Positions 1 to 64,000 of a stretch of 64,000 bases of DNA are shown here, in pieces. Position 1 is the first letter of the stretch; each line of letters opens with the position of its first letter. The stretch spans positions 62,001-126,000 of the forward strand of contig NZ_JAIMBY010000001.1 in NCBI RefSeq assembly GCF_026191915.1. Reading direction: 5' to 3'. Under the pieces are notes generated by a model. That model did no database searches. It was not told the DNA's origin and saw only the letters and a list, made by a program, of their open reading frames with translations. Source of the DNA: Acidiphilium sp. PA. Lineage in GTDB: Bacteria > Pseudomonadota > Alphaproteobacteria > Acetobacterales > Acetobacteraceae. The position numbers were made by a program, and so were the translations under genes.

Positions 1-47
1 GTGGTTGCATGGTCTGCGGTGGCGTGGTCAGCGGTATCGAATGCCAT
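1..47 (-). CDS. Possible 5' end of an unidentified gene, cut by window edge
   Basis: An ATG on the minus strand at 47 is preceded by GGAGA at a good distance and opens a frame to the window edge. It encodes about 15 residues beginning MAFDTADHATADHA. It lies downstream of the DUF1244 gene on the same strand. In other alphaproteobacteria a DUF2312 (GapR-like) gene often sits near DUF1244 and pyruvate kinase, so this could be that gene, but too little sequence is present to identify it. The ribosome binding site is the main support. Confidence 0.35.
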   Translation of the reverse strand, partial: MAFDTADHATADHAT

Positions 48-101
48 CGGGGGTCTCCAGCCTGAGGGGAGCGGGCGGGATAGAGCCGCGCCGCCACCCG
101 G

Positions 102-416
102 TCAATGGCCGGACTTGTCCGCCGCGGCGAACGCGGCCTGCTGCTCCGGGGATGCGCTTTTCTGGTGCAGTGCCTGCCAATCCTTGTAAGGCATGCCATA
201 CACGATTTCGCGCGCGGCCGGATCGGCGATCGTGATGCCGCGCTCGGCCGCCGCCTCGCGATACCAGCGGGAGAGGCAGTTGCGGCAGAACCCGGCGAGG
301 TTCATCAGGTCGATATTCTGTACGTCGGTCCGCTCGCGCAGATGCGCGACGAGGCGGCGAAAGGCGGCGGCTTCGAGCGCGGTGCGGGTTGCATCGTCGA
401 TTGTGGTCATGTCCAT
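102..416 (-). CDS. DUF1244 family protein
   Basis: The 104-residue product matches the small DUF1244 family of alphaproteobacteria: a helical protein with a conserved NLAGFCRNCLSRWY core and a GMPYKDWQ motif near residue 75. The function of the family is not known. The start at 416 is chosen because AAGGAG (426-431 on the complement) lies 9 nt upstream; an ATG at 425 would sit directly against it and one at 410 is further away. It is divergent from pyruvate kinase, and the two share a gap of about 100 bases. The two cysteines in the core motif suggest metal binding, but this is inference. Confidence 0.8.
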   Translation of the reverse strand: MDMTTIDDATRTALEAAAFRRLVAHLRERTDVQNIDLMNLAGFCRNCLSRWYREAAAERGITIADPAAREIVYGMPYKDWQALHQKSASPEQQAAFAAADKSGH

Positions 417-520
417 AACGTCCATCTCCTTACCGGTGCGGCGTGTGGCCAGCGCGGCACTTGTTTGCCATACGGTGGTTTAGCAGAACCAGCGCTCCAG
501 CGCGACCAAAGGGGACAAAA

Positions 521-1945
521 ATGGCATCTCGGCTCAGGCGGCACCGGCGCACGAAAATCATCGCGACCCTCGGCCCGGCAAGCTCCACGCTCGAAATGCT
601 CGGGCAGTTGTTCGAGGCGGGAGCCGATGTGTTCCGGCTCAATTTCAGCCACGGCAGCCATGAGGATCATGCCGCACGGATCGAGATGATCCGTGCGCTG
701 GAGCATAAATTCGACCGGCCGATCGGGATTCTGGCGGATATTCAGGGCCCGAAGCTACGCGTCGGCCAGTTCCGCGGCGGGCGCATCCAGTTGCAGACCG
801 GTTCGGAGTTTCAGCTCGACCTCAACCCGGCACCCGGCGATACGCGGCGTGTCAATCTGCCACATCCCGAGATCATCGCGGCGGCGAGCATCGGGGCGAC
901 GCTGCTGCTCGATGACGGCAAGCTGCGCCTGCGGGTGCTGCGCAAACGCGAGGATCATCTGCTGACCGAAGTGGTCAACGGCGGGCCGCTGTCGGATCGC
1001 AAAGGGGTCAATGTGCCGGATGTGGTGCTGCCGATTCCGGCGCTGACCGCAAAGGATCGGATCGATCTGGAATTCGCGTTGCAGCATGGTGTCGAATACA
1101 TCGGCCTGTCCTTCGTGCAGCGCGCCGAAGACGTGCTGGAAGCCAAGGCGATCGCGGCGGGGCGCGCCTTGATCATGACCAAGATGGAAAAACCGCAGGC
1201 GCTTGATAATCTGGACGCGATCATGGACGCGTCGGACGCGGTGATGGTAGCGCGCGGCGACCTGGGTGTGGAGTTGCCGCCCGAGGAGGTGCCGATCGCC
1301 CAGAAGCGGATCATCCGCGCGGCGCGCACACGCGGCCTGCCGGTTGTGGTGGCGACGCAGATGCTGGAGAGCATGATTTCGGCCCCCGCGCCGACCCGCG
1401 CCGAAGCCTCGGACGTTGCGACGGCGGTGTTCGACGGGGCGGATGCCGTGATGCTGTCGGCCGAAAGCGCCGCGGGTCAGTATCCGCGGGAAGCGGTCAA
1501 CATGATGGATCGGATCATAGCACGGGTGGAGCGCGACGAGGACTGGCGCCTTGGCATCGATGCCAAACGCCCGGATCTGGAACATTCATCGGCCGATGCC
1601 ATCGCCCGCGCGGCCGACCAGGTGGCGCATACCATCGGCGCTCGGGTGATCGCGGCATTCACCAATTCCGGGGCGAGCGGGCTGCGGGTGGCGCGCGAGC
1701 GGCCGCACTGCCCGGTGATCGGGCTGACACCCTCGATCGACACCGCGCGGCGGCTCGCGCTGGTGTGGGGGATACACGCGCTGGTGACCGATCAGGTGTT
1801 TTCGATGACCGAGGCCGTCAATCTTTCGGTGCGGCTGGCGCGCCAGGAGGGTTTCGTGCAGGCCGGCGAAGAGCTGGTGGTGGTGGCGGGCGTGCCGTTC
1901 GGCCAGAGCGGCAGCACGAACGCGTTGCGGGTGGCCAAAGTCTAG
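521..1945 (+). CDS. pyk: Pyruvate kinase
   Basis: The 474-residue product is a full-length pyruvate kinase, which converts phosphoenolpyruvate and ADP to pyruvate and ATP in the last step of glycolysis. It opens with RRTKIIATLGPASS and has FRLNFSHGSHEDH near residue 35, the catalytic-lysine strand ALIMTKMEKPQAL, the active-site signature VMVARGDLGVELP, and VATQMLESMI followed by PTRAEASDVATAVFDGADA. The C-terminal allosteric domain is present. The ATG at 521 follows AAAGGGGA. An upstream in-frame codon at 443 would add an unconserved leader that runs into the divergent promoter region. Enolase, the previous step, lies about 10 kb away. Confidence 0.97.
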   Translation: MASRLRRHRRTKIIATLGPASSTLEMLGQLFEAGADVFRLNFSHGSHEDHAARIEMIRALEHKFDRPIGILADIQGPKLRVGQFRGGRIQLQTGSEFQLDLNPAPGDTRRVNLPHPEIIAAASIGATLLLDDGKLRLRVLRKREDHLLTEVVNGGPLSDRKGVNVPDVVLPIPALTAKDRIDLEFALQHGVEYIGLSFVQRAEDVLEAKAIAAGRALIMTKMEKPQALDNLDAIMDASDAVMVARGDLGVELPPEEVPIAQKRIIRAARTRGLPVVVATQMLESMISAPAPTRAEASDVATAVFDGADAVMLSAESAAGQYPREAVNMMDRIIARVERDEDWRLGIDAKRPDLEHSSADAIARAADQVAHTIGARVIAAFTNSGASGLRVARERPHCPVIGLTPSIDTARRLALVWGIHALVTDQVFSMTEAVNLSVRLARQEGFVQAGEELVVVAGVPFGQSGSTNALRVAKV

Positions 1946-2008
1946 CGCCCGGCTTGCATCGGTTTCAAGCGCACGGCAGTATGGTGCAAACTTAACGAGG
2001 GAACCACC

Positions 2009-2320
2009 ATGATCACGATTGCAGTGCTGTATCCACAAACGGCCGACTCCAGGTTCGACATGGGCTATTATCATGCCACCCATATGAAGATGGTCCATGA
2101 CCTGTGGGGCTCGATGGGGCTGCACAGCGCCCGGGTGATGAAGGGCGTGCCGGGTCCGGATGGCGCCGCGCCGCAGTTCGGTGTGATCACGCTGCTCGAA
2201 TTCGAGAGCATGGCGGCGTTCGGCAAGGCTGCGGCGGCGCACGGCGCTGCGATTATGGGTGACGTGCCAAATTTCACCAATGTCACACCGGTACTGCAGT
2301 TCAACGAGGCTGCGGCCTGA
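2009..2320 (+). CDS. EthD family ferredoxin-like protein
   Basis: This 103-residue protein has the EthD pattern: a first beta strand MITIAVLYP, then DMGYYHATHMKMV with conserved histidines, and a C-terminal beta-alpha-beta half. EthD-like proteins form dimeric alpha/beta barrels; EthD itself is needed for ether degradation by a P450, but most homologues have no defined role. The start follows a purine-rich stretch (AACGAGGGAACC). It stands alone 60 bases after pyruvate kinase, and nothing nearby suggests an aromatic or ether degradation pathway. Confidence 0.8.
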   Translation: MITIAVLYPQTADSRFDMGYYHATHMKMVHDLWGSMGLHSARVMKGVPGPDGAAPQFGVITLLEFESMAAFGKAAAAHGAAIMGDVPNFTNVTPVLQFNEAAA

Positions 2321-2416
2321 GCGCCATAATTTACTTTACTTTTCGATAGTTCCAAGACTAAGTGAAGATGGTCGGATCACGGTCCGACCGCTTCGGTTCA
2401 TTGTGTGGGGATTTTC

Positions 2417-2923
2417 ATGCGCCGTATCGCCAGCCGCATCGCTTTCGGCCTTGTCGCCGCGACCTTCATGGGCGGCAACGCCCTGGCCTGCATGGTGCCC
2501 AGCACGCAGCAGGCGCTCGACGTCATTGGGCTGAAAAGCACGTTGATGGTCAGCGCCCTCACCTGCGACCAGCGCAGCGATTACGATACGTTCATGAACA
2601 AGTTTCACGCGCATATTCTGGACGAGCAACATTCGGTGGATGCCTACTTCCGCGAGGAGCATGGCCGGCTGTTTCATACCTATGAGGATAGTTACGTCAC
2701 CAGCCTGGCGAATGTGCAATCCTCGGCGGGGATTCATGAAGGCAGCGAATTTTGCGACCAGAGCAAGACGTTGTTCGATCACGTCCTTGCATTGAAGTCG
2801 CAATCCGAATTGGACGATTTTGCGCGCCAGACTCCGGCGATCCAGCCGATCGTGGTGCTCGAATGCGGCATCGTCGAAAGCAGCGCCTTCCGCCGGATGG
2901 AGCGTCTCGCGCCGAAACCGTGA
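2417..2923 (+). CDS. Secreted protein of unknown function
   Basis: I do not recognise this 168-residue protein. It begins MRRIASRIAFGLVAATFMGG and ends that segment in NALAC, a signal peptide with an ALA-type cleavage site just before a cysteine-containing mature start. The mature part is mainly alpha-helical, with four cysteines in the preprotein (near residues 26, 50, 114 and 149), consistent with disulfides in the periplasm. ATG 2417 is preferred over GTG 2405 because the GTGGGG stretch then serves as its ribosome binding site. Its stop overlaps the GTG of the next gene, so the two are probably co-translated. Confidence 0.75.
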   Translation: MRRIASRIAFGLVAATFMGGNALACMVPSTQQALDVIGLKSTLMVSALTCDQRSDYDTFMNKFHAHILDEQHSVDAYFREEHGRLFHTYEDSYVTSLANVQSSAGIHEGSEFCDQSKTLFDHVLALKSQSELDDFARQTPAIQPIVVLECGIVESSAFRRMERLAPKP

Positions 2924-3687
2924 GTTTGCTGGCCGGCGCTCCTAATTTTCGTGCTGTCGATCCCTTGCCGGCGGGCGGCGGGCGGCGGCTGCGACCGGGC
3001 CTTATCTATCGATCGGGTGCGCTTGCGTCACTGACGCGGGATGATACCGCGGCGATCGAACCGCTCGGCATCAAACTTATTTGCGATTTGCGCAGCGCGT
3101 CTGAGCGGCGGCGGTTTCCGACGGTCTGGCCCGCGCTGGCACCGGCTCGGACCATCGCGATGCCGGCCGAAAGCGACCGGGAAGCGGGCATGCAGCCCCT
3201 GATAGACCGGTTGGCGCGCGAGCCTGGGCCGGATGGTGCGCGGCGGGCGATGCTGGACCTTTACGGATCATTGCCGCGTCTGCTTGCGCCGGTGCTCCAA
3301 GCGGCGCTTGCGGCCGCCGCGAGCGGATGGGGTATCCCAATCCTGCTGCATTGCCACGTCGGTAAGGACCGGACCGGCGTTGCGGTTGCGTTGATTCTGA
3401 CCGCGCTGGGGATCGAGCGTGCAGCGATCACCACCGATTATCAGGAAACCGCGAACCGCATCGACATCGCGGTTGAAACCCGACATTTCGCGCGGACCTT
3501 GGGCATGGTGCTGGGGCGCGCGATCGACCCCGGCACGCTCGATCAGTTGGGCCGCACAGATCCGGCCTATCTTGCCGCTGCTTTCGGTGCGATCGACCAG
3601 ATCTGGGGCGGACCCGCGGGATATTTCGACGCCATCGGTATCAGCGCCAGCGGCCGCGAACGTCTGCAGGCGCTGTTCCTGGATTAA
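2920..3687 (+). CDS. Tyrosine-protein phosphatase-like protein
   Basis: The 255-residue product resembles the Y_phosphatase3 (SigD/Tps1-like) family. It has FRAVDPLPAGGGRRLRPGLIYRSG at the N terminus, KLICDLRSASER, and the P-loop HCHVGKDRTG with catalytic Cys and Arg in the CX5RT pattern. Members dephosphorylate phosphotyrosine or phosphoinositides; the substrate here is unknown. The start is the GTG at 2920 that overlaps the preceding stop (GTGA); an earlier in-frame start at 2752 would run through the upstream gene. No signal peptide is evident, so the protein is probably cytoplasmic although its partner is exported. Confidence 0.85.
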   Translation: MSLLAGAPNFRAVDPLPAGGGRRLRPGLIYRSGALASLTRDDTAAIEPLGIKLICDLRSASERRRFPTVWPALAPARTIAMPAESDREAGMQPLIDRLAREPGPDGARRAMLDLYGSLPRLLAPVLQAALAAAASGWGIPILLHCHVGKDRTGVAVALILTALGIERAAITTDYQETANRIDIAVETRHFARTLGMVLGRAIDPGTLDQLGRTDPAYLAAAFGAIDQIWGGPAGYFDAIGISASGRERLQALFLD

Positions 3688-3713
3688 AAAACCCCGGCCG
3701 AGGCCGGGGTTTG
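3686..3713. terminator. Bidirectional rho-independent terminator (copy 1)
   Basis: CCCCGGCC (3692-3699) pairs with GGCCGGGG (3702-3709) around a GA loop. A-tracts lie on the left and T residues on the right, so it can end both the phosphatase transcript (+) and the first OmpA transcript (-). The same hairpin recurs after the other two OmpA genes. Confidence 0.85.
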
Positions 3714-4107
3714 TCGCAGTCGATCGTGTGGCAATCAGTGGAGGATGATTTCCACGCGGCGGTTCTGCGGCTCGCGCACGCCGGGACCCGTGGGTACCAG
3801 CAGATGCGTCTCGCCGTAGCCCTTGATGACGATGTCACTCTTCGGCACGCCATCGGTCACCAGCTGGGCAGCGACGTTGTCGGCGCGGCGATACGAGAGC
3901 TTCTCGTTATAGGCCGAGGTCCCCGACGTGTCGGTGTAGCCATTCACGTTCAGGCTGGTCACATGCGTCGTCTGCGATGCCTGTGCCGCCTCGGCCACGA
4001 TCTGGGTGGCGCGCGGGGTCAGATTGGCCTTGTTCCAGTTGAAGAACACCAGATAGGTCCGCGCCGGTGCCGGCGCCGGTGCTGCAACCGGGGTCGGGGC
4101 CGGAGCG
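3687..4107 (-). repeat. OmpA C-terminal module repeat, copy 1
   Basis: About 420 bp covering the terminator, the spacer after the stop and the linker plus OmpA domain. It is nearly identical to 4997-5427 and 6356-6783, differing from copy 2 at roughly a dozen positions by eye. Identity stops abruptly inside the Pro/Ala linker. Confidence 0.9.
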
Positions 4108-4823
4108 GGCGGCGCGGGGGGCATGGGCACGAACAAATCGTAGTTCAGGCCGAGCAGGACCATGTTGTTGGAATCCGGCCCGACCCTGAATGTCGCCGGA
4201 ACGCCGTCTTGGGTGCCTTTGTAATGCTCGTTGCCGACCGTCGCGAGATACCGGTACTGGACGGTTGCGGAAAGACCGATCGCCCCGGGGATCGGGAACG
4301 ATAGGCCGACAATGGCCTGATAGGCGAATGCACCCGGTGTGCTGGTGATGGAAGCGCCGTCTGCCGGGGTTTTCACGTTGCGCAGATCCAGAAACTGGTA
4401 GCCTACGCCCGCGCCGATAAAGGGGTAGATGTAAGGGCTGCTGATATCGAAATCGTATAATCCGTTCAGCATCGCGCCGTATTTGCGTTCGGTTCCGCTT
4501 GCGGGAACCTGCCCGATTGCACTGTCGACCTTATGGGCCTGGTTATCGAAATAATCGCCTTCGAGTTCGACGCGAAATCCATTGCCAAAGCCGTAACCCA
4601 CCGACGCCTCGCCGGTGAAGCCATGTTTGAAGACCGTGCGCTGATGCAGATTGGTCTCGATCCCGTCGATTGCGTAGCCTTTGGTCTCGCGGCTGTTCAT
4701 GACATTGTATCCGACGCCCGCGCTCACGTAAGGGCCGGTGACCGGTTGCGCTTTGGCGGCAATCGGCACGAGGGACAGGCCCGCGACAACACTGCTACCC
4801 ATCAATATTTTGCGCAACTTCAT
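3735..4823 (-). CDS. OmpA-type outer membrane protein, copy 1
   Basis: The 362-residue protein has a signal peptide ending AAKAQ, an N-terminal outer-membrane beta-barrel of about 200 residues (PVTGPYVSAGVGYN onward, alternating aromatic strands), a Pro/Ala-rich linker and an OmpA C-terminal peptidoglycan-binding domain. That domain contains NGYTDTSG and REPQNRRVEI, carrying the Asp and Arg that hold the diaminopimelate side chain. ATG 4823 has AGGAGA upstream. It is the first of three tandem paralogues, each followed by its own terminator. The C-terminal domain and the DNA beyond the stop are nearly identical to copies 2 and 3, while the barrel is distinct. Likely role: anchoring the outer membrane to the wall. 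Confidence 0.92.
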   Translation of the reverse strand: MKLRKILMGSSVVAGLSLVPIAAKAQPVTGPYVSAGVGYNVMNSRETKGYAIDGIETNLHQRTVFKHGFTGEASVGYGFGNGFRVELEGDYFDNQAHKVDSAIGQVPASGTERKYGAMLNGLYDFDISSPYIYPFIGAGVGYQFLDLRNVKTPADGASITSTPGAFAYQAIVGLSFPIPGAIGLSATVQYRYLATVGNEHYKGTQDGVPATFRVGPDSNNMVLLGLNYDLFVPMPPAPPAPAPTPVAAPAPAPARTYLVFFNWNKANLTPRATQIVAEAAQASQTTHVTSLNVNGYTDTSGTSAYNEKLSYRRADNVAAQLVTDGVPKSDIVIKGYGETHLLVPTGPGVREPQNRRVEIILH

Positions 4824-4990
4824 TCGCGGTCTCCTGTTTCGTATCGCGGCCCGACGCCGGGGCGCCGCCCGATTGTGCTCCGATAGATAGCATCTGGCCC
4901 GCGTCAAATCAGGGATTGCCGGGCGCTCCTGCCGTATTTGAGACTTGCGTTGCAACCAAGCCACAGGCGCTGCACAGACGCATTGATCGC

Positions 4991-5024
4991 CCACAAAAAA
5001 ACCCCGGCCGAGGCCGGGGTTTTT
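4991..5024. terminator. Rho-independent terminator (copy 2)
   Basis: CCCCGGCC (5002-5009), GA loop, GGCCGGGG (5012-5019), with an A-tract before and a T-tract after. On the minus strand it follows the stop of the second OmpA gene and separates it from the first. Confidence 0.85.
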
Positions 5025-5427
5025 CGCAGTCGATCGTGTGGCGATCAGTGGAGGATGATTTCCACGCGGCGGTTCTGCGGCTCGCGCACGCCGGGACCCG
5101 TGGGTACCAGCAGATGCGTCTCGCCGTAGCCCTTGATCACGATGTCGCTCTTCGGCACGCCATCGGTCACCAGCTGGGCGGCGACGTTGTCGGCACGGCG
5201 ATACGAGAGTTTCTCGTTATACGCCGGGGTCCCCGACGTGTCGGTGTAGCCATTCACGTTCAGGCTGGTCACATGCGTCGTCTGCGATGCCTGCGCTGCC
5301 TCGGCCACGATCTGGGTGGCGCGCGGGGTCAGATTGGCCTTGTTCCAGTTGAAGAACACCAGATAGGTCCGTGCCGGTGCCGGCGCCGGTGCTGCAACCG
5401 GGGTCGGGGCCGGAGCAGGCGGCGCGG
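4997..5427 (-). repeat. OmpA C-terminal module repeat, copy 2
   Basis: Second copy of the module. By eye it differs from copy 3 at only about two positions (CTGCGCTGCC against CTGTGCCGCC near 5291), and at those positions copy 3 agrees with copy 1. Confidence 0.9.
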
Positions 5428-6133
5428 GCGGTGCCGGCGGGAACAATTCGTAGCTCATTCCAACCAGGATCATGTTGTTCGAGTCGCGGCCAACCTTGAA
5501 AGTCGCGGGAATGCCGTCCTGGATTCCCTTGTAGTGCTGACTGCCGATGGTCGACATATAGCGATACTGAACATTGGCCGAGAGGCCAGGTGCGCCCGGG
5601 ATCGGGAACGACAGGCCGGCGATGCCCTGGTATGCGAATGAGCCGGGCGTGCCATTGATGTAGCTGCCGGTCCCCGGAATGTTCACGTTGCGCCAGTCGA
5701 GAAACTGATAGCCAGCGCCAACACCGACGAACGGATAGACGTAGGGAACGCCGACGTCAAAATCGTAGAGGGCGTTGACCATGGCGCCGAACTTTTTCTC
5801 ATTGCCGCTGGCAACGAATTGCGACGGGCCGACATCGAGCTTCTTGACTTGATTGTTGAAGTAATCGCCTTCGAGTTCAACGCGGAAACCGTTGCCGAAA
5901 CCATAACCAACCGACGCTTCACCAGTGAAGCCGTTGCTGAACAAGGCTTTTGCGCCGAGGTTGGTGCTGATGCCATCGATCGCGACGCTCTTGACCTTGC
6001 GGCTGTTGAGCATGTTGTAGCCGAGACCAGCACTGATATAGGGGCCGGTGACCGGCTGCGCCTTGGCCGCGATCGGCAGCAAGGCCGGACCAGCAATAAA
6101 GCTGGCGGCAAGCAGGGTTGTGCGTAATTTCAT
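5045..6133 (-). CDS. OmpA-type outer membrane protein, copy 2
   Basis: This 362-residue paralogue of the preceding gene has the same architecture: signal peptide (MKLRTTLLAASF to AAKAQ), beta-barrel, a linker rich in PAPTPVAAPAPAPA, and the OmpA domain with GYTDTSG and NRRVEI. Its barrel resembles that of copy 1 (shared VTGPY, GLGYN and FTGEASVGYGFGNGFRVELE) but differs in loop sequences, as expected for surface-exposed loops. ATG 6133 follows AGGAGA. The 220 bases upstream and its own terminator suggest independent transcription. Confidence 0.92.
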   Translation of the reverse strand: MKLRTTLLAASFIAGPALLPIAAKAQPVTGPYISAGLGYNMLNSRKVKSVAIDGISTNLGAKALFSNGFTGEASVGYGFGNGFRVELEGDYFNNQVKKLDVGPSQFVASGNEKKFGAMVNALYDFDVGVPYVYPFVGVGAGYQFLDWRNVNIPGTGSYINGTPGSFAYQGIAGLSFPIPGAPGLSANVQYRYMSTIGSQHYKGIQDGIPATFKVGRDSNNMILVGMSYELFPPAPPAPPAPAPTPVAAPAPAPARTYLVFFNWNKANLTPRATQIVAEAAQASQTTHVTSLNVNGYTDTSGTPAYNEKLSYRRADNVAAQLVTDGVPKSDIVIKGYGETHLLVPTGPGVREPQNRRVEIILH

Positions 6134-6350
6134 CTGTTGTCTCCTCGTGCGCCCGGACCCGTGTTGAAACATTCGAACAGGCAATACCAAACGACAGCCG
6201 CTACTTAGCACCGGGAACCGCGCTGGAGGAGGTGCAACAGGCCGGGTTCTACGGCAGATCGCCTGATTTCAACAGGCTGTGGCGCACAAGTCACATAATT
6301 GGAGCACACCGTGCCAAATATGACAGAATGGTAACCGGCGCAACCGCCGC

Positions 6351-6383
6351 CCACAAAAAACCCCGGCCGAGGCCGGGGTTTTT
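6351..6383. terminator. Rho-independent terminator (copy 3)
   Basis: CCCCGGCC (6361-6368), GA loop, GGCCGGGG (6371-6378), flanked by A and T tracts. It follows the stop of the third OmpA gene on the minus strand. Confidence 0.85.
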
Positions 6384-6783
6384 CGCAGTCGATCGTGTGG
6401 CGATCAGTGGAGGATGATTTCCACGCGGCGGTTCTGCGGCTCGCGCACGCCGGGACCCGTGGGTACCAGCAGATGCGTCTCGCCGTAGCCCTTGATCACG
6501 ATGTCGCTCTTCGGCACGCCATCGGTCACCAGCTGGGCGGCGACGTTGTCGGCACGGCGATACGAGAGTTTCTCGTTATACGCCGGGGTCCCCGACGTGT
6601 CGGTGTAGCCATTCACGTTCAGGCTGGTCACATGCGTCGTCTGCGATGCCTGTGCCGCCTCGGCCACGATCTGGGTGGCGCGCGGGGTCAGATTGGCCTT
6701 GTTCCAGTTGAAGAACACCAGATAGGTCCGTGCCGGTGCCGGCGCCGGTGCTGCAACCGGGGTCGGGGCCGGAGCAGGCGGCG
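6356..6783 (-). repeat. OmpA C-terminal module repeat, copy 3
   Basis: Third copy of the shared module, attached to the most divergent of the three barrels. Identity again ends within the Pro/Ala-rich linker. Confidence 0.9.
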
Positions 6784-7501
6784 GCGGAGGCGCGGGCGGG
6801 AACAGCTCGTAACGGGCGCCGAGCAGGATTTCGTGGTTGCCCGAGTGACCAACGCCGATGAAGGTATTCGGCACGGCGGTGTCGTTGTATTTACGCTGAT
6901 GCGTCAGCTCGGTGTACTGATACTGAGCGGTCAGCGCGAGGCCGGGAACCTGCGGAATGTTGTATGCAACGCCCGCACCGACATCGAACGCGAAGCTGCC
7001 GTAGGTGCCGCTATAGCTGTCGCCATAAGGGGCCGGAACGCCAATGTGCTGGAACTTCTGCCATTCGTAGCCGACACCGCCGCCGACGAAGGGAACGAAA
7101 TTCGTGCCGGTCGGAATGTCGTAATAGCCGTTCAGCAATACGCCGTAGGTGTTGACGCCGCCGTGCACACGATTGTTGCCGTTGACGTTATCATCGGCCT
7201 TCACGGCGCTGTTGCGGAAAAAATTGCCATCGAGCTCGACGCGGAAGCCGTTGTCGAGGCCATAACCGACGCCGATCTGACCCGCATAGTCAGGGCGGAA
7301 TACGAAGTGACCGGTCTGGCCACTGTTCGGCTGGGCATAGGTGTACTTCTGGGTCTGCATCAGATTGGTGCCGAGGCCGAGATCCACATACGGACCGGTC
7401 ACCGGCGCCGGGCCACCCGCCATCTGCGCATGCGCCATCGGCGCGGCCGCAACGATAGCTGCACCGCAGGTTGCGGCAAACAGTATTGAGCGATAATTCA
7501 T
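6404..7501 (-). CDS. OmpA-type outer membrane protein, copy 3
   Basis: The 365-residue protein has a signal peptide (MNYRSILFAATCG to MAHAQ), a beta-barrel clearly more diverged than in copies 1 and 2 (PVTGPYVDLGLGTNLMQ, GLDNGFRVELDGNFF), and the same linker and OmpA domain. GGAGG lies upstream of ATG 7501. The near-identity of its 3' module to copy 2, against a much more diverged barrel, is hard to explain by simple tandem duplication and points to recombination between the genes. Confidence 0.92.
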   Translation of the reverse strand: MNYRSILFAATCGAAIVAAAPMAHAQMAGGPAPVTGPYVDLGLGTNLMQTQKYTYAQPNSGQTGHFVFRPDYAGQIGVGYGLDNGFRVELDGNFFRNSAVKADDNVNGNNRVHGGVNTYGVLLNGYYDIPTGTNFVPFVGGGVGYEWQKFQHIGVPAPYGDSYSGTYGSFAFDVGAGVAYNIPQVPGLALTAQYQYTELTHQRKYNDTAVPNTFIGVGHSGNHEILLGARYELFPPAPPPPPAPAPTPVAAPAPAPARTYLVFFNWNKANLTPRATQIVAEAAQASQTTHVTSLNVNGYTDTSGTPAYNEKLSYRRADNVAAQLVTDGVPKSDIVIKGYGETHLLVPTGPGVREPQNRRVEIILH

Positions 7502-7651
7502 AAAGCCTCCATTCGTTAACATCGTTCGGCAGGAAATTGGAACGTCCAGCGCAAGATACAATAATCTGATCTACTTCTGATACGCCCTTGTCAATTAAGA
7601 TCTTGTCACATCAGCGGTATTTACAGTTTGATGCATTGGAGACACCGTCGG

Positions 7652-8308
7652 TCAGCTGCTGCCGCAGCCGATCAACCGGAATGTCACTGCCGCATCACCG
7701 ACCACCGTGGCACCCGGTTCGGAGCGGATCAGCCATCCTCGAAACAGAGGGGTATCACCTGTTGACGATCCGTTTCCCTGCACAGGTTTCGACGTGACTG
7801 TGAGAAACGTTGCCGCATCCGCCGTCATGTCCTTCGGCCTGACGACACATGCGCCCACTTCGATCGACAATCTGCCTTCGGAGGCGCTCGATCCCACCGG
7901 CACGTCGATCCTGTGAACGGCCCCATCCTCCTTGTCGAGGACGTCGAGCAGAACCGTACGGCGCGGCTTCCAGATGGGCTTGACCTGCGCGGGCGCGCCG
8001 CCTTCCGCGGTCGACGGCGTACCGCCGACCACCGCGGATTGACCCGGGGTGGTCAGGGGCGGTGGCGGCATCGTCAGGGTGCCAGCCGGCAGGTTCGGTG
8101 CTGGCAAATCGGGCGCGGGCAGTGACTTCGATTGAGCTGGGGCCGGTAATGAGGGAGCCGGTGCCGGCAAAGGCGCGTTCGGCACGGCCATGATCGAGGG
8201 TGACAGCGGCACGGGCGCCAGGCTGGTGGGTTGACTGGTCTGCGCAGCCGCCCACGGCATCAGCCCCAGGGACAGTGCTGCCACGCCGTGAACGATTTTG
8301 CCGATCAC
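7652..8308 (-). CDS. DUF2155 domain-containing secreted protein
   Basis: The 218-residue protein has an N-terminal signal sequence (VHGVAALSLGLMPWAAAQ), a low-complexity Pro/Ala/Leu region to about residue 95, and a C-terminal DUF2155 domain (VLLDVLDKEDGAVHRIDVPV, EVGACVVRPKD, LFRGWLIRSEPG, a final Cys near the end). The start is a GTG overlapping the mlaD stop (GTGA). DUF2155 genes commonly sit beside mlaD and an NDUFA12 gene in alphaproteobacteria, as here. The molecular role is unknown; an envelope function is inferred from the signal peptide and the neighbour. Confidence 0.85.
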   Translation of the reverse strand: MIGKIVHGVAALSLGLMPWAAAQTSQPTSLAPVPLSPSIMAVPNAPLPAPAPSLPAPAQSKSLPAPDLPAPNLPAGTLTMPPPPLTTPGQSAVVGGTPSTAEGGAPAQVKPIWKPRRTVLLDVLDKEDGAVHRIDVPVGSSASEGRLSIEVGACVVRPKDMTADAATFLTVTSKPVQGNGSSTGDTPLFRGWLIRSEPGATVVGDAAVTFRLIGCGSS

Positions 8309-8856
8309 GGTGTTTTATTGCCTGGGGTTAACCCGGGTAGGTTCGGTTTCGCACCCGCGTTCTGCGCGTTCGCGCCTGACTGACCGGGCTTGCCCTTGGC
8401 CGCAGTGCTCGCGAAGTTAGCTGCGCTGAACACGAATTTGCCGAGCAGTGATTCAATGTTGATCGCTGATTGCGTCACAACGATCGCGCCGCCCGGCTTG
8501 AGCATGGTATCCGACCCACCCGGCGCGATCGACAGGTAGTCACCGCCCAGCAATGATGCGCTTTCGATTGCGGCGCTGCTGTCTTTGGGGATTTTTACAC
8601 CTGAATTGATATCGAAATCGACGATCGCCGCGTATGTCGTCTGATTGAGCGTCGTCGCGGCGACCTTGCCGACCGTCACACCCGCGATCTTCACCGGCGA
8701 ACCGACTTTCAGGGGGCCGATGCTGCCGAACTGGGCGTGCAGCATGTACCCGTCCCTCGTTTGGGTGTGTGTGCGGGAGAAAGCGAAAACCAGGAAGGCA
8801 GCGACGGCGACAAGGACGACCAGACCGGCGATTATTTCGGAAAAACGACTCTGCAT
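8305..8856 (-). CDS. mlaD: MCE/MlaD family lipid-transport protein
   Basis: This 183-residue protein has one N-terminal membrane anchor (IIAGLVVLVAVAAFLVFAF) and a single MCE domain (residues about 35-115) with SIGPLKVGSPVKIAGVTVGKV and the ASLLGGDYLSI strand. MlaD subunits form hexameric rings in the periplasm that carry phospholipids for an inner-membrane ABC transporter. The tail is low complexity (Gly/Asn/Pro). The mlaF and mlaE partners are not in the window. It is translationally coupled to the DUF2155 gene. Confidence 0.88.
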   Translation of the reverse strand: MQSRFSEIIAGLVVLVAVAAFLVFAFSRTHTQTRDGYMLHAQFGSIGPLKVGSPVKIAGVTVGKVAATTLNQTTYAAIVDFDINSGVKIPKDSSAAIESASLLGGDYLSIAPGGSDTMLKPGGAIVVTQSAINIESLLGKFVFSAANFASTAAKGKPGQSGANAQNAGAKPNLPGLTPGNKTP

Positions 8857-8929
8857 CTGCTACTTTCTGGCTGGCGGGCTTACGATGGGGTCTGCGGACG
8901 AGATCACGGGAAACCCGGCGCCTGCTGCT

Positions 8930-9406
8930 TCAGGCGTCCGGCGTCCATGGTTCGTAATCGGCGGAGACATGGGGACGTATCCCGCCGGCGTAATCGTGCC
9001 CTTTCGGACGGTAGGCGAACGGCGTGCCCGTCATGTTCGGTTCGTGGGGCCGTTGCCAAGGACGGCGATTGGCGTCGGACAGCGGTGCGTCGGTCGTGAA
9101 ATGCAGCCATGCGTGCCATTCGGGCGGCACCAGCGAGGCATCGCGCGCCCGACCGGCGTAGACCACCCAGCGGCGCGCCCGGCCGTCCGGCCGGGTCGGC
9201 CGGCGTTCCTCGAAATAGCGGTTGCCCAGCGCGTCCTGGCCGACGGCCCCGCCATGGCGCAGCGTATCGAGGATGAGGCCGGGATTGTTGATCAGCGCCC
9301 GCCAGCCGCCCAACGAAGCCAAGCTGGGCGCCTCCGGCCGCAACGCCTGGTTTCTGCCATCGTGCCGCGCGCCTTCGCCCGCCACAGTGTCGTCGGTTGC
9401 GTTCAT
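8930..9406 (-). CDS. NDUFA12-family complex I accessory subunit
   Basis: The 158-residue product matches the bacterial NDUFA12 (B17.2) family: DALGNRYFEERRP, RRWVVYAG, VPPEWHAWLHF and a C-terminal YEPWTP. In alphaproteobacteria this is an accessory subunit of NADH:ubiquinone oxidoreductase found outside the nuo operon. ATG 9406 is chosen because upstream in-frame codons (to 9529) read through the divergent intergenic region and DnaA-box-like sites. It lies 73 bases before mlaD on the same strand, a common arrangement. Confidence 0.9.
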   Translation of the reverse strand: MNATDDTVAGEGARHDGRNQALRPEAPSLASLGGWRALINNPGLILDTLRHGGAVGQDALGNRYFEERRPTRPDGRARRWVVYAGRARDASLVPPEWHAWLHFTTDAPLSDANRRPWQRPHEPNMTGTPFAYRPKGHDYAGGIRPHVSADYEPWTPDA

Positions 9407-9471
9407 GCTTGTCTCTATAAAGGAACCGGTCCGATCGGTCCATCCATGCCGCACTGCACCAGACCGTACGG

Positions 9472-9512
9472 TTATCCACAACATTTTGTGGAGATGGCCT
9501 TCGATATCCACA
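9472..9512. promoter_or_regulatory. Cluster of DnaA-box-like sites
   Basis: TTATCCACA (9472-9480) is a perfect DnaA box. TCCACAA (9475-9481) and TTGTGGA (9486-9492) form an inverted pair, and ATATCCACA (9504-9512) is a one-mismatch box. All lie in the 160-base gap between the divergent NDUFA12 gene and the reductase-like gene. Binding by DnaA is inference. Confidence 0.5.
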
Positions 9513-9566
9513 ACATCACGCGGAATCACGCTGGAAACGGCGCTACGAAGGGACTAGGGTCGCGCC

Positions 9567-11108
9567 ATGCTCAAAGATCGCGCCGGCCCGTACCGCTCCC
9601 ACCCGCCGCTGCCCTGGCGGGGCATTCGCATGCGGCGTTTGGAAATCGGAGCCGACCCGGATGCGGCGCCGGAACCGGCGATCATCCCGGTGGTCTGGCC
9701 TGAGCAGGCGGCTGGCGGCCTGGTTGCGCTGCGGGCATCGCCCCGCTTGATCGAGGCACCGGCGACGGCATCCGCCTGGATCGATCCGATCGCGGCGCGC
9801 GCCGCGGCGGCCGGGATCGAGCATGATATCACGCATGTGCTGCATACGCTGCTGATCGGCCAGCGTGGCGCGCCCTCCCCCGGCATCTGGCGCGGCGCGG
9901 CGGAACCGATCCCCGGCTTCATTTTCAACGTGTCGCAGTTTCTCGACGATGCGCAGCAGTTCGATACCGACGGGTTTGGCGCGGCGGTTCGCACCGCGGT
10001 GATCGCGCTGAGCCTCGGTAACCCATCGGCCCAGCGCCTCGCGCTCGGCATGGCCGACCTGGCCATGCTGCTGGCGCGGCTCGACCTCGATTACGACAGC
10101 GAGGCCGCGCGATCGCTTGCGGCGACCCTTGCCGCCCTGCTCGCGGCGGAGGCCGATATCGCCTCCGCCGCGCTTCTCGCGCGCGGCATGGCGCCCGGTT
10201 GCCCGATCAGCACCGCGCCGCTGCCGCGAACCTGCCCGGTCGAGTCCGTCCGCGCAGCGGCGGCGCGCGCGCAGGGGCAGGCCCAAGCCCTCGGCCTGCG
10301 CCAGCACCTGAGCCTGACCGGCCTGTTACCGCCGGGGCCGGTCGAGGCGCTGCTCGGGGTGGAGACGATCGGCATCGCGGCACCGCTGTCGGCGCTGAAC
10401 GGCGAGGGGAAGCTGGCCGCCTGGTCGCGCGCCCGTCTGGCGGCATCCGGCCGCACCGCCGAGGATGCGCTGGCGGTCAGCATGGGCGGCGCCGATCCGT
10501 TCGGCATCGCGGATCGGGCCGGGCTGCAGGCGATGCATGATGCCATCGCGCCGTTCTGCACGATCCTGCCGCCGTTGCAGACCAGCCTGCCGGTTCGCAC
10601 CACGGCGCGGGGCACTACTGCCCGCGGCAAACTGCCCGCCCGGCGTGGGGGCTATACGCAGAAAGTCAGCATCGCCGGTCACAAGGTATTTCTGCGCACC
10701 GGCGAGTATCCGGATGGCCGGCTGGGTGAGATATTCCTGACCTTGCCGCGCGAATCCGCGGCGTTTCGCGGGCTGGCCGAGGCGTTTGCCATCGCCGTCA
10801 GCCTTGGCTTGCAGCACGGCGTGCCGCTCGATGAGTTCGTCGATGAATTCGCGTTCACCCGGTTCGGCAACGCCGGCGCGGTTGAGGGCGATGCTGAGAT
10901 TACCCAGGCGAGTTCGCTGATCGACTACGTGTTCCGCCATCTGGCGTCGAATTATCTCGATCGCCACGATCTTGCGACGGCAACCAATGACGATGCGGCG
11001 GCAGCGTCCCGTGAGGCCCCGGACGCACCGTTACTGCCGCTCGATCTGCCGGCAAGTGAGGGCAGCCGGCCGCGGCGCCAGCGCCCCGTCCTGAAACTGG
11101 TGAGTTGA
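9567..11108 (+). CDS. Degenerate class II ribonucleotide reductase-like (TSCPD) protein
   Basis: The 513-residue protein resembles parts of adenosylcobalamin-dependent ribonucleotide reductase (NrdJ). The C-terminal part (about 350-470) is a clear TSCPD domain: [64 protein letters not shown]. Residues 130-200 recall the reductase helix region ([20 protein letters not shown]). The active-site NxCxE loop and most of the catalytic barrel are absent, and the length is far below a full NrdJ, so it cannot be an active reductase of the known type. Possible roles are regulatory or structural. The stop is followed at once by the RidA gene, so they are probably co-transcribed. Confidence 0.75.
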
Positions 11109-11110
11109 GA

Positions 11111-11572
11111 ATGAGCCCCACTGAGCGCCTGGCCGAACTCGGCATCGTGCTTCCGACCCCCGCCAAAGCCGTTGCCAATTATGTGCCGGTGGTGATCGCG
11201 GGCGGGTTCGCCATTGTCAGCGGTCAGTTGCCGTATGAGAACGGTCAGGTCGCCGTGACCGGCAAACTGGGCCAGGAGGTCGATATTGCCGAGGGCGTGC
11301 GCGCGGCACAGCTCTGCATGATCAATGTGCTCGCTCAGTTGCAGGCGAGCCTGCCCGAAGGGCTGGGCTCGGTGGCGCAGGTGGTGCGGCTGGGCGGCTT
11401 CATCGCGGCGACGCCGTTTTTCACCGATGCGGCCAAGGTTATGAACGGCGCCTCGGATCTCGCGGTCGCGGTGTTCGGCGATGCCGGGCGGCATGCGCGC
11501 TCAACCATCGGCGTTGCTTCCCTGCCGCTCGATGGTGCGGTCGAGGTCGAGGGCATGTTCCTGCTCCGGTAA
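11111..11572 (+). CDS. RidA/YjgF family protein
   Basis: The 153-residue product belongs to the larger RidA subgroup: GFAIVSGQLPYENGQ, a central helix, and RSTIGVASLPLDGAVEVEG carrying the conserved Arg that binds imine/enamine carboxylates in RidA. RidA enzymes hydrolyse reactive 2-aminoacrylate released by PLP enzymes, but the subgroups differ and the substrate here is not known. ATG 11111 lies two bases after the upstream stop; a TTG at 11105 overlaps that stop and is an alternative. Probably in one transcript with the upstream gene. Confidence 0.88.
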   Translation: MSPTERLAELGIVLPTPAKAVANYVPVVIAGGFAIVSGQLPYENGQVAVTGKLGQEVDIAEGVRAAQLCMINVLAQLQASLPEGLGSVAQVVRLGGFIAATPFFTDAAKVMNGASDLAVAVFGDAGRHARSTIGVASLPLDGAVEVEGMFLLR

Positions 11573-11643
11573 TTGCGCGCCCTCCCCGCTTGTCGTATTT
11601 CCCGCACGTCTTGCGCCGGGCGCCGCATTTGCCCGGGCCTTAA

Positions 11644-12936
<1,293 letters not shown>

Positions 12937-12971
12937 GCGATGTCATGGTCCCCAATTCACGAAAATTTTCA

Positions 12972-12992
12972 GCGTCTTTTTCATAGAGACGC
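12972..12992 (+). terminator. Weak hairpin after enolase
   Basis: GCGTCT (12972-12977) and AGACGC (12987-12992) form a short stem in the gap after enolase. There is no clean T-tract, so termination here is a guess. Confidence 0.3.
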
Positions 12993-13055
12993 AGCGTTTG
13001 CTTTGACTGACGCGACAGCGGCCCGTTAGCCTGCGTCAAACGCAGGAGGGGCATA

Positions 13056-13928
13056 ATGTCTGGAGGATACGCGGCACCGTTCATCGCCGCCGAGGCGCTG
13101 GGCAAGCAGTTCGGCACGCGGATTGCGCTGGCCGACGTGACGTTCACCGTCGGGCCCGGTGAAATCGTCGGTCTGCTCGGTCCGAACGGTGCGGGCAAGA
13201 CCACGTTGATCGGCTGCCTGCTCGGGTTTCTGCTGCCCTCCGCCGGCTCGATCAGACTGTTTGGCGAAACGGCAGCCGAATTGTCGCCGGCGCTGCGCGG
13301 CCGCACCGGCTTCGTGCCGCAGACCATGAGCGGATTCGGCTGGTTCCGGGTGGGCGAGCTGATCGCCTATCTCGGCAAATTCTACGCGCAGGAGCCGGGA
13401 ACGCCGCCGGCCTGGCTGCTCGACTGGGCCGGGCTCGACCTGAACGCGCGGGTCAAATCCCTCTCCGGCGGCCAGAAACAGCGCCTCGCGATCGTGCTGG
13501 CGATGCGCCATGCGCCGGATCTGTTGATCCTGGATGAGCCGGTCGCGAGCCTCGACCCGCAGGCGCGCCGCGATTTCATGGCGCTGCTGACCAAGTTTTG
13601 CGCGCAGGAGGGGCGCAGCGTGCTGATTTCCTCGCATATTCTCTCCGACCTCGAAAAAATCGCGACCCGCGCGATTTTCATGCGGCACGGCCGGATCATC
13701 CACGATACGCCGATGGCGCGGTTCCGCACCTCGGCGCGCTGGGTGGCCGCGCCACGCGACGCGTTGCCGCAACACGTCTCGTGCCTTGCGGAAGATCGTG
13801 ACACGGGCGACTTGCTGGTCGATGGCTGGGACGATGCGAGCGCCGCCGCGCTGGCCGCGACGCTCGGGGCGGCACCCGACGTGCGCATCCCCGATCTGGA
13901 GACGGCATTTCTGGAAATGACCCGATGA
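13056..13928 (+). CDS. ABC transporter ATP-binding protein
   Basis: This 290-residue ATPase has all motor motifs: Walker A GPNGAGKTT (about residue 44), Q-loop VPQTMS, signature LSGGQKQR, Walker B LLILDEPVASLD and the H-loop histidine in ISSHIL. It resembles ATPases of ABC-2 type exporters. The start at 13056 has GGAGGGG upstream. Its stop overlaps the start of the next gene (ATGA), a polytopic membrane protein, so the pair forms one transporter. The substrate is unknown. Confidence 0.92.
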   Translation: MSGGYAAPFIAAEALGKQFGTRIALADVTFTVGPGEIVGLLGPNGAGKTTLIGCLLGFLLPSAGSIRLFGETAAELSPALRGRTGFVPQTMSGFGWFRVGELIAYLGKFYAQEPGTPPAWLLDWAGLDLNARVKSLSGGQKQRLAIVLAMRHAPDLLILDEPVASLDPQARRDFMALLTKFCAQEGRSVLISSHILSDLEKIATRAIFMRHGRIIHDTPMARFRTSARWVAAPRDALPQHVSCLAEDRDTGDLLVDGWDDASAAALAATLGAAPDVRIPDLETAFLEMTR

Positions 13929-15352
13929 AGCCACGCCTGGCCGCGGCCGCGCTACGCAACTACGCTTCACCGGTGTTCGTGCGCGAGAACCCGATGCTGG
14001 CCTCCGCCAGTTGCATGCTGGCCGCGGGTGCGATGAGCGCGCCGAAGGCGGCGGCGACCGTGGCGATTGGCGGTATTGAGGCGCTGTTCCTGCATCGCTC
14101 GATGTTCCTGTTTTTCTGGTGGTATGTCGCATTCTACGTGCCGGCCTGTTTTATGGTGCATTATTGGCGGCAGGTGCGGTCCAATCTTGCAACCGCCATC
14201 CCCGATCTGAAATTGGCCGAGTTCAGCGCGGTTGCCATCATCCTGGTGATCCTGACTGCCCTGTTCGCGACCCCGTTGATAGGGTTCGGCGCACCCATTG
14301 CCGGCGCCCTCGCGCTGGCCGCGCTCGCCATGGCGACTGGCGGCGCGTTCAGCAGTGCGGGGGCGACCGGACAGGCCAAGGGGATCGCGAGGCTTCGGGG
14401 ACTCCTGTTTCTGCCCGTCATGTTCATCGGATCACAGCCGCATTATCTCTCATACGTGGTCTTTGCGCCGGTCCCGGTCGCGTTGCTGATCGCCGGCCTT
14501 GCCGTTTCGCTTGCCGTGTCGGGCCTGCGCTATTTTCCGGCGCGGGCGGCGCGCGAGGACGAAGCGCAAGCGGATCGCGCCGATCGTGCCGCCGCCGCGC
14601 CGCGAGCCGGCGCTCTGCGCATGATCCTGCGGCCAATCGGACAGATCATGACCTGGAAACCCGGCTTCATGCCGGTGCAGCCGGTGCCTGCCATGCTCGG
14701 CATCGCGCTCGGCCCGATCGGCCTGCTGATCGTCACCTGCATTCAAATCGGTGTGCTGCTGCTTTATATCCCGGCCTTCGCCTGGATCACCGGCCACGGG
14801 TTCATGGCCGCGCTGATCAAGCAGGCACCGCTATCGATCGGGTTCGGCGTGGCGCTCGGGTTGTTTGGCAGCGGCCAATGGCTGATCAGCCGTGGTGACT
14901 GGCCCGCGCTTTATATGGCGGGGCGTTATGGCGGCCGCAGCGGTTTCGCCGCCGCCATGGTGCGGGCGTTTCGCACCAATACGATCGAAATCGGCCTGAT
15001 CAACGCGATTGTCGTCACCGTGGTGGCCTTGTCGCTCGGGATTGTGAAGCCGATCCAGGCAATTCCGGTGGCGCTTTGCACCTTCGGCGCGATGTTTGGT
15101 GCCAGCCACTTGCCGTCAATACCGCTGCTCTGGCGGGAACTCGGCGGCAAGGGCGTGACGCTTTTGTTCGCGATGGTGGGGGCGTTCGCCGTCATGGCGC
15201 TGCTGGGGTTTGGCGTGCTCGACCACGGCCCGGCGCTCTGGGCGGGTGGGTGCGCGGCGGTGTTGTTCGGTCTCGGCATCATCATGTCGCGGCTGGCACC
15301 AGGCCGGCTCGCCGCGATGGACTGGCCGATCGAAACCGACCCGGCCGGCTAG
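13925..15352 (+). CDS. Polytopic membrane protein, probable ABC permease
   Basis: The 475-residue protein has roughly ten hydrophobic segments (for example MFLFFWWYVAFYVPACFMV, AVAIILVILTALFATPLIGF, and a C-terminal pair) with a charged cytoplasmic stretch around 195-220 (AREDEAQADRADRAA). It does not show a recognisable permease signature but is translationally coupled to the ATPase before it, so it is most likely the membrane half of that transporter. The number of helices and the substrate cannot be fixed from sequence alone. Confidence 0.75.
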   Translation: MKPRLAAAALRNYASPVFVRENPMLASASCMLAAGAMSAPKAAATVAIGGIEALFLHRSMFLFFWWYVAFYVPACFMVHYWRQVRSNLATAIPDLKLAEFSAVAIILVILTALFATPLIGFGAPIAGALALAALAMATGGAFSSAGATGQAKGIARLRGLLFLPVMFIGSQPHYLSYVVFAPVPVALLIAGLAVSLAVSGLRYFPARAAREDEAQADRADRAAAAPRAGALRMILRPIGQIMTWKPGFMPVQPVPAMLGIALGPIGLLIVTCIQIGVLLLYIPAFAWITGHGFMAALIKQAPLSIGFGVALGLFGSGQWLISRGDWPALYMAGRYGGRSGFAAAMVRAFRTNTIEIGLINAIVVTVVALSLGIVKPIQAIPVALCTFGAMFGASHLPSIPLLWRELGGKGVTLLFAMVGAFAVMALLGFGVLDHGPALWAGGCAAVLFGLGIIMSRLAPGRLAAMDWPIETDPAG

Positions 15353-15413
15353 GCGCTCTGGCGCCGCATCGCCAGTTCGGGCACGATAGCGCAGCGACAT
15401 ACACGGAGGTTGC

Positions 15414-17501
15414 ATGACACGGCATCGGCGGATCAGGGCAGGCATCGCCTGGGTATGTCTTGCATGCAGCGCGGCGCCTGCGATCAATGGTACCGCTCTG
15501 GCCGGGGACCTGATCCGCGCACCGGCCGTGCCGCAACCCACCGGCCCGGGCGACCTGGTCGGTGTGGTGCTGGAGAACACCCTGACCCACGCGATTACGC
15601 CGCGCTACATCACCTTCGGCACCGTGTTCGGGCGCGGGCAACTGCCCAAAGGCGAGGCGATCACCGCAATCGTCGGCGGCAAGCCCGAACCGGCCCAGAT
15701 CGATGTCAAGAATCGCTATCCTGATGGTTCGGTGTTGTTCGGCGTGGTGACGCTGCGTGCCCCGGCGATGGCCGGCGGGGCCGATGCATCGATCATGCTG
15801 CGTAAGGGTGCACCGACCCCGGGCAGCGTCGCGATCCTGCCCGCGCTGAAAAAACACGATATCACGATCACCCTCGCGCTGAACGACCCTGGCATGCCGA
15901 CGCGCTACGTGACCGTGTACGCCGCCAAGCTGCTCGCCAAGGCCAAGGCCACCGGGCAGACTTCGCCCTGGCTCGCCGGCCCGCTGGTATCGGAGACGCG
16001 GGTCTCGCGGCATATCCAGGGTTCGCTGCGGCTGGTGCTGGATATCCGCGCATACGCGAGCGGCGGCGTGGCCGCGGATGTGCAACTGAACAACGACATC
16101 GCGATGAGCCCGAAAGGGGGTACCGAAACCTACGGCATCATCATCGCCCAGAACGGCAAACCGGTCTTTGCCGTGCCGCACATCCACCAGTTCCAGTACC
16201 AGGACTGGCACACCATCATCCGCTCCGGCGGCCGCGCCCCGATCAACGTGGTGCACGATGTCGCGGCGATGGAGCGGATCGGCATTGTGCCGGCGTATCA
16301 GTTGAACGTCGGAATGACGCGCGGCACACTCGTTAGCGAGTTGAAATCGATCACGGCACCGGGATGGGATGCACCATTGGCGGTGAACGGCGTCACGCAA
16401 TACATGCCGGGAGTGGGCGGTCGTGGCGACATCGGCCCGACCAACGCAGCCAACACGATCTGGTTGATCACCCAGAACCCGGTTGCCGCGGAATATGCGA
16501 TGGGCCAGGCGGATACCGCTGGTGCGGTGCCGTGGCATTTTTTCTATCCCAAAACAGGCGAATTTGTGACCACAGCGGATATCCCCAATCTGTGGGTCGA
16601 TGGTCGCGGCGGTCCTCGTTCCTCGACGGTCGGACTGACCCAACAGGTCAGCGGCAAAACCGGGTGGCACGCCGACGTCGCTCATGAACCAGATTTGAGC
16701 TTCATTCCCTATCTGATGACGGGACGCCGTTACTTCCTCGATCAGCAGAATGCCGAAGCTGACTATTCAGAAGTCGGCCAATGGCCGGCGGCGCAAGCAC
16801 GCAACGGCGGTCAGGGGATCATCGTTGGCCCCAGTGAGCAGGTGCGCGGTGCTGCCTGGAGCCTGCGTGAAGTTGCCGATGCGGCGTACATCGACCCCGA
16901 TGGATCACCGATGCGGGGCTATTTCAAACAAATGATTGCCAACAACATGGCGTATCTGAAAAACCATATCCCGGTCTGGACCGTGCAGGAGGGCGCACCG
17001 TATGGCTACATTATCGGTACCTACGGCAGCGGTTCGGCCGCCATCGCGCCATGGCAACAGGATTATTTCGCGACGACAATGGCAACAATGACTGATCAGG
17101 GTGTTCCGGGAGCACGGCAGGTGCTCGATTGGGAAACTCATTTCCTCGCAGGTAGCCTGCTGCCTCAGGGACCCGGCTACAACCGACGAAACGGCATCGC
17201 CTATAATTTGTTCATTCAGAATCCGAAAACAAAACAACCGGTAATGACTTGGGCTGAACTCGATGAAGCCACCCGTGCCGGCGGTCAATCGAACGGAACC
17301 GGATGGGCGCACAGCGCCGGAGATTACGGACTGACACGCCTAGCCGCGCTTGCCAGCATTTACAATACGACCCATTCAAGCAAGGCCTTGCAAGCCTATG
17401 ATTGGTTGCTACACAGCGGCGCTCCGTTCCTCGACATGCAAGGCTACGAAACCACCGAACAATTCTGGATTGTCCCACTCTCGCCGCGCAAGGCTCGCTG
17501 A
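15414..17501 (+). CDS. Large secreted protein, possibly polysaccharide-active
   Basis: The 695-residue protein has a signal peptide (IAWVCLACSAAPAINGTALA) and GGAGG upstream of its start. The N-terminal 120 residues carry a pattern (ITFGTVFGRGQLPKGEAIT, then YPDGSVLFGVVTL) like the RIFT-type beta barrel found in YetA/rhamnogalacturonan-lyase-like proteins. The second half is helical with repeated aromatic segments (WSLREVADAAYID, QEGAPYGYIIGTYGSG, DWETHFLAGSLLPQGPGYN), suggesting an alpha/alpha toroid. This supports a lyase or hydrolase of surface glycan, but no catalytic residues can be assigned. It precedes genes of polysaccharide type. Confidence 0.6.
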   Translation: MTRHRRIRAGIAWVCLACSAAPAINGTALAGDLIRAPAVPQPTGPGDLVGVVLENTLTHAITPRYITFGTVFGRGQLPKGEAITAIVGGKPEPAQIDVKNRYPDGSVLFGVVTLRAPAMAGGADASIMLRKGAPTPGSVAILPALKKHDITITLALNDPGMPTRYVTVYAAKLLAKAKATGQTSPWLAGPLVSETRVSRHIQGSLRLVLDIRAYASGGVAADVQLNNDIAMSPKGGTETYGIIIAQNGKPVFAVPHIHQFQYQDWHTIIRSGGRAPINVVHDVAAMERIGIVPAYQLNVGMTRGTLVSELKSITAPGWDAPLAVNGVTQYMPGVGGRGDIGPTNAANTIWLITQNPVAAEYAMGQADTAGAVPWHFFYPKTGEFVTTADIPNLWVDGRGGPRSSTVGLTQQVSGKTGWHADVAHEPDLSFIPYLMTGRRYFLDQQNAEADYSEVGQWPAAQARNGGQGIIVGPSEQVRGAAWSLREVADAAYIDPDGSPMRGYFKQMIANNMAYLKNHIPVWTVQEGAPYGYIIGTYGSGSAAIAPWQQDYFATTMATMTDQGVPGARQVLDWETHFLAGSLLPQGPGYNRRNGIAYNLFIQNPKTKQPVMTWAELDEATRAGGQSNGTGWAHSAGDYGLTRLAALASIYNTTHSSKALQAYDWLLHSGAPFLDMQGYETTEQFWIVPLSPRKAR

Positions 17502-17506
17502 CGACC

Positions 17507-19252
17507 GTGGGCGGGCTGTTTATCACTGCTGATCCGACCCTGGCACGGCGTCAAACCCTGGCCGGCCTCGCTCGCCCGCTTTTCGCGCGTGCCGGGCTGA
17601 CCGACCCGGTGACCATCGAGACCGATCACCTGCTGATCGACGTCTACCCGAAGTATCGCCGATCGGCACCGACCATCCTGCACTTCGAAAATCGCGATTT
17701 CGCACTCGCCGTCGGCACGTTTCTGTTCCAAGGTAAAACCGGAATCGAGGCTCTGCGCGCGTACTGCATGCATCCCGAGCCGCCTTTGGATCGATGCCGC
17801 GGCGCCTATCTTTTGCTGATCAGCCGAGAGGGACGAACCACACTTCATGCCGACCCGCACGGCACGTACGAACTCTATATCGACGACCGCCGCACCCTGT
17901 TCAGTACGGCGTTTCTGGCGCTTGCCGCTTGTCTGCCGCGCCGCAGCATCCGTGCCGCCGAATGTCTCGAATACGTCATCGGCGGCGTCACCCTCGGCAC
18001 CGGCACGCCGGTCACCGAAATCGACCGGCTCGACCTCGGTGAAACTATTGACTTCGCCGATACCAACCGCCGACACATCGCCCGTCCCCGCCTGATCGAG
18101 CCCGAACGCCCGGCGCCGATCGGGGAGTTGATCGAACGCAGCCTCGCCAGCCTGCGCGCCACGATGCGCGATTATGCCTCGGCGTTCGATAATCGCATCC
18201 GCATCAGTTTCTCCGGTGGGTACGACAGCCGCCTCCTGCTCGCCCTCGCGCGCGACTGTGGCGTCGATCCGCATCTCTTCGTTTATGGCGCAGAAGACGC
18301 ACCGGACGTCCGCCACGCCGCTGCGCTGGCCCGCGCGGAAGGTGTCAGCTTCGAACATATCGACAAGACCCGCATCCGCCCGGTCACCCTCGAAACCTTT
18401 CCCGAAATGCTGCGGGCCAGTGCCGAAATGAACGATGGGTTTTCCCAATACTGGATGTTCTGCTCAGATTCCGAAAACTACGCCCGGATCGACCGTTGCG
18501 CCGGCGACGGCGTTATCATGAATGGCGGCGGCGGTGAGGTATTTCGTAATTTCTTCAAATTCCGCGGCCAATCCATGAGCGTGAAAAGCTTCGTCCGCGC
18601 GTTCTTCAGCGGCTATGACCCCGCCATTCTGGTCGATCCGCGACTCCAGGCCGAATATGAAATCAACCTCAGCCGGAAAATCATCACCTTGTTCGACCTC
18701 GAACGTCCGCACCTTACCTGCGCGCATGTTCAGAGCCTGTACCCCCATCTGCGCTGCCGCTCCTGGTTCGGACGCGACACCAGCCTCGACAATCGCTTCG
18801 GCTATCGCGCAACCCCGTACCTGGAGCCCTCGATCGTAAGCACGGCGCTGCAGGTGCCGCTGGCCTGGAAGCATTTCGGCGTGTTTCAGGGACGCTTGAT
18901 CAATGAACTGTCGCCCACAATGGCGGCGCATATGTCGTCCCATGGTTATGCATTCGACCGCGATCCGCCGTGGCGGCGGCGATCGGGCGATTTAAGACTT
19001 CTCATGCAGCCAATTGTAGCCAGACCGTATAATTTTAAAATGAAGGCTTTTTTAGCGAAATGGGGGCAATTTCCGATAGAAATATCTGACCAATATCTTG
19101 CGGCAACAATCAAACTGAACTCGTCTACTCTGCGTTGTTTTGTTCAGCCGGAAAAAATCAAAGATCCATCTCAATTTCAAAGGTTGTGTGTTTTAGAATA
19201 TGTTTTCGGTTTGATGGAATCCGGGACCGACACTATGCTGGCGGCGAATTGA
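17507..19252 (+). CDS. Asparagine synthase-like protein lacking glutaminase Cys
   Basis: The 581-residue product has the PP-loop ATP pyrophosphatase motif FSGGYDSRLLLALA near residue 235 and the asparagine-synthase C-terminal fold. The N-terminal region (VGGLFITADP) is shaped like a class II amidotransferase domain but lacks the Cys2 nucleophile seen in AsnB at 37.8-39.7 kb. Such proteins occur in capsule and O-antigen loci. GTG 17507 is preferred, six bases after the upstream stop; longer starts overlap the previous gene. The last 250 bases are strikingly AT-rich compared with the rest. Confidence 0.75.
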   Translation: MGGLFITADPTLARRQTLAGLARPLFARAGLTDPVTIETDHLLIDVYPKYRRSAPTILHFENRDFALAVGTFLFQGKTGIEALRAYCMHPEPPLDRCRGAYLLLISREGRTTLHADPHGTYELYIDDRRTLFSTAFLALAACLPRRSIRAAECLEYVIGGVTLGTGTPVTEIDRLDLGETIDFADTNRRHIARPRLIEPERPAPIGELIERSLASLRATMRDYASAFDNRIRISFSGGYDSRLLLALARDCGVDPHLFVYGAEDAPDVRHAAALARAEGVSFEHIDKTRIRPVTLETFPEMLRASAEMNDGFSQYWMFCSDSENYARIDRCAGDGVIMNGGGGEVFRNFFKFRGQSMSVKSFVRAFFSGYDPAILVDPRLQAEYEINLSRKIITLFDLERPHLTCAHVQSLYPHLRCRSWFGRDTSLDNRFGYRATPYLEPSIVSTALQVPLAWKHFGVFQGRLINELSPTMAAHMSSHGYAFDRDPPWRRRSGDLRLLMQPIVARPYNFKMKAFLAKWGQFPIEISDQYLAATIKLNSSTLRCFVQPEKIKDPSQFQRLCVLEYVFGLMESGTDTMLAAN

Positions 19253-19321
19253 TATTGAGTTCTAGACATGCAAAATAGTAGAACGAGGTTTAAATAGGAT
19301 TGGGTTTTTTCAGTTAAATTT

Positions 19322-19822
19322 ATGACAAAGAATTCGAAACCGGTCGCATTGGTCATCCTTTCGGGTGGTGGGTTTACCTTCGAAACGAAATGCCTTTTGC
19401 GGGAAATCGGACCTGATTTTCGTTTCGTTTACCTAACAACCAGATTCGGCGGCGAACCGGGTGAGCCCGGTATCCCGTCTGGCGTGCGCTACGAAGTACC
19501 CTCGTTTTCCTCGATGACCCAGCGCTCATATATTCGAAGCATTGCCGCATTCAGAAAGACTTTCATGACGACGCACCGCGCGCTCCGCACCGAAGCGATC
19601 GATGTTATCATCGCAATCGGCTGTAGCCACGCTGTGCCAATGCTGCTCGCCGGCCGATTGATGGGCTGCAAATCCATCTACATCGAGAGTATCACGCGCG
19701 TCGATAAACTCTCGAACACCGGCCGCCTGGTTTATCACCTTCGCCTGTCGTCACGCTTTCTCGTGCAATGGCCCAGGCTGCAGGAACGCTATCCCGCCGG
19801 TGAATTGGGCAGTATTTTATGA
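19322..19822 (+). CDS. Alg14/PssD-like glycosyltransferase subunit
   Basis: The 166-residue protein resembles the Alg14/PssD/CpsF group: an N-terminal hydrophobic strand ending LSGGGFTFETKCLL, IIAIGCSHAVPMLLAGRLMG and IYIESITRVDKLSNTG. These subunits bind the membrane and the lipid-linked acceptor and recruit a separate catalytic subunit. The next gene encodes that partner and overlaps it by 4 bases (ATGA). The leader upstream is AT-rich with no clear ribosome binding site. Confidence 0.8.
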   Translation: MTKNSKPVALVILSGGGFTFETKCLLREIGPDFRFVYLTTRFGGEPGEPGIPSGVRYEVPSFSSMTQRSYIRSIAAFRKTFMTTHRALRTEAIDVIIAIGCSHAVPMLLAGRLMGCKSIYIESITRVDKLSNTGRLVYHLRLSSRFLVQWPRLQERYPAGELGSIL

Positions 19823-20274
19823 TCTTTGTGACAGTCGGCACCACCATGCCGTTCGACGAGTTATTGCGTGAGATCGACCGGCTCGCCGGTGAAGGTCAGC
19901 TCGGCGAGCCGCTGGTCTGCCAAGCCGGACAGTCTAAATATCAACTTGTGAACGGCGAGCAGTTTATCGGGCGCCCCAGTATTGCCGACCTGATCGATCA
20001 GGCAACATTAGTCGTGTCGCATGGGGGTGCGACAGTGATTCAGCTTTTGATCGCGCGAAAACCCTTTGTCGCGTTTCCCAATCCGCGCGGCGCGGGTGAT
20101 CATCAAACCAGTTTTCTGCGCGAAATCGCTCGAGTCAGTGATATATCATGGAGCCCCGACGTTGCCGATCTCGAGTCGTTGATTGGTGAACGCCGCAAGA
20201 AAGGACCCGCAACGATGCGGGCGGATTTTCCACGCGCGGGCGACATCATTCGTCAGTTCACCGCGTTGCGGTAA
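19819..20274 (+). CDS. Alg13/PssE-like glycosyltransferase catalytic subunit
   Basis: The 151-residue protein is the C-terminal half of a GT28-type fold: MIFVTVGTTMPFDELL, then LVVSHGGATVIQLLIARKPFV, the nucleotide-sugar binding segment with the HGG motif, and FPNPRGAGDHQTSFL. With the preceding subunit it forms a split transferase that adds a sugar (GlcNAc in Alg13/14, glucuronate in PssD/PssE) to a lipid-linked precursor. The sugar used here is unknown. It ends the locus and converges on parE. Confidence 0.85.
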   Translation: MIFVTVGTTMPFDELLREIDRLAGEGQLGEPLVCQAGQSKYQLVNGEQFIGRPSIADLIDQATLVVSHGGATVIQLLIARKPFVAFPNPRGAGDHQTSFLREIARVSDISWSPDVADLESLIGERRKKGPATMRADFPRAGDIIRQFTALR

Positions 20275-20323
20275 CCACCGAATTGATCAAGGCCTGAGCG
20301 ACTACTCCATTCCTACGGGCGCT

Positions 20324-22285
20324 CTAAACATCCAGCTCCCCCGCTCCCGCCGCCCGATCCTGAATGAACCGGAACCGTAACTCCGGCTTGCGCCCCATCA
20401 GGCTCTCGACCATATCGGCCGTCTCCGCCCGCGCCTCCGGCAGCGTCATTACCCGCAGCAGCACCCGCCGTTTGGGGTCCATCGTGGTCTCTTTCAGCAT
20501 CGCTGGCGGCATTTCGCCGAGGCCTTTGAAGCGGCTGATCTCGACCTTTGCACTGCCCTTGAAAGCGGTTTTCAGCAACCGGTCCCGCTCCGCATCGTCC
20601 ATTGCATAGACCGATTTACTGCCCTGCGTCAGGCGGAACAAGGGCGGCTGCGCCAGAAACACATGGCCGGCACGGATCAACTCCGGCAGTTCGCGGTAAA
20701 AGAACGTCATCAACAGCGATGCGATATGCGCCCCATCGACATCGGCATCCGTCATGATGATGATGCGGCCGTAGCGCAGCTGGTCGAGCCGGAACCGCTC
20801 GCCCACACCGCAACCCAGCGCCTCGATCAGGTCCTTCAGCTCCTGATTCTGCCGCAGCTTTTCGGTCGATGCCGAAGCGACGTTCAGGATCTTGCCCCGC
20901 AGTGGCAACACGGCCTGAGTCTCACGGTTGCGCGCCTGCTTGGCCGAGCCGCCGGCGGAGTCGCCTTCGACGAGGAAAATCTCGGTGTCCTCGCGCGATT
21001 CCCGCGTGCAATCGGTCAGCTTGCCCGGCAGACGCAACCGCCTGGTCGCCGATTTCCGCGGCGTATCCTTTGCTTCGCGGCGCCGGATGCGCTCTTCGGC
21101 GCGCTCGATCACATAGGCCAGCAGATTGTCGGCACTCGCAGGATCGCCAGCGAGGAAATGCTCGAACCGGTCGCGCAGCGCGGCCTCGGTGACCTTCTGG
21201 GCTTCCGGCGAGGTGAGTTTTTCCTTGGTCTGGCCCTGAAACTGCGGATCGCGGATGAACAGCGAAAGCTTGGCCGACAGGGTGCCCGTGACATCCTCGC
21301 CGGTGATCACGCTGGTGCGCTTGTTGCCGCGCTGCTCGCCGAAGCCGCGCAACCCCTTCAGCAGCGCCGCCCGAAACCCCGCCTCATGCGTGCCGCCCTG
21401 CGGCGTCGGGATGGTGTTGCAATAGGTATCGAGCGCGGCATCGCCGTTATCCAGCCAGGCGCATGCCCATTCGATCCGCCCGGCTGCATCCGGTAGATCG
21501 GCCAGCCCGGCCCAGACGGGCACGACCAGTTTGGATGCACTACCGAGTTCCTCGGCTAGCGAATCGGCAAGGCCGCCGGGAAAATGCAGTTCGGCCTGGG
21601 AAGGGATGTCGCTGCCCGGCGGGATCAGCGCCGGATCGCACGACCAACGGATGCGTACGCCGCGGAACAGGTAGGCTTTTGAACGGCATAAGCGATACAG
21701 CCGTGTCGCACTCAGCCGCAGCGTGCCGAAAATTTCAGGGTCAGGCGTGAAGCGGATCAGCGTGCCGCGCCGATTCGCCATCGGGCCGGCATTGATCAGC
21801 GGCGTCAGCGGCTTGCCGCGGGCGTAATCCTGCTTCCATAGGACGCGGTCGCGCACAACTTCGACCTCCAGGCGCTCGGACAACGCATTGACGACCGAAC
21901 TGCCCACACCGTGCAACCCGCCCGACGTCGCGTAGGCTTTACCGGAGAACTTGGCGCCGGAGTGCAGCGTGGTCAGAATGACTTCGAGGGCGGATTTGTC
22001 CTTGAATTTCGGATGGGGATCGATCGGGTAGCCACGGCCGTTGTCGCGCACGCTCAGCCAGTTGCCGGCAGCGAGACTCATTTCGATCATCGAGGCATGC
22101 CCCGCGACCGCCTCGTCCATCGCGTTGTCGAGCAGTTCGGCGGCGAGGTGATGCAGCGCGCCTTCATCGGTGCCACCGATGTACATGCCAGGGCGCCGGC
22201 GGACCGGCTCCAGTCCTTCCAGAACCTCGATGTCCTTGGCGGTATATGCCGCCGATGCGGCGGATTGGTCGAACAGATCAGTCAC
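20324..22285 (-). CDS. parE: DNA topoisomerase IV subunit B
   Basis: The 653-residue protein has the GHKL ATPase motifs (LLDNAMDEA, VRDNGRGYPID, GGLHGVGSSVVNALS), the TOPRIM acidic residues (LVEGDSAGGSAKQ, MTDADVDGAHI) and LPLRGKILNV. The length and the ending RFRFIQDRA fit ParE rather than GyrB. ParE with ParC decatenates daughter chromosomes. The start is a GTG at 22285, supported by the MTDLFDQ to EVLEGLEPVRRRPGMY order. parC is not in the window. Confidence 0.95.
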   Translation of the reverse strand: MTDLFDQSAASAAYTAKDIEVLEGLEPVRRRPGMYIGGTDEGALHHLAAELLDNAMDEAVAGHASMIEMSLAAGNWLSVRDNGRGYPIDPHPKFKDKSALEVILTTLHSGAKFSGKAYATSGGLHGVGSSVVNALSERLEVEVVRDRVLWKQDYARGKPLTPLINAGPMANRRGTLIRFTPDPEIFGTLRLSATRLYRLCRSKAYLFRGVRIRWSCDPALIPPGSDIPSQAELHFPGGLADSLAEELGSASKLVVPVWAGLADLPDAAGRIEWACAWLDNGDAALDTYCNTIPTPQGGTHEAGFRAALLKGLRGFGEQRGNKRTSVITGEDVTGTLSAKLSLFIRDPQFQGQTKEKLTSPEAQKVTEAALRDRFEHFLAGDPASADNLLAYVIERAEERIRRREAKDTPRKSATRRLRLPGKLTDCTRESREDTEIFLVEGDSAGGSAKQARNRETQAVLPLRGKILNVASASTEKLRQNQELKDLIEALGCGVGERFRLDQLRYGRIIIMTDADVDGAHIASLLMTFFYRELPELIRAGHVFLAQPPLFRLTQGSKSVYAMDDAERDRLLKTAFKGSAKVEISRFKGLGEMPPAMLKETTMDPKRRVLLRVMTLPEARAETADMVESLMGRKPELRFRFIQDRAAGAGELDV

Positions 22286-22345
22286 GTGCCGGCCTCGATT
22301 CGTTGGATTGCGCTACCCTTCTGCCACAGAAGCCCAAACAACGGG

Positions 22346-22981
22346 TTATACTTTCGCCAAGGCCTGATTGACCCATGCCGCGGCGGCGGCGAAGGCGTGG
22401 TCGGCATCGAGCGTGCTGGTATCGAGCACATGGGCATCGTCCGCCGGGCGCAACGGGGCGGCGGCGCGTGTCCGGTCGGCCTCGTCACGGGCTGCGAGGT
22501 CGGCACGCACTGCATCGAGCGTCGCGGCAAGACCCTGCGCCTGGCGCTCGGCGAACCGGCGTTGGGCGCGCACGTCGAGCGAGGCGGTGACGAAAAGTTT
22601 TACCGCGGCCTGCGGGAACACGATGGTGCCAATGTCGCGCCCATCGAGGACGGCGCCGGCGTTGGCGGCGAAATTGCGCTGAAAATCGAGCAGGGCGGCG
22701 CGCACGGTGGCGATCGAGGCGACCGCACTAGCCGCCAGATCGACCTCTGGCGTGCGCAGATCATCGCGCCCGAGGTCGAGACGACCGAGTCCGCGCGCCT
22801 GAGCCGTGGCGATGTCGGGATCGGTCGGATTGCCGCCGTGGTCGAGCACGCGGCGGCCGACCACACGATAGAGCAGGCCGGTGTCGAGATAGGGCAGGTT
22901 GAAGGCTGCCGCCAGGCGCCGGGCCAACGTGCCCTTGCCAGATGCCGCCGGACCATCGATGGCGATGACGATCGGTTTCAT
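22346..22981 (-). CDS. cmk: Cytidylate kinase
   Basis: The 211-residue kinase phosphorylates CMP/dCMP with ATP. It has the P-loop [37 protein letters not shown] and the ERQAQGL segment. Its ATG overlaps the stop of aroA (ATGA), so the two are co-translated. In many alphaproteobacteria rpsA follows cmk; here parE follows instead. Confidence 0.95.
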
Positions 22982-24327
22982 GCAGCCTCCGCCTCAGCCT
23001 TGATTGCGGCACCCAGGCTTTGCATCAGGCCCATAAAGCCGGGGAAACTGGTGTCGATGAAGCGGGCATCGTCGATCGTCACCGGCGCCTCCGCGGCCAT
23101 GCCCAGCACCAGGGCGCTCATCGCGAGGCGATGGTCCATCTGCGTCAGCACGGTGCCGCCGCCCAGCCGGTTGGCGCCACCGGCGATGATCATGTCATCG
23201 CCCTCGACCTCGACATGCGCGCCGTTGACCCGCAGCATCGCAAGCGTTGCGGCCAGGCGGTCGCTTTCCTTGACCCGCAATTCGCCGAGTCCGCGCAGCC
23301 GTGACGGGCCACGCGCCAGGGCGCAGGCCACCGCCAGAATCGGATACTCATCGATCATCGAGGGGGCGCGCGCGGCTGGCACGTCGATGCCGCGCAGCGT
23401 CGAGGCAACAACGATCAGATCGCCGACCGGCTCACCACCGGCCTCGCGCTTGTTGGTGATCGTGATATCGGCGCCCATTTCGAGCAGAGTGGTGAACAGG
23501 CCGGTGCGCAACGGGTTCAAATTGACCCCTGCGATCGTAATGCGCGAGCCGGGGACCAGCAGCGCGGCCACGATGGGAAACGCCGCCGAGGATGGATCGC
23601 CGGGCACAGTGATATCGGCTGCCATCAACTCGGGCTGGCCCTGCAGGCGGATCAGCTTGCCCGCGCCGTGCGGCACGACGCTGAGCACGGCGCCGAAATG
23701 ACGCAGCATGTTTTCGGAATGATCGCGCGTCGGCTCCGGCTCTTCGACCTCAGTGATGCCGCGCGCGTTCAACCCGGCAAGCAGCAGCGCCGATTTCACC
23801 TGCGCGGAGGCCACGGGCAGGCGATAGCTCAACGGCTGTGCATCGGCCGCACCGGTTACAGCGAGCGGCAGGCGACCGCCCTCGCGCGCGGCGAATACCG
23901 CACCGCACGCCGCCAGCGGATCGATGACGCGGCGCATCGGCCGGCGGCGCAGCGAGGCATCGCCGGTCATCACCGCGAAAATGTCATGGCTGGCCAGAAC
24001 GCCGCAGAGCAGCCGTGCGGCGGTGCCGGAATTGCCCATGTCGAGCACATCATCCGGGCTATGCAACCCGCCGATGCCAGTGCCGGCGACAACCCACGCG
24101 CCATCCGCATCGCGCCGCACGGTCGCGCCTAGGGCACGCATGGCGGCGGCGGTGCGGAGCACGTCCTCACCTTCGAGCAAGCCGGTGATGCGGGTTTCAC
24201 CGATCGCGAGGCCGGCGAACATCAACGCGCGATGGGAGATCGACTTATCGCCCGGCACGGTGATTGAACCGCTCAGCCGCGCGGCGGGTCGGTGGGAACG
24301 GTAGGCGTGCGGGGTTTCGGAGCTCAT
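22978..24327 (-). CDS. aroA: EPSP synthase (class II)
   Basis: The 449-residue 3-phosphoshikimate 1-carboxyvinyltransferase of the shikimate pathway. It has [37 protein letters not shown] (the R-P-M-x-R motif of class II enzymes), [11 protein letters not shown], and [11 protein letters not shown]. The overall sequence follows the Agrobacterium CP4 type. At the position of the CP4 alanine associated with glyphosate insensitivity this protein has glycine (NSGT). The start at 24327 is placed by the family N terminus; an ATG at 24363 is possible. Divergent from the FYDLN gene. Confidence 0.94.
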
Positions 24328-24428
24328 GGCGCGGCGCTTAGCATGATGTGGCGCGTTTGACATAGCGGACGATGGGTGGCATGGCGCGCGCCCTGAAGCG
24401 ACCATTTCCTTATATGCACGAGGGGCTC

Positions 24429-24758
24429 ATGCCGAAGCCGGAACTTGGCGATAAACATACCTGCGTCTCCTGTGGCGCGCGGTTTTTCGATCTCGGCAAA
24501 TCGCCGGCCGTCTGCCCGAAATGCGGTACCGAGCAGCCGATCGAGCAGCCGAAGCTCAAGCGTAATGCGCCAATCCCCGATGATGCCAAAAAATCCCCGA
24601 AAGCGGCACTGGTGCCGGGCGACGATGTCGAAGTCGACGCGGTGGACGATGGGGCCGATGAGGACATTCTCGAGGATGCAGACGATCTGGAAGATGACGC
24701 CGACGCTATCGAGACCGATATCGAGGTGGAGCGCGACGCCGACGAAAATGAACGCTGA
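24429..24758 (+). CDS. FYDLN acid domain (TIGR02300) protein
   Basis: The 109-residue protein begins MPKPELGDKHTCVSCGARFF and carries two CxxC pairs (CVSC, CPKC) forming a zinc ribbon, followed by a strongly acidic tail rich in Asp and Glu. This matches the FYDLN acid family found across alphaproteobacteria next to aroA, with FFDLG where the name motif usually stands. Function unknown. GAGGGG precedes ATG 24429; earlier in-frame ATGs would overlap the aroA promoter region. Confidence 0.88.
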   Translation: MPKPELGDKHTCVSCGARFFDLGKSPAVCPKCGTEQPIEQPKLKRNAPIPDDAKKSPKAALVPGDDVEVDAVDDGADEDILEDADDLEDDADAIETDIEVERDADENER

Positions 24759-24801
24759 ACCGCAACGGAAAGTTATTTTCGTGTGTGATCCTTTTTGTTA
24801 A

Positions 24802-24849
24802 CCGAAACGTAATTTCGGCGTGGTGTGTTGGGGTCAGCCAAAAAGGCTG
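24802..24849 (+). other. Two leader hairpins before the small ORF
   Basis: CCGAAA/TTTCGG (24802-24818) and CAGCC/GGCTG (24835-24849) form two short stems with A-rich loops in the leader between the FYDLN gene and the 63-residue ORF. The first may be a weak terminator of the FYDLN gene. Confidence 0.4.
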
Positions 24850-24873
24850 GTCTGTCAAAAGGAAAAACCCACG

Positions 24874-25065
24874 ATGTCCGATTATGCGACGGCGAAAATC
24901 GCCGACCATCATACCCCGATCGTCAGCCCTCTAATTCTGACCGATCGGCTTATCTCACTTGCCCAGGATGCCGAACGAGCCGGTTTGCCCATTGTGGCAA
25001 ACCGGCTCGTTCGCTTGGCGCTGCGCACATGTGCGCCTCTGCCACGGCACCGTCTGCGCGGCTGA
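24874..25065 (+). CDS. Small protein of unknown function
   Basis: A 63-residue frame with AAGGAAAA before its ATG. It reads MSDYATAKIADHH, then PLILTDRLISLAQDAERAGLP and a second amphipathic helix ANRLVRLALRTCAP with a basic tail. It looks like a small helical protein, and helix-rich peptides of this kind are familiar in acetic-acid-bacteria relatives, though I cannot name a family. A perfect 18-bp inverted repeat (24972-25013) lies inside the coding sequence. The frame might be shaped by that structure, so its reality as a gene is uncertain. Confidence 0.5.
   Translation: MSDYATAKIADHHTPIVSPLILTDRLISLAQDAERAGLPIVANRLVRLALRTCAPLPRHRLRG
24972..25013. repeat. Perfect 18-bp inverted repeat
   Basis: CGAACGAGCCGGTTTGCC (24972-24989) is repeated in perfect reverse complement at 24996-25013 around a 6-base loop, CATTGT. 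It lies within the small ORF. A perfect 14-bp palindrome GCGCACATGTGCGC follows at 25023-25036, and a bulged stem TCTGCG-CGGCTG/CAGCCGCCGCAGA at 25053-25081 spans the ORF stop. Confidence 0.9.
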
Positions 25066-25311
25066 AAACAGCCGCCGCAGAGGCATGTGGTTGGGTCGCA
25101 CGGCAAGGGAAGCATTATTTGTCGAACCAGGCGTAGGGTCGTTGTCGTAGGCCGACGCCAAGGCAATCGACATCTGGTTGCCAAGTCTCGTCGGAAATTG
25201 AAGTGCTTCTCTTGCGCGTGTCCCGTCCGCTCTTTCGCCCGATGGCCAAGCCGTTTTGACCTTGAACGAGGCGGTCCGCTATGCCGACACTCCCACTCTC
25301 GGAGGTCGTTC

Positions 25312-26541
25312 ATGTCGCACGTCAATTCCACCCAGGCACCGAAGCCATCAGGGCCGCTGGCCGGCCTGACCGTATTCGATCTGACCCGTGTGCTGGCCGG
25401 GCCAACCTGCGTGCAGATGCTGGCCGATCTGGGTGCCTCGGTCATCAAGGTCGAGAAACCCGGCAGCGGCGACGACACCAGGGGATTCGTGCCGCCGGCG
25501 ATGCCTGGCACCGATCAGAGCGCCTATTTCGCGGGGGCGAACCGAAACAAGCGATCGGTCACCATCGATATCGCCAAACCGGCGGGCCAGAAACTCGCGC
25601 GTGATCTAGTCGCGCAGTGCGAAATATTGGTCGAAAACTTCAAAGTCGGCACGCTGGCTCGCTACGGGCTTGGCTATGAGCAACTCGGCAAGCTGCATCC
25701 CGGTTTGATTTATTGCTCGATCACTGGCTTTGGCCAGACCGGACCCTATGCGGAACGGCCGGGTTATGACAGCCTGATCCAGGCGATGGGCGGGGTGATG
25801 TCCTTGACCGGCGAGCCCGATGGGCAGCCGATGAAAGTGGGCGTGCCGGTGGCGGACCTGTTTGCCGGGCTTTACGGCGCCATCGGCGTGCTTGCCGCCC
25901 TGCGTCACCGGGAAGCGACAGGTCTGGGGCAGCAGGTCGATATCGGCATGCTCGATACCAATGTGGCGTGGCTCGCGAACCAGGGCATGAACTATCTGGC
26001 TTCCGGCCAGAACCCGCCCCGCTTGGGCAATCAACACCCCAACATCGTGCCCTATCAGGTTTTCGCGACGGCCGATGGCCATATCGTGCTGTCGATCGGC
26101 AATGATGCGACCTTCGCGCGCTTCTGCCAGCGATTTGGTCTCGACCATCTGCTCACCGACGCCCGGTTCGTAACGAACGCAGCGCGAGTGGCCAATCGCG
26201 CGTTTGTGACTGAAACCCTCGCCAATGTGCTGGCCGCCCACGACTCGGCGTGGTGGCTTACCGAACTGGAAGCGATCAAAGTCGGCTGCGGTCCGATCAA
26301 CACACTCGAACAAGTGTTCGCCGATCCGCATGTCGTTGCGCGCGGCAATCTGATTGAGATCGCGGGGAAAGACGGCAATCCGGTGAAGCTGGTCGCAAAT
26401 CCGGTGCGTTTGTCGGCAACACCGGTGGATTATCGGTTGCCGCCCCCCATGTTGGGTGAGCACACCGATGAGGTTTTGACCGACATGCTTGGACTGAATG
26501 CCTCCGAACGCGCGGCATTGCGCCGCGACCAGATCATTTGA
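25312..26541 (+). CDS. CaiB/BaiF family CoA transferase
   Basis: The 409-residue family III CoA transferase begins at ATG 25312 with GGAGG upstream. It has GLTVFDLTRVLAGPTCVQML, VIKVEKPGSGDDTR, RNKRSVTIDI, SITGFGQTGPYAERPGYD and the catalytic Asp region VDIGMLDTNVAWL. These enzymes move CoA between carboxylic acids; the acids here are unknown. Twelve bases separate it from an alpha/beta hydrolase gene, so they may share a transcript. Confidence 0.92.
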   Translation: MSHVNSTQAPKPSGPLAGLTVFDLTRVLAGPTCVQMLADLGASVIKVEKPGSGDDTRGFVPPAMPGTDQSAYFAGANRNKRSVTIDIAKPAGQKLARDLVAQCEILVENFKVGTLARYGLGYEQLGKLHPGLIYCSITGFGQTGPYAERPGYDSLIQAMGGVMSLTGEPDGQPMKVGVPVADLFAGLYGAIGVLAALRHREATGLGQQVDIGMLDTNVAWLANQGMNYLASGQNPPRLGNQHPNIVPYQVFATADGHIVLSIGNDATFARFCQRFGLDHLLTDARFVTNAARVANRAFVTETLANVLAAHDSAWWLTELEAIKVGCGPINTLEQVFADPHVVARGNLIEIAGKDGNPVKLVANPVRLSATPVDYRLPPPMLGEHTDEVLTDMLGLNASERAALRRDQII

Positions 26542-26553
26542 CGCTTCGCGCGC

Positions 26554-27396
26554 ATGGCACGGCAGGCCGCGATTCCGTATCTTTTAGGCGCTGATTTTCA
26601 CCGCCTGGCGTTTGTCGAATTCGGCAATCCGGCAGCGCCAGCGGTTGTCTGCGTCCATGGATTGACGCGGAACGGGCGGGATTTCGACACCCTGGCCGAG
26701 GCGCTGGCCGAGGATTATCACGTGATCTGCCCCGATCTGCCGGGTCGAGGCCGATCCGACTGGCTGGCCGACGCGAGCCAGTATCAGCCACCGAGCTATG
26801 TCGTGGCGCTGGCGCATCTGCTGGCCTATCTGAACAAGCCGGTCGCCTGGGTGGGTACTTCGCTCGGCGGTATTTGCGGCATGATGGTCGCCGCCGCGCC
26901 GCATACCCCGGTCACGCGGCTCGTTCTGAACGATATCGGCCCGTTGATCCCGGCGGCGGCGCTGACGCGGATCCGTGACTACATGATCAAGGTCCCTGAC
27001 ACCTTTGTCGACATCGGCGCGCTCGAAGCGCATCTGCGGCTCGTTCATGCGCCATTCGGCCAGCTGAGCGATGCCCAATGGCGGCATCTGGCACGGTATT
27101 CGGCCCGCCCTGCCGCTGGTGGCAGGTTTGCCCTGCACTATGACCCCGCAATCGCCGATCCGATCCGCGCCTCGGTGCCGATGGATGCCGATCTGTCCGC
27201 GATCTGGCAGGCGATCCGTGTGCCGGTGATGGCGATCAGGGGCGAACACAGCGATCTGCTTACCGAAGCGACATTTGGCAGCATGGCGAGCGCCGGGGCC
27301 ACGACGCTCACGGTGCCGGACGCGGGCCACGCACCGGCCTTGATGGATACTCCCACGATCGATGCCATCAGGAAATTTCTGGCGAGGGGCTCTTGA
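26554..27396 (+). CDS. Alpha/beta hydrolase
   Basis: The 280-residue hydrolase has the oxyanion segment VCVHGLTRNGRDFD, nucleophile elbow WVGTSLGGICGM (Ser near 109), an acidic residue in IRGEHSDLL and the histidine in PDAGHAPALMD, a complete catalytic triad. The substrate is unknown; the upstream CoA transferase suggests carboxylic-acid metabolism. The stop overlaps the TTG start of the YihY gene. Confidence 0.9.
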   Translation: MARQAAIPYLLGADFHRLAFVEFGNPAAPAVVCVHGLTRNGRDFDTLAEALAEDYHVICPDLPGRGRSDWLADASQYQPPSYVVALAHLLAYLNKPVAWVGTSLGGICGMMVAAAPHTPVTRLVLNDIGPLIPAAALTRIRDYMIKVPDTFVDIGALEAHLRLVHAPFGQLSDAQWRHLARYSARPAAGGRFALHYDPAIADPIRASVPMDADLSAIWQAIRVPVMAIRGEHSDLLTEATFGSMASAGATTLTVPDAGHAPALMDTPTIDAIRKFLARGS

Positions 27397-28244
27397 AGGC
27401 GCGGGTCGATGCGTCTTTGTGGTGGAACGGCCTGAAAACCGCCGTGATGTCGCTGCTGAGCGGCGAGATGTCGCTGGTGGCGGCCGGTTGCGCGTTCTAT
27501 GCAACGCTCGCGTTGTTTCCCGCGATCACGACGCTGATTTCATTGTACGGTCTGGCGTTCAACCCGATCACGGTCGAACCGCAACTGCTCTATCTGAAGC
27601 ATCTGATGCCGCCGGCGGCGTTTCAATTGATTGCGGGACGAATCCAGCAACTGGTCTCCGGCGGCAAGACCAGCCTGGGTATCGGGCTCGCCATTTCGTT
27701 GGTGTTTACCCTGTATTCTACCGCCTCCGGCACCAAGGCGCTGATCTATGCGCTGAACGTGATCCACAAGCGCGACGAGTCACGCGGCATCATCCGGTTT
27801 CAGCTGGTGACGCTGGGTATGACGCTGGTTGCGATCCTAGCCGCGGTCATCGCGATCGGCGTGCTGGTGGGCTTGCCGCTGCTGTTCACATTTTTCGGCC
27901 TGGGCAAAGAGTCGGCCATTCTTGCCATCGTGATCGGGTTTTTGCTGATGATGGCGTTCATGGCCGTCGCCCTCGGCCTGCTGTATCGCTATGGCCCGGC
28001 GTTCCGGCGTGACCTTGGTCATACCGTGATCCCGGGCGTTGCCGTCGCCATTCTGCTGTGGCTGATCCTGTCCTATGGGTTTGCCGTCTACGTCGGGCAG
28101 TTTGCCGCCTACAGCCACACCTATGGCCCCTTGGCCACCATCATCGGGTTGATGATGTGGTTTTATCTCACCGCCTATACGCTGTTACTCGGGGCCCTGT
28201 TCAACGCCTCGCTCGACCGGCTGATTGTGGCAAGAACGCCATAG
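27393..28244 (+). CDS. YihY/BrkB family inner membrane protein
   Basis: The 283-residue protein has six predicted membrane segments and YihY motifs: LVAAGCAFYATLALFPAITT, LYSTASGTKALIYALN, and the ending GPLATIIGLMMWFYLTAYTLLLGALFNA. It was once called ribonuclease BN; the true role is unknown, and transport has been suggested. The TTG start at 27393 overlaps the hydrolase stop and follows GAGGGG. A 7-bp stem (28274-28292) after the gene may attenuate transcription. Confidence 0.88.
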   Translation: MKARVDASLWWNGLKTAVMSLLSGEMSLVAAGCAFYATLALFPAITTLISLYGLAFNPITVEPQLLYLKHLMPPAAFQLIAGRIQQLVSGGKTSLGIGLAISLVFTLYSTASGTKALIYALNVIHKRDESRGIIRFQLVTLGMTLVAILAAVIAIGVLVGLPLLFTFFGLGKESAILAIVIGFLLMMAFMAVALGLLYRYGPAFRRDLGHTVIPGVAVAILLWLILSYGFAVYVGQFAAYSHTYGPLATIIGLMMWFYLTAYTLLLGALFNASLDRLIVARTP

Positions 28245-28313
28245 TTGGAAAACTTGCTGTGTGGTGCCGGGCGCAACGCTGCCTCAGCGTTGTCGGCGCG
28301 CCACATTGGCGGT

Positions 28314-28451
28314 ATGTCGAACCGATTGAACAGATCAGCTGACGCGTGGGGCGACACTGTGAACCAAACCCAGAGGCTCTGGTTTCTGGACGGCGCGATC
28401 GCCATGCAATCCGTCGATCGGAACCCCAACGAAGGCACGCCGTCGGCATGA
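28314..28451 (+). CDS. Possible 45-residue peptide upstream of rnr
   Basis: An ATG-initiated frame encoding MSNRLNRSADAWGDTVN and onwards, ending in a TGA that overlaps the rnr start (ATGA). The arrangement suggests translational coupling, but the ribosome binding site is poor (GGCGG) and I do not recognise the peptide. It may be a leader for RNase R or chance. Confidence 0.35.
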   Translation: MSNRLNRSADAWGDTVNQTQRLWFLDGAIAMQSVDRNPNEGTPSA

Positions 28452-30730
28452 CACGAAGACCCGTAAAGCCCGGATACGGCACGCCCGAGCCAGGCTTGCC
28501 CAGCGCGGCCGTGCTGCGCCAGTTTTTGAGCGAGGCGGGCACCAGGCTCGGCAAGGGCGATATTGCGCGCGCGTTCGGCCTGACGCCGGACCAGAAACCT
28601 GCGTTGCGCGCGCTACTACGCACGCTCGAGCGTGATGGCGCCCTGGTACGCGCGGGCGGCAAGCAGGTGCGCGGGGCCGAAGTGTTGCCCGAGCGCTGCG
28701 TGGTCGAGATCACCGGCACCGATCGCGATGGCGACCCGCTGGCGCGACCGGTCGGCTGGGACCAGAACGGACGGCCACCGATCATTTTCATGCAACCCGA
28801 ACAGCGCGGCCAACCCGCACTCGCGCCCGGCGCACGGGTACTGGCACGGCTGCGGCGAATCGACGGCGATCGGTACGAGGGGCGTACGCTCAAGCGCCTC
28901 GATGACGAGCCGGCGACCATCATCGGTGTGTTCCGGGCAGCGAAGTCCAATGAAACACAAGGTGGCTGGATCGAGCCGGTCGAGCGCAAAAGCCGCTCGG
29001 AATGGATGGTGCCGGTGGGTGAAACCAACGGCGCGGCCAGCGGCGATGTCGTGCGCGCGACCCCCCTGCCCGCCTTCGGCCATGGGGCCAAGCCGGCCCG
29101 GATCATTGAGCATCTCGGCAAGATGGGCGATGCGCGTTCGATCAGTCTGATCGCGATCGCCTCGCTCGGCATTCCGGTCGATTTCCCGCAGGCCGCGATC
29201 GACGAAGCCGAGTCCGCCAGGGCGACCCGTTTGGGCAAGCGGACCGATCTGCGGGGCGTGCCGCTGATCACGATCGATGGGGCCGATGCGCGTGATTTCG
29301 ACGATGCGGTGTTCGCCGAGCCCGATGGATCGGGGTTCCGCCTGATCGTCGCGATTGCCGATGTCGCGCATTATGTCCGGCCGGGCAAAACGCTCGACCG
29401 CGAAGCCCGGCTGCGCGGCAATTCCGTGTATTTCCCGGATCGGGTCGTGCCGATGCTGCCGGAGGCCCTGTCGAACGGCTGGTGCAGCCTCCGGCCGAAC
29501 GAGGATCGCGGGTGCCTGTTCGTTGAGATGACGATCGATGCCGAGGGGCGCAAACAGTGGCATCGGTTCGGCCGCGGCCTCATGCGCAGCTTCGCGCGCA
29601 TGACCTATGAGGCGGTACAGACGGCGCATGATGCGGGATCGAGCGCCGATCTGCCCAAGGGTACGCTCGATCATTTGTATGCCGCTTACCGGGCGTTGTT
29701 CGCGGCGCGGCAGGCGCGCGGCACGCTCGATCTGGATTTGCCGGAGCGCCAGATCACCCTGACCGAGGACGGGAGGGTCGCGAGCGTGGTGCCGCGCGCC
29801 CGGCTGGACAGTCACCGCTTGATCGAGGAGTTCATGATCCTCGCCAATGTCTCGGCGGCGGAGGAGCTGGAGCGGCTGCGCCAGCCCTGCATGTACCGCA
29901 TCCACGCGCCGCCCTCGCCCGAAAAACTCGATGCGCTGCGCTCGCTGCTGGCGACGTTCGATATTTCGCTCAAGCAGAGCGACCAGCTGATCCCGCGCGA
30001 TCTGGACCATATCCTCAAGCTGGTCGCCGGGACCGATGCCGCACCGCTGGTCAATGAAACCGTGCTGCGCAGCCAGTCGCAGGCGGAATATTCGCCCGAA
30101 AATATCGGGCATTTCGGCCTCGCGCTGAAATCCTACGCGCATTTCACCTCACCGATCCGCCGGTATGCGGATTTGCTGGTGCATCGCGCGCTGATCGCCG
30201 GGTTGAAGCTGGGCAGCGACGGGCTGACCGCCGAAGCCGGTGCCGAGTTTTCGGCGATCGCCCAGGGCATCACGATCACGGAACGCCGCGCGACGGATGC
30301 CGAGCGGCAATCGACCGATCGGTATCTGGCGGCGTATCTGACCGAGCGGATCGGTGAGGATTTCGCCGCGCGGATCGCCGGGGTGACTCGGTTTGGCCTG
30401 TTCGTGACGCTGAACGAGACCGGCGCTTCAGGCTTTATCCCGATGGCACTGCTGGCAGATGATTTCTGGCATTTCGACGAGGCGACCAGCACGCTGTCGG
30501 GCAAACGCAGCCGGGTAGTGTTTCATCTGGCCGATCCGGTCACGGTGCGCCTGCGCGAGGCCAAGCCGGTGACCGGCGGATTGCTGTTTTCAATGATAGA
30601 GGGCGGCCGGGCGCGCCCCGACCGGCCGGAAGCCGGACGATTTTCCGGCAAGGAAGGCAGAAACCCCCGCGGCAAGCGGAACAAATCGCCCGGCCGCGCG
30701 CCGAAATCAGTCAAGCGCAAGCAGCGATGA
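28448..30730 (+). CDS. rnr: Ribonuclease R
   Basis: The 760-residue 3'-5' exoribonuclease degrades structured RNA. It has an N-terminal winged-helix/cold-shock region, the RNB catalytic segment ITIDGADARDFDDAVFAE with the magnesium-binding aspartates, HYVRPGKTLDREARLRGNSVYFPD, and a C-terminal S1 domain (ARIAGVTRFGLFVTLNETGA) followed by a Lys/Arg-rich tail. The ATG at 28448 is set by the family N terminus and the overlap with the upstream small frame. Its stop overlaps the S41 protease start (ATGA). Confidence 0.95.
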   Translation: MTRRPVKPGYGTPEPGLPSAAVLRQFLSEAGTRLGKGDIARAFGLTPDQKPALRALLRTLERDGALVRAGGKQVRGAEVLPERCVVEITGTDRDGDPLARPVGWDQNGRPPIIFMQPEQRGQPALAPGARVLARLRRIDGDRYEGRTLKRLDDEPATIIGVFRAAKSNETQGGWIEPVERKSRSEWMVPVGETNGAASGDVVRATPLPAFGHGAKPARIIEHLGKMGDARSISLIAIASLGIPVDFPQAAIDEAESARATRLGKRTDLRGVPLITIDGADARDFDDAVFAEPDGSGFRLIVAIADVAHYVRPGKTLDREARLRGNSVYFPDRVVPMLPEALSNGWCSLRPNEDRGCLFVEMTIDAEGRKQWHRFGRGLMRSFARMTYEAVQTAHDAGSSADLPKGTLDHLYAAYRALFAARQARGTLDLDLPERQITLTEDGRVASVVPRARLDSHRLIEEFMILANVSAAEELERLRQPCMYRIHAPPSPEKLDALRSLLATFDISLKQSDQLIPRDLDHILKLVAGTDAAPLVNETVLRSQSQAEYSPENIGHFGLALKSYAHFTSPIRRYADLLVHRALIAGLKLGSDGLTAEAGAEFSAIAQGITITERRATDAERQSTDRYLAAYLTERIGEDFAARIAGVTRFGLFVTLNETGASGFIPMALLADDFWHFDEATSTLSGKRSRVVFHLADPVTVRLREAKPVTGGLLFSMIEGGRARPDRPEAGRFSGKEGRNPRGKRNKSPGRAPKSVKRKQR

Positions 30731-32301
30731 GCAAACGCAAGGCACGATCGTTCTGGCGGGCAGTCTCGCTGCTCTGCGTCGTGCTGCCATTGTGCGGCGC
30801 GTATGCGGCTGCACCGGCGTTCGATCAGGCGCGCGCGGGCGCCGTGTGGGGTGCGGCGCTTGCATTCATCGCACCGCGCACGCTCGAACCGCTGAGCATT
30901 CCGCAAATGGCGGTCTGGGGGTTGTCGGGTATCACCGCGCTCGATCCGGACCTGACGGTGCAGAAACAAGCGGGTAAATTGCTGCTTTATGGCCCGAATC
31001 GCGTGCTGTTCGCGGCCAATGCCCCACCGCCGGCGGATGCCGCTGCGTGGGGCGATGCCTGTGCCGCTGTGGCGGCGCATGCGTTCACCGCCTCGCCCGC
31101 ACTGGCGCGGGCCGGCACCGAAGGCGTGATTCGAAGTTTTTTCGACGAGTTGTTCAATCATTTCGACCCGTATTCGCGCTACGAGGCACCGCACGAGGCC
31201 GCTGAAGATCGGGCGATGCGGCTTGGTCATGCCGGACTCGGACTGACGCTGGGCCGCCAGGGAAGCGCGATCCTGATCGCGCGGGTGGCCCCGTCCGGCC
31301 CGGCCGACCAGGCCGGAATGGCGCCCGGCATGGCTGTTCTCGCGATCGACGGTCAGACGACGGCGGGACAACATCTCGCCGCGCTGCAGGGGCGTTTGAC
31401 CGGCAAGCTCGGCTCGACGATCCGGATAACGGTGCGCCCGCCCAAGAGCCTGCCTCAGACCATCCGCCTGACCCGGGGGCTGGTACCGATCCAGAGCGTC
31501 TTCGGCGCGATGGACAATGGGATCGCGGTGATCCGGGTCATCGGCTTCGACCACGACACCGGCGAACAATTTGCGGCAGCCCTGGGTGCGCTGGTTTCGG
31601 CAACACCGGAGCCAAAAGGGATCGTGATCGATCTGCGCGGCAATCGTGGTGGGGTGTTGCGGCAGTCGGTGCTCAGTATCGACACGTTGCTCAGCCATGG
31701 CACGATCATTCGCACGATCGGCCGCGATCCGGCGGCGGATAAATTATTTCATGCCGAGGGGGCGGATCTCGCGCGCGGTCTGCCGGTCATCATTCTCGTC
31801 GATGGAGCCACAGCGAGCGCGGCCGAGGTGTTTTCGGCAGCGCTCGCTGATAACGACCGCGCCGTCGTGGTCGGCAGCGCGACATTGGGCAAAGGCCTGG
31901 TGCAGAGCCTGACCACTTTACCGGGCGGCGGCGAACTATATGTAACGTGGAGCCGGATGATCGCACCCCGCGGTTGGCCGCTGCAGGGGTTGGGGGTGTT
32001 TCCACAGGTGTGCGTCAGTTTGGGCACCAACGTGCTCGACCAGCAGCTCGCCACGCTGCAGGCGGGCGATAACATGCTTGCGAAACCGCTGGCGGAAACA
32101 CGTGCCGCAAGGGCGCCGATACCGCTGGCCGAAATCCTGGCGTTACGGGATTCCTGCCCTGCCGCAGTGGGTGCGAACGGTTATTTCGCGGCAGCCACCG
32201 CCTTGATCGACGATCCGGTTGCGTATCATGCCGCCTTGGTCCGGCCGCTGCTGGCGGCATCGGGAACTCCGCCACCCAGCCCCTCCGCGCACGGGACTTG
32301 A
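30727..32301 (+). CDS. S41 family C-terminal processing peptidase
   Basis: The 524-residue protein has a signal peptide (AVSLLCVVLPLCGAYAAAP), a PDZ domain at about 165-235 (ARVAPSGPADQAGMAPGMAV) and an S41 serine protease domain. The catalytic Ser is in VDGATASAAEVFSAAL and the Lys in ATLGKGLVQSL. Ctp-type proteases trim periplasmic and envelope proteins. ATG 30727 overlaps the rnr stop. It is longer at the N terminus than a minimal CtpA, with a helical region before the PDZ domain. Confidence 0.9.
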   Translation: MSKRKARSFWRAVSLLCVVLPLCGAYAAAPAFDQARAGAVWGAALAFIAPRTLEPLSIPQMAVWGLSGITALDPDLTVQKQAGKLLLYGPNRVLFAANAPPPADAAAWGDACAAVAAHAFTASPALARAGTEGVIRSFFDELFNHFDPYSRYEAPHEAAEDRAMRLGHAGLGLTLGRQGSAILIARVAPSGPADQAGMAPGMAVLAIDGQTTAGQHLAALQGRLTGKLGSTIRITVRPPKSLPQTIRLTRGLVPIQSVFGAMDNGIAVIRVIGFDHDTGEQFAAALGALVSATPEPKGIVIDLRGNRGGVLRQSVLSIDTLLSHGTIIRTIGRDPAADKLFHAEGADLARGLPVIILVDGATASAAEVFSAALADNDRAVVVGSATLGKGLVQSLTTLPGGGELYVTWSRMIAPRGWPLQGLGVFPQVCVSLGTNVLDQQLATLQAGDNMLAKPLAETRAARAPIPLAEILALRDSCPAAVGANGYFAAATALIDDPVAYHAALVRPLLAASGTPPPSPSAHGT

Positions 32302-32346
32302 CCGGGACGGTCGCGTCCCTCATATCCCCCGCATCGGAGAACACTC

Positions 32347-32514
32347 ATGGCCAAATCAAGCACTGTCCAGATCAAACTGATTTCCACCGCCGACACCGGC
32401 TTTTTCTATGTGACGCGCAAGAATGCGAAGGCACAGACGGGCAAGCTCGAGTTCCGGAAATACGACCCGGTGGTGCGCAAGCACGTGGCTTTCAAGGAAG
32501 CCAAGATCAAGTAA
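32347..32514 (+). CDS. rpmG: 50S ribosomal protein L33
   Basis: A 55-residue frame beginning [20 protein letters not shown], with [26 protein letters not shown] and a final KIK, typical of proteobacterial L33. GGAGA lies 8 bases before the ATG. It lacks the zinc-binding CxxC pairs, so it is the cysteine-free form. A small stem GGGACG/CGTCCC (32304-32319) lies in its leader. Confidence 0.96.
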
Positions 32515-32548
32515 TCTGGGCGAAACTGCCCCGACCGGGGCATGCGTT

Positions 32549-33622
32549 ATGCGACTTTTTCTTTGCCAATCTTGCGGTGCCCGGCTTTATTTTGAAAACC
32601 GGTACTGCCAATCCTGCCATCATTGGCTCGGCTATCTGCCTGATGCAGATACGCTGAGCGCATTGGTGTGTCTGGATAATGAGGCGGGCGCGTCCGGGCT
32701 GTGGCAACCGCTGGCGACGCCTGAGCGGCGCGTCCGGTTCTGCGCGAACGCTTTGTATGATGCGTGCAACTGGGTGGTGCCTGCCGAGTTGGGTGACGGT
32801 GCGGCGCTGTGCGAGGCATGCCGGTTCAACCGGATCGTGCCGGATCTCGACGATACGACGAATTTGGCGCGGTTCCGCAAGATAGAGGCAGCGGAACATT
32901 GGCTGATTTACACGTTGCGTCGACTCGGCTTACCGATTCCGGACCGTATCGAAGATCCGGCCCATGGTTTGGAGTTCCGCTTCCTCGCGCCCGTCGCGGG
33001 CAAGCCGAAGCCGTTGACCGGCCATGACGAGGGCGTGATCGTCCTGAATATCGAGGAGGCGGAAGACGCAATTCGCGAGCGCAACCGCGCCGCGATGGGT
33101 GAACCCTACCGGACCCTGCTGGGCCATTTCCGCCACGAAATTGGTCATTTCTACTGGGACATCCTGGTGCGCGACGGCGACAAACTCGCCGAATGCCGTG
33201 CCTTGTTCGGCGATGACCGGCAAGATTATGCCGAAGCGCTGAAGCGCCACTACGCCGAAGGCGCGCCACCGGACTGGCAGGACCATTATATCAGCGCCTA
33301 TGCCACGGCGCATCCGTGGGAGGATTTCGCGGAGACCTGGGCGCAATATCTGCACATCGTCGATACGATCGAAACGGCGACCGCTTTCGGCCTGCGGGTT
33401 CAGCCGCCCGGTGAAGCCGCCGGTACGGCGCCGTTGGCGGCCGATTTCGACCCGTATCGCGCGACGTCCATCGAGGAGATGGTGGCGATGTGGCTACCGC
33501 TGACATTCGCCATGAACAGCCTGGCGCGCAGCATGGGACACGGTGACCTCTATCCGTTCATCCTCTCGCCCGCGGTGATCGAAAAGCTTGGCTTTATCAA
33601 CGATCTTGTCCGCCGGCGGTAG
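32549..33622 (+). CDS. Putative zinc-binding metallopeptidase
   Basis: The 357-residue protein begins with a zinc ribbon (CQSCGARLYF, CQSCHHW), has a second cluster of cysteines (FCANALYDACNW, CEACRFNR) and then a HExxH metalloprotease motif in FRHEIGHFYWDILV near residue 200, with downstream acidic residues (HPWEDFAETWAQYLH). It fits the conserved family annotated as putative zinc-binding peptidase (COG4307). Substrate and role are unknown. No signal peptide, so probably cytoplasmic. Confidence 0.85.
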   Translation: MRLFLCQSCGARLYFENRYCQSCHHWLGYLPDADTLSALVCLDNEAGASGLWQPLATPERRVRFCANALYDACNWVVPAELGDGAALCEACRFNRIVPDLDDTTNLARFRKIEAAEHWLIYTLRRLGLPIPDRIEDPAHGLEFRFLAPVAGKPKPLTGHDEGVIVLNIEEAEDAIRERNRAAMGEPYRTLLGHFRHEIGHFYWDILVRDGDKLAECRALFGDDRQDYAEALKRHYAEGAPPDWQDHYISAYATAHPWEDFAETWAQYLHIVDTIETATAFGLRVQPPGEAAGTAPLAADFDPYRATSIEEMVAMWLPLTFAMNSLARSMGHGDLYPFILSPAVIEKLGFINDLVRRR

Positions 33623-33637
33623 AGGTCCCGTCTGATC

Positions 33638-33665
33638 GTCCCGATCGCACCGGCCCGATCGGGAC
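33638..33665 (+). terminator. Hairpin after zinc peptidase
   Basis: A perfect 10-bp stem, GTCCCGATCG/CGATCGGGAC with an 8-base loop, lies 15 bases after the stop. No T-tract follows, so it may stabilise the 3' end rather than terminate by itself. Confidence 0.5.
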
Positions 33666-33809
33666 CGGGGCGGGCGGGTACACCATCACGCCTGAAGGGG
33701 CGATAAACGCGAATTCCAGCCCCCGTCCCTCTCCACCGCTTGTCAGCAACCGCGTCTCGGCACACAGTATCGCGAGGAAGCGCTGGGCACACATAACAAG
33801 GGGGCAATT

Positions 33810-34007
33810 ATGAAACCATTTCAATGGCTTGCTGTCGTTCCGTGCGTTTTGATGTTGGCAGGGCCGGTTGTGCATAACCACGTATACCCGCTGATTCTGG
33901 GTATGCCGTTCCCGCTCGGATGGATCTCGGTCTGGATCGTACTGCTCGCGATCGTCATGGGTATCGTCTACGCGATCGATCCCGCCAACCGGGGAGACGC
34001 GCGATGA
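33810..34007 (+). CDS. DUF3311 small membrane protein
   Basis: The 65-residue protein has two hydrophobic segments (WLAVVPCVLMLAGPVVHN and GWISVWIVLLAIVMGIVYAID) joined by PLILGMPFPL, the DUF3311 pattern. Such genes lie directly before sodium:solute symporters and are thought to be small accessory subunits. AAGGGGGCA precedes the ATG, and the stop overlaps the symporter start (ATGA). Confidence 0.88.
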   Translation: MKPFQWLAVVPCVLMLAGPVVHNHVYPLILGMPFPLGWISVWIVLLAIVMGIVYAIDPANRGDAR

Positions 34008-35464
34008 CCATCGCCCTCGTTCTGCTCGGCCTCACGGCTGTATTGGCATTGTTGCTCGGCATCGGCGCACGGAGCGGCCACGCCATGGGACTCGAGGAAT
34101 GGACCGTCGGCAATCGCGGCTTCGGATTCGTTCTGGTGTTTCTGCTATTGGCCGGCGAAATCTATACCACGTTCACCTTCCTCGGCGCCTCGGGGTTCGC
34201 CTACGGTCAGGGAGCACCGGCCTATTACATCCTCGCCTACGGCACGATCGCCTATGTGCTCGGCTATTTCATGCTGCCGAAGGTCTGGACTTACGCCAAG
34301 CAGCATCATCTGGTTTCCCAGCCGGATTTCTTTGCACATAAGTACGATAGTCCGGCACTTGGCATCATCGTCGCTCTGGTCGACATCGTCGCCCTCATCC
34401 CCTACCTGGTCCTTCAGCTCACTGGCCTTGGCATCATCGTCGTCGCCGCGGGCTATGGCGGCGTATCCAACACCGTGGCCGTTCTGATCGGCGCCGCCGT
34501 GGTCACGGTTTATGTCATCATCTCGGGAGTACGCGGCTCGGCATGGACCGCCGTCGCGAAGGACATCATGATCCTGTCGGTCGTGCTGTTCCTGGGTATT
34601 TATCTGCCAATCCATCTGTACGGCGGCGTTGGTGCGATGTTTACGGAAATCGCCAAGGCCAGGCCCGGCTTCCTCACCTTCGCGCCCAAGGGCCAGTCGG
34701 TCTGGTGGTTCGTCTCGACCGTGCTGCTGACCGCATTGGGCTTCTTCATGTGGCCGCATTCGCTGGCGAGCTGCTACACCGCCCGCGAGGCAAAGGTGTT
34801 CCGCAAGAACGCGATGGTCTTGCCGATTTATCAGCTGATCCTGTTATTCGTCTATTTCGTCGGCTTCGCTGCGGTCCTGAAACTACCAACCCTTAAAGGC
34901 GCCGCCAGCAATCTCGCGCTGTTCAAGCTGGTGGTCGCGACCTTGCCACCATGGGCGGTCGGCGTCATCGGCGCCGCCGGCGTGCTCACCGCCCTGGTCC
35001 CCGGTTCGATGATCACGATGACCGCGGCCACGCTGACCGCACGGAATCTCTACGGTGCCTACAACAAGAACGCGACCGATGATCAGATCGTGTTTCTGGC
35101 AAAATGTCTGGTGCCGGTGGTGATGGCGATTGCCGTCTTCTTCACGCTGACCGGCAACTCGACCATCGTGACGCTCCTGCTGGTCGGCTACAGTTTCGTG
35201 ACACAGATGTTCCCGGCCCTGGTGGCCAGCCTGTTTCCCAATTCCGGCGCAACCCGCCAGGGGGCGATGGCGGGGATCGTGGTCGGCGTCGGCGTCGCGG
35301 CCTGGCTCACGTTCAGCCATGCCTCGGTCGGCAGCCTGATGCCGTTTCTGCCGCAGGCGATCAAGGATTTGAACGTCGGCATCATCGCGTTGATCGCTAA
35401 TATCGTGGTGCTCGCCGTGGTGAGCGCCGCAACGCGGCGCAGCGCGATGGTGGCTGCTGAATAA
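34004..35464 (+). CDS. Sodium:solute symporter family protein
   Basis: The 486-residue protein has about 13 membrane segments and SSS family features: EEWTVGNRGFGFVLVFLLLAGEIYTTFTFLG at the N terminus, YVIISGVRGSAWTAVAKDIMI, and GSMITMTAATLTARNLYGAY. Members couple uptake of organic acids, amino acids or sugars to sodium. The substrate is not identifiable; symporters paired with a DUF3311 protein often carry carboxylates, so that is a reasonable guess. GGGGAGA precedes the ATG. Confidence 0.9.
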   Translation: MTIALVLLGLTAVLALLLGIGARSGHAMGLEEWTVGNRGFGFVLVFLLLAGEIYTTFTFLGASGFAYGQGAPAYYILAYGTIAYVLGYFMLPKVWTYAKQHHLVSQPDFFAHKYDSPALGIIVALVDIVALIPYLVLQLTGLGIIVVAAGYGGVSNTVAVLIGAAVVTVYVIISGVRGSAWTAVAKDIMILSVVLFLGIYLPIHLYGGVGAMFTEIAKARPGFLTFAPKGQSVWWFVSTVLLTALGFFMWPHSLASCYTAREAKVFRKNAMVLPIYQLILLFVYFVGFAAVLKLPTLKGAASNLALFKLVVATLPPWAVGVIGAAGVLTALVPGSMITMTAATLTARNLYGAYNKNATDDQIVFLAKCLVPVVMAIAVFFTLTGNSTIVTLLLVGYSFVTQMFPALVASLFPNSGATRQGAMAGIVVGVGVAAWLTFSHASVGSLMPFLPQAIKDLNVGIIALIANIVVLAVVSAATRRSAMVAAE

Positions 35465-35527
35465 GACGACGAAACCGTCTTCGGCAATGCTGTCCAATCG
35501 GCGGGGGATGTGGAATAGACCCGCCGT

Positions 35528-36223
35528 ATGGACCATGCAAACACACCAACTCTGACGCCAGCGGACCGGATCATCGGTGCGCTGGCGTTCGCCGCCGGCA
35601 GCGCCGACGTGTTCGCCTTCCTCAAGCTGCACGATGTGTTCACCTCGGCGATGACCGGGAACACCGCACTGCTGGGTCTGGCGCTCGGCAGAGGCCATCT
35701 GCTCGATGCTGCCCGATCGCTGGCAGCCCTTGTGGGCTTCGCGATCGGCAGTGGCAGCGCGACGGTGCTGCATGACAAGATCGCATCATCCGCAACACAG
35801 GTTCACCGGTTGTTGCTGATCGAATCGGTTTGTCTCGTCGGTGTCGCGGTGCTGTGGGCGGTGCTGCCGCACCCGGTATATCATGCACCGTTGTTCGTGC
35901 TGATCCTGTTGGCGGCGGGTGCGATGGGTATTCAGAGCGTTGCGGCGCGCGCGATCGATCTGCCAGGAATCCCGACCGTGGTGTTCACCACGACGTTGAC
36001 GATGATCATGATGGGTGTGATCCGCGCACTTCGCCCTGGAATGCAGAGCGGCGGGCTGAAGCCGATCACCTGGCGTCAGATCGGCGCGATGTCATTGTAT
36101 CTGACGGGGGCCGCAACGGCGGCCGCGTTGACGGCGTGGTGGCAGGCGGTGATCGCGTTGCCGCCCTTGCTAGCCGTGCTGCTCGCCCTGCGGGCCGCGC
36201 GGCTGGTACGCTCGCGCGCCTGA
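35528..36223 (+). CDS. YoaK (DUF1275) family membrane protein
   Basis: The 231-residue protein has six hydrophobic segments and DUF1275 motifs: GALAFAAGSADVFAFLKLHDVFTSAMTGNTALLGLAL, and GIQSVAARAIDLPGIPTVVFTTTLT. The function of the family is unknown; transport is suspected. It ends in a short convergent gap before the flippase, where GGGCG/CGCCC (36235-36252) could form a weak shared terminator. Confidence 0.88.
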   Translation: MDHANTPTLTPADRIIGALAFAAGSADVFAFLKLHDVFTSAMTGNTALLGLALGRGHLLDAARSLAALVGFAIGSGSATVLHDKIASSATQVHRLLLIESVCLVGVAVLWAVLPHPVYHAPLFVLILLAAGAMGIQSVAARAIDLPGIPTVVFTTTLTMIMMGVIRALRPGMQSGGLKPITWRQIGAMSLYLTGAATAAALTAWWQAVIALPPLLAVLLALRAARLVRSRA

Positions 36224-36267
36224 AGATTTGACCAGGGCGGTTGACATCGCCCGCGGCGACCGATCGT

Positions 36268-37797
36268 TCACCGCTTCAGCAGGCGGCGCACCGAAAGCAG
36301 CAGATCGGCTTCTGCCCCATCGGGCCGGCCGCTGAACAACCAGAGGCTTGCAACGGTCAGGCCGTAACTTGCGACCCCGAGTGCGATGGCCCCTACCATG
36401 TGCATGGCCAAAATCGGGTTGCGTCCGGCCCAGGGGCCCCAGCCGAGATGCGCCGCCAGCAGCACGGTCGTCATCACGCCAGCGCCAATCAGCGTGCGCC
36501 AGATGCGTGCGAAAATCGCGATCACGCCGACGCGCAGCCGTCGTGTCATCACCATGAAATAGGCCGTCTGGGCGACCACATCGACGGTCGAGACAGAGAC
36601 CGCCGCGCCGATCAGCCCGTAGCGTGGCACCAATATGAGCAACAGGCCGACGCGCAGGATGGTGAGCCCGATATCGAGTTTCAGGCTGGCCTTGAGCCAG
36701 GCTTGCACCGCGAACAAGGTGCCCGCGATCGAGCCAAAGATCGTCACGGTCGTGGCAATCCCGAAAATCTCCAGAATCGGCACCGCGCCGAGCCATTTCG
36801 CGCCGAAGCCGAGCTTGATGATCGGGTAGGCGATCAGCGACAGGCCGAAACCGGCGGGTACGGTGATCAGGGCCATCAGCCCCAGCAGACGCAGCATCAT
36901 CACGGCACCGTTGTCGCCGCCCTGCCGCGCCTCGGAAAAACCGGCGAAAGCGGCGCGGCAGAGCGGGCCGATCAGTTCCGAACTCGGCAGGCCGGAAATT
37001 TCGGTCCCCACGCCGTAGACGCCGACATCAGCGGTGCCGGAAACCCGCCCGATCACAATGTTGCTGGTCGCACCCTGCACGACACCGACCAGATTGATCA
37101 ACCAGATCATGCTGGAATAGCCCGAAATCCGCCGCCAGCCGGACAGGGTCAAGCTTGGGCGGTAAGGGTGGATCCAGTAACTGATCGCCACCGTCGCGAC
37201 CTGGTTGATCAGGATTGCAAACACCAAGGCCCAGTAATTGCGCAACCAGAAGGCGAGCGCGATGCCGGAAATCACCGATATGATCCGCGGCACCAATTTG
37301 TATTGGAATTCCTTGTCGAACGCGATGAAGCGGACGAAGTCGACCACGCCGATGTTTTCGAGCGCGCTGACGCAGCTACCGATCGCTACGACATAGAGCA
37401 CGTCGACCATATCCGGATTGTGAAAAAACCCGGCAATCGGGACGGCGAACGCCGCAATGATGATGCCGGTGGCGAAACCACGGATCGCGTTGATGGTGAA
37501 GCCGGTATCGTATAGTTCGCGGTCTGGGCGTTCGTTGCGGATGATCGCGCCCTGGATGCCGACCTCGGACAACTGGGCAAGGCTGAACATCAAATTCATC
37601 GAGAGGGCTACGATCCCGAATGCGGAGGGGGCGAGCAGCCGCACCAGAATCAACGTGCTCATCAGCCCGAGAATGCGGTTGATGAACCGCCAGCCAACGA
37701 TCCAGCCTGCACCGCGCGCCGTGCGCGAGAGGACGGAGCCTTCACGGGCGAGGCTTTTCAGCCCGGCGTCGGCCGGGAGATCGATCGGATCGGTCAT
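36268..37797 (-). CDS. Polysaccharide flippase (Wzx-like)
   Basis: The 509-residue protein has 12-14 membrane segments and matches the lipopolysaccharide biosynthesis/PST exporter type: RTARGAGWIVGWRFINRILGLMSTLILVRLLAP, ALSMNLMFSLAQLSEVGIQGAIIRN and FRNYWAL-like regions. It would flip undecaprenyl-linked repeat units to the periplasm. ATG 37797 lies five bases after the stop of asnB, so the two are in one operon. It is the distal gene of the minus-strand run starting at 39.7 kb. Confidence 0.9.
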   Translation of the reverse strand: MTDPIDLPADAGLKSLAREGSVLSRTARGAGWIVGWRFINRILGLMSTLILVRLLAPSAFGIVALSMNLMFSLAQLSEVGIQGAIIRNERPDRELYDTGFTINAIRGFATGIIIAAFAVPIAGFFHNPDMVDVLYVVAIGSCVSALENIGVVDFVRFIAFDKEFQYKLVPRIISVISGIALAFWLRNYWALVFAILINQVATVAISYWIHPYRPSLTLSGWRRISGYSSMIWLINLVGVVQGATSNIVIGRVSGTADVGVYGVGTEISGLPSSELIGPLCRAAFAGFSEARQGGDNGAVMMLRLLGLMALITVPAGFGLSLIAYPIIKLGFGAKWLGAVPILEIFGIATTVTIFGSIAGTLFAVQAWLKASLKLDIGLTILRVGLLLILVPRYGLIGAAVSVSTVDVVAQTAYFMVMTRRLRVGVIAIFARIWRTLIGAGVMTTVLLAAHLGWGPWAGRNPILAMHMVGAIALGVASYGLTVASLWLFSGRPDGAEADLLLSVRRLLKR

Positions 37798-37801
37798 GTA
37801 G

Positions 37802-39733
37802 TCAGGCGACCAGAACGGGGGTGGCGTCCGGCATGGGGGCGCCGGTGTGGCGGGCCAGAAACCCTTCCAGCACCAGCAGGTGCCAGAGTTTCCAGCCATG
37901 ATCGTGCTGCCCCGCTTCGTGCTGGTCGATCATGCGGCCGATCGCCGTACCGTCGAACCAGCCCGTATCGAGCATCGCGGGACCGAGCAGGGTGCCGCGC
38001 AGGCGCGGTGCCACGCGGCGCAATTCGGCGGAGATCGGCGCGACGAACCCTTGTTTGGGCCGATCGAGCACAGCGCGCGGCAGCAGCGGTGAAACGGCTG
38101 TTCGCAGCACCGATTTGCCCTGGCCGGCGCGCAGCTTGAGCGCCGATGGCAAACCCATGCCCCAGGCGAGCAGCGCGGGATCGAGCAGCGGCGAACGGAC
38201 TTCGACGCCGCTGCGCATGCTGGTGCGGTCGACTTTCACCAGAATATCGCCCGGCAGATAGGTTGCGAGATCGACCATCTGGGCGGCGCGCAGGGGATCG
38301 GCGTCAGTATCGAGGGCGGCGACGATGCCGGCGGCAGGGTCGTGACCATCGAGCATGGATCGTAATGCGGGCGACATCAGGCCGCGCCGTTCGGCATCCT
38401 GCAGTTTGCAAATTGTCCGGTAGTAGCCGTGGGCGGAATCGAGGCTGATTTCGGTGAGCGTGGTTTTTGCGCGCAGCCAGGCTGGCGCGCGGTCGAGCTT
38501 GGGATACGCGGCGGCGATCGGGGCGAGCAAAGCGCGCCGGGCGCGATCGGGCAACAGGCGGCGGGCCTGATCGGCGATGGCATGCCAGCGATAACGGCGG
38601 TAGCCACCGAACACCTCATCGCCCCCGTCGCCGGACAGGGCGACCTTGACGCCGGTGCGCGCCAGCCTGGCGACGGCAAGACTGGGAACGGAGGAATGAT
38701 CACCGAAAGGTTCGCCGAACACCTCGGCCTGGTGGCGGGCGGCGTCGATCACGTCGGTCGGTGCGACCACTTCGGATGTGTGGACCACGCCGCAATGCGC
38801 CGCCATGGCGGCGGCTGTGGCGCGTTCATCGGTCGCGCCGGGAAATCCGATCGTGAAGCTTTGCAGCGGCGATTTGGCATGACGCGCAGCCAGGGCGACG
38901 ATGGCGCTGGAATCGACCCCGCCCGACAGAAACGCGCCGAGTGGCACATCAGCGATCATCCGGGCGGCGACCGCCTTGTCGAGCCTGGTACGCAACTCGG
39001 CCGCGGCATCAGCGAGGCCTGCGGGCGGCGTGGTGGGTTGCGGCAGGGTCCAGTAGCGGCGGGGCGGCGGCAGCGGGGTGCCCGCCTCGATCAGCATGAA
39101 ATGCGCGGGCGGCAGTTTGCGGATGCGCTGATAGATCGAGGCCGGGTCCGGGACGTAGCCGAAGGCCAGATAATCTTCGAGCGCAACGGGATCGAGCCGG
39201 TCGGTCAGGCCGGGAACCGGCGTCAGAGCGGCGAGTTCCGAGCCGAAGGCCAATGTACCGTCCGGCGCGGTGCCATAGTAGAGTGGTTTTTTGCCGAGCC
39301 GGTCACGGGCCAGCAGTAGTGTTGCCTGCTGGCGGTCCCATAATGCGAAGGCAAAGAAACCGTCCAGCCGGTCGAGTACGGCGAGGCCCCAGCTTTCCCA
39401 GCCGTGGATGATCACCTCGGTATCGCAATGCGTCGCGAAGACATGGCCGAGACCGAGCAACTCGTCGCGCAGGGACTGAAAATTATAAATCTCGCCGTTG
39501 AAGGCAATGATGACCGTTCCGTCCTCGTTGGCCATCGGCTGATGACCGGCCGCCAGATCGATGATGGCGAGGCGGCGAAACCCGAGCCCGATTCCTGGTT
39601 CGGTGTAAAATCCCTCGTCGTCCGGACCACGATGAGCGATGGCCGCTGTCATGCGATGCAGCAGCGCTGGATCGATAGCGCGCGCGTTGGGCCGCGCGGT
39701 TCGCGGGGCAAACAATCCGGTGAAGCCACACAT
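37802..39733 (-). CDS. asnB: Asparagine synthase (exosortase-type amidotransferase)
   Basis: The 643-residue protein begins MCGFTGLF with the class II glutaminase Cys2, has AFNGEIYNF, DTEVIIHGWE and, near residue 265, the PP-loop FLSGGVDSSAIVALAA, then LSGDGGDEVFGGYRRYRW. It resembles the amidotransferase found in XrtA/PEP-CTERM exopolysaccharide loci, which probably amidates a sugar acid rather than free aspartate. The PEP-CTERM gene at 47.2-47.8 kb supports that setting. The start is fixed by the MCG N terminus. Confidence 0.9.
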   Translation of the reverse strand: MCGFTGLFAPRTARPNARAIDPALLHRMTAAIAHRGPDDEGFYTEPGIGLGFRRLAIIDLAAGHQPMANEDGTVIIAFNGEIYNFQSLRDELLGLGHVFATHCDTEVIIHGWESWGLAVLDRLDGFFAFALWDRQQATLLLARDRLGKKPLYYGTAPDGTLAFGSELAALTPVPGLTDRLDPVALEDYLAFGYVPDPASIYQRIRKLPPAHFMLIEAGTPLPPPRRYWTLPQPTTPPAGLADAAAELRTRLDKAVAARMIADVPLGAFLSGGVDSSAIVALAARHAKSPLQSFTIGFPGATDERATAAAMAAHCGVVHTSEVVAPTDVIDAARHQAEVFGEPFGDHSSVPSLAVARLARTGVKVALSGDGGDEVFGGYRRYRWHAIADQARRLLPDRARRALLAPIAAAYPKLDRAPAWLRAKTTLTEISLDSAHGYYRTICKLQDAERRGLMSPALRSMLDGHDPAAGIVAALDTDADPLRAAQMVDLATYLPGDILVKVDRTSMRSGVEVRSPLLDPALLAWGMGLPSALKLRAGQGKSVLRTAVSPLLPRAVLDRPKQGFVAPISAELRRVAPRLRGTLLGPAMLDTGWFDGTAIGRMIDQHEAGQHDHGWKLWHLLVLEGFLARHTGAPMPDATPVLVA

Positions 39734-39890
39734 GTGCTCAAATCTCCCTATACGTCGCGTTCTACCGCCAGATTAATTGGCGTCCGACGTCAAAACGCTA
39801 ATAATAGCAGGAAGATACCACGAAACGGGGCTGCCCGATACGCAAACAACGAAGGCTCAGGTCAGTCGCCCTTCTTTTTCCTCAAAACAA

Positions 39891-39905
39891 TTAACTACGT
39901 GTTAA
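39891..39905. promoter_or_regulatory. CtrA-type box TTAA-N7-TTAA
   Basis: TTAACTACGTGTTAA is a perfect match to the full CtrA recognition site of alphaproteobacteria. It lies in an AT-rich gap, about 160 bases upstream of asnB (-) and 72 bases upstream of the 106-residue frame (+). Binding is inferred only from the match. Confidence 0.5.
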
Positions 39906-39976
39906 CATATTTTTAATATAAACAATCAAGACGAAACTTAAAAATGGTGTAATAGTCATTTTTTGGGAAAAACTTC

Positions 39977-40297
39977 ATGGATATTGGCATTGTCTATCGT
40001 TCCACCGGAGTGCTCATCTATCGTTCCTTGTCGCACGTCATGACGAAGCGCCCCCATAGCGCGGGTGGCTTTGGCGAACAGACCCGCCGGCGCGGCTGGG
40101 CGCTTGGTTCGCGCCGACGGACCGTCTTCGTACGGCCCGATCGTCGAACCTGGGATCAGTACGAAGGTGAGGTCCAGCCTGGACTTGGAACGGGCGATCA
40201 TGAGCGGCTTAGTTTGCGCATCGCAATTCCGGTGATGATTGCTCTGGCGCTCATGTTCTGGTGGGCGATCATCGAGATCGGAATGCGAATTTTCTAG
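39977..40297 (+). CDS. Hypothetical protein with C-terminal membrane segment
   Basis: A 106-residue frame with GGGAAAAA before the ATG. The middle is basic and polar, and the C terminus carries one hydrophobic helix (LRIAIPVMIALALMFWWAII) ending GMRIF. I do not recognise it. It lies in the divergent gap before asnB, downstream of a CtrA-type box and an AT-rich stretch with TAATATAAA, and its stop overlaps the convergent glycosyltransferase by four bases. An antisense frame covers much of it, so it is not certain. Confidence 0.45.
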   Translation: MDIGIVYRSTGVLIYRSLSHVMTKRPHSAGGFGEQTRRRGWALGSRRRTVFVRPDRRTWDQYEGEVQPGLGTGDHERLSLRIAIPVMIALALMFWWAIIEIGMRIF

Positions 40298-41394
40298 AGG
40301 CTGTCGCGCTGCTCGATGGAATCGTTTGGTATCATGAGCGCTTCCCATCGCGCGGCCATCACACTGAAATCGAAATGCTGTTCAGCGTGACCACGGTTCG
40401 CAAAACCGATCACAGCCTGCCGTGCCGGGTCCGCCAGCAGGGCGACCATGGCCGCGGCCAGCGCCTGCGGATCGCGCGGTGTCAGAAAATCGAGGTTATC
40501 CGGTGCGACCATGCGCGCGATATCGCCCACGCGCGTCGCGGCGATGGGCAGTCCGGACGCCATCGCCTCCATCACCGAAAGAGGCATCTGCTCGGTGTCC
40601 GAGCTCAAGGCGAACATCGAAAAATCGCGATAAACCGGTGCGGGATCGGCTAGCGCGCCCAGGAAGCGCACCGGCAGGCTCAGCTCGCGCGCCATGGTTT
40701 CCAGCGCTGCGCGATCCGGCCCATCCCCCACCAGCACCAGATCGAATGCGTGGTGGCGCCGCGCGATTGCGGCGGCTTGCAGCAAGCGAGCCAGATTTTT
40801 CTCCGGCCGCAGGGCGGCGACACAACCGATCACGGCAGGGCCGCCGACCGGTCGCCCGGCGGGGACAAATTTGGCGAGATCGATGCCGTTGGGGATGTAA
40901 TGAAGGGTCCGGGCAGGCAGCCGCCATACGGTCGCCGCCGTGTTCAACAAAGTCTGCGAGGGAACGATTGTGGTGCTCGCGCGGAGAAACAGCCGGCGCG
41001 TCCAAACCCGGCGGCGCAACTGACGGTCACGCTCGTCACGGCCGAAGCCATCTTCGGTGTGGATATGGCGGATGCGGGGACCAAGCTGGTTGGCGATCGC
41101 CCATTCGATCGCGCCCCAGTTGCTGGTCACCAGCAGATCAGGCTGGTGAGCGCGGATGGCGGCGGCGATCGTACGGAGGCGCTGTGGCAGCGGCTGACTC
41201 ACAGACGGTACGGCGGGAAATACGACGTCAAGAGCCGGCTCCAGCCGGTCGCTGCAACCCGTGTCGTTATCGAGCGCGATGATCGTGTGAGTGAAGCGTG
41301 CACCGAAATGATTGGCAAGTGCCGCCATGCGCATCTGTGCGCCACCGGCGGCGAAACTCGGAAAGATATGCAGGATGCGTTGCTTACGGCTCAT
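40294..41394 (-). CDS. GT4 family glycosyltransferase
   Basis: The 366-residue GT-B protein begins RILHIFPSFAAGGAQMRM, has YIPNGIDLAKF, GCVAALRPEKNLARLLQAA and the donor-site pattern SDTEQMPLSVMEAMASGLPIAATRVGD. It resembles the sugar transferases of exosortase-linked loci (TIGR03088-like). The ATG overlaps the stop of the upstream glycosyltransferase (ATGA). Sugar and linkage unknown. Confidence 0.9.
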   Translation of the reverse strand: MSRKQRILHIFPSFAAGGAQMRMAALANHFGARFTHTIIALDNDTGCSDRLEPALDVVFPAVPSVSQPLPQRLRTIAAAIRAHQPDLLVTSNWGAIEWAIANQLGPRIRHIHTEDGFGRDERDRQLRRRVWTRRLFLRASTTIVPSQTLLNTAATVWRLPARTLHYIPNGIDLAKFVPAGRPVGGPAVIGCVAALRPEKNLARLLQAAAIARRHHAFDLVLVGDGPDRAALETMARELSLPVRFLGALADPAPVYRDFSMFALSSDTEQMPLSVMEAMASGLPIAATRVGDIARMVAPDNLDFLTPRDPQALAAAMVALLADPARQAVIGFANRGHAEQHFDFSVMAARWEALMIPNDSIEQRDSL

Positions 41395-42503
41395 GACGGC
41401 AGCGATGCGATAACCCGGCGCGCGTTACCGGCCCAGGTGTAGTCACGGCCGATCACCTCGGCGCGTGCGGCCTGCCCGAGGCGGGTCCGCAGTGCGGGAT
41501 CGGCTGCAAGACGAGCGATACAGGCCCAGAGCGCGGCCCAGTTTTCCGGCTCGAACAACAGAGCGGTCTCGCCGTCCACCAGGATCTCACGGAGATTGGG
41601 TTGATCCGGCGCCACGATGGCGCAGCCGGCCGCCATATATTCGAACAGTTTGAGCGGCGAGGCATAGTCGACCGCACGGGGTTGCAGCGCGATATCGATA
41701 CCGGCAAGGAAGGCGGGCACCGCCTCGCGCGCGACCAGACCGGCGAAGCTGACGTGAGCGGCGAGGCCCGCCGATGCAACCATGGATTCGAGGATCGGCC
41801 GGGCGGGACCTTCGCCGGCAATGACGAAATCGAATTTGTCGGGACTTTCGGCCAGCGCGGTGATCACCGGTTCGATACCGTGCCAGGGTCGGACGAAACC
41901 AATGAAGCCGAGCACCGCGCGGCGACCCGTGGTTGGGGGGCGGGGCGGGAAACGGTCGAGGTTGATGCCGTTGGGCGTGATGACGAGGTTGGAGGGATCG
42001 ACGCCGACTGCGGTGATACGCGCGCCGAGCACCTTAGTGACGGCGAACACACGGGTCGCGGCGCGCCACACCGCACGCTCCGTCCAACGGGCCAAACCGT
42101 GCAGTTTCAGCCCCCCATGGGCGATGCGTTCTTCGGCGAGCGGTGAATTGACTTCGACCAGAAACGGGATTTTGCGCTCACGCGCGAGCCACATGCCGGC
42201 GAGGTAGAACAAATTATAACGTTCGTAGATGAGATCAGGGTTGAAGGCGGCCGCCGCTCCGCGCAGCCGCCACCAGGCGGGGATGTTGTAAGCCAGTTCG
42301 GCCAGTTCCCCGATTGCGCCAGGCAGGGCGGCGCGCAGCCTGGCGACCCAGGTGGTTTCGGCGCCGAAACCGGTCGACTCGTAAAATGAGGGGCCGACCA
42401 CCAGAACCTCATGGCCCGCGGCACGGAAAGCCGCGACGAGGTCTTCGACATGGACCGATTGGCCATCGCGCGACTGGATCCGGTGGCTGTAGAGAATACG
42501 CAT
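41391..42503 (-). CDS. GT4 family glycosyltransferase
   Basis: This 370-residue protein has the GT-B N terminus RILYSHRIQSRDGQSVHVEDL, ITPNGINLDRFPP, LGFIGFVRPWHGIEPV and the C-terminal region SPLKLFEYMAAGCAIVAPDQPN. It is coupled to the next glycosyltransferase by a 4-base overlap. Two copies of an AT-rich palindromic repeat lie upstream, between it and the acyltransferase gene. Confidence 0.9.
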   Translation of the reverse strand: MRILYSHRIQSRDGQSVHVEDLVAAFRAAGHEVLVVGPSFYESTGFGAETTWVARLRAALPGAIGELAELAYNIPAWWRLRGAAAAFNPDLIYERYNLFYLAGMWLARERKIPFLVEVNSPLAEERIAHGGLKLHGLARWTERAVWRAATRVFAVTKVLGARITAVGVDPSNLVITPNGINLDRFPPRPPTTGRRAVLGFIGFVRPWHGIEPVITALAESPDKFDFVIAGEGPARPILESMVASAGLAAHVSFAGLVAREAVPAFLAGIDIALQPRAVDYASPLKLFEYMAAGCAIVAPDQPNLREILVDGETALLFEPENWAALWACIARLAADPALRTRLGQAARAEVIGRDYTWAGNARRVIASLPS

Positions 42504-42543
42504 GCAGAATGGGTCCTGGTTCGGCAGAAGGGGTAGGGAAGTA

Positions 42544-42580
42544 CTGCCTTTTTGGAAGAAAGCAGCAAAAAAATTTTCTT
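42544..42580 (+). repeat. AT-rich palindromic repeat, copy A (diverged)
   Basis: Contains GCCTTTTTGGAAGAAAGCAGCAAAAAAATTTTCTT. In this orientation it matches the core of copies B to D: a pyrimidine run, a purine run, then GCAAAAAA and a CTTT-like end. It faces copy B across about 43 bases. Confidence 0.6.
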
Positions 42581-42622
42581 AATCCGGGACACGGGCGTTG
42601 GCACCGGCACAGCCCTATAGGA

Positions 42623-42663
42623 CCAAAAGTTTTTTGCTTCTTTTTTAAAAAAGAAGCGCTTGC
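42623..42663 (-). repeat. AT-rich palindromic repeat, copy B
   Basis: The core GCTTCTTTTTT/AAAAAAGAAGC (42636-42657) is a perfect 22-base palindrome, followed on the minus strand by AAAAAACTTTTGG. It abuts the stop of the acyltransferase gene (42664). Confidence 0.75.
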
Positions 42664-43707
42664 TTAAGTCTTGTCCTTCCGTTTTCTGAGCCGACGTCTT
42701 AACGCACCAACCTGACCGCGCACCAGTGCGAGCACGCCCGCCGGTCGGCGCGGATTGATCAGCAGGGCGCCGATTCGTTCGTGCCGCTGATCGACCCAGA
42801 GGCGTTTATAGGGATCATCGCCACGACCGAAATCGAGCCTGGCGGGGCGGTCCCGGGCCAGAATGGCGGCGAGCATTTGCGCGGTCAGGACGGTTCCAGG
42901 GGATAAGGCGGTATGGGCTTCGTCATGCGCGAGTTTCAACAGCATGGCGCTGCCGCCGGACACCGCCCAGTATTGCGCGGCGATCGGGCCCGATGGTGTC
43001 GCGAGAATGCCAAGACGCAACAGACCGGCGTCGGCAAGGCTGCGCATGCAGGCGGCGTTGAACGCAGCGAAGGGTTCAGCTTGTTTCCAGGACATGGCGT
43101 AGACCTGTTCGAAGGCGCTGATGCCGGCAGCAAGGCCCGCATCGGAGTCGATGAAACTGAACGATGTGACACCCCGCGCGCGTTTGAGTTTGCGAGTGAT
43201 GGTGCTGCGCAAGCGGCCCGGGCGGGTGGCGAGCCAGGCGTCGAACTCGGCGGTTTCGACCGGGGCATGCCAATTACCGAAATGGCTGAAGCGCTGGACG
43301 ATGATGCCGCTGGCTGCAACCGCATCGAGGAATGGGGCGAGCCCCGGTTGTGCGGCATCGAGGGCATCGAGCCGGAGTGTACCGTGGCGGCGGGCGATGC
43401 GGGCAAAAGCGCCGCCGACAGTAGCCGGTGCGGTGCCGAGCGGCGGAGTGAAGACGAGCGAATAGGGGCTCGACAGGCCGCCAACCACCCTCCCCCGCCG
43501 GCACCAGACCGGAATTACCGCATCGGCGATGGCGACGCATCCGGGCGCGAGGCCGGGCGGCGCGGCGGCGCGGGCCAGCAGATCAAACCAGAGGTGGCTT
43601 GCGAACAGGTCGACCGTGGGGTGAACGAAGCGGGCGATCGTCCCTGCATCGAGCGCGGACCAGGCGAGGAAGCGCGCCGGACCGGCCGTGCTGTCATCCG
43701 CCGTCAT
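42664..43707 (-). CDS. FemAB/BioF2-like GNAT acyltransferase
   Basis: The 347-residue protein fits the GNAT_acetyltran_6 (BioF2-like) family, seen in exosortase-associated loci as FemAB-related proteins. Segments include LRSTITRKLKRARGVTSF, FEQVYAMSWKQAEPF, GILATPSGPIAAQYWAV, and LDFGRGDDPYKRLWVDQR near the C terminus. It may transfer an acyl or aminoacyl group onto the polysaccharide or its lipid carrier. A second homologue lies at 46.0-47.2 kb on the opposite strand. Confidence 0.82.
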   Translation of the reverse strand: MTADDSTAGPARFLAWSALDAGTIARFVHPTVDLFASHLWFDLLARAAAPPGLAPGCVAIADAVIPVWCRRGRVVGGLSSPYSLVFTPPLGTAPATVGGAFARIARRHGTLRLDALDAAQPGLAPFLDAVAASGIIVQRFSHFGNWHAPVETAEFDAWLATRPGRLRSTITRKLKRARGVTSFSFIDSDAGLAAGISAFEQVYAMSWKQAEPFAAFNAACMRSLADAGLLRLGILATPSGPIAAQYWAVSGGSAMLLKLAHDEAHTALSPGTVLTAQMLAAILARDRPARLDFGRGDDPYKRLWVDQRHERIGALLINPRRPAGVLALVRGQVGALRRRLRKRKDKT

Positions 43708-43713
43708 GCTGGG

Positions 43714-44976
43714 TCACCCGGAACGAGGGCCGGGCGCGCGGTCGAGGCAGGCAGCGACGAAGTCACGCGCCTTGACCTGCCAGTCCGCGGCTTGGGCGCA
43801 GGCAAGTCCCTGGGCGGCGATACGGGCGCGCAGGGCGGGATCATCGTGTAGCCGGCGCATCGCGTCTTCGATCGTCGGGATGGCGTGGCCGTCGACGACG
43901 AGGCCGTTGACCCCATCCGTCACAGCATCGACGCTGCCGCCATCGCGTCCGGCGATCACCGGCAGGCCCGCGGCATTGGCTTCCAGGAACACCAGGCCGA
44001 AGCCTTCGGTATCGCCCGAGGGCAGCGCGCGGTTGGGCATTACGAACACATCGCCCAGCGCATAATGGTCCGCCAGATCGACATCCGCGACAGCGCCGGC
44101 GAAGATGACCGCATCGGCCACACCGGATTCGGCGGCGATGGCACGCAGATTATCGGCATAGGGGCCGGCGCCAACAACCAGAAACCGGCATTCCCGGTGA
44201 TCGGCCCAGACCAAGGCGAAGGCGCGGATCGCATGGTCGATGCCCTTTTTTTCGAGCAGGCGGCACACCGAGACATAGACGAATTTATCCTCCAGACCGT
44301 AGTGCGCGACCAGGTCAGGGCGCCGCGCGCTCGATGAGAAGCGGCGGAAATCGACGCCGTTTTCGATCAGGACGATTGGCGGCGCCGGCGTACCGGCGAG
44401 CAGGGTGCGGACCGCTTCGGCGGTGAAGCGGCTGACCACGATGATGGCATCGGCGGCCGCAAGGCTGCGGCGGCGGCGGGACCAATCGGGGTCGTAATCG
44501 TCGCGCGTGGTAATTTCCTCGCCATGGATATAGACAATGCGCCGCACGCCGGGCCAGCGGCGCAGCACGGCGAACAGCCAACCCGAAGGCACAAGTTCGC
44601 CGATGCAGACCGCCCGGATTCGCCCGGAACTGAGCATGGCGCGAAGCGCCCCAAGAATACGCAACCGGATCATCAAATCTCGGACGATGAAGCGCAGCCG
44701 CCCCACACCGCCGCGCTGCGGACCGCCGATCGGGGTGCGCAGCAGGCCGAGCCGTTGAACGCGGTAGCCGGGCGCACCGGATCGGGGTTGCGCAGCAGCA
44801 CGGTCGTGTTCACGCCAGCCGATCAAAGGCAGGCCATCGGTATAGCTGACGCGCGGTGCCAGCACGCTGACCACTGGCGCCGCTTCGCGGGCGAGCGCGC
44901 CGTAGACGACCGCCGAGCCACCTTGCACGGGTGGAAAGTTATTCGCGATCAGAATGATGCCGTCGGGCGCGCTCAT
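43714..44976 (-). CDS. GT4 family glycosyltransferase
   Basis: The 420-residue GT-B protein has IILIANNFPPVQGGSAVVYGALA, RRIVYIHGEEITTRDDYD, VLIENGVDFRRF, YVSVCRLLEKKGIDHAI and the donor-site NRALPSGDTEGFGLVFLEANAAG. ATG 44976 overlaps the deacetylase stop by one base (TAATG), whereas an upstream TTG is less likely. It belongs to the same operon as the deacetylase and acyltransferase. Confidence 0.9.
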   Translation of the reverse strand: MSAPDGIILIANNFPPVQGGSAVVYGALAREAAPVVSVLAPRVSYTDGLPLIGWREHDRAAAQPRSGAPGYRVQRLGLLRTPIGGPQRGGVGRLRFIVRDLMIRLRILGALRAMLSSGRIRAVCIGELVPSGWLFAVLRRWPGVRRIVYIHGEEITTRDDYDPDWSRRRRSLAAADAIIVVSRFTAEAVRTLLAGTPAPPIVLIENGVDFRRFSSSARRPDLVAHYGLEDKFVYVSVCRLLEKKGIDHAIRAFALVWADHRECRFLVVGAGPYADNLRAIAAESGVADAVIFAGAVADVDLADHYALGDVFVMPNRALPSGDTEGFGLVFLEANAAGLPVIAGRDGGSVDAVTDGVNGLVVDGHAIPTIEDAMRRLHDDPALRARIAAQGLACAQAADWQVKARDFVAACLDRAPGPRSG

Positions 44977-45959
44977 TACCGGCAACCCGGGTCGAGGGGT
45001 TGATCGAGTAAGGCGAGGATATCGGTGGTGGCGGCGAAGCGGCAGGCGAAATCATCGGACAGGATGCAGAGGATCGACGAGAGGTCGTCGTAGAAACGGT
45101 GCAGATCGGCGCGCGAACGGACATAAGGATTGCGGCCGGGAGCCACCGAGGAGCTATGGAAACTGAGCGGCAGAATACTCTGGTCGCGGTTGAGCAGGCC
45201 CCTGACCAGGCGGATCATGGCCCGCGGGTCATTGCCCTCCGGTGAGAGGGTGATACGTTCAGCGCAGCCGATCCGCGCGAGCAAGCCGGCGAGCGGTGCC
45301 CAGGCGCCGTTCGAACGGATCAAGGCTCGGTAGAGCCGGCTGCCGACACTGCCGCCCCAGCCGACGATGGCGCGGCCGAGCGGCAGCTCGAGGATCGGCC
45401 GCCGGGCACCGAACCAGAACGGGGAAAAATCGATCCGGCTGTAGTCGGGGCCGGCTTCATCGAGCATCGAGGTTCGCGGCGCGATGCTGGTATCGATCAG
45501 GATGCCAGCCTGCTCGATCAGGGTAGCGGTCTGACGGCTGAGGCCGTAGCGGCCGGCGCGGAACACCAGCGGCGCGGCACCAAAACAGGCGGTGAAGCGC
45601 GTGCCCAGTGCGGCGAGCTTGCGGGCTTCGACCTCCGGCGCGAGATTGCCGCCGAAGGATTGCGCGGGAGTGCCATACCCTTCGAACGGCGGCGTCACCC
45701 AAGGGTGGAGCTGGATGCCCAGCGCCGCTTCACCGCGATCGCGGTAGCGGGCGAACAGGCGCACGAGATCGGGATTTTCGAGGATGGGGTAGGTGACCAG
45801 ATAGGTCGGCACCACGCCGTGCGCCGTGAAGATCGGCTGCAGATCCGCGATGCGGGTCAGGTAGGCGGTGGCGTAGTCCGTGCCTTCGGTGGGGTCCGCC
45901 CAATCAAAATCTTCCTCCGTATCGATCAGCACGGTGGCGACCCTGATGGGCTTGCGCAT
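44976..45959 (-). CDS. Polysaccharide deacetylase family protein (WalW-like)
   Basis: The 327-residue protein resembles WalW-type NodB-fold deacetylases: VATVLIDTEEDFDW carries the catalytic/metal Asp pair, LGIQLHPWVTPPF a metal histidine, FRAGRYGLSRQT the structural motif and LPLSFHSSSVAPG the late histidine. It probably removes N- or O-acetyl groups from the exopolysaccharide. No signal peptide is seen, so it may act on lipid-linked intermediates. It is the first gene of the minus-strand operon and divergent from the second acyltransferase gene. Confidence 0.82.
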   Translation of the reverse strand: MRKPIRVATVLIDTEEDFDWADPTEGTDYATAYLTRIADLQPIFTAHGVVPTYLVTYPILENPDLVRLFARYRDRGEAALGIQLHPWVTPPFEGYGTPAQSFGGNLAPEVEARKLAALGTRFTACFGAAPLVFRAGRYGLSRQTATLIEQAGILIDTSIAPRTSMLDEAGPDYSRIDFSPFWFGARRPILELPLGRAIVGWGGSVGSRLYRALIRSNGAWAPLAGLLARIGCAERITLSPEGNDPRAMIRLVRGLLNRDQSILPLSFHSSSVAPGRNPYVRSRADLHRFYDDLSSILCILSDDFACRFAATTDILALLDQPLDPGCR

Positions 45960-46031
45960 GCTCACGGGGCGGGGGTTAGGCAGGATATCCGGGAACATTG
46001 CGGCTTTCGGCAATTCCAATACGATGACACG

Positions 46032-47153
46032 ATGACATGGATGGCCGGGTCGAACAAGCGATGGACAACCGGCGGCGGGATGGTGGCGACGCTTCGCCCA
46101 GCTGGGGACGGGCAGCAATTGGGGGATCTGTGGCGGCGGGTCGAGGCCGAGGCCGATGGTTCGGTGTTCCAATCGTGGTTATGGCTGGGCTGCCGGTTCG
46201 ATGAGCGGTTTCGCCGCGCGCTGGTACTGACGATCGAGGCGGAGGGACGGATCGTTGCGATCGGGCTGCTCGGGCATGGCCAACGGCGATTCGGGCTGAG
46301 CCAGTATTGTCTCGCCGAAACAGGAGTCGCGGATGAAGACAACGTTTTCATCGAACATAACGGGCCCCTGGTGGTGCGGGACCGGCCGGCGGCGCGGGCG
46401 GCGTGGTTCGAAGCTGCGTTGCGGCCGCACGCCGGGTTAGGCTCGATGTTGCGCCTGTCAGGTGTGGGCCCCGATGATGCGGCGGCGGCGCAGCGCGCCG
46501 GCGTCACGGATGGCGGGATGCAGCGCGTGGCACCCTGGCGTGACCTTGCGCGGTTGCGCGCGACCGGCGCCGACTGCCTCGATCTTGTTTCGGCCAATAC
46601 CCGCCAGCAGATCAATCGGGCGTGGCGGCGGTATGAGGTCAGCGGTCCGATCATTGTGGCGCGGGCTGCAACGGTAGGGCAGGCCGATGCTTGGCTGGCG
46701 GCGTTGGCGGATTGGCACCGGCAGACGTGGGAGGCGCGCGGCAAAGCAGGGGCGTTCGCGGCGCGCGGATTTGAGCGGTTTCACACGGCGCTGGTGGCAC
46801 GCGGTGTTGCGTGCGGCGTGGTGGATGTGTTGCGGGTGGCGGCAGGGGCGCGCGTCATCGGGTATCTGTATAATTTCGTCTGGCGCGGCCGTGTCAGCGC
46901 CTATCAGAGCGGGTTTGCGTACAATCCCGCGCAACCCCACGAAAAGCCCGGGCTGGTATGCCACGTCGCGGCGATGCGGCATTATCAGGCGCGTGGGCTG
47001 GACGGTTATGATTTTCTGGCGGGGGATGACCGGTACAAGACCAGCCTCGCCGATCGCAGTGTGACGATGCACTGGATCACCGCGGCCCCGCGCTGGAGCA
47101 TGGCCGCGGCGATCCTGGCGACACGCGCCAGGATCGCGCGTTGGCGCGGCTGA
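46032..47153 (+). CDS. Second FemAB/BioF2-like acyltransferase
   Basis: The 373-residue protein has GNAT_acetyltran_6 features: SVFQSWLWLGCRFDE at the N terminus (acceptor-side fold), LVSANTRQQINRAWRRYEVSG, and the ending HVAAMRHYQARGLDGYDFLAGDDRYKTSLA. It is a distant homologue of the acyltransferase at 42.7-43.7 kb. The start at 46032 is one of several close ATGs; 46041 or 46080 are possible. Its stop abuts the stop of the convergent PEP-CTERM gene, and a perfect 12-bp stem lies inside its 3' end. Confidence 0.8.
   Translation: MTWMAGSNKRWTTGGGMVATLRPAGDGQQLGDLWRRVEAEADGSVFQSWLWLGCRFDERFRRALVLTIEAEGRIVAIGLLGHGQRRFGLSQYCLAETGVADEDNVFIEHNGPLVVRDRPAARAAWFEAALRPHAGLGSMLRLSGVGPDDAAAAQRAGVTDGGMQRVAPWRDLARLRATGADCLDLVSANTRQQINRAWRRYEVSGPIIVARAATVGQADAWLAALADWHRQTWEARGKAGAFAARGFERFHTALVARGVACGVVDVLRVAAGARVIGYLYNFVWRGRVSAYQSGFAYNPAQPHEKPGLVCHVAAMRHYQARGLDGYDFLAGDDRYKTSLADRSVTMHWITAAPRWSMAAAILATRARIARWRG
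47109..47137. terminator. 12-bp hairpin at convergent gene junction
   Basis: GCGATCCTGGCG (47109-47120) pairs perfectly with CGCCAGGATCGC (47126-47137). It lies within the acyltransferase coding sequence 16 bases before its stop, and just past the stop of the PEP-CTERM gene on the other strand. It may terminate the PEP-CTERM transcript, though no T-tract follows. Confidence 0.45.
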
Positions 47154-47825
47154 TCAGGCGCGATTACGGTTACGGCGGCGCAAGGCGAGGCCCAGGCCGA
47201 GCAGACCGGTGCCAAGCAGCGCAAGGGAACCAGGTTCGGGGACGTTCACAGACCCGTCAAGACTCACAGACGTGTCGCCAGAGACGTTCGGCGTGATGGT
47301 GATGGCCTGCGTGATGGAGTAAAGATCAGTCCCGGTATTGTATGCGCCATCATAAACGTTGGCGACGTTGAGACCGGAGATGGTTTTGCTGCCGAGCACC
47401 GTACCGCTGTAAATCGCGTTGGTCGAAGAGCCGTAAAGCGTATATTCGAGCGACGCTGCGGCAGGCGTGTTGTTTGTATTATTTGTCAATTGACCGGAAA
47501 TTGATTGAATTTCTGCGCCCGTAAGACCACTCTCCGTCAGGTAGACCGTTACCGGCGCCGTGATGGACCCACCCCCATCGATATTAAGATCAAAATTGAC
47601 GAACTGGCCGAAGTTGGTTTGACCGGTAACGGTGGCCTGCACAACGGCGTTGCTAATTGATCCCGTCGTTACGATACCATAACCTGACGCCAGAGTGGTA
47701 ATTGATCCGCCGTTGATCGAATAACCCAGGGTCAGCAACGGTGCGATTGGACCAGCCAGGGCGGCCGATGCAAAACCGGCGATGGAAGCGACACTGAATA
47801 CGGAAGCGAGCAAAAGTCTTTTCAT
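47154..47825 (-). CDS. PEP-CTERM sorting domain protein
   Basis: The 223-residue protein has a signal peptide (MKRLLLASVFSVASIAGF to ASAALA), a Ser/Thr/Gly/Asn-rich beta-type body and a classic C-terminal sorting signal: VPEPGSLALLGTGLLGLG, a hydrophobic helix, then RRRNRNRA. Such proteins are exported and processed by an exosortase, and are tied to exopolysaccharide production. The ATG at 47825 has AGGA upstream and a sigma-54 promoter 40-55 bases before it. The gene lies at the end of the polysaccharide locus; no exosortase gene is visible here. The only cysteine-free body and low complexity suggest a surface or matrix role. Confidence 0.93.
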   Translation of the reverse strand: MKRLLLASVFSVASIAGFASAALAGPIAPLLTLGYSINGGSITTLASGYGIVTTGSISNAVVQATVTGQTNFGQFVNFDLNIDGGGSITAPVTVYLTESGLTGAEIQSISGQLTNNTNNTPAAASLEYTLYGSSTNAIYSGTVLGSKTISGLNVANVYDGAYNTGTDLYSITQAITITPNVSGDTSVSLDGSVNVPEPGSLALLGTGLLGLGLALRRRNRNRA

Positions 47826-47862
47826 CGGAATGTCCTATAGAAGGTTAAGCCTGACATTCCTA

Positions 47863-47879
47863 AGCAAACTTCGTGCCAA
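47863..47879 (-). promoter_or_regulatory. Sigma-54 (RpoN) promoter of the PEP-CTERM gene
   Basis: On the minus strand TTGGCACGAAGTTTGCT matches the consensus YTGGCACGRNNNTTGCW at every fixed position, with exact GG-N10-GC spacing. Transcription would start near 47852, giving a 5' leader of about 27 bases containing the AGGA ribosome binding site. PEP-CTERM genes in other bacteria are reported to be under RpoN with the PrsK/PrsR two-component pair, so the match is biologically consistent. Confidence 0.8.
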
Positions 47880-47998
47880 ATAATTAATGTTTATTTTTCA
47901 AACTCTTAATCGTTTCATATCTGGATAGATGTAAGAAATACTGACAGAAATTTCTACATCGTTACTTAAATAATAAAATTTTGTCTAATTATTATAAC
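47880..47998. other. AT-rich gap upstream of the sigma-54 site
   Basis: This gap is strongly AT-rich compared with its surroundings. It would hold any enhancer site for the sigma-54 activator. AGAAATTTCT (47945-47954) is a small palindrome in it, but I cannot assign an activator. Confidence 0.4.
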
Positions 47999-48571
47999 TT
48001 ATTCCGGAATACCAACTCTAAACGCTTTTATTGTCATTGAAATCAGCCCGTAGTAGCCGAGCACACCGACCAGGTCGACCACGCCACGGTCGCCGATTGC
48101 GTGGCGGGCTATTGCATAGGTCTCGTCGGATATCGCGCGAGTGTGGAGCAGTTCGCGCGCAAAATCGTGGACCGCCTGGGCGTCAGGTTCGGTGAAGATC
48201 GGTTGATCGCCCGCCTTGACGGCCGCGATGATCGCAGGTGCAATCCCGGCCGCCTCGGCGATCGGGGCATGGACGTGCCATTCGAACCCGGCTTGCCAGA
48301 AGGCACCCATGACCAGGATGGCGAGTTCGGACAGGCGCGGCGGCAGGGAGGAGCCGAAGCGGCAGTATTCGCCAAGCGCTTGGGCGCGGTTGGCGAGCTC
48401 GGCGCTGTGCAGCCAGACCGCAAGCGGGCCCTCGACCTTGCCGCGCGGGCCGGCGGCGATGGCATCATGGGCGGCGCGCTGGGCTTCGCTCATGCGGGCC
48501 GGATCAGGCAGGCCGAGGCGCTGGGGACCCGTTGCCTCGCCGAAAATCTTGCCGGGGGGGTGCGGGCTCAA
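47999..48571 (-). CDS. Carboxymuconolactone decarboxylase-like protein
   Basis: The 190-residue protein belongs to the AhpD/CMD-like family ([32 protein letters not shown], then the helical repeat ending [17 protein letters not shown]). It lacks the CxxC redox pair of AhpD, so peroxidase activity is unlikely. The start is a TTG overlapping the purH stop (TTGA), the best fit to the family N terminus. Function unknown; probably last in the purH transcript. Confidence 0.8.
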
Positions 48572-50160
48572 TGGCGGAAATGCCGCATACCGGTGAAGAC
48601 CATCGCGATGCCGGCTGCATCGGCCGCGGCGATCACCTCCGCATCGCGGATCGACCCACCGGGCTGAATGACGGCGGTCGCCCCCGCTTCGATCGCTGCG
48701 ATCAGGCCATCGGCAAAGGGGAAAAACGCATCGGAGGCGACAACCGAGCCGGCAATGCTCTCCCCCCCTTTCAGGACGGCGATACGTGAGGAATCCACTC
48801 GGCTCATCTGACCGGCACCGATCCCTGTGGTGGCACCGGCGCGCGCATAGATGATCGCGTTTGATTTGACGTGCTTCGCCACGCGGAACGCGAACAGAAG
48901 ATCGTCGAACTCCGCATTGCTCGGCGCGCGCTGGGTCACGATTTTCAGGTCATCGCGCGCGATGCGGCCGGCATCACGGGTCTGCACCAAATAACCGCCT
49001 GCGACGCTACGAAATGTCAGCCCATCGGAACTGGGGTCCGGCACGGCCCCGGCGATCAGGAGGCGGAGGTTTTTCTTACGGGCAAGCAGGGCGATCGCTT
49101 CGGGTTCAGCGTCGGGTGCGATGATCACTTCGGAGAAAATACTAGCCATTTTTTCAGCTGATACGGCATCGAGACGGCGGTTGACGGCGATGATGCCGCC
49201 AAAGGCGCTGACCGGATCGCAGGCGAGGGCACGATCCCAGGCTTGCGCGAGGTCGGCACCTGTCGCCACACCACAAGGGTTCGCGTGCTTGACGATGACG
49301 ACGGCCGGACGCTCGAACTCGGCGACACATTCATAGGCAGCATCGGTATCGTTAATATTGTTGTAGGACAATTCCTTGCCCTGCAACTGCCGCGCGGTCG
49401 CCACGCCAGGACGGTCGCCGGTCTTGTAGAAGGCGGCGACCTGATGGGGGTTTTCGCCGTAGCGCAGCGCCTGGTGCTTGAGCCCGGCGATCGCAAGGCG
49501 CGCAGGAAAAATCTCGCCGGTCTGCGGCGGCACGGTTTCCGTCACGCGCAGATCGGGGTCGGCATCGCCGTTGCGGGCGGTGAACCAGGTGGCGATCGCT
49601 GCGTCGTAGGTGGCGGTGCGGGTGTAGGCGGCGGCGGCGTAATGGCGGCGCTGGGTCAGGGTGGTGCCCCCGGCGGCGAGGGCGGCGGTCAGATCGGGGT
49701 ATTGGGCCGGATCGGTGATGACGGTGACGGAATCGTGGTTTTTTGCCGCCGCGCGGATCAGCGCCGGGCCGCCGATATCGATATTTTCGACGCATTCGTC
49801 GAACGCGGCCCCTTTGGCGACGGTCTGCTCGAACGGGTAGAGGTTGACGACCAGCAGATCGATCGGCGGGATGCCGTGCTCGGCCATCTGGGCGACATGG
49901 GCCGGCAGGTCGCGCCGTCCGAGCAGGCCGCCGTGCAGTTTCGGCACGAGGGTTTTGACCCTACCATCGAGCATTTCGGGCACGCCGGTGTAGTCGGCGA
50001 CTTCGATGACGGGAATGCCAGCGTCGCGCAAGGTTTTCGCCGAGCCGCCGGTGGACAGGATTTCGACGCCGCAGCCGGCCAGGGCGCGGCCGAGATCGAG
50101 CAGACCGGTCTTGTCGGACACCGAGATCAGCGCCCGCTGGATCGTGATTTTATCGTGCAT
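48568..50160 (-). CDS. purH: Bifunctional AICAR transformylase/IMP cyclohydrolase
   Basis: The 530-residue enzyme performs the last two steps of IMP synthesis. The N-terminal cyclohydrolase domain has [46 protein letters not shown]; the transformylase domain has [41 protein letters not shown], and the C-terminal [15 protein letters not shown]. Full length. A degenerate copy of the palindromic repeat lies upstream, between it and creA. Confidence 0.97.
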
Positions 50161-50212
50161 ACAGAGCCTTCAAATCGGCGGAAACGGTTTCAACGGCACA
50201 GAACGAAAGGAC

Positions 50213-50250
50213 AGAAGTTTTTTGTTTTTTTTAAAAGGTGTTGGCTTGCC
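50213..50250 (-). repeat. AT-rich palindromic repeat, copy C (degenerate)
   Basis: AGAAGTTTTTTGTTTTTTTTAAAAGGTGTTGGC is a decayed version of copy B in the same orientation. It lies just past the creA stop (50262). Confidence 0.6.
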
Positions 50251-50261
50251 TTGATCTTTTA

Positions 50262-50750
50262 TCAGCCTCCGCTGACCGGCACGGCGGATACCGCATTAGC
50301 CGGCGAGCCGTGGATGATTTTCGTGCTGATCAGCATATAGACCACCGCCTTGTGATCGGGGTCGACCAGGCGATAGAGGTTGAAGTGCTTGACGAGGAAC
50401 GAGGCAGAGATCGCCGCGATCTGTTTTTTTGCCGGCAGCCCGGTCGGTAGCGTGACCGGGCCGGTGGCGATGCAGGAGAGTGCGAATCGCGACGGGTCGG
50501 TCGCGACGCCGAGGCTGCCCTTGACGCCGCCGGTTTTGGCGAAGCTGGCGTAACAGGCGACGTTGGGGAGTTTCGGATCTTCCAGCCGTTCGACGACGAC
50601 CTTGTCGTCGGCCCCCAGGAGCCGGAAATTGGTCGAAACCGCGCCGATCCGTGTTTCGGCGTGCGCAATGCCGATGGTGGCTGCCATCGGCCGTGCCGCG
50701 AGGCCGATCAGCGCCGCTACGGCGATCAGGCGTCCGACAGAAAATTTCAT
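50262..50750 (-). CDS. creA: CreA family protein
   Basis: The 162-residue protein has a signal peptide (LIAVAALIGLAARPMAA) and the CreA pattern: NFRLLGADDKVVVERLEDPKLPNVACYAS, GVATDPSRFALSCIATGPV and the ending YMLISTKIIHGSPANAVSAVP. CreA is a periplasmic protein of unknown function, named from a catabolite-regulation locus. Its start overlaps the stop of the upstream glycosyltransferase (ATGA), an uncommon pairing. Confidence 0.9.
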   Translation of the reverse strand: MKFSVGRLIAVAALIGLAARPMAATIGIAHAETRIGAVSTNFRLLGADDKVVVERLEDPKLPNVACYASFAKTGGVKGSLGVATDPSRFALSCIATGPVTLPTGLPAKKQIAAISASFLVKHFNLYRLVDPDHKAVVYMLISTKIIHGSPANAVSAVPVSGG

Positions 50751-51874
50751 CGCCCTGCTCCTTGTGTGATAGCGCGTTCATAGACCGTGAGCGTCTCGGC
50801 GCAAATAACCGGCTCGGCATAAAGCTGCGCCGCCCGTGCGCGCCCGGCCTGACCCAGCGTTGCACGCAGCGACGGATCGGCGATCAGACGCGCGAGGGCG
50901 GCGGCGAGGGCCGGTGCATCGCGCGGTGGCACCAGCAGGCCGGTCCGGTCCGCGGCCACCGCGTCGCGGCAGCCGGTTACATCGGTCGCAACGCACGGCA
51001 GGCCGCACGCCATGGCTTCCAGCAGGAATTTCGGCAAGCCTTCGCGGTACGAAGGCAGACAGGCGATGTGGCAGGTCGCGAACAGGGCCGCCATGTCATC
51101 GCAACGGCCAATCCAGGTCACATGGCGAGCGGCGCGCAGATCGGCTTCGGCCAGCGAGGCGGGATTGCCGGGGTCCGGCATGCCGGCAAGAATGAATTCC
51201 GCCCCCTGCCCGTGCAGAATCGCCGCGGCCTCGATGAATTCGCGGATGCCTTTGTCGCGCAGCATACGGGCACCCAGCACGATGCGGATGGGCGCGGCGT
51301 TCGGCACGTGGGGCCTGAACCGCACGAGATCGACGCCGGCGCCACGGATCAGAGCGGTATGATCGGCGCGGATGGCACCGGCTGAGATCATCGCGCGGCG
51401 ATCTTCCTCGTTTTCGAACACCGCAATGGCACCGCGCGCACCGATGGTCGCCCGCAGGGCCGTGCTGACGAACGGCCGCAGCAGGCGTGCCTTGGCGCTG
51501 CGCGAGGCGAACACGAATCCCTGCCCGACCGGGGCGTTGATGATGGCCGGAACGCCCGCGATGCGGGCGGCGATGCTGCCGAGCAGAATGGGTTTGAGGG
51601 CGACATGGTGGACCAGATCGGGGCGGAGTTCTCGGTAGAGTGCGGCGATGCGCCGGGCCAGGCCAAATTCCGCGATCGGGTCGAGCCGGGCGCGCTTGAA
51701 ATCGACGCCGTGGATATCGAAGCCCTCGGCGCGCAAGCCAGAAGCTGCGGCGCCGGTGCGGGTAATGACCGAGACGTGCCACCCGGCCGCGCGGGCGGCG
51801 CGGGCGCGGGCATAGAAATGCGAAGCGAAAAACCAGTCCTCGCCGATCAGATAGACGAGGTGGCGGGAGCGCAT
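50747..51874 (-). CDS. GT4 family glycosyltransferase
   Basis: The 375-residue GT-B protein has LVYLIGEDWFFASHFYARA, LVHHVALKPILLGSIAARI, RIVLGARMLRDKGIREFIEA and LPSYREGLPKFLLEAMACGLPCVATDVTG. It resembles N,N'-diacetylbacillosaminyl/galactosyl-type WbpL-associated transferases, but the donor is unknown. It lies between galE and creA, and coupling to creA suggests one transcript with galE. Confidence 0.9.
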   Translation of the reverse strand: MRSRHLVYLIGEDWFFASHFYARARAARAAGWHVSVITRTGAAASGLRAEGFDIHGVDFKRARLDPIAEFGLARRIAALYRELRPDLVHHVALKPILLGSIAARIAGVPAIINAPVGQGFVFASRSAKARLLRPFVSTALRATIGARGAIAVFENEEDRRAMISAGAIRADHTALIRGAGVDLVRFRPHVPNAAPIRIVLGARMLRDKGIREFIEAAAILHGQGAEFILAGMPDPGNPASLAEADLRAARHVTWIGRCDDMAALFATCHIACLPSYREGLPKFLLEAMACGLPCVATDVTGCRDAVAADRTGLLVPPRDAPALAAALARLIADPSLRATLGQAGRARAAQLYAEPVICAETLTVYERAITQGAGR

Positions 51875-51914
51875 AGCAAGGTCACGGTAATGGGGGCGCG
51901 CGGACGCATGGCGC

Positions 51915-52934
51915 TCACGCGGACTGGTTGGTCAGGGCGATTTTGCTCTGCCAGCGCCAAGCGTCTCGGCACATGTCTTCGATGCCACGGGTCGCGCGCC
52001 AGCCGAGCAGAGCCTCAGCCCGCGCAGGGTCGGCGTAGCAGGCACCGACGTCGCCGGGGCGGCGCGGGGCGATTTTGTACGGAACCTTGATACCGGTCGC
52101 CGCCTCGAATGCGCTGATCATGTCGAATACCGAGTAACCGGTGCCGGTGCCGAGGTTGACGGTGAAATCGCCGTCATGGGCGAGCACGCGGCGCAGTGCG
52201 GCTTCATGGGCCTCGGCGAGGTCCATGATATGGATGAAGTCACGCACGCCCGAGCCATCATGCGTCGGGTAGTCGTTGCCGAATACATTCAAATGCGGCC
52301 GCCGGCCTTCGGCGGTCTGGCAGAGATAGGGCATCAGATTGGCCGGCACGCCGCTGGGATCTTCGCCGATCACGCCGGAAGGATGCGCGCCGACCGGGTT
52401 GAAATAACGAAGCACCGCCGCCGCCTGCAACGTGCCGGTCCGCACCAGATCGGTGATCATGCCTTCCATCACCAACTTGGTGCGGCCATAGACATTCGTG
52501 ACGCGCAGGACCGCACCTTCGGTGATTGGGCAGACATCCGGCTCGCCGTAGACAGTGGCGGAGGATGAGAACACAATGCGCCCGATGCCGGCCCGGTGCA
52601 TCGCGGCCAGCAGGCGCACGGTGCCGACGATGTTGGCATCGTAATAGAGAAGAGGATCGGCCTCGCTCTCGCCAACCGCTTTTTTCGCCGCGAAATGAAT
52701 GACCGCATCGATCGGGAATGCGGCCAGGGCGGCGGCCATTGCCGCTTCGTCGCGAATATCCGCCTCGATCAGGGGCACCGAAACACCGGTGATCCGGTGC
52801 AGGCGGGACGGCACATCGCGCGCGGCGTTCGAGAAATCGTCGAGCAACACGACATCGTAGCCGCGCTCGAGCAGTACGACCGCCGTATGCGAGCCAATGA
52901 AGCCGGCGCCCCCGGTCAAAAGAATGCGTGCCAT
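51915..52934 (-). CDS. galE: UDP-glucose 4-epimerase
   Basis: The 339-residue short-chain dehydrogenase/reductase has the NAD site LLTGGAGFIGSHTAV, FSSSATVYG with the catalytic Ser, the YGRTKLVMEG YxxxK pair, and HDGSGVRDFIHIMDLA. It interconverts UDP-glucose and UDP-galactose and would supply precursors for the polysaccharide locus. It starts 4 bases after the heparinase-like gene. Confidence 0.93.
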   Translation of the reverse strand: MARILLTGGAGFIGSHTAVVLLERGYDVVLLDDFSNAARDVPSRLHRITGVSVPLIEADIRDEAAMAAALAAFPIDAVIHFAAKKAVGESEADPLLYYDANIVGTVRLLAAMHRAGIGRIVFSSSATVYGEPDVCPITEGAVLRVTNVYGRTKLVMEGMITDLVRTGTLQAAAVLRYFNPVGAHPSGVIGEDPSGVPANLMPYLCQTAEGRRPHLNVFGNDYPTHDGSGVRDFIHIMDLAEAHEAALRRVLAHDGDFTVNLGTGTGYSVFDMISAFEAATGIKVPYKIAPRRPGDVGACYADPARAEALLGWRATRGIEDMCRDAWRWQSKIALTNQSA

Positions 52935-52938
52935 GCGA

Positions 52939-54534
52939 TCAGCCCATTTTGGTCAGAGCCCATTTAACCTGTTGCAGGCCATCCTGGGTACTGGTGAGAA
53001 CGATCTGTTCGGCACGGCGCGGCTCGGTGCCGCCGAAATAGATGGATTCCTCCACGGTAAGGGCAGCACCACCCGCGCGCAGCCGCCATCCCTGACCCGA
53101 TGGCAGGCGGAGCAGCGCGGCTTCGTTATCCTGCTGAATGCTCGCGGTGACGTTGGGGTGAAGGTGAAACCGCAGCGTGAAGGGCTGCGGCTGGCCGGCT
53201 TCGACACTGTCTTCGCCGCGCAGATCTTCGCCGCTTTCGGACAGATAAAGCCGGCGGCGATGAATGGCGTCGAACGGTTTTTTCCAACCATCGTGACTCG
53301 CCTCTAGCCAATGGGCCCCGTTTGCCTCGTGGCGCGTGAGCTCGACACTACTCGGTCTGCGCCCGAGGCCCTCAGGTCTGATTTCGGAAGAGGAGACATC
53401 GGCGATGATCAGCGTGGAGTGAGCCGCGGTGGCACGTAGCGCATCGCACCAATCGGTGGCGGAAGCAGGCGCCGCTCCGCAATTTACGATCAGCCGTTCG
53501 CGTCCCACCGAGAATTCGAACGCCAGCGTTCCGGCGTGGGCGAACCGGTCCATCCCCTGGCCGGGCGGCGCGCCGGCATCGATGATGATGGTCGTCTTGC
53601 CCGCACTGAGGCGATGAAAACCCGACTGGGCGAGCGATACATTGCTGCGCCCGGTGCGGCCGGCCTGGCTCAGCACAAGGTCGATCAAATTGGGCCAGTC
53701 TTCCGCGGTGCCATTGAACAGTGCGAGGCCGCCATCAGCATGGCGGAGTGCGCGCAGCGCCACAGCCATCCGCTCGATCGTGCCCGGCAGCTGCGGCGGA
53801 GCCTCCGCGCGGGCGGATTGCAGCAAGGCGCGAATCTCGGTGAGGTCCTGCAACGCAGCAAGGTGGGCGGCGGGGCTGCGTTCGGCGTGTGAGCCATCCG
53901 GCAGGATCTGGCGAGTAATTTCCGGCACCAGAAATTTCAGGGCGCGCGGCAGAAAGGCCGCATGTTCGGGCAAGGCGACCGAGGCGGCGATCAGCCCCTT
54001 GATGGCGGTAAACGCGCGCCCGTCGCGTGCTTCTACCGGCAGGGCAGCGGCCAGGTGCCGTGCATCGTGCACCAGGCGGCCCATCAGCATCTGGCGGAAA
54101 TCGTCATCGGCGGAGGCCGCGAAGAAATCGTAATGGCCGAGCCAGGCCGTGAGACGGGCACCGCTGACCGGCGGCGCGGTTACAAGGGCGGGGAGTTGAT
54201 CGCAGCCGATCCAATCCGTGATCAGCGCGCGGGCGCGCGAGCGGGCAGCATCGGTGCCGAGGGCGCGCAGATCGCGCAGCCAACTAAAGCCGTGAATATG
54301 CGCGAGCATCAAAGGTGAAGCATCGCTTGCCGTAAAACCGCCCGGGCGCAACGGGCGCAGCGCGCCGCGATACTCGAGTTCACCCTTGATGATCCGCGCC
54401 CCGCGGCCAGGCTCGCCGGGCCAGGGATCGCGCACGGGCAAGGCCGGCGCGTCCGGCACACCGCCGCCACGCAGCGTGGCGAGTTTGGCCATCCATTGCC
54501 GGGCGCCGCGCATCATCGGGCCACCCTCACTCAT
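52939..54534 (-). CDS. Heparinase II/III family protein
   Basis: The 531-residue protein has the family's helical N terminus (IHGFSWLRDLRALG, WLGHYDFFAASADDDFRQMLMGRLVHDARHL) and a C-terminal beta domain (SGFHRLSAGKTTIIIDAGAPPG, AHAGTLAFEFSVGRERLIVNCG, HSTLIIADVSSSEI). Homologues beside rpe and purH are common in alphaproteobacteria. It may cleave uronic-acid-containing polysaccharide, yet it has no clear signal peptide. ATG 54534 is taken; a start at 54582 would overlap rpe by 35 bases. Confidence 0.85.
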   Translation of the reverse strand: MSEGGPMMRGARQWMAKLATLRGGGVPDAPALPVRDPWPGEPGRGARIIKGELEYRGALRPLRPGGFTASDASPLMLAHIHGFSWLRDLRALGTDAARSRARALITDWIGCDQLPALVTAPPVSGARLTAWLGHYDFFAASADDDFRQMLMGRLVHDARHLAAALPVEARDGRAFTAIKGLIAASVALPEHAAFLPRALKFLVPEITRQILPDGSHAERSPAAHLAALQDLTEIRALLQSARAEAPPQLPGTIERMAVALRALRHADGGLALFNGTAEDWPNLIDLVLSQAGRTGRSNVSLAQSGFHRLSAGKTTIIIDAGAPPGQGMDRFAHAGTLAFEFSVGRERLIVNCGAAPASATDWCDALRATAAHSTLIIADVSSSEIRPEGLGRRPSSVELTRHEANGAHWLEASHDGWKKPFDAIHRRRLYLSESGEDLRGEDSVEAGQPQPFTLRFHLHPNVTASIQQDNEAALLRLPSGQGWRLRAGGAALTVEESIYFGGTEPRRAEQIVLTSTQDGLQQVKWALTKMG

Positions 54535-54547
54535 GACCGGGCGCTCG

Positions 54548-55216
54548 TCATGAAGACTTGAGCGCCGCGATGGCGGTGGCATAGTCGGGCTTGCCGAAAA
54601 TGGCGCTACCGGCGATCAGCACATCGGCACCGGCCTCAACCGCCTGCAAGGCCGTGACCGGGTCTATGCCGCCATCCGTTTCGATGTGGATGGCGCGGCC
54701 AGTCTGGCGGATCATCGCGCGCAGAGCCGCAATTTTCGGCAACTGGCTGGCGAGGAATTTCTGACCGCCGAAACCCGGATTGACGGTCATGACATTAATA
54801 ATGTCGATCAGGTCGAGCACGTTGGCCACCGCATCGACCGGGGTGGCGGGGTTGAGCGCAACACCGGCTTTCTTGCCCAGCGCGCGAATCGCCTGCAGCG
54901 AGCGATGCAGATGGGGCCCGGCCTCGGCGTGAATTGTGATGTGATCGGCGCCGGCCGCGGCAAACTCGGCAAGATAGGCGTCGACCGGGGCGATCATCAG
55001 ATGCAGGTCAAACACGAGCTTGGTATGCGGGCGGAGCGCCTTGATGACCAGGGGACCGAAACTGATGTTCGGAACGAAATGCCCGTCCATGACATCAAGA
55101 TGAAGCCAATCGGCCCCTGCCCGCCCGATGGCCGCGACTTCGTCGTTCAGGCGACCGAAATCGGCGGCAAGCAGGCTGGGTGCGATGATCGGTGCCGCTT
55201 TGGGTTGTTCCCTCAT
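54548..55216 (-). CDS. rpe: Ribulose-phosphate 3-epimerase
   Basis: The 222-residue TIM-barrel enzyme interconverts ribulose 5-phosphate and xylulose 5-phosphate in the pentose phosphate pathway. It has [52 protein letters not shown] and [11 protein letters not shown] 55216 is chosen; a GTG at 55243 would add nine residues. It begins the minus-strand run that goes on to purH. Confidence 0.95.
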
Positions 55217-55420
55217 GCCTATGCTTGTAGCGAAGTGTGTCACGCCTTCACAAGCACGGAACCGCTTTAATGTTCAGGCTTTAATATCGATGCGCCGAAT
55301 GACCCCGGTCCACGCGCCATTTCGGACCCCACCGCAAGATTTTAAACGCCGGCTGCGAATTGTCGCAATCATGCGACGCTAAAACGTCTGCCAACGGCAT
55401 GACGTGCCGGCGCCCTCGCC

Positions 55421-55885
55421 TTATTCGGACGGAAACGTGTCGGACGGGGCAAGCGACTTGATCAGATCGAACATCCGTTTCCGGACCGTGGGTTCGGCAA
55501 TGCGGTAATACGCGCGGACCAGTTCGAGCGTTTCACGCTTGGTCATATGATCGTCGAGGCCGACACCAAACGGCTCCTGTGTCTCAGCGAAGCCGTGGCT
55601 GCGACCACGTGGGCCGGACATCGGCGTCGCATCCATCCCCTCGGGCATATCATCAAAAAAGAAACTGATCGGCACATCGAGCACGCGGGAGATGTCGAAC
55701 AAGCGTGATGCACCTACACGATTGACGCCGCGCTCGTATTTCTGAACCTGCTGGAAGGTCAGCCCGAGAGCATCACCCAACTTCTCCTGCGACATCCCCA
55801 GGAGCGTACGCCGTAGCCGGATGCGTGAACCGACATGGACATCGATCGGACTTGGACGCCCATCCCGCTCGCTACGGTCACTCAT
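55421..55885 (-). CDS. Xre-family helix-turn-helix regulator
   Basis: The 154-residue protein has an N-terminal HTH (VGSRIRLRRTLLGMSQEKLGDALGLTFQQVQKYERGVNRVGASRLF), then VLDVPISFFFDDMPEG and a C-terminal helical part (LVRAYYRIAEPTVRKRMFDLIKSLA). It matches a widespread alphaproteobacterial regulator family whose targets are mostly unknown. ATG 55885 is taken; one at 55972 would add 29 residues. A large AT-rich gap lies upstream. Confidence 0.85.
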   Translation of the reverse strand: MSDRSERDGRPSPIDVHVGSRIRLRRTLLGMSQEKLGDALGLTFQQVQKYERGVNRVGASRLFDISRVLDVPISFFFDDMPEGMDATPMSGPRGRSHGFAETQEPFGVGLDDHMTKRETLELVRAYYRIAEPTVRKRMFDLIKSLAPSDTFPSE

Positions 55886-56241
55886 CTCATTTGCCAACCT
55901 GGTCACTTCTGGCTCTCCGAGCGTCGGGCCGCCAAGGGCACCGCTGCCAAATCGATTGTAATCTTTGATCATAACACCGTCATGGTGCCGCTTACGTCAT
56001 TCTTACGCTGCGGCCTGAAAAGCCGGAACCAGCGAGCTATCCCAAATTTTTAGCCTTCACTCTGCCTTAGTATCGTCAAAACATATTACCTTGTCTATAT
56101 TTTAAGAAAAAAATACATCATGAGGCTAATTCTACCACAGATCGCCATTACAGGACGGACCTGACAATCTGCAATAGCAGTTCCTTCAAAATTCTGCAAG
56201 CTCGATCAAATTTTAAGACATTTTTTTTCTGTCACATTAAC
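55886..56241. other. AT-rich gap between lnt and the Xre regulator
   Basis: About 350 bases without a supported gene. The stretch from about 56040 is AT-rich with runs such as AAGAAAAAAATACATC and CATTTTTTTTCTG. On the minus strand the latter follows the lnt stop and could act as a weak terminator (GACA/TGTC). The region also holds the promoter of the regulator gene. No RNA gene is evident. Confidence 0.5.
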
Positions 56242-57777
56242 CTAAGGCGTTATAGAGAATATAAGCATAACAAACGCTAGAGCCACTGAATAAAATGCAA
56301 TGATCCCAGCCATCGTTAGCCCGAATTTGGCATAGGGTGTTGGCGCCAATGCAACCGGAAGTCGATGAACCAGGACACCCCGGCGATCAAGGCCCAGCCG
56401 GGCCAGAATGCGGCCATGCGGCCCGATCACGGCGGAAATTCCCGAGTTGGTATCAACCACGAGGGGCAGCCCTTCCTCGACCGCGCGCAACCGCGTTGTC
56501 GCGAAGTTCTGGCGCGGGCCGGTGCTGTCGCCAAACCAGGCGTTGTCGCTGATATTAAGCAGCCAGCCTGGGCGATCAGCCGCGTCGACGATCTGGCCGG
56601 AAAAGATCGACTCGTAGCAAATCAGCGGGCCAACCGCCGGTATCCCGGGCACATGCAGCGTGCGCGGGCCCGGGCCAGCCGCAAAACCGCCGCCCGGCGT
56701 TATTTTGAATGGAATGACCGCCGGCGTGTATTCGCCGAAGGGTACCAGTTTCCACTTGTCATACCAGGCGACCGCCGGACCTGGACCATCGACGGCGATA
56801 AGCGAATTATAGACCTTACCGGTCCGACCGTAACGAAACGACCCGGCAAGCACAGGCGTCGCCCCGGTAATGGCGGCGATCGCGGCGCGCGCCGATGCAT
56901 CGGTCTGCAATAGCGCGGGGCTCGCGGTCTCCGGCCAGACGATGACTTTCGGGCCGGTACCCGCCTGCTGCATGGCCTGCTGCGTCATGTGAAGGTCGCG
57001 CCGCCAGCGCGCCTCGAGCGCGGGCCGCGTGAAACTGCCCGGCACCGGGAAGCGCGGCTGGATCATCGCAACTGTCAGCGTACGGTCCGGCGCCGGGCCG
57101 GCGCCGGTACGGATGAGGCCGAAGCTGATCCAGCATACCATGAGTATTGCGCTCGCGACCCAGCCGCGCCGGCCGAGCAGCGGCAAACCCGCGGCAATAC
57201 AGGTGAGCAAAGTGAGGAGGTAAATACCGCCCCAGGCGGCCGGCTGCATCATAATCACGCCGATCTCGCCGGGAATCGCCCAGTCCGCACCCCAGAAATT
57301 CCAGGGAAACCCCGTGAACAGAAATTGTTGGGCCAGATTGGCCATCACCATGACGCCCGCGAACATCAGAACCATCGCCACGGCGGCAGCCTGGTTGCGG
57401 AACGGCCGAACCCAGTACACCGCGACGGCGGGGAGCATGAAATAGCAGGCCGTGGCCGCGGCCAAACCGGGTGCCGCGATTGGCACCGCCCACCAGAATT
57501 GCTGTGCCATGATCAGCATGGGTTCGGTGACCCAGAACAGACCGAACAGGTTGAAGCCAAAGCCGAAGCACCAGCCGATCCAGATCGCGCGGCGCCAGCC
57601 GCCTGCCCGGGCGAGGCTGCGCAGCAAGCCGGGGACTACCAACCATAGCAGTGGCACCAGATAAAAAGGCGGCAATGCCAGGGCCGCGAGCAGCCCGAGG
57701 CCGAAGGCGCGCCATGGGTCCGTCTTGAGTCGTGCGGGCAGCGTTGCCGTCCACCGGCGTTGGGTCAGCGTTGACAT
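56242..57777 (-). CDS. lnt: Apolipoprotein N-acyltransferase
   Basis: The 511-residue inner-membrane enzyme adds the third acyl chain to lipoproteins. It has an N-terminal set of membrane helices (FGLGLLAALALPPFYLVPLLWLVVPGLL) and a nitrilase-like domain with VIVWPETASPALL (catalytic Glu), WYDKWKLVPFGEYTP (Lys) and GPLICYESIFSG (Cys). The last helix and stop are AT-rich. It follows mtnC by 13 bases. Confidence 0.94.
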   Translation of the reverse strand: MSTLTQRRWTATLPARLKTDPWRAFGLGLLAALALPPFYLVPLLWLVVPGLLRSLARAGGWRRAIWIGWCFGFGFNLFGLFWVTEPMLIMAQQFWWAVPIAAPGLAAATACYFMLPAVAVYWVRPFRNQAAAVAMVLMFAGVMVMANLAQQFLFTGFPWNFWGADWAIPGEIGVIMMQPAAWGGIYLLTLLTCIAAGLPLLGRRGWVASAILMVCWISFGLIRTGAGPAPDRTLTVAMIQPRFPVPGSFTRPALEARWRRDLHMTQQAMQQAGTGPKVIVWPETASPALLQTDASARAAIAAITGATPVLAGSFRYGRTGKVYNSLIAVDGPGPAVAWYDKWKLVPFGEYTPAVIPFKITPGGGFAAGPGPRTLHVPGIPAVGPLICYESIFSGQIVDAADRPGWLLNISDNAWFGDSTGPRQNFATTRLRAVEEGLPLVVDTNSGISAVIGPHGRILARLGLDRRGVLVHRLPVALAPTPYAKFGLTMAGIIAFYSVALAFVMLIFSITP

Positions 57778-57790
57778 CGAGCAGCCTCCG

Positions 57791-58495
57791 TTATTGCGGC
57801 TGGGATAGGCCGAATTGCCGGGCGACGCTGGTCAAATTCGCGGCATGAGGGTGCGTCGTACCGGCGAGGGTCCCATCTGCCGGACGGACCAGCTGGCAGA
57901 CCGCAAACCCGGCCGCTGCCGCCGCGGTGAGTTCAGCGTCCACATCGGACAGAAACAAAATGCTCCCGGCGGGCGCCGCAAGGCTGCGGGCGATCGCGGC
58001 GTAGCTGGCAGCCTCCCGTTTCGGGCCCATCCTGGTGTCGAAAAATTCACTGATCAGGCTGAGTCGATCACCGGCAGGACTATGGCGGAACAGCAGGCGC
58101 TGGGCCTGTTCGGAACCGGATGAATAGACCGCAAGGGTGGTGCCGGCGTCATGCCAGGCTTGCAGGGTGGGCAGCACATCGGCGTAGAAATCGCTGGTCA
58201 ACGCGCCATCGGCGAAGCCCTGCGCCCAGATCCGACCCTGGATATGTTTGAGCGGCGCGAGTTTCGCATCGCGGTCCATCAACGCCAGTAACGTTTCCAG
58301 TGGCGGCGCGCCTGGCGTGATCCGATCAAGTTCGGCCAAAGCCGCCACAATGTCGGGCTCACTCGCGTGGCTTGCCAGGAAACGGGCAAGACGCACGCGC
58401 GCGTAGGGAAACAGCACGTCATGCACGAAGCTGATCGGTGCGATCGTGCCCTCGATATCGAGCAGCACGACCGCCGGCGGCGCGGTGTCAGGCAT
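57791..58495 (-). CDS. mtnC: Acireductone synthase (enolase-phosphatase E1)
   Basis: The 234-residue HAD enzyme converts 2,3-diketo-5-methylthiopentyl-1-phosphate to acireductone in methionine salvage. It has VVLLDIEGTIAPISFVHDVLFPYA, the YSSGSEQAQRLLF segment and LFLSDVDAELTAAAAAGF. As a fused enolase-phosphatase it replaces the separate MtnW and MtnX enzymes. It is the third gene of the mtnB-mtnD-mtnC order. Confidence 0.95.
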   Translation of the reverse strand: MPDTAPPAVVLLDIEGTIAPISFVHDVLFPYARVRLARFLASHASEPDIVAALAELDRITPGAPPLETLLALMDRDAKLAPLKHIQGRIWAQGFADGALTSDFYADVLPTLQAWHDAGTTLAVYSSGSEQAQRLLFRHSPAGDRLSLISEFFDTRMGPKREAASYAAIARSLAAPAGSILFLSDVDAELTAAAAAGFAVCQLVRPADGTLAGTTHPHAANLTSVARQFGLSQPQ

Positions 58496-58514
58496 TAGTC
58501 GATGTCAGCCGGTA

Positions 58515-59054
58515 TCAGGTGACGGGAAAGCGCGCGCTGATCGCATCGCCGGTGAAATGCGCAACCCAGCCCGACGGATCGGTAAAGATGCGCAAGGCGA
58601 TGAAATCAGGTCGTTCGCCGGCGTCGAACCAGTGCCGGATGTTAGCGGGCACCGAAATCAGATCGCCCTTGGTGCACAGAGCATCGAACACCTTGCCCTC
58701 GGTGTGCATCACGAAGTGGCCGGCGCCACTGACGAAGAACCGGACCTCGTCCTCGGTGTGACTGTGCTCGTTGAGGAATTTTTCACGCAGCGCGCCGGCT
58801 TGTGGGTGATCGGGCGTCATTTTGATGACATCTGCAGTGCCAGCACCCGTTTCACCCATCAGCCGGTCGAGATAGGGGCGATAGGCTTCAAGGATCGCAT
58901 CCGCCTCCGCATCGGCGGGCAGGGTCACCGGACTGTCCCAACGTTCGAACCGCACACCGATAGTCGCGAGATGGGCTGCGATCTCAGTGGCATCATCGGT
59001 GTCGAGCACCGGTGCGCCGGGGGCGTTATCGTCGAAAATCCGCAGGCCGCTCAT
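58515..59054 (-). CDS. mtnD: Acireductone dioxygenase
   Basis: The 179-residue cupin oxidises acireductone to the methionine precursor 4-methylthio-2-oxobutanoate and formate. Metal ligands are visible in HSHTEDEVRFFVSGAGHF (His, His, Glu) and the following HTEGK region with a further His. ATG 59054 overlaps the mtnB stop (ATGA). Confidence 0.95.
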   Translation of the reverse strand: MSGLRIFDDNAPGAPVLDTDDATEIAAHLATIGVRFERWDSPVTLPADAEADAILEAYRPYLDRLMGETGAGTADVIKMTPDHPQAGALREKFLNEHSHTEDEVRFFVSGAGHFVMHTEGKVFDALCTKGDLISVPANIRHWFDAGERPDFIALRIFTDPSGWVAHFTGDAISARFPVT

Positions 59055-59677
59055 CGCATCAGTCTCCGTTCGCACTCGCAGGATATCAGGAATTCCAGGG
59101 CTTCAAGCCGCCAGAAACAACGCTCGATGTCCGGACCCCAGGCATAAACGCCATGGCCGCGCAGAATATAGCCGATCGGTGCCGCCTCGAGTGAGGGCGC
59201 GATCACGTCAGCCAGACGCGCGATATCCTGATCATTGTCGAACACCGGCACGCTCGCCACGGTCTGATGCGTCGTGATACCCGGGAAAGCCTTGAGAATC
59301 TCATAGTCCTGCAGGATCAGAGACTCCTCGTGGGTAACCATCGAAAGTGCGGTCGCCGCGACCGAGTGGCCGTGCAAGACGGCGCCGACCGCGGGGAAAT
59401 GACGATAGAGCTGACAGTGCAACAGGGTTTCGGCGCTCGGTTTGTCGGCGGTACGGCGGGGTACGCCATCGAAATCGACCTCGATAATATCGGCCTCGGT
59501 CAGGCGACCTTTGTGAACGCCGCTGCGCGTGATCGCCATGCGCTGATCATCCAGCCGCGCCGACAGATTACCCGACGAAGCCGGAACCCAGCCGCGCGCA
59601 TCCATACGCGCGCCGATGGCGATCAGGCCATGCGCCGCCTGCAGCAGGCTTTTGTGCATCAGCGTCGGTGTGGTCAA
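59051..59677 (-). CDS. mtnB: Methylthioribulose-1-phosphate dehydratase
   Basis: The 208-residue class II aldolase-like enzyme dehydrates 5-methylthioribulose 1-phosphate. It has WVPASSGNLSARLD, VGAVLHGHSVAATALS with the metal histidines, and YILRGHGVYAWG. The start is TTG at 59677, overlapping the tatA stop; an ATG at 59659 is an alternative. mtnA and mtnK are not in the window, so the pathway is incomplete here. Confidence 0.93.
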   Translation of the reverse strand: MTTPTLMHKSLLQAAHGLIAIGARMDARGWVPASSGNLSARLDDQRMAITRSGVHKGRLTEADIIEVDFDGVPRRTADKPSAETLLHCQLYRHFPAVGAVLHGHSVAATALSMVTHEESLILQDYEILKAFPGITTHQTVASVPVFDNDQDIARLADVIAPSLEAAPIGYILRGHGVYAWGPDIERCFWRLEALEFLISCECERRLMR

Positions 59678-59949
59678 AGACGCGTCTGATCCGACGCCCT
59701 GACCGGATCAGGTTGACGAACCGGCGTTTCAGCGGGTGGAGCGCCCTCGGCGACACGGGTCTGCACCTGCGGAGCCGGTGGATTGATCGTCGCGGCCGGC
59801 TTGGCGGGGTCGTGATCGGACACGTTCTGTTTGAACGCCTTGATGCCCTTACCGACCTCCCCCATCAGGTTGCCAACGCGGGAACCGCCGAACAAAAGGG
59901 CGATGACGCCGATAACGATGATCCAATGAACGGGAGAATCGAAGCCCAT
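59674..59949 (-). CDS. tatA: TatA/E family protein, copy 1
   Basis: The 91-residue protein has a TatA fold: an N-terminal membrane helix (VHWIIVIGVIALLFGGSRVG), a short hinge, and the amphipathic helix LMGEVGKGIKAFKQNV with a Pro-rich tail. TatA forms the pore of the twin-arginine export system. GAGGTAAT precedes the start. Its stop overlaps the mtnB start (TTGA). tatB and tatC are not here. Confidence 0.88.
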   Translation of the reverse strand: MGFDSPVHWIIVIGVIALLFGGSRVGNLMGEVGKGIKAFKQNVSDHDPAKPAATINPPAPQVQTRVAEGAPPAETPVRQPDPVRASDQTRL

Positions 59950-59958
59950 GAGATTACC

Positions 59959-60180
59959 TCAGACCTTTGTGCGATCGGTGCTGGTCGTCTGCACCGGCGG
60001 TGCAGGCACGTGCTGCTCCAACATGGAAGCATCTTTCGGCTGGTCATCGGCCAGATTGTTTTTGAATGACCTCATCCCCCTGCCGAGTTCGCCCATCAGG
60101 TTGCCGACCCGCCCGGAGCCGAACAGGATCAGCACGACCGCGAGAACGATCAGCCAATGCCATATGCTCAAACCACCCAT
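59959..60180 (-). CDS. tatA: TatA/E family protein, copy 2
   Basis: The 73-residue protein has the same plan: SIWHWLIVLAVVLILFGSGRVG, then LMGELGRGMRSFKNNLAD and a polar tail. It lies 9 bases before copy 1 and is probably its paralogue by local duplication. AGGAT-type purines precede the ATG. The two may differ in cargo preference or one may act as TatE. Confidence 0.87.
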   Translation of the reverse strand: MGGLSIWHWLIVLAVVLILFGSGRVGNLMGELGRGMRSFKNNLADDQPKDASMLEQHVPAPPVQTTSTDRTKV

Positions 60181-60494
60181 AATCCTGATCCTTCCTCGAT
60201 GGGAATCACGTCGACATCACATCGGCACGATGCGGCCGACCCGCAATGCCCATAAGCCTAGCCTCACTTTATAGCCCAACCGTCCCCCGACGCCAATGCC
60301 GGCGCCGATGGCCCGCGGTGTCACGATTTGGTCGCGCATGCCAGCAAGCCAGTCACGCAAGCTTACGGATGGCATCATCGGGTTGCCGGAAGGTCGCCAT
60401 TCAATGCCTGTGACGGCGGTTATGGACGTCAGCTATTGGAAGTGCGCGCGGCAATAATCATATCCTGATCGTCAAAACGTGAATGGAAACCGAC
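60181..60494. other. Gap between tatA and the DUF3309-like gene
   Basis: About 310 bases with no supported gene. It should carry the promoter of the tatA-mtn-lnt operon on the minus strand and that of the DUF3309-like gene on the plus strand. I saw no terminator or RNA structure worth naming. Confidence 0.5.
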
Positions 60495-60647
60495 ATGCGT
60501 CTGCTACTCATTATTCTCCTGATTCTCCTTGTGCTGGGCGGCGGATTTGGTCTGCATGGCGGTTTGTTCATCGGCGCCAATGGTCTTTATTACGGAGGTG
60601 GACTGGGTTTGGTGATCGTGGTTGTGCTGATTTTGCTGATTATTTAG
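60495..60647 (+). CDS. DUF3309-like small membrane peptide
   Basis: A 50-residue frame beginning MRLLLIILLILLVLGGG, with a glycine- and tyrosine-rich middle (ANGLYYGGGLGL) and a second helix VIVVVLILLII, matches the DUF3309 type of tiny membrane proteins in alphaproteobacteria. An ATG at 60483 would add four residues. It converges on the regulator gene with an 8-base overlap at the 3' ends. Function unknown. Confidence 0.75.
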   Translation: MRLLLIILLILLVLGGGFGLHGGLFIGANGLYYGGGLGLVIVVVLILLII

Positions 60648-61341
60648 GCGGTAGGGTATCGGTAAGACGATAACCGATGCCAGCCTCGGTGATCACGGAA
60701 AATCCGGTGTCGGTCAGCTTGCGGCGCAACTGGCTGACGTAAATCCTGAGGTAAGCAATATCCTCGCTGTGCGCCGGCCCCCAAACCGCGGTCAGCACTT
60801 GCCGATGTGTCAACACTCGGCCGTAATTGCGAACGAACAGGGCCAGCAGCGTGTACTGGATCCGTGTGAGACCAAGATCGGTCGGATAGCCCTCGACCAG
60901 CAGGCTGGCGGCACGGCGGTCAGGATCGAGCGTCAGGTTGCGGAGCGTCAGTCCAGGGATCGGGTCGCCGGCATGCGACGACGGACGCAAGGCCGCCCGA
61001 ATTCGAGCCAGCAACTCACCCAGCGCAAAAGGTTTCTCGACATAATCGTGCGCCCCGCTGTCGAGCGCTGCGATTTTTTCATCCTCGCGGTCGCGCGCGG
61101 AGAGCACGATGACCGGCACGGGACAAAATGCGCGCAAGCGGCCAAGCACGGCCTGACCGTCGATATCAGGCAAGCCCAGATCGAGCAGAATGAGATCCGG
61201 CGCGGCCGAGGCCGCCATACGGAGCGCGTCCTCAGCGGTTTCGGCGCGTAATGCGGTGAAGCCGGCCGCTTCCAGGGCTGGTTTGAGGAAGCGGTGTATC
61301 TGCGGCTCGTCGTCGACGACCAGGATATTGCCGGTCATCAT
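60640..61341 (-). CDS. kdpE: OmpR/KdpE-family response regulator
   Basis: The 233-residue protein has a receiver domain (ILVVDDEPQIHRFL, phospho-acceptor Asp in LILLDLGLPDIDG, Lys in DYVEKPFALGE) and a winged-helix DNA-binding domain (LTRIQYTLLALFVRNYGRVLTHRQVL, AYLRIYVSQLRRKL). It looks like KdpE, the regulator of high-affinity potassium transport. No kdpD or kdpABC gene is near, so it is an orphan and might have another role. Confidence 0.85.
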   Translation of the reverse strand: MMTGNILVVDDEPQIHRFLKPALEAAGFTALRAETAEDALRMAASAAPDLILLDLGLPDIDGQAVLGRLRAFCPVPVIVLSARDREDEKIAALDSGAHDYVEKPFALGELLARIRAALRPSSHAGDPIPGLTLRNLTLDPDRRAASLLVEGYPTDLGLTRIQYTLLALFVRNYGRVLTHRQVLTAVWGPAHSEDIAYLRIYVSQLRRKLTDTGFSVITEAGIGYRLTDTLPPK

Positions 61342-61373
61342 CGAATTGGCGGGACCGGGATAACCGGAGCGAG

Positions 61374-61413
61374 TGCTTCTTTTTTATAAAAAAGACGCAA
61401 AAAACTTTCTTTC
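61374..61413 (+). repeat. AT-rich palindromic repeat, copy D
   Basis: GCTTCTTTTTTATAAAAAAG then ACGCAAAAAACTTTC matches copy B in inverted orientation, with a slightly longer loop. It lies between dnaA and the regulator gene. Confidence 0.7.
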
Positions 61414-61518
61414 AGGCCGGGTCGGTGCCGTGGGATCGGCCGGGTACCCCGATCGAGGGCTGGTCGAACACCGGCTTTGTCAGCCGATCAAGGTGGTCCG
61501 TGCGTCGCCCCCGCCCCA

Positions 61519-62982
61519 TCAAACCGTCAGGATGCGTTTCAGCAGATCCACATCCTGTGCGAAATCAGCGTCGGCTGCGATCAGTTCGGTCACCTTGGCG
61601 ACCGCATGCATCACGGTGGTATGGTCGCGATTGCCGAATTTGCGCCCGATCTCGGGCAGTGATCGGCTGGTGAGTTGCTTGGCAAGATACATGGCGACCT
61701 GGCGCGGTCGGGCGATATTCCGCGCACGGCGGACCGAGGACATTTCACTGATACGGATGTTGTAATGATCGGCCACCTGTTTCTGAATTTCTTCGATGGT
61801 GATTTTACGATCATAGGCCCGCAGCAGATCGTGCAGTACCTCGTTCGCGGCTTCGAGTGTGACCGGGCGATCAAACAAATGCGCATGCGCGATCAGGCGG
61901 TTGAGTGCGCCTTCGAGTTCGCGGACGTTCGCGGTGATTTTCTGGGCCAGAAACTCCATGACCCGGCCGGGCACCGGCACGCCGGCGCGGGCAGCTTTTG
62001 CTTCCAGAATGGCGAGGCGCAATTCATAGGTAGTCGCATGAACATCGGCCACCATGCCGCAGCCTAGGCGGGTGCGCAGCCGATCTTCGATGCCGGACAG
62101 ATCCGACGGTGATTTATCAGCCGAGACGATGATCTGCTTGCCACTGTCGACCAAGGCGTTGAACGTGTGGAAGAACTCTTCCTGCGTGCCGTCCTTGCCG
62201 ATGAGGAACTGCAGATCATCCACCATCAGCACATCGACACTGCGCAGCTCATTCTTGAATTCGATGGTCGATTGCCGACGCAGCGCGCTCACGAACCGAT
62301 GCATGAACTTCTCGGCCGACATATAGGCGACCGTAACCTCGTCGGCCCGCTGCGAGAGCTCCCACGCGATCGCGTGCATCAGATGGGTTTTGCCAAGCCC
62401 GACGCCGCCATACAAAAACAGCGGGTTGAAGCCGGGACTGGCATGGCCATCCGCAACGCGACGGGCGCAGGCATAGGCAAACTCGTTCGGTTTTCCGACT
62501 ACGAACGTATCAAACGTAAACCGCGGATCGAGCGGAGCTGCCGTTTCCGACCGGTCTTCGGCATCCCGGCGGGTGGGCTGGGTCGATTTGCCAGGAACGG
62601 CGCTCGGCTCCGCCAGATTGGGCACCGCGGTACTCCCGCCGGCCGGGCGCGTGCGAATATCGACCCGACGAACAGCAGGGTTTTCCGACTGCCACAGGCT
62701 GGTCAACAGCGCGCCATATTCCTTGTTGACCCAATCGCGCAGAAAGCGCGTTGGCATCATCACCGTAATCTCATCGCCGTCCAGCCCGTGAAGAGCGGCC
62801 TGACGGAGCCAGTTGCGATACTCGACTTCACCGATTTCATCCTGCAGCCGGGCGCGAACGCGGCTCCATTGCAGCGCCAGCGCCGAATCCAGCCGGCCCT
62901 CACCCGATAAATCGCGCGGGCTACCGGCATCCAGGGTGCTGTCTGTGTCGTAAACCTGCTGTGCCTGCGCTTCCAACAGCAT
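61519..62982 (-). CDS. dnaA: Chromosomal replication initiator protein DnaA
   Basis: The 487-residue initiator has an N-terminal domain ([26 protein letters not shown]), the AAA+ domain with Walker [16 protein letters not shown] and Walker [14 protein letters not shown], and the DNA-binding domain ending in the signature [18 protein letters not shown] 62982 follows GGGGAGGCG; a longer start at 63033 is not needed. No clear set of DnaA boxes lies in its own upstream gap. Confidence 0.96.
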
Positions 62983-63422
62983 CGCCTCCCCTATTTCCAC
63001 CGTGCCCCGAGCCTTCCATGCCACACCTGCCACGCCATAAATCCACTACACGCTATGGTTGTGTCAACCATGCGTGCATTCAGCGTCCGACTGCGGGAAC
63101 CTTGTCTAGGACCAGGAAACTAAGCCAATAGACGGTGCGGACGCAAGAGATGTTGTGTTCGAAAAAACCTAGGCCGGAAGTCGAGGTTTCGAAATCTCTC
63201 CATAAAATCAGGCGATTGATACGGGTTTTTGAACCGCAAAAAAATCCAGTCAGGGCAATGGCCGCGCCAGGGCCGTGAAGCCGGAACTTCGCGCAACAGA
63301 AGTAAGCGGCCCCGACGGGGGCCGCCTCAGAATCTGAAAAAAACTTATTTTTTAGGACTTTGCATGCCCTACGTCTGGAAGGATCGGCTGTTCAAGCGCC
63401 GAAAGAGCCGCTAGGTCGGTGG
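62983..63422. other. Gap between dnaA and rpsT
   Basis: About 440 bases with no supported gene. The dnaA promoter should lie here. Near the rpsT end a GC-rich stem (GCGGCCCC/GGGGCCGC with GACG loop, 63306-63325) is followed by TCAGAATCTGA and A/T runs, without a convincing terminator tract on either strand. No perfect DnaA box was seen, so I would not call an origin here. Confidence 0.5.
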
Positions 63423-63689
63423 TCAGACCGCCAGAGCCTTGACGCGCGCCGACAGACGCGAGATCCGCCGTGACACCGTATTCAATTTCAGGACGCCTTT
63501 TGTCACCGCACGCTGCATCTCTGGCTGTGCCGCAACGAAAGCAGCCCGCGCCTGTGCATGATCCCCGCTGGCGATCGCCTCCTCCAGTTTCCGGACGAAA
63601 CTATGAACCCGTGACCGGCGCGCCTTGTTGCGGGCGGTGCGAACCACGGTTTGACGGATGCGCTTCTGGGCGGATGCGATGTTTGCCAT
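63423..63689 (-). CDS. rpsT: 30S ribosomal protein S20
   Basis: The 88-residue protein begins [26 protein letters not shown] and has the conserved [43 protein letters not shown] order of S20. It binds 16S rRNA. Adjacent to dnaA, a common alphaproteobacterial arrangement. A terminator-like hairpin lies in its leader. Confidence 0.96.
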
Positions 63690-63721
63690 GAACTCAGGTA
63701 TCTCTTTTGGAAAACGGGATA

Positions 63722-63762
63722 GAAAAAAATCGGACCACGGCCCGAAAGCCTGAAGGTCCGAT
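63722..63762 (-). terminator. Terminator-like hairpin in the rpsT leader
   Basis: On the minus strand ATCGGACC (63762-63755) pairs with GGTCCGAT (63736-63729) across 18 bases and is followed directly by a T-tract (about 63730-63724), the layout of a rho-independent terminator. It lies about 40-70 bases upstream of the S20 start. It either ends an upstream gene's transcript or acts as a leader attenuator. Confidence 0.65.
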
Positions 63763-63953
63763 TGGCGTCCGCCAGCACATATCGCCCCTGCGATACGCCG
63801 TCAAGCGACCGGCAATCCGACATGGCAGCGGACTTTACCGGCCCGCCATGCACAGACAGCAAAATTCGCTGTTCAAGGCCCGGCGCGATATGTATAAAGT
63901 TTTAGCCAAAAATCGTTTTAAGTCGCTATGAGATCAAAAACAGGGACACGGCA

Positions 63954-64000
63954 ATGCCGGCTTATATCGATCGACCCCGCAGCATTGTCGATTCTGAGAT
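63954..64000 (+). CDS. Possible 5' end of an unidentified gene
   Basis: An ATG at 63954 is preceded by AGGGACACGG and opens a frame to the window edge encoding MPAYIDRPRSIVDSE. Nothing in this fragment identifies it. It is divergent from rpsT. Confidence 0.35.
   Translation, partial: MPAYIDRPRSIVDSE

Follow-up and report, generated by a model that had tools for sequence, protein, structure and literature searches.

A probable PrsR-activated sigma-54 promoter with an IHF-like site and helically phased spacing upstream of a PEP-CTERM gene in Acidiphilium sp. PA

The window analysed here, a stretch of 64,000 nucleotides from a contig of Acidiphilium sp. PA, contains a gene for a PEP-CTERM protein in the vicinity of genes related to polysaccharide synthesis (Table 1). 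The N-terminus of the PEP-CTERM protein resembles a signal sequence by eye, and its PF07589 match exceeds the cut-off. Residues 100-219 also match the model of the flocculation PEP-CTERM protein PepA (NF033554), at 45.9 bits and below the cut-off of 80, and an assignment as PepA was rejected on this basis. The frame of the convergent acetyltransferase-like gene directly adjoins the stop codon of the PEP-CTERM gene (47154-47156), and read-through between them is possible because no terminator-like site was found at the 47153/47154 junction. In the polysaccharide locus, the matches to polysaccharide-specific models stayed under the curated cut-offs.

Table 1. Positions of genes and of observed or predicted promoter elements in the window.
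Feature	Position	Strand	Remarks
PEP-CTERM protein, 223 aa, C-terminal VPEPGSLALLGTGLLGLGLALRRRNRNRA	47154..47825	minus	PF07589 30.4 bits, cut-off 20.7
Open frame with convergent acetyltransferase-like (PF13480) gene	45660..47153	plus	true start probably well inside
Polysaccharide locus (context)	36268..46172	minus	flippase-like, XrtA-amidotransferase-like, three GT4-like glycosyltransferases
Putative 17-bp enhancer box for PrsR, TGTCAGTATTTCTTACA (motif 1 of Haft)	47930..47946	minus	51 nt before TGGCA
IHF-like site TAAGAGTTTGAAA	47896..47908	minus	matches YAANNNNTTGATW at 8/9 fixed positions; 30 nt before TGGCA
Sigma-54 -24/-12 promoter TTGGCACGAAGTTTGCT (Haft motif 2)	47863..47879	minus	GG-N10-GC
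Predicted transcription start	47852	minus	inferred from GC position
Predicted 5' leader, ribosome-binding sequence AGGA	47826..47852	minus	

The initial annotation described the 17-mer TTGGCACGAAGTTTGCT as a perfect sigma-54 promoter in an AT-rich gap upstream of the PEP-CTERM gene. Its letters, position, strand, GG-N10-GC arrangement and location 38-54 nt 5' of the start codon (A of the ATG at 47825) were all verified in the sequence, and the gap is indeed AT-rich, with a GC content of 28% at 47826-47998 compared to 63% for the whole window. The 17-mer carries the GG at -24 and the GC at -12 of motif 2, so that the term perfect is appropriate for the -24/-12 element but not for the motif 1 farther upstream, which has 3 mismatches in 17 positions to the version most common in the genome. 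By itself, the -24/-12 match is only moderately unusual, and its rarity is not decisive. The pattern TGGCACG-N4-TTGC has one exact occurrence in the window and 13 in the whole genome (4.54 Mb). When up to two mismatches were allowed, the 27 matches observed in the window were fewer than the 35.9 expected, and with up to one mismatch, 183 matches were obtained in the genome versus 115 in the reversed control. PEP-CTERM genes lie downstream of three of the 13 exact sites. The remaining ten (L003-L010, L012 and L013), which were assessed from reading frames alone, each overlap some long open frame; some of them, for example L007, have a long frame close behind and may represent other sigma-54 promoters. 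The predicted transcription start is flanked by a perfect 8-bp inverted repeat (GGAATGTC...GACATTCC, 47853-47860 / 47827-47834), which was dropped as a candidate operator or hairpin because its left arm is not conserved in the leaders of the relatives.

The upstream box changes this assessment. In the promoter class described by Haft et al. (2006; PMC1569441), motif 1 was proposed to be bound by the cognate activator, PrsR. The candidate motif 1 of the window has the characteristic length of 17 nt and is separated by 50 nt from the 17-mer, inside the 32-92 nt upstream of motif 2 that are typical of the class, and its 3' end CTTACA is one base off the described TTTACA. Genome-wide, the tandem pattern TGTCNGNNNNNNTTACA-N35-65-TGGCA had 13 matches, with none in the reversed control, and all 13 precede a PEP-CTERM gene. 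Twelve of these genes were identified by the PF07589 search, and the remaining match (C1:248845) precedes a frame of 185 aa that ends in VPEPGSLAVLGSGLVALAVFTRRRRKNV and is not in the PF07589 list. The strict combination of box and promoter was found nowhere else in the genome, and a relaxed scan of the window returned this tandem and one weak match (8/11 + 8/11) at 22663. Because the box accompanies the -24/-12 match, the promoter lies far beyond chance expectation. The scan upstream of all PEP-CTERM genes that the initial annotation had put forward placed the strict pair before 13 of the 22 PEP-CTERM genes found in the genome (21 plus the one at C1:248845). Another PEP-CTERM gene, at L038, has a near version of the pair, and a relaxed scan of the upstream loci gave no credible pair for 8 of the 22, so that at least some of them are probably controlled in another way. 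The eight genes lie at L036, L039, L046, L047, L048, L050, L051 and L052, where for L052 the true start may be close to the edge of the locus. Judged by these sequence features, the comparison confirmed that the promoter seems to be a genuine member of the known PrsR/sigma-54 class of PEP-CTERM promoters.

The distance between box and promoter is not evenly distributed. Within the genus, TTACA and TGGCA of 39 non-redundant promoters are separated by 42 (n=2), 50-52 (n=24) or 61-63 nt (n=13), with no distances between these clusters once two of 41 rows were omitted, one with a gap of 67 nt, the box of which was already counted, and one with a gap of 81 nt, where a nearer CGGCA fits better. Thirty-four of the 39 could be traced to a PEP-CTERM end, three are located at contig ends and two are unconfirmed. 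Outside the genus, distances of 42, 50-54, 61-66 and 73-74 nt were observed for 30 promoters, which were picked by eye from 66 rows for a PEP-CTERM-like C-terminus that is weak in a few cases; the other 36 rows include matches that lie within coding frames or at short contig ends, as well as a non-PEP gene that is conserved. This set covers 22 genomes, with two promoters from the same family and the others from the same class or phylum. Seven rows of the regex set without GC at -12 (gaps of 35, 47, 54, 61, 61, 65 and 77) had been omitted. At a period of 10.5 bp, Rayleigh's R was 0.89 for the 39 genus promoters and 0.78 for the 30 promoters outside, compared to 0.84 (41 genus rows) and 0.62 (66 outside rows) before row selection. 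Neither of the selected values was reached in any of 20000 draws from normal and uniform null distributions, and R remained at approximately 0.77 with one promoter for each of the 22 outside genomes. The clusters near 42, 51, 62 and 73 nt would correspond to whole helical turns, also outside the genus. The two unconfirmed boxed genes of the genus set, L116/L217 (G007:C6:2269100-2272000) and L123/L218 (G006:C48:71000-73600), are possibly decayed genes or sequence errors, since in one case the frame stops directly after NVPEPG and in the other the box precedes a short signal-peptide-like frame.

Classical cases such as nifH belong to the IHF-assisted sigma-54 promoters. A match to the IHF consensus is likewise present between the putative enhancer and the promoter of the PEP-CTERM gene. 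Gibbs sampling (10 starts each for real and shuffled sets) recovered the element TAANNNATTGAAW from the 39 genus spacers with an information content of 8.66 bits, compared to 6.13-6.55 bits in 12 shuffled sets, and placed it 30-31 nt before TGGCA in 31 of the 39. From 63 spacers outside the genus (63 of the 66 rows), an AA.....TGA-type element with 7.06-7.33 bits was obtained in two runs, whereas 12 shuffled sets gave 5.63-5.94 bits. For scoring, we used YAANNNNTTGATW, which we take to represent the IHF pattern. The mean best score was 7.44 of 9 in the genus versus 6.58 +/- 0.12 in 1000 shuffles and 6.92 versus 6.18 +/- 0.08 outside; on the antisense strand, the scores were 6.59 and 6.56, respectively. 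At least seven of the nine positions matched at 29-33 nt in 30 of 39 genus promoters and in 18 of 30 outside. When averaged by position, the score peaked sharply at 30-31 nt in the genus and at 31-32 nt outside, so that promoters outside the genus, too, show an IHF-type site ~31 nt before TGGCA. The agreement with the IHF pattern is partial, as many promoter sites reach only 6-7 of 9 positions.

These partial scores would also fit a second activator contact, an HU site or an unspecific, bendable AT-rich tract in place of an IHF site. The AT composition of the spacers by itself lifts the scores, as seen from the averages of the shuffled sequences, and in the outside set the antisense strand, too, scores higher than its shuffles. 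Nevertheless, we regard such alternatives as unlikely, albeit the most serious ones to be weighed. The element occurs in a single orientation with a defined positional peak and was recovered by unsupervised sampling in two separate sets. Read as YAA-N4-YTGAWW, it has the half-spacing of the IHF consensus WATCARNNNNTTR (as worded in PMC7962754), of which it represents the reverse complement. Moreover, ihfA and ihfB are both present in the genome: among five of the six HU/IHF-like proteins that were scanned, ihfB scored over both cut-offs and ihfA over one of two. In a Geobacter ihf study, the PEP-motif gene GSU1943 was apparently up-regulated, being tabled above the heading 'Downregulated genes' (PMC7962754), and this direction counts against simple activation by IHF.

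The genome of Acidiphilium sp. PA encodes the trans-acting factors of the promoter class, each over its curated cut-off, namely rpoN (384.2 bits, cut-off 277.35), PrsK (449.5 bits, cut-off 300), PrsR (635.5 bits, cut-off 502.6), PrsT (375 bits, cut-off 312.2) and, as the only match in the genome, an EpsH-type exosortase. Together with the proposed PrsR box, the presence of rpoN, PrsK and PrsR supports the link to a PrsR-type activator that had been suggested from the promoter, and the search for prsK and prsR that accompanied this suggestion found both genes. PrsR is 97% identical to PrsR of Acidiphilium rubrum ATCC 35905, in agreement with an origin of the window from Acidiphilium. As query in a contig search, PrsR returned 14 loci, and the window protein returned no relative in the same search.

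Among 40 genomes, matches of the window protein were detected in seven. The upstream region of its gene was aligned with those of the best matches in G011, G006, G005, G012 and G001 (62, 53, 46, 51 and 39% protein identity, respectively), and all six contain TGGCA-N8-GC and, at a gap of 50-51 nt, TTACA or TTACG. The best IHF match within 26-35 nt lies at 30 nt in all six, with scores of 8 (window), 7, 7, 7, 6 and 7 of 9. Outside TTACA/TTACG, motif 1 is variable among the aligned genes. In G007, the sixth of the other genomes, the relative (36% identity) was kept outside the alignment; it has a complete box upstream, and the spacer measures 50. The combination of box and promoter occurs in 18 of the 40 genomes and in 12 if GC at -12 is required. 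The latter pair was found in 9 of 12 genomes with PrsR versus 3 of 28 without PrsR (Fisher p 1.3e-4), a value that is indicative only because the genomes are related, and that depends on a genome assignment made by hand in which G035 was counted as positive with a single pair preceding a non-PEP-CTERM-like frame. In three of the 12 genomes with PrsR (G015, G017 and G037), the pair was not found, and in three of the 12 box-bearing genomes (G004, G012 and G016, which are fragmented drafts of ~390-580 contigs) PrsR was not found at E 1e-120. In G001 (~100 contigs, 96% complete), the relative of the window gene has TTTACA (gap of 50) and TGGCACGATTATTGC upstream, and PrsR was not found in this genome despite the recognisable layout, which speaks against a strict rule that couples PrsR to the layout. 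In six genomes of another family, f13 (L158, L188, L189, L190, L192 and L194), a PrsR-type box and a sigma-54-like promoter with a gap of 43-44 nt precede a gene that is not of the PEP-CTERM kind. Its product, a conserved protein with a length of 77-91 aa and with RLFVIKT-like and ALALGA-like segments, is possibly a different PrsR target.

The persistence of the elements in G004, G012, G016 and G001 raises the question whether a real sigma-54 promoter might respond to NtrC, NtrX or a similar activator instead of PrsR, and ten further proteins of Acidiphilium sp. PA that match the PrsR model with 204-369 bits, under the cut-off, could provide candidates. We consider this quite improbable, because the strict pair is limited to PEP-CTERM promoters in this genome (13/13), because pair and PrsR co-occur across the 40 genomes, because the box and PrsR had the same phylogenetic profile in the study of Haft et al. 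(2006; PMC1569441), and because G004, G012 and G016 are fragmented assemblies. That the -24/-12 match arose by chance and the gene is transcribed from a sigma-70 promoter is hardly credible: 10 of the 13 exact genome sites do not precede PEP-CTERM genes and a weak sigma-70-like match can be recognised at 48015-47988, but the tandem pattern had no control matches, the relatives preserve the three elements with their fixed spacing, and the count of two sigma-70-like matches is near the shuffle mean of 1.1. The excess of 13 tandem matches over none in the control and the layout kept in relatives thus support the original proposal of a sigma-54 promoter driving the PEP-CTERM gene.

From the elements, their conservation, their specificity within the genome and the trans-acting genes, we infer with high confidence a sigma-54-dependent promoter that is activated by PrsR and serves a single PEP-CTERM gene, and in which an IHF bend and the helical phase would both take part. 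The kinase PrsK would phosphorylate PrsR, which would then bind the 17-bp box, the centre of which lies ~60 nt before the -24 element. IHF would bend the DNA at its putative site between box and promoter, and bend and helical phase would set PrsR on the face from which it can touch RNA polymerase-sigma-54 at TTGGCAC-N5-TTGCT. This contact would lead to the open complex and to transcription from near 47852. About a dozen PEP-CTERM genes with this arrangement would be switched on together, and the cell would become coated with exosortase-sorted proteins that help to retain polysaccharide. More generally, it appears likely that PrsR-dependent PEP-CTERM promoters of Proteobacteria share a fixed layout of PrsR box, IHF site and sigma-54 promoter with near-whole-turn spacing (~42, 51, 62 or 73 nt) and that IHF is a general co-regulator of exosortase-sorted proteins, in which case nucleoid state and growth phase would influence their expression too.

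The initial annotation had extended the link with PrsR to the control of exopolysaccharide export, and here the evidence points in another direction. Strict pairs occur only before PEP-CTERM genes; no convincing box was found before the polysaccharide genes of the window (36-46 kb), and the contig with the exosortase and prs genes (L074, L075 and L078; base 5398 onward) contains two weak box matches only. The convergent gene separates the PEP-CTERM gene from the polysaccharide genes. The sole exosortase match and prsKRT reside on G000:C17, another contig than the XrtA-like polysaccharide genes of the window, so that the functions are spread over at least two draft contigs. On G000:C17, the XrtA chain-length and export models and the O-ligase model (353.9 bits, cut-off 188.1) scored over their cut-offs, and the EpsB-type transferase and tyrosine-kinase models under theirs. 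According to PMC9012009, moreover, prsK and prsR mutants of Zoogloea showed no change in the biosynthesis and secretion of exopolysaccharide, and the polymer was released in soluble form. An effect on polysaccharide retention is plausible. The result hence argues against direct control of polysaccharide export by the same switch and places the gene among at least 13 genes for surface proteins that are apparently under one two-component system. The phased, IHF-containing layout supplies a more precise pattern with which other genomes can be searched for PrsR targets, and it predicts that half-turn insertions and ihf mutants silence PEP-CTERM genes and free bound polysaccharide.

The promoter class itself has been known since 2006, when motif 1 and motif 2 were reported upstream of 99 of 167 PEP-CTERM genes (Haft et al., 2006; PMC1569441). 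The promoter described here shares with it the 17-nt box, the sigma-54 motif 2, a spacing inside the published range, the PEP-CTERM gene downstream and the presence of PrsR, PrsK and PrsT in the genome, and the proportion of PEP-CTERM genes with the pair is in both cases around 60% (99/167 published, 13/22 strict pairs here). The published spacer is described by its mean (62.8), SD (10.6) and range (32-92), with no IHF site named in the main text, whereas we observed whole-turn clusters and an IHF-type element. For pepA of Aquincola tertiaricarbonis, a TGGCAC/CTGCTT promoter determined by primer extension, an upstream enhancer sequence and rpoN1-dependent transcription were reported (PMC9850573). 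The promoter words before a PEP-CTERM gene are the same, and an enhancer sequence lies upstream in both cases; the organism is a different one, and the PepA model fits the window protein only weakly. Zoogloea, too, is described as using RpoN and PrsK-PrsR for this control (PMC9012009). A term search in the main text of PMC1569441 and PMC9850573 gave no mention of IHF or spacer phasing, and the searchable literature, which covers few subscription papers, contained no description of an IHF site in PEP-CTERM or exosortase promoters, so that the IHF-type site and the helix-phased spacing may not have been described previously. As in other IHF-assisted sigma-54 promoters, the IHF site would join activator and polymerase from a position between enhancer and promoter (PMC7962754). 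The PEP-CTERM promoters differ from these by the short enhancer distance of ~50-60 nt to the -24 region and by one preferred position of the IHF-type site in many promoters, both within the genus and outside.
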